29,400 bases of DNA from positions 1 through 29,400 of the IMG/VR virus record IMGVR_UViG_3300049846_002340; one strand, 5' to 3'. The stretch comes from a virus. This document shows, piece by piece, positions 1 through 29,400 of the stretch. The notes beneath the pieces are model-generated. The model did no database searches. It saw only the letters and a program-made list of their open reading frames with translations, and was not told where the DNA came from. The translations under genes were made by a program, and so were the position numbers. Each line of letters starts with the position of its first letter. Position 1 is the first letter of the stretch.

Positions 1-152
1 AAGTATGGATGTTGCGTGATGCAGCTAAGACTTTTTCTCAAAAGTACTTCAATGATGAAGCTGACTACTTTGCAGTTGAAGGTAATGTTCCTATGTTGAG
101 GTCTGCTACATCTGATGATAGCGCTGATTTTGACACTACGGTAGATGTGTAG
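1..152 (+). CDS. C-terminal end of an unrecognised protein (partial)
   Basis: The frame starting at base 3 is open from the window edge to TAG at 150-152, giving about 49 residues. The visible part starts VWMLRDAAKTF and ends in a hydrophilic acidic tail rich in Asp and Ser (SATSDDSADFD). Such tails occur on many phage DNA-metabolism proteins, but no family can be named from this fragment. The next gene begins 4 nt downstream, so the two are probably co-transcribed. Confidence 0.55.
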   Translation, partial: VWMLRDAAKTFSQKYFNDEADYFAVEGNVPMLRSATSDDSADFDTTVDV

Positions 153-156
153 AAGT

Positions 157-333
157 ATGACTCAATCAGATAGACAACAATTGGTTAATCTGATGAGTCA
201 TTTTCTTTCTCCTAACAGCTACCGTCAAAAGCACACTTTGGCAGGAGTATTTGTTCTTCGTTGGGCTATGGCTAATGACAGAGCATTTACCTGTGTTGAG
301 GGGAGAAGTATCTTTGCCCATCCATTCCCTTAA
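157..333 (+). CDS. Small hypothetical protein (58 aa)
   Basis: I chose ATG 157 (MTQSDRQQLV) over an in-frame ATG at 145, because 145 lies inside the preceding gene and 157 follows a weak purine stretch (TAGAAG). The product is basic to neutral, with no membrane segment and no known motif. It sits 4 nt behind the upstream partial gene in the same orientation. The function is unknown. Confidence 0.5.
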   Translation: MTQSDRQQLVNLMSHFLSPNSYRQKHTLAGVFVLRWAMANDRAFTCVEGRSIFAHPFP

Positions 334-340
334 GCTACGC
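334..340 (+). repeat. GCTACGC repeat core, copy 1
   Basis: A short copy of the dispersed element. It merges directly into a 6-bp hairpin (341-346 with 356-361) that ends 7 nt before the start of the lipoprotein gene at 369. Confidence 0.5.
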
Positions 341-361
341 GATTAGAGAAAACAACTAATC
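341..361 (+). promoter_or_regulatory. Leader hairpin before the lipoprotein gene
   Basis: GATTAG (341-346) pairs with CTAATC (356-361) around a 9-nt A-rich loop. It follows the GCTACGC core directly and precedes ATG 369. The same layout of core, stem and start codon occurs before the genes at 1219 and 10691. Confidence 0.45.
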
Positions 362-368
362 CGAGACC

Positions 369-494
369 ATGAGAATACTTAATATCCTTTGCGTCATAGT
401 TGTACTTTTGGCTAGCTGTGAATCATCGGAGAGTACTAAGTGTTCTCCTGGCTACCCTGACTGCCCAACAGCACCACAACCTAAAATACAATGA
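369..494 (+). CDS. Tiny lipoprotein (41 aa)
   Basis: ATG 369 opens a 41-residue protein with a short basic N-terminus (MR), a hydrophobic core (ILNILCVIVVLL) and a clear lipobox LASC with Cys17 as the lipidation site. The mature peptide would be about 25 residues, rich in Ser and Pro, with two more cysteines (Cys25, Cys32). The stop TGA (492-494) overlaps the next start (ATG 491) as ATGA, which argues that both genes are real and translationally coupled. Phage lipoproteins of this size can be outer spanins (Rz1-like) or superinfection-exclusion proteins. Neither role can be decided here, and no partner i-spanin is visible beside it. Confidence 0.65.
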   Translation: MRILNILCVIVVLLASCESSESTKCSPGYPDCPTAPQPKIQ

Positions 495-1174
495 CTTATT
501 TAACTAACCTAGATCCATTTCCTATTAACTCTTTATCCAAAGGCGATGTAGCCTATTACGCTGATGCTCATGCTATTGAGACCAGTGCTATTCATCTTTT
601 ACAGGTAACTACAGTAGCAGCAATTACCTCTACCTCAGTACTATTCGATAATGGGCGTAAGTTCCTCCTATCAGGAGAAGAAGTTACTCGCGGAAATAAA
701 GGCGCTATCTATGCCTATACATCTCTTACAAGAGCAATGGTTTCTGAAGCTCAGAATAAACTGGCTTTACTTAATGAGGTAAAGGCAGTTAACTTTAACT
801 CATTGTCTTTGCAACAACTATCTATGATTCTTGACGTATCTAGAGGTGCGTTTACTCAAGTGACAACGCCATCTCCTTGTGGGGGTGGCTGTAATGACAC
901 AGTGGGCAAGCCTTCCCAACAGTCATTTATTGATAGCTTGAGAGCTAATTCATATACTGCTGACACAGTGCAAGTAGCTGGCATTGATATCGATATCTCT
1001 GATATTGAATCTATCCCTACAGTTGAAGCTCCCATTGGAATTGCTGATGCTACCTATGAGTTAAGCGATGAAGATGAGGATGAAGATGACGAAGAATACG
1101 CTGGTAACGAAGACTACGATGAAAGCGATTATTTGATTGAGTCAAGAAATCAGGAAATCTTGGCAAACAAATAA
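491..1174 (+). CDS. Hypothetical protein with acidic C-terminal tail (227 aa)
   Basis: The start at 491 overlaps the lipoprotein stop. The N-terminal ~90 residues look like a compact alpha/beta fold with no motif I recognise. A short glycine/cysteine patch (PCGGGCND) is near residue 130. The C-terminus carries a run of Glu and Asp at about residues 192-216, which could mimic nucleic acid or hold a partner. No signal peptide of its own. Function unknown. Confidence 0.75.
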   Translation: MTYLTNLDPFPINSLSKGDVAYYADAHAIETSAIHLLQVTTVAAITSTSVLFDNGRKFLLSGEEVTRGNKGAIYAYTSLTRAMVSEAQNKLALLNEVKAVNFNSLSLQQLSMILDVSRGAFTQVTTPSPCGGGCNDTVGKPSQQSFIDSLRANSYTADTVQVAGIDIDISDIESIPTVEAPIGIADATYELSDEDEDEDDEEYAGNEDYDESDYLIESRNQEILANK

Positions 1175-1176
1175 TA

Positions 1177-1188
1177 GCGCTACGCTGG
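1177..1188 (+). repeat. GCGCTACGCTGG repeat, copy 2
   Basis: A copy of the dispersed GCTACGCT element, 2 nt after the stop of the upstream gene. Its last bases form the 5' arm of the perfect hairpin at 1184-1217. Confidence 0.6.
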
Positions 1189-1217
1189 TAGATAAAACAT
1201 TAGAACTATCTACCAGC
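1184..1217 (+). promoter_or_regulatory. Perfect 11-bp hairpin just before a start codon
   Basis: Bases 1184-1194 (GCTGGTAGATA) pair without mismatch with 1207-1217 (TATCTACCAGC) around a 12-nt loop containing ACATTA. The 3' arm ends one base before ATG 1219, where a Shine-Dalgarno sequence would normally be, and none is visible. No U-run follows, so it does not look like an intrinsic terminator. A translational operator, a protein-binding site or an mRNA-stabilising 5' hairpin would all fit. Confidence 0.7.
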
Positions 1218-1218
1218 T

Positions 1219-1782
1219 ATGACAGCATTTATTGCAGCACCTACATCTCCTACCGCTTTATTGGTATTATCTCAACTAGCCAATGGTGGACAATACCATG
1301 AAAAAGAGATTGAGAAGTTTGCCCATACCAATAGAGCTTCACATTTTATCTCTGTACTTCGTAAAGATGGTTGGGAAATACAAACCATCAAAGGGGAGAA
1401 GGGAGAAGGCTCTAGTTACATGATGACTAATCCTAACCAGTGTGACCGTGCTCAAACTTTTGACATTACTAGTGCATTAGCAACTATGGAAAATCCACCA
1501 GCAGAGATTACTAGCTTTGAAGAGTACCGTATGCCCGTAAGTACTATTGCATCTCAGCTATCTTTGTTTACTCCTGCTAACCTCCAGAGAGACAGCAGAT
1601 ACGACATTGCAGAGATGGTCAGTGCTTGTGTTGACATTCTTCGCAAAGCACAAATTGAGATGCTATCAGGCAAGCCCAACGCCAAGGAACATAAGGCTCA
1701 AGTCAAGTTATCTAAAGCATTAGGAGAAGTCCTTGGTGCTATTGATATCCTTAATGGAAAAGATAAATCAGAGTCATTCTAA
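1219..1782 (+). CDS. Winged-helix-type putative DNA-binding protein (187 aa)
   Basis: Residues ~12-70 resemble the winged helix-turn-helix domain common in phage proteins. A helix-turn-helix part (YHEKEIEKFAHTNRASHFIS) is followed by the recognition-type segment VLRKDGWEIQTIKGEKGEGS and a short beta wing. The remaining ~110 residues are mostly helical with no known motif. The start is set by ATG 1219 directly after the leader hairpin. The stop TAA shares a base with the next ATG (1782), so the two genes are coupled. A regulator or replication-associated role is plausible but not shown. Confidence 0.65.
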   Translation: MTAFIAAPTSPTALLVLSQLANGGQYHEKEIEKFAHTNRASHFISVLRKDGWEIQTIKGEKGEGSSYMMTNPNQCDRAQTFDITSALATMENPPAEITSFEEYRMPVSTIASQLSLFTPANLQRDSRYDIAEMVSACVDILRKAQIEMLSGKPNAKEHKAQVKLSKALGEVLGAIDILNGKDKSESF

Positions 1783-2090
1783 TGGGAAAGCCCAAGTCTT
1801 GTCGTACATTCATCATAGAGTGGAAGTATGAGAACCTTGAGAAAGGAATAGAAAAGATAGAGCTAGAAGAATATAAGGTGAAGAGACTTAAGAACTCTGA
1901 CGCTGAAGTTCAGCTAGCTCTACTTTATGTTCTTTCTAAATATAAAAAAGACAAACAGCCTAGATGGCAGGGGTACTTTATTGCTAACCATGCCTTTATA
2001 TGGGATAAACCTATGAAGTTTATGTACTGCCATGCCTCCCTTGAAGATTTCATTGAGTCAGGAGTTAGGGCTGATAGGGTAGAGATTTAG
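1782..2090 (+). CDS. Hypothetical protein (102 aa)
   Basis: The start overlaps the upstream stop (TAATG). The N-terminal half is highly charged (EKGIEKIELEEYKVKRLK) and the C-terminal half is richer in aromatic residues. No known family is recognised. It is the last gene before the RNA-rich tract. Confidence 0.65.
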   Translation: MGKPKSCRTFIIEWKYENLEKGIEKIELEEYKVKRLKNSDAEVQLALLYVLSKYKKDKQPRWQGYFIANHAFIWDKPMKFMYCHASLEDFIESGVRADRVEI

Positions 2091-2099
2091 GTACTTAAA

Positions 2100-2211
2100 G
2101 TCTTTACCCTCAAGGCTCGCCTCACAGTACTCTATCCTCAAGGACGCTACGCTAGCGGGGGACGCAAGAATCTTTGCATCCTAATGTGAGGCTAGTGCGG
2201 GTAAGCCTTGA
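2100..2211 (+). ncRNA. Structured non-coding segment, extended hairpin
   Basis: There is no open frame here. TCAAGGCT (2110-2117) pairs with AGCCTTGA (2204-2211), and CCTCACA (2120-2126) pairs with TGTGAGG (2185-2191), giving two stacked long-range stems. Inside, GCAAG and TTTGC form a small 4-nt-loop hairpin near 2164-2177. A GCTACGCTA copy (2144-2161) lies within. Such nested complementarity over about 100 nt suggests a folded RNA of unknown class. No database model could be tested. Confidence 0.5.
2144..2161 (+). repeat. ACGCTACGCTAGCGGGGG repeat, copy 3
   Basis: A full copy of the dispersed element including its G-run. It lies in the non-coding tract rather than directly before a protein gene. 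If the element helps start transcription, this copy could serve the tRNA/ncRNA cluster. Confidence 0.6.
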
Positions 2212-2443
2212 CTGCACAGAGAATAAGGTATCGGAAACTCTTAAGCCGTTACCGATGGTTGCTGTCCCTAGAGCAGAAAACAGCAGGTATGTTGAAACCT
2301 AGTATCAATCTAAACCTATTGTAGGAGGATTGGCGGACTAAACAAACAACTACGGCAGCTATGGGCCGAGAAGTACATTAGCTAGGGATTACACGCAATG
2401 CAAAGGCATCAGTTCCCCGATATAATTAACTGAGCCTTAGCAA
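2212..2443 (+). other. Non-coding stretch before the tRNAs, several hairpins
   Basis: No credible coding frame. GGTATCGG (2227-2234) pairs with CCGTTACC (2246-2253) with one mismatch, and GCTG (2261-2264) can pair with CAGC (2281-2284). The rest (2285-2443) holds short complementary pieces but no confident fold. It may be the continuation of the structured RNA at 2100-2211 or the leader of the tRNA transcript. Confidence 0.35.
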
Positions 2444-2522
2444 AGATGAGTAGCTCAGTGGGCAGAGCGCGTGCCGTAGAAATACGTCTAGTAGGACATG
2501 GGTTCAAATCCCATCTCATCTA
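2444..2522 (+). tRNA. Aberrant tRNA, isotype undetermined
   Basis: The acceptor stem AGATGAG (2444-2450) pairs with CTCATCT (2515-2521). The D arm is canonical (GCTC, AGTGGGCA, GAGC), and so is the T arm (ATGGG TTCAAAT CCCAT). The anticodon region is not normal: 28 nt instead of about 22 separate the D and T arms. They contain a perfect CGTA-GAAA-TACG hairpin with a GNRA loop, and no loop with U33. The closest reading of a 7-nt loop (2475-2481) would give anticodon UAG but lacks U33 and has a C-A closing mismatch. CCA is not encoded. It could be a decayed tRNA, a class II-like tRNA or a tRNA mimic. Confidence 0.6.
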
Positions 2523-2525
2523 TAG

Positions 2526-2612
2526 GGGAACATGGTGACTATTGGTAAGTGTCACGCTGGTCTGTAAAACCAGAACATTGAACCGTTGCTAGTTCGATTC
2601 TAGCTGTTCCCA
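2526..2612 (+). tRNA. tRNA-Tyr (anticodon GTA)
   Basis: A complete bacterial-type cloverleaf. Acceptor GGGAACA (2526-2532) pairs with TGTTCCC (2605-2611). The D stem is GTGAC/GTCAC, the anticodon stem CTGGT/ACCAG encloses loop CTGTAAA with anticodon GTA, and the long class II variable arm is typical of bacterial tRNA-Tyr. The T arm is GCTAG TTCGATT CTAGC and the discriminator is A. CCA is not encoded. It starts 3 nt after the aberrant tRNA, so both probably come from one transcript. It would read both Tyr codons. Confidence 0.93.
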
Positions 2613-2643
2613 CTATAATTAAACGAATATCGAAGGTACTAAT

Positions 2644-2778
2644 ATGCTAGAAAGTTTTATCATTGCCATTGTCCTTAACTCAGCAGAGTGTAGGGCTAAT
2701 GAAGTAGAAGTGCGTACTCCTTATGGGGAGATATGTCTTACCAAAGAACAAGCTAAAAGATTGAGGAGTCGAAAGTAA
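2644..2778 (+). CDS. Small hypothetical protein (44 aa)
   Basis: ATG 2644 gives MLESFIIAIVLNSAECRANE and then a basic C-terminus ending KRLRSRK. The N-terminal hydrophobic stretch (FIIAIVL) is short for a membrane span; a small secreted or membrane-associated peptide is possible. The stop TAA (2776-2778) shares a base with the next ATG, which supports it being a real coupled gene. Confidence 0.5.
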   Translation: MLESFIIAIVLNSAECRANEVEVRTPYGEICLTKEQAKRLRSRK

Positions 2779-2939
2779 TGAACTTAATGTCTCTTCTTGA
2801 ATCTCGCATTAAGGCTTTAGACGTACTAATTAAGATACATTCTTCTGAAACTGGAGATTATCTTGTTATGGAACGAGCAGTATGCACTATCCAGCTTGAC
2901 ATTTTAAAACAAGAAGCAAGGGATACTAACAATGGATAA
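2778..2939 (+). CDS. Small hypothetical helical protein (53 aa)
   Basis: The start at 2778 overlaps the upstream stop; an internal ATG at 2787 is an alternative. The product (MNLMSLLESRIKALDVLIK then VMERAVCTIQLDILKQEAR) reads as two amphipathic helices. No family is recognised. Its end overlaps a possible 21-residue frame. Confidence 0.5.
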   Translation: MNLMSLLESRIKALDVLIKIHSSETGDYLVMERAVCTIQLDILKQEARDTNNG

Positions 2940-2997
2940 TGAAGATGACGATACTATCCCATCACTACCCCCTTGTCCTTATCCACCAGCTACATAA
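2932..2997 (+). CDS. Possible 21-residue acidic/proline peptide
   Basis: ATG 2932 overlaps the end of the preceding gene and opens a peptide that starts with an acidic run (DNEDDD) and ends Pro-rich. The overlap fits the phage's packing style, but at this length chance is a serious alternative. Confidence 0.25.
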   Translation: MDNEDDDTIPSLPPCPYPPAT

Positions 2998-3003
2998 ACG
3001 TAC

Positions 3004-3150
3004 AGTGTCGGTCGGCATGAAAAACATATCTCTTTAATATTCTAGTACTGCCTAGACAATACACATCCGAGGTGAGCTTAATAACTTGCTTGTTGAACTA
3101 CTGGCATCAGAAAGCAATAAGTTAATATCAAGCAGAGATGGTTCGACACT
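3004..3150 (+). ncRNA. Structured non-coding domain closed by a 7-bp stem
   Basis: No open frame is credible here. AGTGTCG (3004-3010) is exactly complementary to CGACACT (3144-3150), closing a ~147-nt domain. Inside, TCTAG (3041-3045) pairs with CTAGA (3052-3056). Around 3083-3124 AACT-TGCTT pairs with AAGCA-AGTT around a 3-nt bulge. The 3' closing arm is preceded by GGTTCG, as in tRNA T arms, but no T stem forms. RNA class unknown. Confidence 0.4.
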
Positions 3151-3284
3151 TTACATTACACAGGATACTTAGGAAATACCCAATACCTAAGAAGTGGGTT
3201 CGTTCATGCTAAGCCTACCCGTAACCTAGCTCTGACAGTGCAAACTGTTATCCTAGTGCAATGCGCTAGAGTAGGATGTAATTG
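3151..3284 (+). other. Non-coding stretch with several small hairpins
   Basis: No gene seen. CTTAGG and CCTAAG pair near 3168-3191. ACAGT-GCAA-ACTGT near 3236-3248 is a perfect stem with a tetraloop. ATCCTA and TAGGAT pair near 3250-3276 around an inner CTAG palindrome. The density of perfect stems suggests this is part of the same folded RNA as its neighbours. Confidence 0.35.
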
Positions 3285-3340
3285 TTGAAAAGGTTTGCGT
3301 ACCCTCAATTGATTACCTGAGAAGGATTGCGTTCCCTCAG
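3285..3340 (+). ncRNA. Tandem pair of 24-nt hairpins with compensatory changes
   Basis: Two 24-nt units (3285-3308 and 3317-3340) share 19 of 24 bases and the same fold: outer stem, purine bulge, inner GG/CC stem and an identical TTGCGT loop. Four of the five differences form two covarying base pairs: T-A versus C-G at the outer end, and T-A versus A-T in the inner stem. The fifth turns an A/C mismatch into a G-C pair. That is direct evidence that the RNA fold, not the sequence, is maintained. Confidence 0.6.
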
Positions 3341-3365
3341 ATAGGACATGGCTATCCTGTGATTA

Positions 3366-3547
3366 GAGAGAGTGGCGAAATTGGCAAACGTATTGGCTGC
3401 GGCGTAAAGGTGATTGAACCCGTCCCATAGTAGATGTATGACTCTAGGCAGGCAGAGAAGTAGGTTGTTTACTTGCCCCTGTATCTACTTTTATACATAC
3501 ATCTTTGATTGGAAGTCCGCTTGAAGGTTCGAGTCCTTCCTCTCTCA
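3366..3547 (+). tRNA. tRNA-like gene (Leu-type arms) with ~95 extra nt
   Basis: Acceptor GAGAGAG (3366-3372) pairs perfectly with CTCTCTC (3540-3546). A D arm of tRNA-Leu type follows (TG, GCG, loop AAATTGGCAAA, CGT). The 3' part has a plausible short variable arm (AAG-TCCG-CTT) and a perfect T arm (GAAGG TTCGAGT CCTTC). The whole is 182 nt where about 87 is normal. No anticodon stem-loop can be found. In its place lies a segment with a 9-bp hairpin (3432-3440 with 3496-3504) and an alternative 7-bp pairing (3429-3435 with 3483-3489). TGATTG is repeated at 3411 and 3506, 95 nt apart, which would match an insertion or excised intron. It could be an intron-containing tRNA, a disrupted tRNA, or an RNA that mimics tRNA ends. 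Confidence 0.5.
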
Positions 3548-3555
3548 TTTCATGC

Positions 3556-3561
3556 TATAAT
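3556..3561 (+). promoter_or_regulatory. Possible -10 box TATAAT
   Basis: A consensus TATAAT lies 50 nt upstream of ATG 3611, just after the tRNA-like gene. No good -35 box is visible at 17 nt, so this is tentative. It overlaps the 5' arm of the inverted repeat that encloses the start codon. Confidence 0.35.
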
Positions 3562-3612
3562 CTATTCATTACTAATGACTCTCTAAAGAGTAAAGGAAAC
3601 TGAATAGATTAT
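3557..3612 (+). promoter_or_regulatory. 11-bp inverted repeat enclosing a leader and start codon
   Basis: ATAATCTATTC (3557-3567) is an exact reverse complement of GAATAGATTAT (3602-3612), whose last two bases are the first two of ATG 3611. Inside is a smaller ACTCT-CTAA-AGAGT hairpin followed by AAAGGAA. Folding would sequester the start codon. It is the third case in this window of a perfect 11-bp stem at a start codon. Confidence 0.6.
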
Positions 3613-4531
3613 GGCTACAACTAAGCCTAAAAAGAAAGCTGAGACTAAATCTAAGCTTACAAGCAGTGCTAGATTCTACCCTACCAAGTGGGGATTCAAT
3701 GCACCTAGCGTTACCACCATCTTAAGTGGAACAGAGTCTAGAGCAGCACAAACTAGACTAGAGAACTGGTCTGAGAAGTGGTTAGCTGATCCAGGGAATG
3801 AGGGTAAGACTGAACCAAAAGATAGGGGTTCATTAATTGATGAACGCTTATCTAAGTATTTTGCCTTAGACCCAGAGTGTCGTGTATTACCTACTGCTTG
3901 GGGATTGCCAGAGGATGTAAAGCCATTTATGGAAGCAATACTTAAGCCTATCCCTAAGACAGGTAAGTCTATCCTTGCTCAAATAACTGATGTGATGTGG
4001 AGCCAAGGGTTGTTGGATTGCGTTGATATCCCTAGGGAAGAGAGACAGTTCTACCAACCAGACATTAAGATTGCTAGGGAGCAAGAGTTCATCTCATCTA
4101 AGACTCATCGCTATGCTGGTGTCCCCGATTTTGTGGGGAACTATACTAATTCTAAGGGTGAGACCAAGTTAAGCCTTATTTCTCTTAAAACCTCTGACAA
4201 GAAGTACTCAAAGGTTAGCCCTGATTGGAATAAGTTTAATGATGAGAAGAACAGGTGCAGAGCATTAGGCATTGAGTTCAAGCCTCCTGAGAATTGGAGT
4301 ACCAACTATGGGGCCAACATGAAGTTTCGTAGAGCAGGGATGCAAGAGAGTGCTTATGACTTTGCGCTTCAGGAGTCTTTGGGCATTTATGTAGAGCAGT
4401 ACATTGTATTGGTAGTTACAACTAAAGGCATCCAAACTCTATCTATTAGTGGGATGGAGAAAGATTGGTTTAATAAGATGTGGCTAGAGAAGGTTAATAA
4501 GTTCTATGAGATGTATCCTGATTTAGGGTAG
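3611..4531 (+). CDS. PD-(D/E)XK-like phage nuclease, one acidic residue replaced (306 aa)
   Basis: After a Lys-rich N-terminus (residues 1-16), residues 32-38 read PSVTTIL and residues 72-79 RGSLIDER. This order is seen in phage RecB/Cas4-like exonucleases. The core follows: Glu157/Glu159 in a helix, YAGVPDFVG with Asp173, then LISLKTS at 189-195 with Lys193. In the family the residue two before that Lys is Asp or Glu; here it is Ser191. The C-terminal helices contain a QESLGIYVEQY stretch like the Q-x-Y motif of this family. The expected role is DNA end processing in recombination or replication. With Ser191 it may be inactive or use another acidic residue. Confidence 0.6.
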   Translation: MATTKPKKKAETKSKLTSSARFYPTKWGFNAPSVTTILSGTESRAAQTRLENWSEKWLADPGNEGKTEPKDRGSLIDERLSKYFALDPECRVLPTAWGLPEDVKPFMEAILKPIPKTGKSILAQITDVMWSQGLLDCVDIPREERQFYQPDIKIAREQEFISSKTHRYAGVPDFVGNYTNSKGETKLSLISLKTSDKKYSKVSPDWNKFNDEKNRCRALGIEFKPPENWSTNYGANMKFRRAGMQESAYDFALQESLGIYVEQYIVLVVTTKGIQTLSISGMEKDWFNKMWLEKVNKFYEMYPDLG

Positions 4532-4563
4532 GTTAAGCAACGGAATAAACAATAGAGAATACT

Positions 4564-5019
4564 ATGACACAACTAAATTATCGCTACAGAATCTCGTATC
4601 ACACTGCTGACACAAAGTTGATTACTTTTAAGGGTGAGCTATCTCAAGTATCTCATCTAGGATATGCTGACACAGTAGCAGAAGCGCTAACTCAACTTGC
4701 ATCTATTGTATCTAGAGTTGGAGCTGAAAGTAAGTCGCCTGTCACTTGGCACTCATCTGAGATTGATGAAGTTACAAGTGCTGACCCTTCTGAGCAGTGC
4801 AGTATTATTAATACACTTAAGAAAGCGTCATATCTTTTGCTTTGTGAGAAGGATGAAACACTTGAGCCTAAGACTTTACTTAATGCTTTAGCTAACATCC
4901 AAGAGATTATTCATTGGAGGATGAAAGATTTGAGGGCTAGAGGTTATGAGCCTAAGATTGAAGATAGCTTTAATTTAGGGGATAGAGGACTTCGAGGCAA
5001 GCTTGAGAGCGCATCGTAA
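4564..5019 (+). CDS. Hypothetical protein (151 aa)
   Basis: It starts 32 nt after the nuclease gene on the same strand. Residues 1-60 suggest a small beta-rich domain, and residues ~80-130 read as helices (LKKASYLLL, LLNALANIQEIIHWRMKDL). No motif is recognised. It probably shares a transcript with the nuclease, but that alone says little about its job. Confidence 0.7.
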   Translation: MTQLNYRYRISYHTADTKLITFKGELSQVSHLGYADTVAEALTQLASIVSRVGAESKSPVTWHSSEIDEVTSADPSEQCSIINTLKKASYLLLCEKDETLEPKTLLNALANIQEIIHWRMKDLRARGYEPKIEDSFNLGDRGLRGKLESAS

Positions 5020-5040
5020 GATGTAAGTTCTTTGGATATT

Positions 5041-5066
5041 GCCCTAGTGTTGGATGGAATCGACAC
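5041..5066 (+). other. Hairpin directly before the CRISPR-like repeat
   Basis: GTGTTGG (5047-5053) pairs with TCGACAC (5060-5066), including two G-U pairs, around a 6-nt loop ATGGAA. It touches the CRISPR-repeat-like element on its 3' side. The surrounding bases vaguely resemble a tRNA-Leu D arm, and CCCTA (5042-5046) could also pair with TAGGG inside the repeat. Confidence 0.4.
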
Positions 5067-5103
5067 GCTTCAAAGCCCCTGAAACCCTTTTAGGGATTGA
5101 AAC
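5067..5103 (+). CRISPR. Solitary CRISPR-repeat-like element (37 nt), no array
   Basis: The 37-nt element begins GCTTCAAAGCCCC and ends TTTTAGGGATTGAAAC. It has the length (35-37 nt), the internal CCCT-TTT-AGGG hairpin and the ATTGAAAC 3' end that mark many cyanobacterial CRISPR repeats. In those, the last 8 nt become the 5' handle of crRNA. It occurs once in the window, in a 165-nt gap without a gene. There is no second repeat and no cas gene here. A single repeat in a phage fits the solitary repeat units described as RNA anti-CRISPRs, or a remnant of a one-repeat mini-array. The match is by eye only. Confidence 0.6.
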
Positions 5104-5129
5104 AATAGTTGAGAGACACTTTAACCTCT

Positions 5130-5184
5130 GCTTGTGGCGAAATGGTATTAAGGCGCAGGGCATTTTATTAAACAACATAATGCA
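5130..5184 (+). other. tRNA-Leu-like 5' fragment ending in a start-codon hairpin
   Basis: GTGGCGAAATGGTATTAAGG (from 5135) resembles a tRNA-Leu D arm and is close to the same part of the tRNA-like gene at 3372. No T arm or 3' acceptor follows, so it is at most a 5' fragment. It continues into a hairpin: GCATT (5160-5164) pairs with AATGC (5179-5183), and some inner pairs extend it. The 3' arm ends one base before ATG 5185. Confidence 0.35.
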
Positions 5185-5451
5185 ATGACAAAGGGTGATA
5201 TCGTACAGTTTAAGCCAGCTAAGGTTGTTGTTAAAGGCAGCGATAACTTAGCTCGTATGGTTAAACAGTACGATTCACCCTGTGTTGTCTACCAAGTGAT
5301 AGGTTATTGGGCTTACCTTTATCGGTTAATGGATGGCGGTATTCACGTAGCTCCATGTAGTGAACACTGGTGTTGTGTTGATGTGGACTTAAATAATTAT
5401 GTAGACAAGCTAGATACAATAAAACATTTACTGGAAGCAGGGCAAGAATGA
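5185..5451 (+). CDS. Hypothetical protein (88 aa)
   Basis: The N-terminal MTKGDIVQFKPAKVVV reads like a small SH3-like beta barrel as found in many short phage proteins. Several Cys and Trp residues follow (CSEHWCCVDVD). The stop overlaps the next ATG (ATGA at 5448). No family can be named with confidence. It heads a run of tightly coupled genes. Confidence 0.65.
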   Translation: MTKGDIVQFKPAKVVVKGSDNLARMVKQYDSPCVVYQVIGYWAYLYRLMDGGIHVAPCSEHWCCVDVDLNNYVDKLDTIKHLLEAGQE

Positions 5452-5660
5452 AATTAACAATTGAACAATACGCTGATATAACAAACAAGGATAGGGCTAG
5501 GAGAGGACAGCTACCATTGACAGATTCTGCTATGAAGCTAGCTTATCGAGCTTACATTGCTGAGATGCACTACGCTCAGTTGCTTGCAGCGCCCAACCCT
5601 AGTTATGTGGAAAGCGCCCTTAAATGGATTGAGTCTGAGATGAAGGAATGTTATGACTAA
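5448..5660 (+). CDS. Hypothetical protein (70 aa)
   Basis: The start overlaps the upstream stop by 4 nt. The protein is helical (LTIEQYADITNKDRARRG, then DSAMKLAYRAYIAEMHYAQLL) with no known motif. The 3' end overlaps a possible 25-residue frame beginning at 5653. Confidence 0.6.
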   Translation: MKLTIEQYADITNKDRARRGQLPLTDSAMKLAYRAYIAEMHYAQLLAAPNPSYVESALKWIESEMKECYD

Positions 5661-5730
5661 ATACGCATTGCCTGTAACCCGCAAAGACTTCTATAGTTGG
5701 GGAGGTTTTAATTGTGCCAACAATGAGTAG
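5653..5730 (+). CDS. Possible 25-residue peptide
   Basis: ATG 5653 overlaps the end of the preceding gene and gives MTKYALPVTRKDFYSWGG and a few more residues. Its 3' end overlaps the next gene. The spacing matches the coupled style of this operon. The same bases supply the Shine-Dalgarno of the next gene, so it may only be a linker. Confidence 0.3.
   Translation: MTKYALPVTRKDFYSWGGFNCANNE
5701..5705 (+). promoter_or_regulatory. GGAGG Shine-Dalgarno deciding a GTG start
   Basis: GGAGG lies 8 nt before GTG 5714. The alternative ATG 5723 would be 17 nt away. This is one of the few strong Shine-Dalgarno sequences in the window. Confidence 0.6.
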
Positions 5731-5938
5731 TGACGTAGGCTTAAGGTCTGAAAGTCAAAAGTATAGCTGGATGATAGAGGCTAGAATCGAGGACGGTTCA
5801 ATACATTGCATAGATAGAGGTAATGCTCATTCCTTGCATCAAGCTTGTTGGGCTAGCGAGTTTGCAGCTAATAATGCTCAAAGACTGTATCCAGAGATTA
5901 CAATAGTGCAAATAGCTATACAAATCAGTAACGACTAA
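5714..5938 (+). CDS. Hypothetical protein (74 aa), GTG start
   Basis: The GTG start is chosen for its well-placed GGAGG. The protein (WMIEARIEDGSIHCIDRGNA, then helix HQACWASEFAANNAQRLYP) looks like a small alpha/beta unit with no named family. TAATG couples it to the next gene at 5938. Confidence 0.6.
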   Translation: MPTMSSDVGLRSESQKYSWMIEARIEDGSIHCIDRGNAHSLHQACWASEFAANNAQRLYPEITIVQIAIQISND

Positions 5939-6321
5939 TGGGTGAAACCAGAGTTCAATACATCCCTAATATAACAGTACAATCAGGGATTACTACCTAC
6001 CCTAGATATATAGGTGAAATACTACCACATCCTTTTGCCCAAAACACGTTACTAGAAGTACTAGAAGTGTGGGATGGTAGCGAGGAAATATGGGGTAACT
6101 TAAATGAATCTATACCCTTCCCTTATGGTAGTGAGTCTAATCCTATTACTAGAGATTGGAATACTCCACCGCCGCGAAGAGACGAGTCATCTAAGTACCC
6201 TATCTACAAGTGTCGTGTTAATGGGGCTAATGAACAATGGATTATCTTCAAGTGGATACTACTAGATGGCAATCAACCCACTGACTTACTTGGATATTCA
6301 ACTGCTAGGGTTGGAGGTTAG
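5938..6321 (+). CDS. Hypothetical protein (127 aa)
   Basis: The start shares a base with the upstream stop. The product is rich in Pro, Trp and Tyr with little helix potential, suggesting a beta fold (YPRYIGEILPHPFAQ, EQWIIFKWILLDGNQ). No family is recognised. Its last 17 nt overlap the end of the convergent Dps-like gene. Confidence 0.65.
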   Translation: MGETRVQYIPNITVQSGITTYPRYIGEILPHPFAQNTLLEVLEVWDGSEEIWGNLNESIPFPYGSESNPITRDWNTPPPRRDESSKYPIYKCRVNGANEQWIIFKWILLDGNQPTDLLGYSTARVGG

Positions 6322-6808
6322 TCTGTAACTTAGGCTTAGAAGCTTCAAACACTGAAGGCACTTTAATACCCAACTCAGCACGATAGAACCACGCTTGTTG
6401 ATAGTGATATTTCTGGCGTTCAGCTAGGTAGTTAGCAATGTCATTAGCGCCACATTCTTCTGCCGTCTTGAATACACCTTTGATTAACTCACCTAAGATG
6501 TTATGCCCTGAGTAAGCTATGTGTAGTATTTTCTCAGGGTCATCCACCTTGGGTAACTCTTTGATAGATGTGGATAGAGCTAGGTACTCAGACAGTCTAG
6601 TTGGTGGTTCGTAGTTAAGGGTTAATATTTCTTCAGCATAGGTATCAACACTCTCATAGGTATTAGAGTAGTCCTCGCCTAAGAATGGGTGTAAATAGAT
6701 AAAGCCAGCACCAGTGTATGTCCAGTGGAAGCTGTGTAATTGTTGGCTAAAGACAAAGGTGTTGGCTAAGAGGATTGATAGTTGTTGAGCTAGGGTTAGG
6801 GCTGACAT
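6305..6808 (-). CDS. dps: Dps-like ferritin (167 aa)
   Basis: The ferroxidase residues of Dps are present with the exact family spacing: His28, His40 (12 apart), Asp55 (15 further) and Glu59 (4 further), with Trp29 next to the first His. Residues 3-35, 45-65 and 95-150 read as the helices of the four-helix bundle. The length (167) is normal for Dps. These proteins form 12-subunit shells that oxidise and store iron with hydrogen peroxide and often coat DNA. In a phage it may protect DNA or manage iron and peroxide during infection. It lies on the opposite strand to its neighbours and overlaps the upstream convergent gene by 17 nt. No Shine-Dalgarno is seen, and the GCTACGCTA element begins next to its start. 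Confidence 0.85.
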   Translation of the reverse strand: MSALTLAQQLSILLANTFVFSQQLHSFHWTYTGAGFIYLHPFLGEDYSNTYESVDTYAEEILTLNYEPPTRLSEYLALSTSIKELPKVDDPEKILHIAYSGHNILGELIKGVFKTAEECGANDIANYLAERQKYHYQQAWFYRAELGIKVPSVFEASKPKLQTNLQP

Positions 6809-6824
6809 TACGCTACGCTATGGG
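6809..6824 (+). repeat. TACGCTACGCTATGGG repeat, copy 4
   Basis: In the divergent gap between the Dps-like gene (minus) and the gene at 6847 (plus). A small CTAT-GGG-ATAG hairpin uses its 3' part. Confidence 0.65.
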
Positions 6825-6846
6825 ATAGTAACAATGAATTAAGTAT

Positions 6847-7140
6847 ATGCCAGAATCAATAGTTAATTATGATGCGCTTGAAGGAAGCTACACTCGCCCT
6901 AACGCAACACCAATAGTTATGCCTAAACCTAAGTTTGGTGTAGACGATAGATTTAAGGATAATGATGGTGACTACATTCAAGTCATAGGTCTAGAGTGGT
7001 GCTTGACAGATGTTGGTCGTGAGCCTTACTGGAAATACACCATCTGGGATATAGCTTTAGGTTGTGTATTAGATATGCCTGAGTTCTTACTAGAAAGCGA
7101 CTATACTTTAGCAGTAATGATAGCTGAGCCTAAAAGTTAA
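6847..7140 (+). CDS. Hypothetical protein (97 aa)
   Basis: It follows the dispersed element by about 22 nt. The protein has an SH3-like look in its middle (KFGVDDRFKDNDGDYIQVIG, YWKYTIWDIALGCVL) and no signal peptide. It overlaps the convergent minus-strand gene by 11 nt. Function unknown. Confidence 0.6.
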   Translation: MPESIVNYDALEGSYTRPNATPIVMPKPKFGVDDRFKDNDGDYIQVIGLEWCLTDVGREPYWKYTIWDIALGCVLDMPEFLLESDYTLAVMIAEPKS

Positions 7141-7813
7141 GTAGGCTATCTAGTGACTCGTTTTCAGAAAAGAAGTTCCTTACTTCCTTCTTGTTCTTCA
7201 AGGCTTCTTCCACAGCATCAGGGACATATTCGGCTATTCCTTTGGCTAGTATAGGGAAGTCCGACATGCGAGACATGGATACAACCCTGTCTCCACTCTT
7301 AATAAATGGAGCTAATGATTGGTTTTGAAGGGCTTTATTAGCAAAAGGATTTTGAAGTATTGCATCTAGAGCTTTAACATAGGGTAGGTCTTCAGTAGCG
7401 ATACGACGAGTATCCATAGCCTGATACCCTGGCTCATAGCCTTCCACCCAGCTTGACTCCTTGGGTGGATAAGCATCTTGGAATCCTACTCGTCTATATA
7501 GTTTTGCTCTAGAAGGAGAGGTTGGCTGATTAGTGTAAACATTAGGATTGCTGTTGACATATGCTTCAACATCATTCTTTAGTTGACGCAAATCAGCCAT
7601 TACTTGTTGATTGAGTCCTGTGCCGCCTTGATAAGACCCTGACCTGTCGGTAAAAGAAATACTGCCATTATCTATCTTACCTATGAATGAAGGACTACTA
7701 TGGATTACGTCTATGTTTTTGTGCTGCGGGTAATATTTAGCAAATCTAGACTGCATCTCTTCAACAGAGAGGGATGGTAGCCCTCTGAACAACACTGCAA
7801 TACGGTTACTCAT
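7130..7813 (-). CDS. Hypothetical protein (227 aa)
   Basis: I start at ATG 7813 (MSNRIAVLFRGLPSL); a TTG 12 nt upstream is possible. The sequence has a helical N-terminal region and long loops rich in Gly, Ser and Tyr. No family is recognised. It is the second minus-strand gene inside the otherwise plus-strand early region. A TATAAT box lies about 20 nt upstream, so it probably has its own promoter with a very short leader. Confidence 0.6.
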   Translation of the reverse strand: MSNRIAVLFRGLPSLSVEEMQSRFAKYYPQHKNIDVIHSSPSFIGKIDNGSISFTDRSGSYQGGTGLNQQVMADLRQLKNDVEAYVNSNPNVYTNQPTSPSRAKLYRRVGFQDAYPPKESSWVEGYEPGYQAMDTRRIATEDLPYVKALDAILQNPFANKALQNQSLAPFIKSGDRVVSMSRMSDFPILAKGIAEYVPDAVEEALKNKKEVRNFFSENESLDSLLNF

Positions 7814-7833
7814 AGTATTAGACAAATAAAAGC

Positions 7834-7839
7834 ATTATA
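7834..7839 (-). promoter_or_regulatory. Possible -10 box TATAAT for the gene at 7813
   Basis: The minus strand reads TATAAT here, about 20 nt before ATG 7813 (8 nt before the alternative TTG). A weak -35-like TTAAGT lies about 17 nt further upstream. Transcription would start very close to the first codon. Confidence 0.4.
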
Positions 7840-7864
7840 CGCTACTTCCAGCCCTTACTTAAAA

Positions 7865-7880
7865 AGCGCTACGCTAGGGG
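7865..7880 (+). repeat. GCGCTACGCTAGGGGG repeat, copy 5
   Basis: In the divergent gap between 7813 (minus) and 7900 (plus). GCTAC (7867-7871) pairs with GTAGC (7880-7884), placing the element in a small hairpin 15 nt before ATG 7900. Confidence 0.65.
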
Positions 7881-7899
7881 GTAGCAGTTATACAAAGAC

Positions 7900-8082
7900 A
7901 TGTATCAATATAAGTACACAATATATTTGAATGAAAAAGATTTTTGTGAATCTGTAGAGCTTACTTTGGAAGATGCTTTATTTAAAGTTAATCAATTTCT
8001 GGGATATGGAAGGCTTGGCGCTAAAAAGATTATTGTTGAAGAAATTCAAGTTTCGCGTTCACAAACATTTGCAAAGGATTGA
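7900..8082 (+). CDS. Small hypothetical protein (60 aa)
   Basis: ATG 7900 opens a 60-residue protein with a beta-alpha-beta pattern (YKYTIYLNEKDF, VELTLEDALFKVNQFL, AKKIIVEEIQV). No known family. It heads a tight run of five genes to 9013. Confidence 0.55.
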   Translation: MYQYKYTIYLNEKDFCESVELTLEDALFKVNQFLGYGRLGAKKIIVEEIQVSRSQTFAKD

Positions 8083-8084
8083 TA

Positions 8085-8318
8085 ATGACTGATAAACAAT
8101 TAATACGTCAACTCCAAAAGCAGAATCAAGAACTACTAAAAAGAGTTGATGAACTAGAAGATGCTTTTAATGGCTCTTGTTTGATTATAGATTTAGAAAG
8201 GGCTACTGTTAAAGGCTGTGAAGCTGAAATTAAAATGCTTAGAGATTTATTAGCTTTCCACAATATTACAGCTCCTGTATTTATTCGACTAGGACAAAAG
8301 GATTCAAATGACAGATAG
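8085..8318 (+). CDS. Coiled-coil hypothetical protein (77 aa)
   Basis: ATG 8085 is preferred over an in-frame TTG at 8079 because AAAGGA lies 6 nt upstream of it. Residues 4-28 (QLIRQLQKQNQELLKRVDEL) have a heptad pattern typical of a coiled coil, and a second helix follows. It probably oligomerises. Function unknown. Overlaps the next gene by 11 nt. Confidence 0.6.
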   Translation: MTDKQLIRQLQKQNQELLKRVDELEDAFNGSCLIIDLERATVKGCEAEIKMLRDLLAFHNITAPVFIRLGQKDSNDR

Positions 8319-8628
8319 ACAAGATTATTTAAATAAAAGGATTACCTACAAAGATTACTATGCGCTCATTGCTAAGTACTACGGCTATGAAGAACTAGAA
8401 AAACTAGTTAGTGAATGGTTGAGTACTAAACTCCTCTATGTTAAACATGAATTGAGAAACGCAATCAATCAAGACCCATTACTTAATAATATCAATGGAT
8501 GGGTTGAGCTAGTAGGAATGATTGACTCTGGACAAATGGAGAAAGCATTCTCTAAAGCTGGTGGTGCTATGGCTAGGGGTGAAGTTGTGTGCGTGCTTAA
8601 GGAAGTAGCTAGAGGTATTGCTAGATGA
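8308..8628 (+). CDS. Hypothetical helical protein (106 aa)
   Basis: The start is supported by AAAAGGA 6-12 nt upstream. The protein is almost wholly helical (TYKDYYALIAKYYGYEELEK, then NGWVELVGMIDSGQMEKAF) and ends in a basic patch. No family recognised. TGA overlaps the next ATG. Confidence 0.65.
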   Translation: MTDRQDYLNKRITYKDYYALIAKYYGYEELEKLVSEWLSTKLLYVKHELRNAINQDPLLNNINGWVELVGMIDSGQMEKAFSKAGGAMARGEVVCVLKEVARGIAR

Positions 8629-8792
8629 AAAAGAAATTTAGGGATAGACGCAAATACTTTAGGGCGTTAGATAGGACAATCATGAACTATTTAATAGACA
8701 CTCTAGACTTTTCTGCTCCTGAATTTACAGAGGCTAGAGAAGTAACTGATGTAGGTGCTTGGCTTAAATCTTTACTTGAGGCTGATAAATGA
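8625..8792 (+). CDS. Small basic hypothetical protein (55 aa)
   Basis: The ATG at 8625 overlaps the upstream stop (ATGA). The N-terminus is strongly basic (MKKKFRDRRKYFRALDRT) and the C-terminus helical and acidic. The stop overlaps the next ATG at 8789 as ATGA, which supports coding. It may bind nucleic acid, but nothing specific shows this. Confidence 0.55.
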   Translation: MKKKFRDRRKYFRALDRTIMNYLIDTLDFSAPEFTEAREVTDVGAWLKSLLEADK

Positions 8793-9013
8793 AACACACT
8801 GCTGAAGAAAAGGTGGCGTATTGGGTTAGGCGATATAGGAAGGAAAGAAGGATGACTCAGGACTCCATGTCTAAGAGGCTAGGAGTAACTAGAGCTTGTA
8901 TGCCTAATTGGGAAAGTGGCAGAATTCCTATTTCAATTAGGCATCTTGATTCTATTTCACAAATACTAGGTGTCAATATTATGCTGTTCTTCCAAGATAT
9001 CCCAGAAGACTAA
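8789..9013 (+). CDS. XRE-family (Cro/CI-like) DNA-binding protein (74 aa)
   Basis: Residues 10-68 form a classic five-helix HTH. The HTH itself is MTQDSMSKRLGVTRACMPNW (helix-turn-helix with Gly32), followed by WESGRIPISIRHLDSISQIL. At 74 residues it is a single-domain regulator without an oligomerisation domain. It is the last gene of the coupled run starting at 7900. It is probably a phage repressor or antirepressor-type switch protein; its operator was not identified. Confidence 0.8.
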   Translation: MKHTAEEKVAYWVRRYRKERRMTQDSMSKRLGVTRACMPNWESGRIPISIRHLDSISQILGVNIMLFFQDIPED

Positions 9014-9024
9014 CGCTACGCTAA
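9012..9024 (+). repeat. AACGCTACGCTAA repeat, copy 6
   Basis: It begins at the stop codon of the HTH gene and precedes the DUF932-like gene by about 24 nt. It lacks the G-run seen in most copies. Confidence 0.55.
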
Positions 9025-9047
9025 GAGAAGAAAAACTAATTAAAGAT

Positions 9048-9782
9048 ATGCCAAAGATATTTAAAGGATGTGATGTACTAGATGCATCACAATTAAATAC
9101 AGAAGAGTTTCTTCCAAAAGTAGAGAAGACTTCTACCTACTATCCATTTGCTCATGTAGACTTCTATGCTAATGCTAGATATGTGCTTAAGCAGATTGGT
9201 ATTGGTATCGTAACAGAGTCTTTTGGGCTTACCCCTAAGCGTGACCGTATGTTTATGTGGTTGGAGACCGATGCACAAGTAAATGGACTACCACTATGTA
9301 TTGGTGGACGCAACTCATACGATAAGTCCATGAGCGCTGGCTTGTGTGTTGGAACTAAGATACTTGTCTGCTCTAATAAGGTGCTTGCGTCTTATGAGAA
9401 TGGTGGTGTTGTTAGTCGTAAGCATACTAGTGCTGAGAATATAGATGAGTTGAGTAGGGAGTTTAAAGAGCTACTAGATTTTCAAGCTTCAAAAAATGAT
9501 GGCAATATGTTTTATCATTTAAATAGAACAAAAACATCTTATATTGCCAATTCAACAGTTAAATGGAAGCTTGTAGATTTGGTGCTAGCCAACATTATTA
9601 GACCTACAGACATTCCTTTGATTTGGGATGAATATAAAAAACCCAAGCACGATGAGTTCAAGCAATATGATGAAACTGATTATGGATTACTCATGGCTTG
9701 CACAGAAGTATTCAAACTCCACAAAGGCGCTGACTACCAAATCAAAGCTTATGATGGAGTAGCTAAGGCGCTAGGGCTGTAA
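9048..9782 (+). CDS. DUF932-like (phage/plasmid-like) protein (244 aa)
   Basis: I start at ATG 9048 because a longer frame would run back through the upstream gene and the repeat. The segment LPLCIGGRNSYDKSMSAGL, VGTKILVCSNKVL and SRKHT matches the pattern of the DUF932 / phage-plasmid family: hydrophobic strand, N-S-x-D, then a 'C-x-N' strand and an 'R-H-T' site. The biochemical role of that family is not established. The basic C-terminal third is unique here. It lies between an XRE regulator and a MazG-type enzyme. Confidence 0.55.
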   Translation: MPKIFKGCDVLDASQLNTEEFLPKVEKTSTYYPFAHVDFYANARYVLKQIGIGIVTESFGLTPKRDRMFMWLETDAQVNGLPLCIGGRNSYDKSMSAGLCVGTKILVCSNKVLASYENGGVVSRKHTSAENIDELSREFKELLDFQASKNDGNMFYHLNRTKTSYIANSTVKWKLVDLVLANIIRPTDIPLIWDEYKKPKHDEFKQYDETDYGLLMACTEVFKLHKGADYQIKAYDGVAKALGL

Positions 9783-9786
9783 TACT

Positions 9787-9819
9787 ATGTTATCTGTTCT
9801 CTATGAGGATGGATAACAT
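9787..9819 (+). promoter_or_regulatory. 8-bp inverted repeat upstream of the MazG-like gene
   Basis: ATGTTATC (9787-9794) is exactly complementary to GATAACAT (9812-9819). The two more upstream possible start codons (9803, 9809) fall in its loop, and ATG 9833 lies 13 nt beyond it. Confidence 0.45.
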
Positions 9820-9832
9820 TAGAGATAGAACT

Positions 9833-10189
9833 ATGGATTTCAAAGAATATCAAGAACAAGCAGCACGTACTGATGGCGGTAATTTAACAGCACACTTCCT
9901 TGGCTTGTGTGGCGAAGCTGGTGAGGTTGTGGAGTTATTTAAGAAGCACATTGGGCATGGTCATGAGTTGAATCTAGTCAAGCTAGAGAAAGAGCTAGGC
10001 GATGTACTTTGGTATATCAGTGCTATTGCTACAGGGCTAGGGCTAGACCTTGACCTAATTGCTCAGTATAACATCGATAAACTTAAGACTAGATACCCTG
10101 ATAAGTTTAGTGCTGAGAGGAGTATTAATAGGGTTGAGGAGAATGATGATTGCCCTGCTTATTTAGGAGAATTGAGGGAGCCTTTGTAA
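9833..10189 (+). CDS. MazG-like nucleotide pyrophosphohydrolase (118 aa)
   Basis: The catalytic pattern of the all-alpha NTP pyrophosphatases is present: GEAGEVVE with Glu28 and Glu31, then KELGDVLWY with Glu54 and Asp57, and a trailing helix (GLDLDLIAQYNIDKLKTRYP). These enzymes hydrolyse NTPs or dNTPs to monophosphates and pyrophosphate with Mg2+. Phage versions, including those of many cyanophages, are thought to tune nucleotide pools. I chose ATG 9833 because family members typically begin M-x-FKEYQ; ATG 9803 would add ten residues. TAATG couples it to the next gene. Confidence 0.85.
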   Translation: MDFKEYQEQAARTDGGNLTAHFLGLCGEAGEVVELFKKHIGHGHELNLVKLEKELGDVLWYISAIATGLGLDLDLIAQYNIDKLKTRYPDKFSAERSINRVEENDDCPAYLGELREPL

Positions 10190-10368
10190 TGATAAAAGTA
10201 GGTTCATTTGTAGAAGTAAATGGACGTGGACATAAATTCTATGTTGAAGACTTTATGAATAATGGCACTTGGCTTGTTCTCAGAAAAGGACATAAGTCTG
10301 GTTCTCTCTATCACGTTCCTTTAAAGCGATGTAAAGAGTGGGTTGAAGAATATGACTTGGAAGGATAA
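10189..10368 (+). CDS. Small basic SH3-like hypothetical protein (59 aa)
   Basis: ATG 10189 shares a base with the MazG stop. The sequence (MIKVGSFVEVNGRGHKFYV, then GTWLVLRKGHKSGSLYHVP) has the beta pattern of a KOW/SH3-like fold. No family is certain. Overlaps the next gene by 17 nt. Confidence 0.55.
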   Translation: MIKVGSFVEVNGRGHKFYVEDFMNNGTWLVLRKGHKSGSLYHVPLKRCKEWVEEYDLEG

Positions 10369-10648
10369 AGCTTTAGAAGCAATCAATCCAGTTCTTGCTC
10401 AATATAGACAATCTTGTAAAGATGGGCTGATGACACGCTCTCAACTCAGAAGAGGGTTGAATAAAGTCTATCCTTTTGGACAACGCATCAATCATCCTTA
10501 TAAGGTATGGTGCGCCGTAGTTAATGAAGCTGTAGAAGATGTGTTTGGTGTTGAGCAAGCTGAGATAGAAGAACTACCGTTATTGGATGAGTCAAACTAC
10601 TCAATCTTGTGGGCTGATGGTTTTGTAAAACCTAATACAGAGTTTTAA
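10352..10648 (+). CDS. Hypothetical protein (98 aa)
   Basis: ATG 10352 (MTWKDKALEAINPVLAQYRQ) is preferred to an in-frame TTG at 10343. The protein is helical in the first half, and TRSQLRRGLNKVYPFGQRIN may be a nucleic-acid-facing helix. It resembles small unnamed proteins that recur in phages, but no function is known. Confidence 0.6.
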   Translation: MTWKDKALEAINPVLAQYRQSCKDGLMTRSQLRRGLNKVYPFGQRINHPYKVWCAVVNEAVEDVFGVEQAEIEELPLLDESNYSILWADGFVKPNTEF

Positions 10649-10652
10649 TAAT

Positions 10653-10659
10653 GCTACGC
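10653..10659 (+). repeat. GCTACGC repeat core, copy 7
   Basis: A short copy whose TACGC is the 5' end of the perfect hairpin at 10655-10689. Confidence 0.5.
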
Positions 10660-10689
10660 AATTAGGTAACACATTATTCTAATTGCGTA
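10655..10689 (+). promoter_or_regulatory. Perfect 11-bp hairpin just before a start codon
   Basis: TACGCAATTAG (10655-10665) is exactly complementary to CTAATTGCGTA (10679-10689) around a 13-nt loop containing ACATTA. The 3' arm ends one base before ATG 10691 of an XRE regulator. The geometry matches the hairpin before 1219 with an unrelated stem sequence, so the fold and position seem to matter. It could also be the operator of the regulator itself. Confidence 0.7.
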
Positions 10690-10690
10690 C

Positions 10691-10930
10691 ATGGACTTAA
10701 GAACACAAATAGCTCAGTTGATTAAAGAGTTAAGAATAGAATCTAGAATGACTCAATCCGAACTAGCGCAAAAACTAGGTTGTGGTCATTCTAAAATTTC
10801 TTTAATAGAAGATGGAAAGAGGGGCATCAATTTAGAAGATATTGAAAAAATAATTGAAGCATTGGACTTAAGCGTACACATCACTATCACTCAGAAGCGT
10901 GAGCCAATAGTGAGGTCTATCGATGTTTAA
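10691..10930 (+). CDS. XRE-family DNA-binding protein (79 aa)
   Basis: Residues 6-66 are a textbook XRE HTH: IAQLIKELRIESRMTQSELA, then GCGHSKISLIEDGKRG and an ending helix pair. The basic tail VHITITQKREP resembles HipB/antitoxin-type regulators, but no toxin partner is seen. The next gene (primase-like) starts 8 nt before its stop. The perfect inverted repeat directly upstream could be its own binding site (autoregulation). Confidence 0.85.
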   Translation: MDLRTQIAQLIKELRIESRMTQSELAQKLGCGHSKISLIEDGKRGINLEDIEKIIEALDLSVHITITQKREPIVRSIDV

Positions 10931-11828
10931 CATCCTCGACCACATAGACCTCCTAACTCATCGCTTAGTCAAAGAAACCTCAAGTGAGTATCGTTATCTA
11001 TGCCCTGTCTGTGATAACGATACTTTAACTGTTAAGAAGCACACTAGTCCTACCTTCACCGCAGGGGCTTATCAATGTTGGGCTGGTTGTCAGTGCCACG
11101 AGATACGAGAGGCTATGGGTGTTAGAACTTACAATTCTAACACCGTATCTCTTAACAAATGGAAAGCATCTAAGCCTAAAGTCTATCCACCCATAGTTCC
11201 ACCACAGCGCTTAGAACTTATCCATGTAGAACCTAGAGCGCCTAGCTATAGATGGGATGGCGATAGAAGGGTGATGAGATACAACTACTCTGACACTCAA
11301 TACACTGAGCGCGTAGAGAGGATGGCTACCACAGATGATGGTGAGTTAATTAGAGATAAGACCTTTAGGCAATACTCTAATGGGCGATTGGGTAAAGGCG
11401 ATGAGCTGTGGGATATGTATTTGTGGGATAAGGTTCCCATAGGCACTGGCAATCTAGTAGCAGTTCCAGAAGGCGAGAAGTCAGTACAAGCATGGTGGTT
11501 GCATGGTATAGCAGCTACTTGCCCGCAAGGTTCATGTTGGACTAGTAGCGACCTCAAAAGGTATGCACAACAATTCAAAGACAAAAGCCTCTATCCTTTG
11601 ATTATCCCTGATGTTGACCTTGCAGGTGAACGCAAGAGGGATAAATGGCTAGAGGCTTGTCGTAAAGTTGGACTATGGTCTACGGTACTTAACCTTAGAG
11701 ATTTAGTGTATTGGCAGGAAGGATGGGATAGTTATGAATTGTTGATGCTACACACTACCTATACTTTGGGCTTTATCAAAGATTTGTGTAACATCCAATC
11801 CCAAGGCTTCAGACAAGCTAACTACTAA
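10923..11828 (+). CDS. Zinc-finger / TOPRIM primase-like protein (301 aa)
   Basis: The N-terminus has a zinc-ribbon-like pair, Cys27-x2-Cys30 and Cys52-x3-Cys56 (with Cys58 and His59), like the zinc-binding domain of DnaG-type primases. A TOPRIM-like core follows: VAVPEGEKSVQAWW with Glu183 and Lys186, then LIIPDVDLAGERK with the Asp230-x-Asp232 pair. There is no helicase domain, so it is a short stand-alone primase or TOPRIM protein. Proteins of this layout serve replication in phages and cyanobacterial plasmids. Its last 81 nt overlap the end of the convergent minus-strand gene. Confidence 0.7.
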   Translation: MFNILDHIDLLTHRLVKETSSEYRYLCPVCDNDTLTVKKHTSPTFTAGAYQCWAGCQCHEIREAMGVRTYNSNTVSLNKWKASKPKVYPPIVPPQRLELIHVEPRAPSYRWDGDRRVMRYNYSDTQYTERVERMATTDDGELIRDKTFRQYSNGRLGKGDELWDMYLWDKVPIGTGNLVAVPEGEKSVQAWWLHGIAATCPQGSCWTSSDLKRYAQQFKDKSLYPLIIPDVDLAGERKRDKWLEACRKVGLWSTVLNLRDLVYWQEGWDSYELLMLHTTYTLGFIKDLCNIQSQGFRQANY

Positions 11829-12080
11829 AGGGTAGTCTTCTCTAATAGTTGTTGCATATTCCCAGTCTATCTGCGCTGCTTTTGGGAGATTAGATAGTGC
11901 TGTCTCAACCTGTTCTAGTAGCCCCAACTCTAGCAATGCGAGCCTAAGCCTACGAGCATCAATTTCTCTAATAGGCTTAGGCGCTGCACTGATTAAAGCT
12001 TGCACTTCTGCAATCTCTTCTTCAGTGAAATCTACAATTAACTCTTCGCCAGTTTCAACATTTTTAATAATTTGTTTCAT
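11748..12080 (-). CDS. Small tail-associated-type protein (110 aa)
   Basis: The N-terminus reads KNVETGEELIVDFTEEEIAE. A helical segment follows (REIDARRLRLALLELGLLEQ) and then INYA-like IDWEYATTIREDYP and LGLDVTQIFDKAQSI. This is the pattern of short proteins found after tail-fibre genes in many phages, often called tail fibre assembly or hypothetical. It is the last gene of the minus-strand late block. Convergent overlap of 81 nt with the primase-like gene. The role is inferred from pattern and position. Confidence 0.55.
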   Translation of the reverse strand: MKQIIKNVETGEELIVDFTEEEIAEVQALISAAPKPIREIDARRLRLALLELGLLEQVETALSNLPKAAQIDWEYATTIREDYPLVVSLSEALGLDVTQIFDKAQSIGSV

Positions 12081-12085
12081 AGTAG

Positions 12086-12586
12086 TTAACTCAAGTAGAC
12101 AATATTGACGTTGCCAGAAGAAAAATTGACAGCACCTTGGTTAACTAGGCTGATTCTATCTAAAGACCCTGAAAGAGGCTTCCTTCCAGCCCCACCCATA
12201 TTTAGCTGTGTTGTAGCGTTAGTAACGCCCGAAAAGGATGTCCACACATCATCGCTATTTTTAACTAGTAAAGCGTTTCCATTTTGAGCAATACCTACAC
12301 CAGTTTGGTTGGCGGGCAGCAGGACAAAGCCAGAAGTTGAGTAAACAAACTGTCCCGCACTAACTCCATAATTAGCGGCAGAATTATATCCAGTTGTGTC
12401 GATAGAGCCTGAGCCTATTCTTATCTCATACGCAGAAGCAGATGAGATAACTACACTGTCTAATGTGATTATGATGATTCTAGCTGAAGGTGGGATACCA
12501 GTAAAAGTTGCAGCCGCTACACCGCTAACTGACAAGGGAGTGCCAGCAGTTAAGGAGGATGTAGGGTTTACTAGATTAGTTGCCAT
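12086..12586 (-). CDS. Putative virion protein, beta-rich (166 aa)
   Basis: The sequence is rich in Ser, Thr, Gly, Ala and Val with few charges (SLTAGTPLSVSGVAAATFTG), as usual for beta-sandwich tail or capsid-surface proteins. It shares one base with the gene upstream (12586). Together with the next two genes it forms a run of small, similar-looking structural proteins. The exact place in the virion is unknown. Confidence 0.6.
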   Translation of the reverse strand: MATNLVNPTSSLTAGTPLSVSGVAAATFTGIPPSARIIIITLDSVVISSASAYEIRIGSGSIDTTGYNSAANYGVSAGQFVYSTSGFVLLPANQTGVGIAQNGNALLVKNSDDVWTSFSGVTNATTQLNMGGAGRKPLSGSLDRISLVNQGAVNFSSGNVNIVYLS

Positions 12587-12945
12587 TATGTACCTTCCTC
12601 TATCCGCATAAATCCATTAGCACTAGCCCAAATAGCACTAACGACACCAGTGTAATCATCAAAGTAAAGATAGCCTTGAGGTTGGAGAAGGTATACAGAA
12701 GACGTAGAAGCCGTAGCACCTTTGGCTATGTACGCAGCTGATGTACTGTCATTTCTAAAGGATGCCCACTTACGGTTAGCGTTTAAGGCTAGCAATGTCA
12801 CTGATGTTGCACTACTAGCTACTAGTGTAGTAGGAGCAGACGTAGCTTTGGAAGCACTACCACCAGGGACTACTTGTCCAGTACTAGGATCTACGTTTGT
12901 TACTAGAAGATATCTTTGCCCGTTAGAGCCTACAATATCGCTCAT
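12586..12945 (-). CDS. Putative virion protein (119 aa)
   Basis: The C-terminal half (LLALNANRKWASFRNDSTSA, YIAKGATASTSS, LYFDDYTGVVSAIWASANG) matches a recurrent phage structural pattern: 'N-x-N-R-K' strand, 'S-x-A-Y-I' strand, then 'Y-T-G-V-V-x-A-I-W'. Such proteins decorate tails or heads. A single-base overlap with the downstream gene indicates translational coupling. Confidence 0.65.
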   Translation of the reverse strand: MSDIVGSNGQRYLLVTNVDPSTGQVVPGGSASKATSAPTTLVASSATSVTLLALNANRKWASFRNDSTSAAYIAKGATASTSSVYLLQPQGYLYFDDYTGVVSAIWASANGFMRIEEGT

Positions 12946-12952
12946 GATTCAC

Positions 12953-13288
12953 CTATGGCTTAAGTACAAGGATATTGAAAGTCAAAGCACCTGGAGTAAT
13001 ACCGCCAGCAGTTGAGTTGTCCATTCTTAGGGTTACAGTATTGGCAGCAGAAACAAAGCCAAATACGTTAAGACCAGCAGCTAAGTTAGGTGGGCCAACT
13101 ATAACTAAATCATTAATAGATGCACCTGACACCGTGACTGTTTGGTCTTGGGATAAGTTAGAGCCAATCAATGTATAAGTAACAGTTGCTGTTAATGGAA
13201 TAATACCGCCAAGTCCTAGAGACTTTTGAGAGCCAGAGATATCATTGACTTGTGTTGCTAATGCTCGTTGGAATCCAGAAAAAGACAT
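12953..13288 (-). CDS. Putative virion protein (111 aa)
   Basis: Residues ~40-111 (TVSGASINDLVIVGPPNLAA, then VSAANTVTLRMDNSTAG) match a widespread small beta-sandwich found in phage tail-tip or fibre proteins ('a-x-G-D-x-V-x-v-x-p ... N-t-V-t-v-r-f-x-N'). A possible late promoter motif lies 13 nt upstream of its start. Confidence 0.65.
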   Translation of the reverse strand: MSFSGFQRALATQVNDISGSQKSLGLGGIIPLTATVTYTLIGSNLSQDQTVTVSGASINDLVIVGPPNLAAGLNVFGFVSAANTVTLRMDNSTAGGITPGALTFNILVLKP

Positions 13289-13300
13289 AAGTTTAGCGGT

Positions 13301-13317
13301 GATAGTTTAAATGTACT
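13301..13317 (-). promoter_or_regulatory. Candidate late promoter motif 1
   Basis: The minus strand reads AGTACATTTAAACTATC upstream of the gene starting at 13288. It is identical in 16 of 17 positions to the site at 18760-18776, which also precedes a minus-strand virion gene. Confidence 0.4.
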
Positions 13318-13327
13318 TATACTATCA

Positions 13328-14452
13328 TTACAAAGCAAATAGAGCTAAGTCTAACGTTCCATGCACCCTAGGGTTGCCTGCAGTTGCATCGGCAATACCT
13401 GATATTTTAATCTCTTGCCCTGCGTCAACCCTAGAGTCTAAGGGGATACTAATAGCGCTCCCAGCAGCTAACTTGACACCAGAATTGAATAGGTATCTAG
13501 TTGTAGTTGAGTTGTCAAAAGGGTTACGGTTAATACGCATCTTTAGCTCAATAGTTTGTCCTTGGACGCTAAAGGCAATATTCCTTAAGATTGCATAATA
13601 TCCAGTAGGGACTTTAAACCTACCTGATTGAGATTGATTGCCTTTAGCCTTGATTTGTTCGTAAATGGTAGTGGGCGTTCCTACTTTCCTTAAGTTAATG
13701 TCACCCGAACTAACAGCGTTAGTACCACCAGTTAAGGCATACATTGATATGATTGCACTAGCAGTTATGGGTACTGATACTGCTGTCGTTCCGTTAAGGG
13801 TGGCTATCGTTTGGCTCCACACCCCAGAGCTGTCTAGATAGAGTATCCCTACAGTTCTTGTGCCTATGCCAGCACTAGTATCATCAACACTTGTGCTAAT
13901 TACTTCTAAAGAATCGCTTGTGGTTACTGGAATGAAATTGGTTTGACCTGATAGCAAAAACTCACAACAGTCATTGTAGTCAGTGTTATTGCCAAATGTG
14001 CCAGCAGAGCGTTCAAAGAGCATTGAAAAGGTGTCACCCCTAGATAATGTTTTGTCTATTGAGACTAGGGTTGCTTCGGTAGCAGCATCAGTAGGTAGGG
14101 GGAGTGAAGCTACACTCACAGGTAGAGGGGTCGCTCTTATCTGTGCATTAGTGAGTGCGTCGGTTTGTTGTAATGAAGCTAATGCTGCCCCTGAAGCTAC
14201 TACATCTACATCGTAGAGAATAGTTAGGCTATCCCCATCAGACATTGACGTAGTATCGAACAATAGGGTTATGGTATTACCTAGCACTGAGCCAAGTACT
14301 GATGAAGTGTTGTATGTCCAGATATTGATATTTCTAGTCGTATTAGTTATCTCTAATATCTTCTCAGGCAAAATAGTCGTATAAGCCGCGTCAGTAAAAG
14401 TTATCTTCCTTTCTGAAGCGTCAAAGGTATAAGCAGTAATAGTTGTAGGCAT
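13328..14452 (-). CDS. Putative virion/baseplate-type protein (374 aa)
   Basis: The N-terminal ~85 residues form a small beta domain (TITAYTFDASERKITFTDAA). A low-complexity linker follows (PLPVSVASLPLPTDAATEAT), and then a ~230-residue beta-rich domain ending TLDLALFAL. The linker resembles the junction found in phage proteins between an anchoring domain and a variable adhesin. No catalytic motif is visible. The gene starts 68 nt from the plus-strand gene at 14521, with a copy of the dispersed element between. Confidence 0.65.
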   Translation of the reverse strand: MPTTITAYTFDASERKITFTDAAYTTILPEKILEITNTTRNINIWTYNTSSVLGSVLGNTITLLFDTTSMSDGDSLTILYDVDVVASGAALASLQQTDALTNAQIRATPLPVSVASLPLPTDAATEATLVSIDKTLSRGDTFSMLFERSAGTFGNNTDYNDCCEFLLSGQTNFIPVTTSDSLEVISTSVDDTSAGIGTRTVGILYLDSSGVWSQTIATLNGTTAVSVPITASAIISMYALTGGTNAVSSGDINLRKVGTPTTIYEQIKAKGNQSQSGRFKVPTGYYAILRNIAFSVQGQTIELKMRINRNPFDNSTTTRYLFNSGVKLAAGSAISIPLDSRVDAGQEIKISGIADATAGNPRVHGTLDLALFAL

Positions 14453-14472
14453 GGCACAATACTAGCTAGCCC

Positions 14473-14524
14473 CCATATGCTACCACGCTACGCTGTGGGG
14501 GAAATACATTAGGTACACATATGG
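14473..14524 (+). promoter_or_regulatory. Inverted repeat that encloses a start codon
   Basis: CCATATG (14473-14479) pairs with CATATGG (14518-14524), which contains ATG 14521, and TACC (14481-14484) pairs with GGTA (14512-14515). The dispersed element sits in the loop. The layout matches the inverted repeat around ATG 3611. Confidence 0.5.
14485..14501 (+). repeat. ACGCTACGCTGTGGGGG repeat, copy 8
   Basis: In the divergent gap between 14452 (minus) and 14521 (plus). CCAC directly before it can pair with GTGG inside it. Confidence 0.65.
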
Positions 14525-14790
14525 AATTTATTGAAGTTTGCCAAGATGATTTAAGCAATTACAAAGTTGCGTTAGATAAAGCCAACAAATTAATCTCCGA
14601 TCAGTGCAATCAAATTGAAGTGCTTGAAGCTATGGTTGATGATGCTCAAAAAAAACTGTTTGCCTTAAAGCGAGAAATCGACGCTTTGAAGCAATATATT
14701 GGCAATCAAGCTATTGAGAGAGCTTATGTTTGGGGGCAAGATTATTTAGACAGAACTTTACACGAAAACCCTATAAAGATTACACCATGA
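14521..14790 (+). CDS. Coiled-coil hypothetical protein (89 aa)
   Basis: Residues ~10-70 form a continuous heptad pattern (YKVALDKANKLISDQCNQIE, VLEAMVDDAQKKLFALKREI, DALKQYIGNQ). It is a probable coiled-coil oligomer or a partner of the small membrane protein that follows; ATGA overlap couples the two. The pairing of a coiled-coil and a membrane protein can occur in lysis or exclusion systems, but nothing here proves that. Confidence 0.55.
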   Translation: MEFIEVCQDDLSNYKVALDKANKLISDQCNQIEVLEAMVDDAQKKLFALKREIDALKQYIGNQAIERAYVWGQDYLDRTLHENPIKITP

Positions 14791-14915
14791 CAATATTTGC
14801 TTGGATTGTTATAGCTGGCAGTTTAATCGCTGCTGGCTGGTACGCTAGAGGTTTATGGGACTTCTGGTCTTTGATTGACGAGTCTAAGTTAGATGGTGAG
14901 GAGAAGTGGGATTAA
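14787..14915 (+). CDS. Single-span small membrane protein (42 aa)
   Basis: ATG 14787 overlaps the upstream stop. Residues 2-19 (TIFAWIVIAGSLIAAGWY) are a clear membrane span, followed by RGLWDFWS and an acidic C-terminus. The likely topology is N-out/C-in. It could be a holin-like or host-takeover peptide. Convergent 4-nt overlap with the next minus-strand gene. Confidence 0.55.
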   Translation: MTIFAWIVIAGSLIAAGWYARGLWDFWSLIDESKLDGEEKWD

Positions 14916-15697
14916 ACCCATTTAACTTTACCTTTACCCTCACGGTTAGACACCTCTTTAACTCCTGTCCATTGAGCCTTCTTATTTGACTCATTCTCTA
15001 GGGTTGGAGGTGCTTGTGGGACTGATACTACATCACCTCTAATTAGCCTGATAGCATAGACGTGTTTACATATCCCTCTAGAACCTAAAACACCAAAGAC
15101 CTTTTGCTGCTCACCTAGGAGTGTTGGGAGAATGTCTGATTGTTGCCCTAGATAGTCAGGGCAAGTACACCTATAGCCTAACGCCCTACCAGTAGCTATA
15201 GACTGAGCTACGGTCTCAGGTGTTCCTATAGGTACAATCTCGCCCACTGTAGTGACTAAAGCTATTGACTGCCCTTGTTCGTCTAGTACCGTATATTGAC
15301 CATCTATCCCCTTGCCTTGGGCTTCCAGCAGTTGTGCTGGTGTTAGAGGTTGATTATTTGGTATTGTATAAAAGTATCGCCCAAGTGACTTAACCATCCG
15401 TCCTTCTACCTTGACAGCATAGGTAGTCGATTGAAGAGCTACAGTTGAGCTATCAATTACTCTTGCAGTTACTCGGTAGTCAAAGGATATAGCCTCAGCC
15501 GTGAATTGCTGAGAATCAGGTCTAATGAATCTAGCGTCTAGGGTTAGCCCAGAATCAGGGTCAGGTTTCTCAAACTTAATTGAGTCAGACGTATACTCAA
15601 GCGCTTTCATGTAACGCTTGTATTGGTTGGATATAGTTTGTTGTTGGTCTGGACTAAGTACAACCTTAGAGCCAGTTGAGTAGTCATTAGGTTTCAT
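14912..15697 (-). CDS. Protein with a SWIM-type zinc finger in the late region (261 aa)
   Basis: Residues 177-212 carry the SWIM signature Cys177-x-Cys179 ... Cys210-x-His212 (YRCTCPDYLG ... SRGICKHVYAIRLIRGDVV), with the helix that follows the CxH. SWIM fingers bind DNA or proteins. The first 120 residues look like a beta-rich domain (FTAEAISFDYRVTARVIDSS). It lies 3 nt after the long gene 15701-17236, so it is part of the late operon, and a minor virion or host-attachment role is likely. A zinc finger in such a place is unusual. Confidence 0.6.
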   Translation of the reverse strand: MKPNDYSTGSKVVLSPDQQQTISNQYKRYMKALEYTSDSIKFEKPDPDSGLTLDARFIRPDSQQFTAEAISFDYRVTARVIDSSTVALQSTTYAVKVEGRMVKSLGRYFYTIPNNQPLTPAQLLEAQGKGIDGQYTVLDEQGQSIALVTTVGEIVPIGTPETVAQSIATGRALGYRCTCPDYLGQQSDILPTLLGEQQKVFGVLGSRGICKHVYAIRLIRGDVVSVPQAPPTLENESNKKAQWTGVKEVSNREGKGKVKWV

Positions 15698-15700
15698 AGT

Positions 15701-17236
15701 TTAAGGGCATGTTGGAGGTGCATTACCACAATTGTCGGGAGCGCCCCCTTGCCTTTCTACTCTAAACGCTGTAAGGACAACAGGTTCTCCGCCAACAGTA
15801 GTGCCAGATATAGTGCCATTGTTCAACCCAGAATTGTAGGTGAACAAAATAGTCCCTCCCGAAATGAATGGCCCACCAATTTTTCCACCGACGAGGTTGC
15901 CAAACTGAACATTTGTCTGCCAAGGAACCCCGCCTTTATTGAGGGAATAAATTACTGCATACAAATCCCCCCCAACACATTGCCCCCCAGTAAATATTGG
16001 TGGGACTAAAGCAGCTAAGCATTCAGCTTCAGTATTGTAAACACCTAAAGCATCAGGGACACAATTACCGCCACTGACGCAAGACCATTTGGTTAGCGAC
16101 GAACACCCTAGATTATTAGGCGGATAAGTTGCAGTACCGCAACAAAGGACAAAAGATCCAGCAGTAGCAAAGTCCACTACGCCTCTAGCGACAGTTCCTG
16201 CGGGACATAGGCTAGTTCCCCCATTTAGGTTCATGTCTACTTGTGCTGACTGGGCGCTAGTGATGGTATGCCAAGTACAGTCTTGAATAGGAGTGCATCC
16301 ACCAGCAGCGGGAGGTGGAACGGGAGGGCTAGGGTTAGAACTAGGCGAAGTAGGAGAGGATGGACTGCTAGGACTAGGCGACCCTGGATTTGAGTCTGGA
16401 CTAGGAGAACTTGTCCCTATATCCGTAGGCGACGTTGGCAATGGAGTAGGAGGTGGTGGGGTTACAGTAAAATCTGCTACCCCCCTCCTCCAAGTAGCAG
16501 AAGCGAAAGTGATAGGTAGTATGAATTGCGTATCTACAGGAGTGTTCGGATTCTCATCAATAAGATCATTGCCATTAGCTACCGTAGACGATCCCCCTAT
16601 AGATGCCGATATTCCACTACCGACTAAGGTATTGGCTTGTAAGTCCCACATCTCAAAGCTACAAGTATAGGGTTGTGGTATTGCCAGTCCTAAATAAAGG
16701 TTCTGCGCTGGAGGGACATATACTCCTGCCTTGACGTTAAAGCTTCTAGGTATATCAGCCCGAGTTAATGCAGGTATAGGTATTTCAGCTAGGAGCGTGT
16801 AGGTGTTACGGATATTAGCTTTGCCAGTGCCATCCTCTCTGTAGTCTTTCTGCCCACCCGCAAAGATACGTAATGTATTGGGAACAAAAGACTGTGGTTC
16901 TACTTGCTCAATGAACTCATCAAGAGCATGGAGTGTAATTGTATCTATCCACTTACCCGCAAAGTCTTGCTGTTCTGTCAGCCTAGGTATTGATTTGGCT
17001 ATGTTTGATAGGTTAGCGCTACTTAGGGATGGGGCTATAGCAGCATCTTGATTAGCAGGAGTGAAAGCATATCCACCACTAGAATCCCCGTACCCCGTTA
17101 GCCTTAAGCTGCCATTACCAAACCTATCGCATTGAGTACCACGTAAGTCATAACCAAGGAAAGAGCGTCCCTGCGGTTGGAAAGGGGTGACAAATTCTTT
17201 AAACCATTGAGATTCCTGTGGAGAAATAGTGGACAT
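15701..17236 (-). CDS. Putative adhesin-like virion protein with Pro/Ser linker and Cys-rich tail (511 aa)
   Basis: Residues 1-255 form a beta-rich domain that begins like a structural protein (SQWFKEFVTPFQPQGRSFLG). Residues ~258-312 are an extended linker of Pro, Ser and Thr. The C-terminal ~195 residues contain many cysteines, including the unit WSCVSGGNCVPDALGVYNTE followed by AEC. That pattern (W-x-C ... N-x-C-V ... G-x-Y-x-T-x-x-x-C) resembles small disulfide repeats in viral surface proteins. This suggests a tail or head adhesin exposed outside the cell. No enzymatic motif is seen. Its start lies in the short divergent gap with the HNH gene. Confidence 0.6.
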   Translation of the reverse strand: MSTISPQESQWFKEFVTPFQPQGRSFLGYDLRGTQCDRFGNGSLRLTGYGDSSGGYAFTPANQDAAIAPSLSSANLSNIAKSIPRLTEQQDFAGKWIDTITLHALDEFIEQVEPQSFVPNTLRIFAGGQKDYREDGTGKANIRNTYTLLAEIPIPALTRADIPRSFNVKAGVYVPPAQNLYLGLAIPQPYTCSFEMWDLQANTLVGSGISASIGGSSTVANGNDLIDENPNTPVDTQFILPITFASATWRRGVADFTVTPPPPTPLPTSPTDIGTSSPSPDSNPGSPSPSSPSSPTSPSSNPSPPVPPPAAGGCTPIQDCTWHTITSAQSAQVDMNLNGGTSLCPAGTVARGVVDFATAGSFVLCCGTATYPPNNLGCSSLTKWSCVSGGNCVPDALGVYNTEAECLAALVPPIFTGGQCVGGDLYAVIYSLNKGGVPWQTNVQFGNLVGGKIGGPFISGGTILFTYNSGLNNGTISGTTVGGEPVVLTAFRVERQGGAPDNCGNAPPTCP

Positions 17237-17237
17237 G

Positions 17238-17252
17238 GCGCTACGCTACGGG
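17238..17252 (+). repeat. GCGCTACGCTACGGG repeat, copy 9
   Basis: It starts 2 nt beyond the start codon of the minus-strand gene and 25 nt before the HNH gene start at 17277. Confidence 0.65.
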
Positions 17253-17276
17253 ACAAATATTATTAATAACTTAATT

Positions 17277-17933
17277 ATGGCTTATCAAGGTAGAGTAAAA
17301 GCAGGAGATTTGTATGGCAGCCTATATGTCATCACAGTCTTTACTGAAAGGATTAAAGGCAAGGTAAGGGCTAAAGCGCTGTGCTGGTGTAGGGACTGGT
17401 TAACTTATGCCATCTTTCACACAGATGCTCTTATTCAAGGGTTAGCTTTTTCTGGCAGGAATTGTATAGGAAGGGCTTTGCCTGAAGGATGTATTGTTGA
17501 TGAAAATCTATCTGATACTTTAAGAGCTTATTTCTGGAAACTTGATGGGAGGTACTATCGGGCAAAAGAAGGTAAGCTACATCGCATTATCTATGAAATG
17601 GTTTCAGGCCAGCCTATCCCTGAAGACAAAGTGGTTGACCACATTAACGGAGATAGGTTTGATAATAGGTTTGCCAATTTGCGTTTAGTAAACAAAAGGC
17701 AGAATTGTTTAAACATCAAATCCCTTTCAAAAAAAGTTGATGCCCCTAGAGGAGTCCATTACTGTCAGAACAATAAAGCTTGGATAGCACAATATTCTTT
17801 CTATGGCGGTATCCGTATTGGGCAGTACGACACCAAAGAAGAAGCCCATAAAGCATGGCTAAACTATGTTACGTTAAATCATCCTGAAGACATCCCGTAT
17901 TTACGAGAGGGTATAAGTAGCGGTGCTGAATGA
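17277..17933 (+). CDS. HNH-AP2 homing-type endonuclease (218 aa)
   Basis: Counting from the upstream in-frame GTG 17229, residues 117-160 hold the HNH core (LHRIIYEMVSG, VVDHINGDRFDNRFANLRLV, N-x-x-N). It has the paired Asp-His of the HNH_3 type (Asp137-His138), Asn140 and Asn150. An AP2 DNA-binding domain follows (GVHYCQNNKAWIAQYSF ... AHKAWL). I start at ATG 17277 because the dispersed element would otherwise fall inside the coding region. Enzymes of this type are free-standing homing endonucleases that spread with phage recombination. It lies on the opposite strand between two virion genes and overlaps the tail-spike gene end by 33 nt. Confidence 0.85.
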   Translation: MAYQGRVKAGDLYGSLYVITVFTERIKGKVRAKALCWCRDWLTYAIFHTDALIQGLAFSGRNCIGRALPEGCIVDENLSDTLRAYFWKLDGRYYRAKEGKLHRIIYEMVSGQPIPEDKVVDHINGDRFDNRFANLRLVNKRQNCLNIKSLSKKVDAPRGVHYCQNNKAWIAQYSFYGGIRIGQYDTKEEAHKAWLNYVTLNHPEDIPYLREGISSGAE

Positions 17934-18743
17934 TATAGGCGTTGTAAAAATACCGCCTTGTGGTATTACCACTGGTTCAGTCTGAGTTACTAAAGCAGTA
18001 GCACCATTGGTAGTACCTAAGATATCTGTGCCGCCATCTCCTAGGATAATGCCACTTGACTCTTGTATCCACTTTAGTCCTGATGTGGGGTCACTACCAG
18101 TATGCCTGAAATTGCGAGCATCTATTAGTCCCATGCTTTGTGACCATAAAGTAGCAGTCAGCCAGTTAAGTGCGCCAGTAGCCGTGACTTGTATATTCTG
18201 CAGCCTTATCTGCCCCTTACTCTTAGCAAAGGCAAGTGTAGGTAGAACTCCAGTTGTGTAAGTGAGGGCAAAGTCATTCATTACTCGAATAACACCATCT
18301 AGTTCTGATACTAGGAGGGCTGGTGACGTAGCTTGAGTGATGTTGTAAGTAATGCCTTCGGCTAGCTCTATATATCCATTGACCGCAGATACAGCAAAGG
18401 TATTCTCAGGGTCAAAGGTTAAGTTTTTGAGGATATATCTAGTACGCCTTTGATTGACTTGGATATTGCCTTTGAGGATAGTGCCAGAGCCATTACCAGT
18501 GATTGTAATGCTGCCTCCACCAGTTACTTCTGTGAGGGTAGCGCCATTGTAGTATCCATCAGCCAGCTTAATAGTGTGGTCATACCCCCCAGTATCGTAC
18601 TTGGTGCTAAAGGCTAGTATTGCCGCTTGGATCGTCTGAAATGCGCTTTGAGGTGCTAGCCCATTATTGGTATCCGAACCCCACCAGCTAACGTAGAGCG
18701 TTAGGGATGAGGTTAGTAATTGGCGGCAAGGAATAATACTCAT
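17901..18743 (-). CDS. Right-handed beta-helix tail spike/fibre protein (280 aa)
   Basis: The N-terminus has the classic opening of the pectate-lyase-like fold: LYVSWWGSDTNNGLAPQSAF, TIQAAILAF and DHTIKLADGYYNG. Repeating beta rungs follow (SITITGNGSG, GNIQVNQRRTRYILKNLTF, AVSAVNGYIELAEGI and so on). Such proteins form trimeric spikes or fibres that bind and sometimes cut host surface polysaccharides. No catalytic residues can be assigned. A possible late promoter motif lies 17 nt upstream. Confidence 0.75.
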   Translation of the reverse strand: MSIIPCRQLLTSSLTLYVSWWGSDTNNGLAPQSAFQTIQAAILAFSTKYDTGGYDHTIKLADGYYNGATLTEVTGGGSITITGNGSGTILKGNIQVNQRRTRYILKNLTFDPENTFAVSAVNGYIELAEGITYNITQATSPALLVSELDGVIRVMNDFALTYTTGVLPTLAFAKSKGQIRLQNIQVTATGALNWLTATLWSQSMGLIDARNFRHTGSDPTSGLKWIQESSGIILGDGGTDILGTTNGATALVTQTEPVVIPQGGIFTTPISFSTATYTLS

Positions 18744-18745
18744 GG

Positions 18746-18760
18746 GCGCTACGCTAGGGG
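18746..18760 (+). repeat. GCGCTACGCTAGGGG repeat, copy 10
   Basis: In the divergent gap between the tail-spike gene (start 18743) and the zinc-ribbon gene (18783), directly next to the candidate late promoter. Confidence 0.65.
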
Positions 18761-18776
18761 ATAGTTTAAATATACT
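18760..18776 (-). promoter_or_regulatory. Candidate late promoter motif 2
   Basis: The minus strand reads AGTATATTTAAACTATC, 17 nt upstream of the tail-spike start. It matches the site at 13301-13317 at 16 of 17 positions. Confidence 0.4.
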
Positions 18777-18782
18777 GTGAAC

Positions 18783-18959
18783 ATGAAAGTATCGCTAGAA
18801 CATCTATACCATTACAACTGTGATAGTTGTAAGAAATGGTGGACTTGTGCAGATATAAAGCCTAAGGAAAAAGACGTTATGTTTTGTCCTCACTGTGGCT
18901 ATGCAAACAGGATTGAATTAATTACAGAACATACAGTGAACTTAAATGCTACAAGTTAA
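18783..18959 (+). CDS. Small zinc-ribbon protein (58 aa)
   Basis: ATG 18783 is chosen over GTG 18777. Two CxxC knuckles (CDSC and CPHC, 22 residues apart) with basic and aromatic residues between form a zinc ribbon. Small phage zinc ribbons often bind RNA, DNA or host polymerase. Overlaps the next gene by 14 nt. Confidence 0.65.
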   Translation: MKVSLEHLYHYNCDSCKKWWTCADIKPKEKDVMFCPHCGYANRIELITEHTVNLNATS

Positions 18960-19527
18960 AGACCCGCAAGAAGTGTTTGATGAAAATATCAGACCACTAT
19001 TTGTTCAAGCCGCTAAAGACATTAGGCAAGAGTTAGACGAGGAAGCACTTAATACTCCTTACTCCATCTTTATTCTAGGCGAGATGTACGGAACTATCAG
19101 TACTTGCCTAGCTCAGAACATCCCTATCCCTAAAGAACTATGGGATATGCCTGTTGTTAAGTCATTCGTCCGTGGTGACACAAATGATGTAATCGTAGTT
19201 GACGACATTGGTTTGTTCTCTCAAAAAGAAGCCAAGGATGCTACGGAAAGACTTAAGACTAAAGGTATTGTGAGAGGTGATGTCGATAATGCAGTTGTGA
19301 TTGAGTCCGACAACAAAGAGCAAGGCTTTTATCAGTCACAGGCAGATGAACGCAAGGACCTCCTAGAACAGGTAGCCGACATTGTTAGGGCAGAAATGCC
19401 TGGCATGAAGATTGAGGTTATTTCATGTCCTGATAACTCCATTGCAGCTGAGACACCCCACAGTGGCATTGGCACTATCAACCCTGAGCCATCAGTAGAG
19501 AACAAAGGGTTAATTATCATCCCTTAA
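18946..19527 (+). CDS. Hypothetical protein (193 aa)
   Basis: ATG 18946 overlaps the zinc-ribbon gene. The first 75 residues are helical (NIRPLFVQAAKDIRQELDEE). The middle is acidic with short strands (VIVVDDIGLF), and the C-terminus is a loop-rich tail. No motif recognised. The stop abuts the stop of the convergent minus-strand gene with no gap. Confidence 0.65.
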   Translation: MLQVKDPQEVFDENIRPLFVQAAKDIRQELDEEALNTPYSIFILGEMYGTISTCLAQNIPIPKELWDMPVVKSFVRGDTNDVIVVDDIGLFSQKEAKDATERLKTKGIVRGDVDNAVVIESDNKEQGFYQSQADERKDLLEQVADIVRAEMPGMKIEVISCPDNSIAAETPHSGIGTINPEPSVENKGLIIIP

Positions 19528-19980
19528 CTACTGCCCTAAGAATATAGCCCCTGCCGTATTCCAAACAAAGGTAAATGTTGCGGGGCTTGGACTAGGCGAC
19601 GTAGGAGGTGTGTAGGCTGGTACTAACTCAACAAAGCCTAGCGCTATGTCAGTACTAGCCGAAGCTCCTACAGTTCCCTTGAAGATTACACCACCGACAA
19701 TAGGTGTGGCAGTTGCAGTCCATAGTGCTGTCCATACCGTGTTGTCAAATCTAAGGGATGAAGCGTTGGAAAGGTAGGTATTAGGATTAGTGCCACTAGA
19801 CTTAACAAGGTCTTTACGCACATATGAGCCGCCACTAACCTCATTAGTTAAATCAGCCCTTGTTGATACTGATGTTGAGGGTAGTGCAGTTACGAGTGCA
19901 ATGTAGAAAGAGTCTGACAATAGAGACACAGTGCCTCTAGCAATGTCATTAGCAAAACGATTAAATCTGTAGGATGCCAT
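19528..19980 (-). CDS. Putative virion protein (150 aa)
   Basis: It opens YRFNRFANDIARGTVSLLSD and SFYIALVT, then RADLTNEVSGGSYVRKDL, the pattern of a conserved phage structural family found near tail genes. A Pro/Ser stretch (PPTSPSPSP) near residue 128 precedes the last strand. Its start codon lies one base from the start of a plus-strand gene, so any promoter must lie inside that gene. Confidence 0.7.
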   Translation of the reverse strand: MASYRFNRFANDIARGTVSLLSDSFYIALVTALPSTSVSTRADLTNEVSGGSYVRKDLVKSSGTNPNTYLSNASSLRFDNTVWTALWTATATPIVGGVIFKGTVGASASTDIALGFVELVPAYTPPTSPSPSPATFTFVWNTAGAIFLGQ

Positions 19981-19981
19981 A

Positions 19982-20164
19982 ATGAGTAATATCGATAATG
20001 CCAGAAGTTTAGTTGAAGATATGCAAGGAAAGACAATTGAATCCGTCGTGATAGGAGGAGAACACCCAAGTTTTACTAGAACGTATCAAAAGATAACTGT
20101 TACCTTTGACGATGGCAGTCAACTTGTGTTTTATCCAGCAGGAGATTATATTCAAGTGCCTTAA
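19982..20164 (+). CDS. Small hypothetical protein (60 aa)
   Basis: A compact beta-rich protein (TIESVVIGGEHPSFTRTYQK, then VTFDDGSQLVFYPAGDY) of a type seen in other phages without known function. Its ATG is one base from the divergent minus-strand start, and its end overlaps the next convergent gene by 4 nt. There is no room for a leader element here. Confidence 0.6.
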   Translation: MSNIDNARSLVEDMQGKTIESVVIGGEHPSFTRTYQKITVTFDDGSQLVFYPAGDYIQVP

Positions 20165-20625
20165 TAGAACCCGCCCTGACAAGTGATGTTGTACCCATTG
20201 GGGCTAACGCTTTGGGAAAGGGCAGCATAGAGTGATTCGTTAGGACCAAGTAGTAATGCCTTAGTTCCTAACACTCCTTGAATTGAATTGGGTAAAGGGG
20301 CGTCAATGGTCACTAATGCTGTAGCGTCATTAACTGCTGCACTATCAATGGATACTAATTGCACTTCTGGTAAGACTAGTGTCAATCGATTGCTATTAGC
20401 TCCCTTCTTTAGTAAGCGCAATACCGTATTAGGTACAGTACCGCTAGTTGCGACAGGTATTGCTTGGATAGATTCTATGATTAGCCCATTTTCGCCAGCT
20501 TGCACTAAGAGTAGGGCAGAGCTAGTAGTATCTCCACCATTACGAGATATTACTTGATTACTCAAAGATACTACTGCTTTAAAGGGTATCTTCTTAAAGA
20601 TAGGTTCAGTGTTAGGGGATGTCAT
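20161..20625 (-). CDS. Putative virion protein (154 aa)
   Basis: A beta-rich low-charge protein (KAVVSLSNQVISRNGGDTTS, GLIIESIQAIPVATSG, LGPNESLYAALSQSVSPNG) typical of phage tail or decoration proteins. It lies between two other structural genes on the same strand. No named family. Confidence 0.6.
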   Translation of the reverse strand: MTSPNTEPIFKKIPFKAVVSLSNQVISRNGGDTTSSALLLVQAGENGLIIESIQAIPVATSGTVPNTVLRLLKKGANSNRLTLVLPEVQLVSIDSAAVNDATALVTIDAPLPNSIQGVLGTKALLLGPNESLYAALSQSVSPNGYNITCQGGFY

Positions 20626-20637
20626 GTTGGGGCTTGG

Positions 20638-20653
20638 GCGCTACGCTAGAGGG
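20638..20653 (+). repeat. GCGCTACGCTAGAGGG repeat, copy 11
   Basis: In the divergent gap between 20625 (minus) and 20679 (plus). Its final GGG begins the leader hairpin 20651-20678. Confidence 0.65.
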
Positions 20654-20678
20654 TAATAACATCTATAGTACCTTACCC
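20651..20678 (+). promoter_or_regulatory. Leader hairpin touching a start codon
   Basis: GGGTAA (20651-20656) pairs with TTACCC (20673-20678); ATG 20679 follows with no gap. The loop contains AACAT. Confidence 0.5.
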
Positions 20679-20921
20679 ATGATTGAGTTTGATACTCCAT
20701 TGACCGATAGAGAGAAAGTGATTGCACTTATAGCTAGTTGTCCTCATAAAGACATGGGTGTGTTTTATTTAACATCTGCTGTCAACATTGGACTTGCTGG
20801 TATTGAAGTCGAGGATGGATCAATAGATGATGTAATTCACAATGCTCTTGTGGTTACAGGCAACTTGGACAAAGAAATTAGATTAAAAAGAGGAAACCTC
20901 ACATGGCTGACAGAGAATTAG
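20679..20921 (+). CDS. Hypothetical protein (80 aa)
   Basis: I start at ATG 20679 (MIEFDTPLTDREKVIALIAS), because a longer frame would run through the dispersed element into the divergent gene. The sequence is helical with one short hydrophobic patch. No family recognised. First of a chain of five overlapping small genes. Confidence 0.6.
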   Translation: MIEFDTPLTDREKVIALIASCPHKDMGVFYLTSAVNIGLAGIEVEDGSIDDVIHNALVVTGNLDKEIRLKRGNLTWLTEN

Positions 20922-21136
20922 TATTTGCATTGTTTGGACTATTGGGTAGCTGCACCGATTCAGTTTTACTGTCATTGCAGTTGCTTAACAGGGAGATTCC
21001 TGTCGCAACTATTACAGGTTGCAAAGAAGAGATGAATTCACTTGCGCGGAATCTAGCTACCTTGTCCGAGCCACAAGCAAAAGCTTTTATCAGAGAAATA
21101 CTTGATGAGATTAGGAGTAGAAATAAGGATGATTGA
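20903..21136 (+). CDS. Hypothetical helical protein (77 aa)
   Basis: Overlaps the previous gene by 19 nt. The N-terminus is hydrophobic (LVFALFGLLGSCTDSVLLSL) but interrupted by polar residues, so more a buried helix than a membrane span. The C-terminus is charged. Function unknown. Confidence 0.55.
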   Translation: MADRELVFALFGLLGSCTDSVLLSLQLLNREIPVATITGCKEEMNSLARNLATLSEPQAKAFIREILDEIRSRNKDD

Positions 21137-21209
21137 TGCTCGATTACTCCTAATAGTCCTACTATGGATTTGCAAATGGTTAATATGGAAAGAGAAGAAA
21201 GATGACTGA
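21129..21209 (+). CDS. Tiny membrane peptide (26 aa)
   Basis: ATG 21129 overlaps the previous gene by 8 nt and its end overlaps the next start (21202) by 8 nt, so it fits the chain exactly. The product MIDARLLLIVLLWICKWLIW followed by KEKKDD is one hydrophobic helix with a basic/acidic tail. Peptides of this shape can be toxins, holin-like or regulators of host membrane proteins. Confidence 0.5.
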   Translation: MIDARLLLIVLLWICKWLIWKEKKDD

Positions 21210-21516
21210 TACTGCTCAAACAATTGACCAATGCATTGAAATGTGTATTGAAGAAAACAATGCTTGTCAATTAATGGCTTGCCGCGACTTGGATGCTTTC
21301 ATTTCAAAGCTAGACCCTGACCTTTGTTATTGGTCAGGCGTTAAACATAAATCTGCTTTAGAAGATTGTGGTGTTAGTGTTGACGGCAAGACTAAAGGTA
21401 ATGGCTGGAAGATTCGTATCCAATGGGAGCAAGAGACTCACCTCCTATGGAGTCCTAATCTTAGAGCATTACTTGAAGCTGCCTTGAGGTTTCTTAAGGA
21501 TAGGGTAAAGGAATGA
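21202..21516 (+). CDS. Hypothetical protein (104 aa)
   Basis: It has several Cys residues in the first half (IDQCIEMCIEENNACQLMAC) and a strand-helix second half (GWKIRIQWEQETHLLWSPNL, RALLEAALRFLKDR). No family is recognised. It lies in the same chain, coupled to the next gene by ATGA. Confidence 0.6.
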   Translation: MTDTAQTIDQCIEMCIEENNACQLMACRDLDAFISKLDPDLCYWSGVKHKSALEDCGVSVDGKTKGNGWKIRIQWEQETHLLWSPNLRALLEAALRFLKDRVKE

Positions 21517-21746
21517 AGATTGAATACTCTAACAACTTTAGCTATCCTGACACTATTTGGATAAGGTTTAGCAGTGCTTACGTTAGGCTGTGCTTTTATC
21601 CCATTAGTTGCTGGACTTGGGAATGGAGTCTTGGCTGGTCAAAAGCTATTAATAAACCTTTTAGGGGCTCTATTAATATTGAGACTCCTACAATGACTGT
21701 TTATGCAATGGCGCATCCCAACTTAATCAAGAATAAAGAACAATGA
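21513..21746 (+). CDS. W-rich small protein, paralogue A (77 aa)
   Basis: The core reads CFYPISCWTWEWSLGW and later NIETPTMTVYAMAHP. The next gene has the same skeleton (FYPVWCWSWEWKY, YIIETPTMSIAFKAKP), so these are tandem paralogues. The Trp density suggests a small beta fold or membrane-interface protein. Function unknown. Confidence 0.6.
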   Translation: MKIEYSNNFSYPDTIWIRFSSAYVRLCFYPISCWTWEWSLGWSKAINKPFRGSINIETPTMTVYAMAHPNLIKNKEQ

Positions 21747-21764
21747 CTATAGGATGTTACCAAT

Positions 21765-21968
21765 ATGAAGATTAAGTTTAGTCCCAGCGTATACATGGAC
21801 TTGATAACCATAGACTTTAGAAACACAATCATTTGGATTTGGTTTTACCCTGTATGGTGTTGGTCGTGGGAATGGAAGTATGCAAAATCTTCGTTCAAGC
21901 GGAAATACATCATAGAAACGCCTACTATGTCTATAGCTTTTAAAGCTAAGCCAAATACCCATGCATAA
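21765..21968 (+). CDS. W-rich small protein, paralogue B (67 aa)
   Basis: Its Shine-Dalgarno AGGA (21751-21754) lies 10 nt before ATG 21765. It shares with the previous gene the FYP-x-x-CW-x-WEW motif, the IETPTM motif and similar N-termini (MKIEYS versus MKIKFS). It is diverged enough that the copy is old. Convergent overlap of 23 nt with the head-tail-type gene. Confidence 0.6.
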   Translation: MKIKFSPSVYMDLITIDFRNTIIWIWFYPVWCWSWEWKYAKSSFKRKYIIETPTMSIAFKAKPNTHA

Positions 21969-22410
21969 AGATACGCGATCCTATGTTTGGCACTGCCATA
22001 CCTGGGACTGCGTTGATATATGCGCTACCACTCCTAGAGAATCTATAGGCGTAGTCCTTATTCCTAAAGTTTGAGACAAATAGAGTATTAGCCAACTCAT
22101 CACAGTACTGACGATATATCTCCCCCCACTGCTTCATTGTGGTGATGGGGGACTTGTCGGTACGAGTACGATTGATGTCGCCCGCAAAGAGTTGTATCTG
22201 GGTAAAGCTGTCTGGGTTAGTCGGGTCTTTAGCTAGGAATATTGCATCTAGAGTATCTAAGTAGCTACGGATATAGGTAAGTACTACCTCATCCCTTATG
22301 GTAGACATGGCTGTTTCCAACTGCTCAACTTCTCCTGCTTGGATACCCGCATAGTCTGCGTACCCTAGGTGGAAGCGTACTCTAGATTTGTCACGTTCAG
22401 AAAGTTCCAT
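21946..22410 (-). CDS. Putative head-completion / neck-type protein (154 aa)
   Basis: Helical N-terminus (SERDKSRVRFHLGYADYAGI), then LDTLDAIFLAKDP and the segment QIQLFAGDINRTRTDKSP. Such small helical proteins between capsid and tail genes are often head-tail connectors. Placement supports that; homology was not tested. ATG 22410 is 11 nt from the divergent gene at 22422. Confidence 0.5.
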   Translation of the reverse strand: MELSERDKSRVRFHLGYADYAGIQAGEVEQLETAMSTIRDEVVLTYIRSYLDTLDAIFLAKDPTNPDSFTQIQLFAGDINRTRTDKSPITTMKQWGEIYRQYCDELANTLFVSNFRNKDYAYRFSRSGSAYINAVPGMAVPNIGSRIFMHGYLA

Positions 22411-22421
22411 TATTTAAAGCC

Positions 22422-22622
22422 ATGTATATAGCAAAAGAGCATACTGTTTACTTAGTTCAAAGACGGGTCAAAGATATATGGGTTGACACAGACATCCAAG
22501 GGCTGCTTCTTGCTGACATCATAGAACCCAAGTTTTGTCCAAGCAATCTAGAAGAAAAGACTGGGCGACCACATAGAAGGATTAAAAGAATTACGACTGT
22601 CTTTGAGGAAGAAATCCCCTAA
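22422..22622 (+). CDS. Small hypothetical protein (66 aa)
   Basis: The product (KEHTVYLVQRRVKDIWVDTD ... RRIKRITTVFEEE) has the same outline as the two small genes at 23605 and 23831: an N-terminal strand, a W-containing strand and a final basic strand leading into T/E-rich residues. It overlaps the convergent HhH gene by 4 nt. Function unknown. Confidence 0.55.
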   Translation: MYIAKEHTVYLVQRRVKDIWVDTDIQGLLLADIIEPKFCPSNLEEKTGRPHRRIKRITTVFEEEIP

Positions 22623-23044
22623 GCTACATTTCCAAACACAAGTGAATTATCAGCCTTGATAGCATCAATAGTAGCTTGGTTGAAGTTAACTTTAGCTGCG
22701 GTTAGGACTTCAACTAAGTGTTCGATACTTGTATATCCATCAGCGGGACGGTTAGCTACAATGCCCTTTGCGATTTGACGACCTATCCCCCTGACCAACT
22801 CAGCTAGATCAGTTGCGGTCAGAGATTCATCATTGATGTCGACCTGTATTTGGGCAGGACTACCAGCAACAGTAGGTGTTGGGGTGACAATGACAGGTGT
22901 TGTAGCGCTAAAGGTTGTGATGATTTCAGATGGGATGCATTCAAATCTACCACCACTTGAATCAAGTAGGACTAGATAAGTAGTGAACTCGTTGAGGACA
23001 GTACATAGCCCTCTAGTTTTATGCTGTACTTGTGGAGCGCTCAT
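22619..23044 (-). CDS. Helix-hairpin-helix protein, paralogue 1 (141 aa)
   Basis: An N-terminal beta unit (VQHKTRGLCTVLNEFTTYLV, LLDSSGGRFECIPSEI) is followed by a linker. A helix-hairpin-helix domain of the ComEA type then comes: VDINDESLTATDLAELVRGI, GRQIAKGIVANRPADGYTSI, EHLVEV. HhH domains grip DNA backbones non-specifically. The next upstream gene is a paralogue with the same order. In the late operon such proteins may sit at the portal or neck and touch the DNA. Confidence 0.7.
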   Translation of the reverse strand: MSAPQVQHKTRGLCTVLNEFTTYLVLLDSSGGRFECIPSEIITTFSATTPVIVTPTPTVAGSPAQIQVDINDESLTATDLAELVRGIGRQIAKGIVANRPADGYTSIEHLVEVLTAAKVNFNQATIDAIKADNSLVFGNVA

Positions 23045-23096
23045 GTTTAATTATTAGTTATCGTTAAGGAGATTTTACCACTGGGCTACATATATA

Positions 23097-23534
23097 TCAG
23101 TACAACTCCTCGACCCCGCCAAATATAACCAGTTGCAGAGACTTGAAATGCTCTAGGGTTTTATGGTCTAGATGCACGCCATTAATAGTAAGTACGGTAG
23201 TTAGATGCGGATAGTCTAGATAGCCTTGATTAGGGCGATTCATAACTATTACTCTGGCTACCTCTTCTTCTACGCCCAGGGCTTTGACTATATCCTCAGT
23301 GATGATAGACGGGTCATTAATATCTATAGGGTATCTTTGGACATCAGCCTTGAAGCAGGACTCTAGGAAAGATAAGTGAGGTGATACTTCAGTGGCATTA
23401 ACATCTATAGGTCTTGTGAATTCATGAGCTTGAGCTTGGAACTTCTTGCCACTAGAGTCTATTAGTACATAGTAGTCATAGAACTCTGACCAGATAGTGC
23501 ATAGCCCTCTTGTTTTGTGGATAACTTTTTCCAT
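23097..23534 (-). CDS. Helix-hairpin-helix protein, paralogue 2 (145 aa)
   Basis: Same layout as the gene downstream: VIHKTRGLCTIWSEFYDYYV, LIDSSGKKFQAQ, then the HhH part IDINDPSIITEDIVKALGVE, ARVIVMNRPNQGYLDYPHL. The central linker differs. A tandem gene duplication is the simplest explanation. A degenerate copy of the late promoter motif lies 17 nt upstream. Confidence 0.7.
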   Translation of the reverse strand: MEKVIHKTRGLCTIWSEFYDYYVLIDSSGKKFQAQAHEFTRPIDVNATEVSPHLSFLESCFKADVQRYPIDINDPSIITEDIVKALGVEEEVARVIVMNRPNQGYLDYPHLTTVLTINGVHLDHKTLEHFKSLQLVIFGGVEELY

Positions 23535-23550
23535 GGGTGGTGGTGTTAGT

Positions 23551-23567
23551 GATATCTAAATAATACC
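23551..23567 (-). promoter_or_regulatory. Weak candidate late promoter motif 3
   Basis: The minus strand reads GGTATTATTTAGATATC, a diverged relative of the motif at 13301 and 18760, 17 nt upstream of the HhH gene start. Confidence 0.25.
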
Positions 23568-23585
23568 CTACGCTACGCTGTGGGG
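23568..23585 (+). repeat. CTACGCTACGCTGTGGGG repeat, copy 12
   Basis: In the divergent gap between 23534 (minus) and 23605 (plus). ACCC just before it can pair with its GGGGT end. Confidence 0.65.
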
Positions 23586-23604
23586 TGAAGATTAGGACAC
23601 ATGA

Positions 23605-23838
23605 ATGCATGAGACAAAGATTGAATACTCTATCGAGAAAGATAGATGCAACGAAGGCAAGTGGGAACGCATTTATATTTGGATGACAGATACTAACTAC
23701 GTATCTGGTAGTACTTCTCAGTTAGATGAAGCTAAGAAGAAGTGTGAAGAGTATAAAAAATGGGCTGAATTGAATAACTATGACTGCTCTTATCGCATTG
23801 TTAAAGCAACTATAACCACAGAGGTGCTAAATGACTGA
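23605..23838 (+). CDS. Small hypothetical protein, family member (77 aa)
   Basis: ATG 23605 is chosen, since the ATG at 23601 leads to a stop after three codons. Product: HETKIEYSIEKDR, WERIYIWMTDTNYV, helix LDEAKKKCEEYKKWAELNN, then YRIVKATITTE. The next gene has the same order of elements, so these are paralogues. They overlap by 8 nt. Function unknown. Confidence 0.6.
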   Translation: MHETKIEYSIEKDRCNEGKWERIYIWMTDTNYVSGSTSQLDEAKKKCEEYKKWAELNNYDCSYRIVKATITTEVLND

Positions 23839-24100
23839 GACAAAGATTACAAAGGTCAAGTACGTTATTCAGTACAAGACGGATGAGATGAAAGACTGGG
23901 TTGCGAGTGACTGGAATAATGGAATTAGATGCAAGTCAGACCTTGAGAATATGCTCGAAATACTTAAGAGAGCTGAATTAAATGCTGCTGAATGCATAAA
24001 AACCCTTAACACTAAACCAAGATATTACAGGCTAGTTAAACAAACACACTCTATAACTACAGAGGCTATTGACGAGAACATAGAAAAACCCCATCTATGA
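23831..24100 (+). CDS. Small hypothetical protein, family member (89 aa)
   Basis: Shares TETKI at the N-terminus, a W-containing strand (KDWVASDWN), a central helix (SDLENMLEILKRAELNA) and the ending YRLVKQTHSITTE with the preceding gene. Its last codons overlap the terminator hairpin at 24089. Confidence 0.6.
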   Translation: MTETKITKVKYVIQYKTDEMKDWVASDWNNGIRCKSDLENMLEILKRAELNAAECIKTLNTKPRYYRLVKQTHSITTEAIDENIEKPHL

Positions 24101-24108
24101 AGACGGGG
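24089..24108. terminator. Bidirectional terminator hairpin 1
   Basis: CCCC (24089-24092) and TCT pair with AGA and GGGG (24105-24108), with one A/C mismatch, around loop ATGA. On the plus strand CTTTCT follows. On the minus strand the hairpin is followed by a run of five T. It ends the plus genes 23605-24100 and probably blocks read-through from the capsid side. Confidence 0.65.
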
Positions 24109-24167
24109 CTTTCTATGGAGGGCATTGTCAGCCTAAGACAAATGCTATTCCCTACTATACAGCAAGA

Positions 24168-24192
24168 AAGCCCAACTATTTAGGAAGGGCTT
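24168..24192. terminator. Bidirectional terminator hairpin 2
   Basis: AAGCCC (24168-24173) pairs with GGGCTT (24187-24192); T-rich ends on both strands (CTTCTTG on plus, TTTCTTG on minus). It lies 58 nt beyond the stop of the minus-strand gene at 24250. This is the only convergent junction here with a real gap, and the only one with terminators. Confidence 0.6.
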
Positions 24193-24249
24193 CTTGATAG
24201 CTGGAGGCGAATGGTCTGTTTGCGACAGGTGTATATATTATACCCAATC

Positions 24250-24951
24250 CTAGATAATTTGACCTCGGATATAGGATAGTGCATCCACAGTAGGAGGTAG
24301 CCAGAACTTAATCTGAATAGGGATGTCTACCCATTGGGGGAAACCGAACCCTGTAGGGATATTAGCTACAGAGATACCAGAACCAGCAGCAGTAACAGTA
24401 GAGTTAACGCTAAAGAGTTGAACAGTACGTTGTGCATCAGTACCACTATAGGAGCCAAGACCTGTTATCGCCGATGCTTCGTTAGCGAATGGGTTAATGT
24501 TCTTGCCTAGCGCTGTAAAGTGGTCAGTGGACAGGAAGTTGCCATTAGACTGAACAGCAGCAGATACACCACCAAGGGAGTTAGCCGATGTTACGGATAC
24601 GCCTTGTTGGTTGGTTGCTACTTTAAGCAAGTCAGTGGATGTACCAGTTAATACGTTGAAGACAAATGCTTGCGATGCTGGGTTAAAAGAGCTAGCAGGC
24701 AACATCCAAGTTACTTCGGTAACGTAGGCGTTGTTAGGAATGATTAAGTTAGGAGAGATGGTGAGAAGTTCACTACCAGCTACTTGATCTGTTCCTAGAG
24801 GGTTGGTAGGAACGCGAGCAGTGATAACAGTTTGAGGTGTGGTAGTTACACGGAACACCCCATCGATCATGCCAAGAGAGCCACTAATGGGAGAGTTGAC
24901 TAGTAAACCACTGTTCTCTGTACCGAGAAAGTTGCCAAAGGTTGAGGACAT
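24250..24951 (-). CDS. Putative capsid decoration / minor capsid protein (233 aa)
   Basis: It directly follows the major-capsid-like gene. The sequence is beta-rich and low in charge (TTTPQTVITARVPTNPLGTD, ELLTISPNLIIPNNAYVTEV). It includes long Ser/Thr/Asn loops (GVSVTSANSLGGVSAAV) and ends with IPIQIKFWLPPTVDAL. Position and composition suit a head decoration protein, but no family was recognised. Confidence 0.55.
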   Translation of the reverse strand: MSSTFGNFLGTENSGLLVNSPISGSLGMIDGVFRVTTTPQTVITARVPTNPLGTDQVAGSELLTISPNLIIPNNAYVTEVTWMLPASSFNPASQAFVFNVLTGTSTDLLKVATNQQGVSVTSANSLGGVSAAVQSNGNFLSTDHFTALGKNINPFANEASAITGLGSYSGTDAQRTVQLFSVNSTVTAAGSGISVANIPTGFGFPQWVDIPIQIKFWLPPTVDALSYIRGQII

Positions 24952-25029
24952 AGTTCTATGGTCTAGGGTTTATGGGTTAGGAGAGAAGAGTGAAGTAACT
25001 ACAATATGTAGCTACTTCAACTAAAGACT

Positions 25030-26256
25030 TTAGAAGGGCTGGAAGGTTCTCATCACAGTGATGTTGTTAGAGTTGAGGAGGGTGTATCCACCGTACTCTT
25101 GCCAAATAGCCATTAGGAATCGGTCATAGTCAGTGTTGGAGTTGAGCTTGACTCTTGGTCCTTCACCCCAAATAGCCTCACCGATAGCATTAGTACCAAT
25201 GATGATAGCGCAATCAGCATTACGTGTTACCGCAGTGCCATCGCTATAACCTTGAGAGGCTAATCCACTGGTAGTAAGAGTGACAGGGATTTGTGGAAGG
25301 TTGGTAGTTTCAAACCAACGCACACCACCCATAATGAAGCCAAGAGGCATGACCATAGAGTGCATGAAGCCTGTCTGACCATAGAAGCCACCTTTAGCAA
25401 TTAAGTCATTAGGACTCATCGTCCAATCTTGCAAGGGCATCATTTGAGGCAGGGTTCCAGACTGTGCGCTACTAGGCAACATCGACACTGGAATGCCAGG
25501 GTACTGAGTTACTTGGAGGAAGCGCGAGTCTTGTTGTAGCTGGAGCATGAAGCCAGGGCTAGCAAGACCGTGATATACGTCACCGTAGTTGCTCTGGAAA
25601 GGAGGTACTAAGCGAGAGCGCATATCAGAGACAACCTTAAGTACGTCTCTAGTAAAGTCTAGCCGAGGAGCGCCAGTAGAGGCGTTGTACGTACCGCCAT
25701 TAACAATGCCAGCAGGGTTGTAGTATCCGCCTACCTGATTGTTTGCAACTTGTCCAGTGGTTGCAGTGGCTGGGTTAGCGGAGAGAGCTAAGCCAATATA
25801 GATACTATCTTTCCAACGACGATAGTCTTCAAATAAGGTTTCGCTACCAATGGATTGATGGAACTGGTCAGCACGGCTCATGTCATATAGATTGCGTTGC
25901 ATGGTCATGAGGTCAAACATATTAATCTTTAATACGCCTGGTTCGTTGGGGTTAGCACTATTACCAGTAGATGGACCAGTAAACTCTTGAAGAGTGATAG
26001 TAACTGCTTCTTCTGGTAGACCACGACCGCCACCAGTACCAATGACTTGCGACTTATCACGTTGACGGGCTGAGAGTGTGTATGACCCTGGATCATTCCA
26101 GAAGCCGAAGCGTTTCATCCGTGCAGTAGAGCCTGGCTGAGCAGACCAGTCATGCACGATTTGGGGTTGTATAACGTATCGCGCAATGTACTGCGGACGG
26201 GGGCGATATAGTTCTACCCCTAAGATAATTTCTAACTGAGAACTAAATGTTGCCAT
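25030..26256 (-). CDS. Major capsid-like protein (408 aa)
   Basis: The length, position (portal, scaffold-like gene, then this) and neutral composition suit an HK97-fold capsid protein. It lacks a protease or enzyme motif. Landmarks are IVHDWSAQPGSTARMKRFGF near residue 32, a long helix-like part MTMQRNLYDMSRADQFHQSI near 117, EDYRRWKDSIYIGLAL near 143, and a C-terminal beta region with GEAIWGEGPRVKL. The 84-nt leader contains a CCTCT-AAT-AGAGG palindrome and a TTTAAA motif. Assignment rests on context rather than on a recognised family signature. Confidence 0.6.
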   Translation of the reverse strand: MATFSSQLEIILGVELYRPRPQYIARYVIQPQIVHDWSAQPGSTARMKRFGFWNDPGSYTLSARQRDKSQVIGTGGGRGLPEEAVTITLQEFTGPSTGNSANPNEPGVLKINMFDLMTMQRNLYDMSRADQFHQSIGSETLFEDYRRWKDSIYIGLALSANPATATTGQVANNQVGGYYNPAGIVNGGTYNASTGAPRLDFTRDVLKVVSDMRSRLVPPFQSNYGDVYHGLASPGFMLQLQQDSRFLQVTQYPGIPVSMLPSSAQSGTLPQMMPLQDWTMSPNDLIAKGGFYGQTGFMHSMVMPLGFIMGGVRWFETTNLPQIPVTLTTSGLASQGYSDGTAVTRNADCAIIIGTNAIGEAIWGEGPRVKLNSNTDYDRFLMAIWQEYGGYTLLNSNNITVMRTFQPF

Positions 26257-26290
26257 TGTTTAGAGCAAAGGGTAAGGGTGTAAGCGGAGT

Positions 26291-26303
26291 CCTCTAATAG
26301 AGG
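26291..26303 (-). promoter_or_regulatory. Small palindromic hairpin in the capsid gene leader
   Basis: CCTCT and AGAGG form a 5-bp stem with a 3-nt loop, 35 nt upstream of the capsid start. With no U-run it is not a terminator. It may stabilise this abundant mRNA or bind a protein. Confidence 0.35.
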
Positions 26304-26306
26304 GAA

Positions 26307-26323
26307 TGAACTTTAAATAATCA
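26307..26323 (-). promoter_or_regulatory. Weak candidate late promoter motif 4
   Basis: The minus strand reads TGATTATTTAAAGTTCA upstream of the capsid gene, sharing ATTTAAA with motifs 1 and 2. Confidence 0.25.
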
Positions 26324-26339
26324 GAATCTTAGGGGCGAT

Positions 26340-27215
26340 CTAAGCCAACTGACTAACAAACTTCCCAAAGTGATCTGTGTCCATCTTGCGAAGAATCTCA
26401 AGTGGATTTAGACGACCATTGGTAGGATTAGCGCTAGTACCCAGCCCCATATTCAACTCATTGAATGTGGGTTGTTTAGGTTGAGGATAGCCTTGAGGAG
26501 CTTGTTGAGGCTGACTAGTTTGACGTAGCCATTCATAGAACTGCTCAAAGGTAGCTTGTGGGTACTGTGCGCGGAAAGCTTGAACGTTAGGGAGCTGGTT
26601 CAAGTGAAACTCTTGGTATTGAAGCCAATAGCCAGTGGACTCAGGATCTTTAAGGATATTGCCCATCGCGATAGCTTCTTTCTCAAGAGCTTGGGTATAA
26701 GCAACTACCTCACCTAACTGGTCTTCACGAGTGATGAGTTGTTGATGGATGCGAGCAATAGCTAACTCAGGCGACCCATCGCCAAAAGAGTTGATAAGTT
26801 CAATTACTGAAGCGAGAGGATTACCCTTTGCGTCTCGACCGCTTGGTGCGTTGAGGTCTATTTTGGGGCTGTATGTTCTCGTTGGCGAGGAGGTAGCTTG
26901 GGGGAAGGACTGTGGTTGTACTGAAGTTGGGTTTGATAAATAACTGTTGGGAACCAAGCCGTTCAGGGTCAGGTAATCCGTAATTGGATTCGTTTGCTGA
27001 GTAGGAGCTACCACTGATTGAGGGGTTGTTTGAACCCAACCACCCGCTGTTGGTGCGAATTGCTGAGGATGGGAGTACTGGGGGATTAGCCCAGTCGAAG
27101 GGTAAGGGTTCACCAGTTGTGGTGCTGACTGCCACTGTGGGGCTACCGTTTGAGGAGCTACCTGTGGCGATGGGGCTTGTTGAACCTGATAGTTCTGAGG
27201 AAGTGCTTGTACCAT
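26340..27215 (-). CDS. Putative scaffold-type head protein, Q/P-rich N-terminus (291 aa)
   Basis: It lies between portal and capsid genes, where scaffolds or scaffold-proteases usually are. Residues 1-120 are very rich in Gln, Pro, Ser and Thr (YQVQQAPSPQVAPQTVAPQW) and disordered. Residues ~130-215 are charged and helical (ELAIARIHQQLITREDQLGE, EKEIA-like), fitting a scaffold coiled coil. The C-terminus (LNPLEILRKMDTDHFGKFVS) would be the capsid-binding helix. There is no visible catalytic triad. Its first 395 nt overlap the portal gene in another frame. Confidence 0.5.
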   Translation of the reverse strand: MVQALPQNYQVQQAPSPQVAPQTVAPQWQSAPQLVNPYPSTGLIPQYSHPQQFAPTAGGWVQTTPQSVVAPTQQTNPITDYLTLNGLVPNSYLSNPTSVQPQSFPQATSSPTRTYSPKIDLNAPSGRDAKGNPLASVIELINSFGDGSPELAIARIHQQLITREDQLGEVVAYTQALEKEAIAMGNILKDPESTGYWLQYQEFHLNQLPNVQAFRAQYPQATFEQFYEWLRQTSQPQQAPQGYPQPKQPTFNELNMGLGTSANPTNGRLNPLEILRKMDTDHFGKFVSQLA

Positions 27216-28938
27216 TTAAGAGGGGATTATCCTTGTTATCAGCTTCATCATAAGATGCGCCGTAGGAAAGTTCGCGTGACAGTACGGTATAGATACTGTC
27301 CATAAGCTTTGTCATATCATAGCGCATACTCAAAGCTTTACCAGGATTATACGGATCTTCTACTTGAGAAAGTTGCATATGTTGTTGTAGAAGATTGTTG
27401 AACAATCCTAAGTACTCACCTCCAATCCTAAAAGGTATGCCTGACAACTTAGCCTTCTTCTCCTTGAGTGACAGGTCGGGGAATACAGCGTCAAGAGCTT
27501 CTAGGCTCCCCACCCCTAGCTCTTGGAGGTTGCGAGTGTAGATAGTTCTCTTGAGTTTGTCGTCAGGAGAGTCTTCAAATACATCACCGTTATACCGATA
27601 GTTAACAGATACTTCTCCATAGGGAGGGAGACCTACGGTGATAGGTGGTTGTATTTGTTGTTGCCAAAGGATTTGCTCTATCTGTTCTTGAGTTACTTGA
27701 GTGATATCAATCTTGGAGTCTTGAGTCAACAACCACTGCTTGAACTGCTCCATGTATAGGCGTTCTTCATGCATAATGCACAACTCAAGGATGCGAGATA
27801 GTCCATGCTTCCATAACGTAAGGGACTTCATGTTAGCAGTAGCAGCTACCTTCCCATAGAGAGATTTAACTTCGCCAAAGGTGGAGAAGGACTGGTCATT
27901 CGGATCAATGCCTCCTAAAGCTCCGTGAAGTGCAGTACGGTATGTATCAGCAAATCTAGCTTGGTCAGGAGATACAGGGTCAGGTAGTACATAGCCAAAT
28001 CTTTCATCAGCACCTACGTTGCCAATGACGGGTACTATCTTCTCGTATTGACGTGCCGCCCATCCACCATCATTCCGTCTACCGCCGATACGTACAGAAG
28101 TTAAGTCTTTGAAACCTTGTGATGCCGCCCAGCTTTGAGTACCTATCTCTGTAGTCTTTTGCATTACCTCATCGCGAGAACGGGTAGTGATAAGGGTAGG
28201 ATTACCAAAGGTGAAGATGTTTTGCATGATTGCACCACGCACCGTATCTTCGGCTTCTATCTGGTCGCTTACCATAGCAAAGTCAGAGCGTCCCGAATCC
28301 CCAGGAAAGTAGGGAAGGTTAGGTGATTCTACGCAAGGAATGTAACCAAGTGTGTTGATAAAGCTGTTAGTCTGAATGGGAGGCGCGTATCCACCATTGA
28401 AGTTATAAACGTCTAATGGTGGCTCGGCATTGAAGAACTCTTGAGTCACCGTGTCGGTCTTTACCCGTAAACGCACCCATCTCTCGGAACCTAGAGACGA
28501 TTGAGCGTAGTACATTTGGCTGGGTGAACGGTCGTAGTACTTATATCTAATGACAACCTCTTGCATCTCTCTCCCATTAGGAGAGTAGAAAACCATGTAC
28601 TGTGACTTGACATCATCTATTGAGTTATTCTCTTTTCCGCTATGGAACCAATAAATTGAGTAGCCGTCTAAGGTAGGTTGCATTAGCCATAGAACACCAC
28701 CAGTAGCCACAAAGAGAGACGCAATTCCTTGGTAGTACATATCTAGCTTGTTAGCCTTGATGATTTTGTCTAAGAATTTACGTCTTTTCTCATCAGGCGT
28801 ATCTTGGTCTACAAGGAACTCTAACCCTTGTCTGGTCATAAACAAGACTATCTGCTTGATATGGTTGGGTACTACCATGCTCTCGCTGCCAGAGTTCTTT
28901 CTGTCGATGAAGCTTTGTACTACTTGTCCAGTTTCCAT
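26821..28938 (-). CDS. Portal protein (705 aa)
   Basis: The long protein has portal-type landmarks: IKQIVLFMTRQGLEFLVD near residue 30, then SQYMVFYSPNGREMQEVVI. The segment INTLGYIPCVESPNLPYFPG with SDFAMVSDQIEAEDTV corresponds to the 'G-x-I-P-V-v ... D-l-v-D' region of portal proteins. A long helical part follows (LTLWKHGLSRILELCIMHEE). Portals form the ring through which DNA is packaged and released. The last ~131 residues are Ser/Thr/Asn/Pro-rich, end in a basic tail (RPQRTKRSRRKG) and overlap the scaffold-like gene in another frame. It is the first gene of the minus-strand late block. Confidence 0.7.
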   Translation of the reverse strand: METGQVVQSFIDRKNSGSESMVVPNHIKQIVLFMTRQGLEFLVDQDTPDEKRRKFLDKIIKANKLDMYYQGIASLFVATGGVLWLMQPTLDGYSIYWFHSGKENNSIDDVKSQYMVFYSPNGREMQEVVIRYKYYDRSPSQMYYAQSSLGSERWVRLRVKTDTVTQEFFNAEPPLDVYNFNGGYAPPIQTNSFINTLGYIPCVESPNLPYFPGDSGRSDFAMVSDQIEAEDTVRGAIMQNIFTFGNPTLITTRSRDEVMQKTTEIGTQSWAASQGFKDLTSVRIGGRRNDGGWAARQYEKIVPVIGNVGADERFGYVLPDPVSPDQARFADTYRTALHGALGGIDPNDQSFSTFGEVKSLYGKVAATANMKSLTLWKHGLSRILELCIMHEERLYMEQFKQWLLTQDSKIDITQVTQEQIEQILWQQQIQPPITVGLPPYGEVSVNYRYNGDVFEDSPDDKLKRTIYTRNLQELGVGSLEALDAVFPDLSLKEKKAKLSGIPFRIGGEYLGLFNNLLQQHMQLSQVEDPYNPGKALSMRYDMTKLMDSIYTVLSRELSYGASYDEADNKDNPLLNGTSTSSELSGSTSPIATGSSSNGSPTVAVSTTTGEPLPFDWANPPVLPSSAIRTNSGWLGSNNPSISGSSYSANESNYGLPDPERLGSQQLFIKPNFSTTTVLPPSYLLANENIQPQNRPQRTKRSRRKG

Positions 28939-28974
28939 GTGTGATGTCTAGTATTAGTTGTATCCAGTCTACCT

Positions 28975-28992
28975 TACGCTACGCTACTGGGG
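28975..28992 (+). repeat. TACGCTACGCTACTGGGG repeat, copy 13
   Basis: In the divergent gap between the portal gene (28938) and the plus gene at 29009. Confidence 0.65.
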
Positions 28993-29008
28993 AAATTAAA
29001 GAGGTGTT

Positions 29009-29215
29009 ATGAAAAGAAGAATTGATATAGTCGCAGTATCTAAGTATGGTAGACCTGAATATTATTATTGGGTGCTACAAGAAGTGACAGGCAATAGCTT
29101 TGTTAATACTCACATGGGTAAATATGTTAAGACAGAAGACAAAGCTTACGATGATTTAGGTGAGTTTGTGGCTAAGTTAATAGAGCAGGTCAAAGCCAAT
29201 GAAAATCAAGTGTGA
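29009..29215 (+). CDS. Small hypothetical protein (68 aa)
   Basis: GAGG (29001-29004) lies 4 nt before ATG 29009. The product (RIDIVAVSKYGRPEYYYWVL ... DDLGEFVAKLIEQVK) has a strand pair and a terminal helix. No family is recognised. Overlaps the next gene by 17 nt. Confidence 0.6.
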   Translation: MKRRIDIVAVSKYGRPEYYYWVLQEVTGNSFVNTHMGKYVKTEDKAYDDLGEFVAKLIEQVKANENQV

Positions 29216-29339
29216 TTACCTTGGATGTCGCCGTACAGCAGATTGGGTAGTAGAAACGTCTTATAGCCCAGTATGCTTATGTACTACTCATATAGGTGTT
29301 AACTATCTATCAACAGCAGCAAAGATTAAGTCAATATAG
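29199..29339 (+). CDS. Small Cys-rich, probably zinc-binding protein (46 aa)
   Basis: ATG 29199 gives MKIKCDYLGCRRTADWVVET and then PVCLCTTHIGV. The set Cys5, Cys10, Cys26, Cys28 and His31 is spaced like a small zinc finger (C-x4-C ... C-x-C-x2-H). It overlaps the upstream gene by 17 nt, as in other chains here. It probably binds nucleic acid or a host protein. Confidence 0.55.
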   Translation: MKIKCDYLGCRRTADWVVETSYSPVCLCTTHIGVNYLSTAAKIKSI

Positions 29340-29366
29340 AAGGGAGTGAGGGCAGTGTCTTAAGTT

Positions 29367-29400
29367 ATGACAGATGAAAAGCTGTTTAGATTGCAAGTCA
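29367..29400 (+). CDS. Start of a possible gene, cut by the window end
   Basis: ATG 29367 opens MTDEKLFRLQV and runs off the window. It continues the strand of the preceding chain. Too short to judge. Confidence 0.3.
   Translation, partial: MTDEKLFRLQV

What the first reader, a model, noticed from the sequence alone, without database searches (positions are those of the whole stretch)
5067..5103. Solitary cyanobacterial-type CRISPR repeat in a phage: candidate RNA anti-CRISPR
A single 37-nt element in a gene-free gap has the length, the internal CCCT/AGGG hairpin and the ATTGAAAC 3' end of cyanobacterial CRISPR repeats. No second repeat and no cas gene is present in the window. Solitary repeat units in phages are known to act as RNA anti-CRISPRs (Racrs) by loading host Cas proteins with useless guides. 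A 7-bp hairpin touches it upstream. If real, this would be a cyanophage Racr, or a one-repeat mini-array whose flank targets a competitor.
Basis: partly seen in the sequence, partly recalled or inferred. Interest (0 to 1): 0.8.

Follow-up and report, generated by a model that had tools for sequence, protein, structure and literature searches.

The report
Phage decoy of host CRISPR repeat
A virus of the cyanobacterium Pseudanabaena carries one lone copy of its host's own CRISPR repeat, most likely made into a small decoy RNA that ties up the host's immune proteins; that is a known trick, but here it appears, as far as I could find, for the first time with good evidence against the type I-D system of a cyanobacterium.

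Summary
Window 5067-5103 matches, at exactly 37 nt, 36/37 bases of the CRISPR repeat of several Pseudanabaena genomes (arrays of up to ~465 copies per genome), beside type I-D cas genes. It is solitary, intergenic, and no cas gene was found. Seven related phage contigs that cover this region all carry one to three such elements, at other sites. In six the full copies are 37/37 identical to the repeat of one Pseudanabaenaceae genome, G023. Hosts of this family hold spacers against the phage clade, one in an array with the mimicked repeat and with a type I-D PAM (GTA). So host, cognate system and conflict are linked by sequence. Most likely function: an RNA anti-CRISPR (Racr), a decoy for Cas6 (confidence 0.7; no expression or inhibition data). 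A further point: Cas6, Cas4-Cas1-Cas2 and the repeat are nearly constant among these hosts while the effectors differ (divergent I-D lineages, one I-B), so a repeat decoy could act across effector types. Guide, regulatory-RNA and relic readings are less likely but not excluded. Corrections: host is Pseudanabaena, not Nostocales; no tRNA; no promoter found at the window copy. New member of a known kind.

The parts
5067..5103 (+). Solitary CRISPR repeat unit (Racr candidate), 37 nt
   Evidence: 36/37 to the CRISPR repeat of Pseudanabaena sp. SR411, ULC187bin1, CAN_BIN31 and others; 65.9 bits
5077..5095 (+). Stem-loop of the repeat (arms 5077-5084 and 5088-5095); the one difference from the host (T12 to C, position 5078) turns a U.G pair into C-G
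   Evidence: Pair probabilities, and 13/13 pairs kept in all seven repeat variants; energy -10.7 against -7.7 kcal/mol
5096..5103 (+). ATTGAAAC, the expected 8-nt crRNA 5' handle; Cas6 cut predicted between 5095 and 5096
   Evidence: Sequence; type I-D repeats leave 8-nt and 29-nt handles (PMC10212523)
5047..5066 (+). Small hairpin abutting the repeat, role unknown
   Evidence: Fold; present in the fold of the gap
5104..5143 (+). 3' flank that would be the 'guide' if the unit were processed as a crRNA
   Evidence: No significant match in host loci or other held phages; first 23 nt absent from the rest of IMG/VR
3611..4531 (+). Phage exonuclease gene upstream; contains the region (4385-4419) matched by a G026 host spacer
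   Evidence: phrog_298; spacer match 31/35, flanked by repeats
4564..5019 (+). Orphan gene directly upstream (151 aa), same strand; the segment is absent from relatives
   Evidence: No family, no relative in IMG/VR, gap in synteny
5185..5451 (+). Downstream gene, conserved in the clade (78-81%)
6408..6452 (+). Region matched by a spacer of Pseudanabaenaceae genome G023 (40/45; 41/45 in relatives, 39/41 over part in G045)

Best explanation
The element is a phage-borne solitary copy of the host CRISPR repeat acting as an RNA anti-CRISPR. Proposed steps: (1) it is transcribed with the early genes on the same strand (inferred); (2) the host Cas6 binds the repeat stem and cuts before ATTGAAAC (inferred from the 36/37 match and known I-D processing); (3) the upstream product stays on Cas6 and may nucleate a Cas7 filament without a 5' handle, as shown for RacrIF1, while the downstream product carries a 5' handle with a meaningless guide (inferred by analogy); (4) Cas proteins are drawn away from phage-targeting crRNAs and the phage escapes (inferred). 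Because Cas6 and the repeat are nearly constant in these hosts while effectors differ, the decoy should work against several effector variants.
For: 36/37 over exactly the repeat unit, with arrays in many Pseudanabaena genomes. Cognate arrays lie beside Cas6-Cas4-Cas1-Cas2 with I-D effectors in eight genomes and I-B in one. In relatives the full copies are 37/37 identical to the 103-copy array of G023, whose genome also holds a spacer against this clade. A spacer in a PCC 7429 array with the mimicked repeat matches phage G039 at 46/48 with a GTA PAM. All seven relatives that cover the region carry one to three hairpin+handle elements at different sites. The variable positions among host and phage copies keep every stem pair. 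Intergenic, solitary, 97% identity and 65.9 bits, above the SRUFinder limits in PMC10651486.
Against: No sigma-70-like promoter found upstream on the + strand nor before the two relative sites scanned; no expression data. The downstream product could in principle serve as a real guide. No known acr gene beside it. The exact window variant (C at position 12) was found in no held host genome. G045 keeps only the hairpin and handle, not the full repeat.
Confidence: 0.7

Rival explanations
1. Neutral relic or recombination footprint: a host repeat picked up by chance (template switching or illegitimate recombination) with no function.
For: A polymorphic 48-nt insertion (37-nt repeat plus 11-nt direct duplication) in otherwise identical contigs shows that such units come or go readily. 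No promoter at the window site.
Against: Repeated presence at unrelated sites in every clade member covering the region; near-perfect sequence including the 5' half; all changes keep the stem.
Confidence: 0.13
2. One-repeat mini-array: the 3' flank acts as a guide against a competing virus or a host gene, using the host's Cascade.
For: Type I-D crRNAs are trimmed in the natural host (PMC10212523), so a second repeat may not be needed. Cyanophage N-1 carries a true I-D-like array that is transcribed (PMC4916379).
Against: The flank matches no held phage or host locus, and its first 23 nt are absent from the viral collection. No second repeat.
Confidence: 0.08
3. CRISPR-derived regulatory RNA: the processed unit guides host Cascade to repress the cas operon or another host gene.
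For: Pseudanabaena genomes carry their own degenerate, promoter-led two-repeat unit next to I-D cas3', so such RNAs may exist in the host.
Against: The phage 3' flank shows no match of more than 12 nt in the fetched host cas loci.
Confidence: 0.06
4. Chance, decayed tRNA or assembly chimera.
For: Only a single record has this exact site.
Against: E 1e-14; no tRNA; the variant is in no held host genome; both flanking regions are syntenic phage genes; several relatives carry the same kind of unit in separate assemblies.
Confidence: 0.02

Closest known systems
RNA anti-CRISPRs (Racrs) / solitary repeat units, RacrIF1 and others (PMC10651486)
   Same: Single intergenic phage copy of the host's repeat, near-identical, stem kept, no cas genes, cognate host system.
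   Different: Cognate to cyanobacterial type I-D (and one I-B) modules; the functional tests named in that paper's discussion are I-C, I-E, I-F and V-A. No promoter found at the window copy. Relatives carry several units at scattered sites, one beside a tRNA-like sequence.
CRISPR array of cyanophage N-1 (PMC4916379)
   Same: Cyanophage-borne, 37-nt repeats of the I-D-like DR5 family, near an exonuclease gene, no cas genes.
   Different: N-1 has five repeats, four spacers and a leader; here there is one repeat and no spacer.
AcrID1 of SIRV3
   Same: Would also inhibit type I-D.
   Different: A protein that binds Cas10d in an archaeal system; described in 2023 as the only known I-D anti-CRISPR (PMC10212523).
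Viral CRISPR mini-arrays (PMC11656645)
   Same: Repeats identical to the host's, no cas genes.
   Different: They carry one or two spacers, mostly against related viruses; none found here.

Membership tests
Solitary repeat unit (SRU, criteria of SRUFinder) | At least 90% identity and 90% coverage to a known CRISPR repeat, score of at least 41.1 bits | tested here: met
   97.3%, 37/37 covered, 65.9 bits (SRUFinder itself was not run)
Solitary repeat unit (SRU, criteria of SRUFinder) | Intergenic, no further repeat within 100 bp | tested here: met
   Gap 5020-5184; only gapped, low-scoring local alignments in the flanks and no other repeat in the window
Racr | Host carries the cognate CRISPR-Cas system | tested here: met
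   Pseudanabaena arrays plus cas genes; host link by spacers in G023, G026 and PCC 7429. Firm for the clade; for the window itself the spacer matches are 89%
Racr | Repeat stem kept (needed for Cas6 binding) | tested here: met
   13/13 pairs; stem stronger than the host's
Racr | Promoter within 250 bp upstream | tested here: inconclusive
   No sigma-70 consensus on the + strand; a selection criterion for tested candidates in PMC10651486, not an absolute requirement; read-through is possible
Racr | Expressed small RNA bound by Cas6/Cas7; inhibition of immunity | not testable with these tools
   Needs RNA-seq, pull-down and infection assays
CRISPR mini-array | At least two repeats and a spacer with a target | tested here: not met
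   One repeat; flank without a target
tRNA (decayed) | tRNA fold or Rfam match | tested here: not met

The most novel reading that the evidence does not exclude
The decoy is effector-agnostic: it mimics the one part (repeat plus Cas6) that these hosts keep while swapping type I-D and I-B effector modules, so one RNA blocks several CRISPR subtypes that no single effector-directed protein inhibitor would. Phages also gain and lose the 37-nt units as discrete cassettes, seen as an insertion polymorphism with an 11-nt duplication.
Probability: 0.3. Interest if true: 0.8.

Novelty: new member of a known kind. Interest (0 to 1): 0.62.

Why it matters
[quoted passage not shown] the only I-D inhibitor named in a 2023 review is an archaeal virus protein. 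Here phage, host repeat, cognate cas operon and phage-matching spacers are joined by sequence, so the test is direct. The contrast between a constant Cas6/repeat and swapped effectors offers a reason why a phage would use an RNA decoy rather than a protein.

Tried and rejected
tRNA or known RNA family at the site: none. Similar DNA in deposited phages: no match. Exact 37-mer in 84,980 genomes: none. The first protospacer search with 799 spacers from the fetched arrays hit nothing convincing in the phage DNA then held; the later genome-wide search and wider phage set did. The 3' flank as guide: none. Second motif of the tRNA-adjacent site (CCCCTATTAGGGATTGAAAC) as a repeat of Pseudanabaenaceae: none. 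Repeat-like pair of unrelated phages L006/L010 in 390 genomes of the class: none. Integrase, for a recombination-site reading: none in six clade records. Hits to the 5' half alone in L116-L122 are chance. G040 (40.8 kb) lacks the element, but in the 40 kb read its homology to the window stops near 9048, so it does not cover the site. Whether these units are already listed in the supplementary SRU tables of PMC10651486 could not be checked.

Full report
What is there. Window 5067-5103 reads GCTTCAAAGCCCCTGAAACCCTTTTAGGGATTGAAAC. It lies in a 165-nt gap between an orphan gene (4564-5019) and a conserved clade gene (5185-5451), all on the + strand. The window is a whole IMG/VR virus record of 29.4 kb; relatives of up to 44.8 kb suggest that it is a fragment.

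Is it a CRISPR repeat? The 3' 22-mer was searched in 84,980 genomes. The hits are cyanobacterial, and the large arrays are in Pseudanabaena and one strain labelled Phormidium tenue. The repeat of Pseudanabaena sp. SR411, ULC187bin1, CAN_BIN31 and the uncultured PMM_0003 is 36/37 identical over exactly 37 nt; other strains differ at two or three positions. One genome holds about 465 copies. The single difference (host T12, phage C) changes a U.G stem pair into C-G and lowers the predicted energy from -7.7 to -10.7 kcal/mol. The four positions that vary among host and phage copies either lie outside the stem or keep it paired.

Which immune system? In P. biceps O153 the array is next to Cas3', Cas10d/Csc3, Csc2, Csc1, Cas6, Cas4, Cas1d and Cas2, that is, type I-D. 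Of nine genomes in which I could read the effector genes, eight are I-D, in several divergent lineages. One, G023, has Cas8b-Cas7b-Cas5b-Cas3 (type I-B) joined to the same Cas6-Cas4-Cas1-Cas2. Cas6 (79-90% identical to O153) and Cas1 (88-96%) are far more alike than the effectors (Csc3 down to about 25-27%). The repeat and its Cas6 are thus the shared target across swapped effectors.

Relatives. Seven contigs share the exonuclease gene and the downstream gene. All carry hairpin+handle elements. In six of them (and in a short fragment, L002) full 37-nt copies GATTCAAAGCCTCTAAAACCCTTTTAGGGATTGAAAC occur at one or two sites whose flanks are unrelated to each other and to the window site. That sequence is identical, 37/37, to all 103 repeats of the G023 array. 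G045 keeps only the CCCT-loop-AGGG hairpin plus ATTGAAAC at two further sites. One site lies just behind a tRNA-Leu-like sequence that ARAGORN does not call as a tRNA. There two otherwise identical contigs differ by 48 nt: the repeat plus an 11-nt direct duplication, TCATCTATAAG. This is an insertion, or a slippage deletion between the direct repeats; the direction is not known.

Is Pseudanabaena really the host? Yes for the clade, by spacers. G023 has a spacer of 45 nt, between repeats of another array, matching window 6408-6452 at 89% and relatives at up to 95% over 41 nt. G026 has a spacer matching 4385-4419 (31/35; 31/32 over part of it in relatives). P. biceps PCC 7429 has a spacer inside an array with the mimicked repeat that matches phage G039 at 46/48, preceded by GTA, which fits the GTN/GTH PAM of type I-D (PMC10212523). 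The effector genes of that PCC 7429 array were not in the piece read.

How it most likely works. By analogy with RacrIF1 (PMC10651486): transcribed with neighbouring early genes, bound and cut by host Cas6, the product retained and useless, Cas proteins depleted. Transcription, binding and inhibition are all inferred. In type I-D the crRNA has 8-nt and 29-nt repeat-derived handles and is further trimmed in the natural host, so the downstream piece could also occupy Cas5d/Cas10d with a nonsense guide; this is speculation. No sigma-70 promoter was found at the window site or before two relative sites, in contrast to the promoter-like site in front of a two-repeat element in an unrelated phage, L010.

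Alternatives. A guide function has no target in what could be searched. A regulatory function is possible in principle, since the hosts carry a degenerate promoter-led two-repeat unit beside cas3', but the phage flank does not match the host cas loci read. A neutral relic cannot be excluded for the window copy alone; recurrence across the clade argues against it.

Novelty. Solitary repeats as RNA anti-CRISPRs are known and were surveyed in IMG/VR3, so the unit is a new member of a known kind; it may even be in those supplementary tables, which I could not open. New here, as far as I could find, are the I-D cyanophage case with host, cognate system and spacers joined, the recurrence at scattered sites within one phage clade, and the constant-Cas6/swapped-effector setting.

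Noticed in passing
L033:2420-2600 (- strand); lone repeats also in L026, L030, L053: Pseudanabaena genomes carry a degenerate two-repeat unit, led by a TATAAT-like box, antisense just behind I-D cas3'; possibly a CRISPR-derived regulator of the cas operon.
   Followed up: partly
L004:14380-14490 against L008:5760-5840: Polymorphic 48-nt insertion (37-nt CRISPR repeat plus 11-nt direct duplication TCATCTATAAG) behind a tRNA-Leu-like sequence in otherwise identical phage contigs; mechanism and direction unknown.
   Followed up: partly
L010:1490-1630 and L006:10920-11060: Unrelated viral contigs with a promoter-like site directly before two degenerate repeats spaced 67 nt apart; no matching repeat found in 390 genomes of the class.
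   Followed up: partly
L086 and L077 (contig IMGVR_UViG_3300045999_009121): Two divergent elements that keep only the CCCT/AGGG hairpin and ATTGAAAC handle; their 5' halves match no Pseudanabaena repeat seen here, so they may mimic another Cas6 target.
   Followed up: no
L113:265-11783 and L124, L129, L055, L042: One repeat/Cas6/Cas4-Cas1-Cas2 module joined to different effector modules (several I-D lineages and one I-B) in Pseudanabaena: effector swapping at a constant adaptation and processing module.
   Followed up: partly
window 6305-6808 (-): Ferritin/Dps-like gene in the phage, matched by a host spacer.
   Followed up: no
window 17229-17933 (+): HNH endonuclease with a weak AP2 match among structural genes on the other strand, probably a homing endonuclease.
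   Followed up: no
window 2444-2613 (+): tRNA-Leu and tRNA-Tyr genes in a long region without clear ORFs (about 2090-3610).
   Followed up: no
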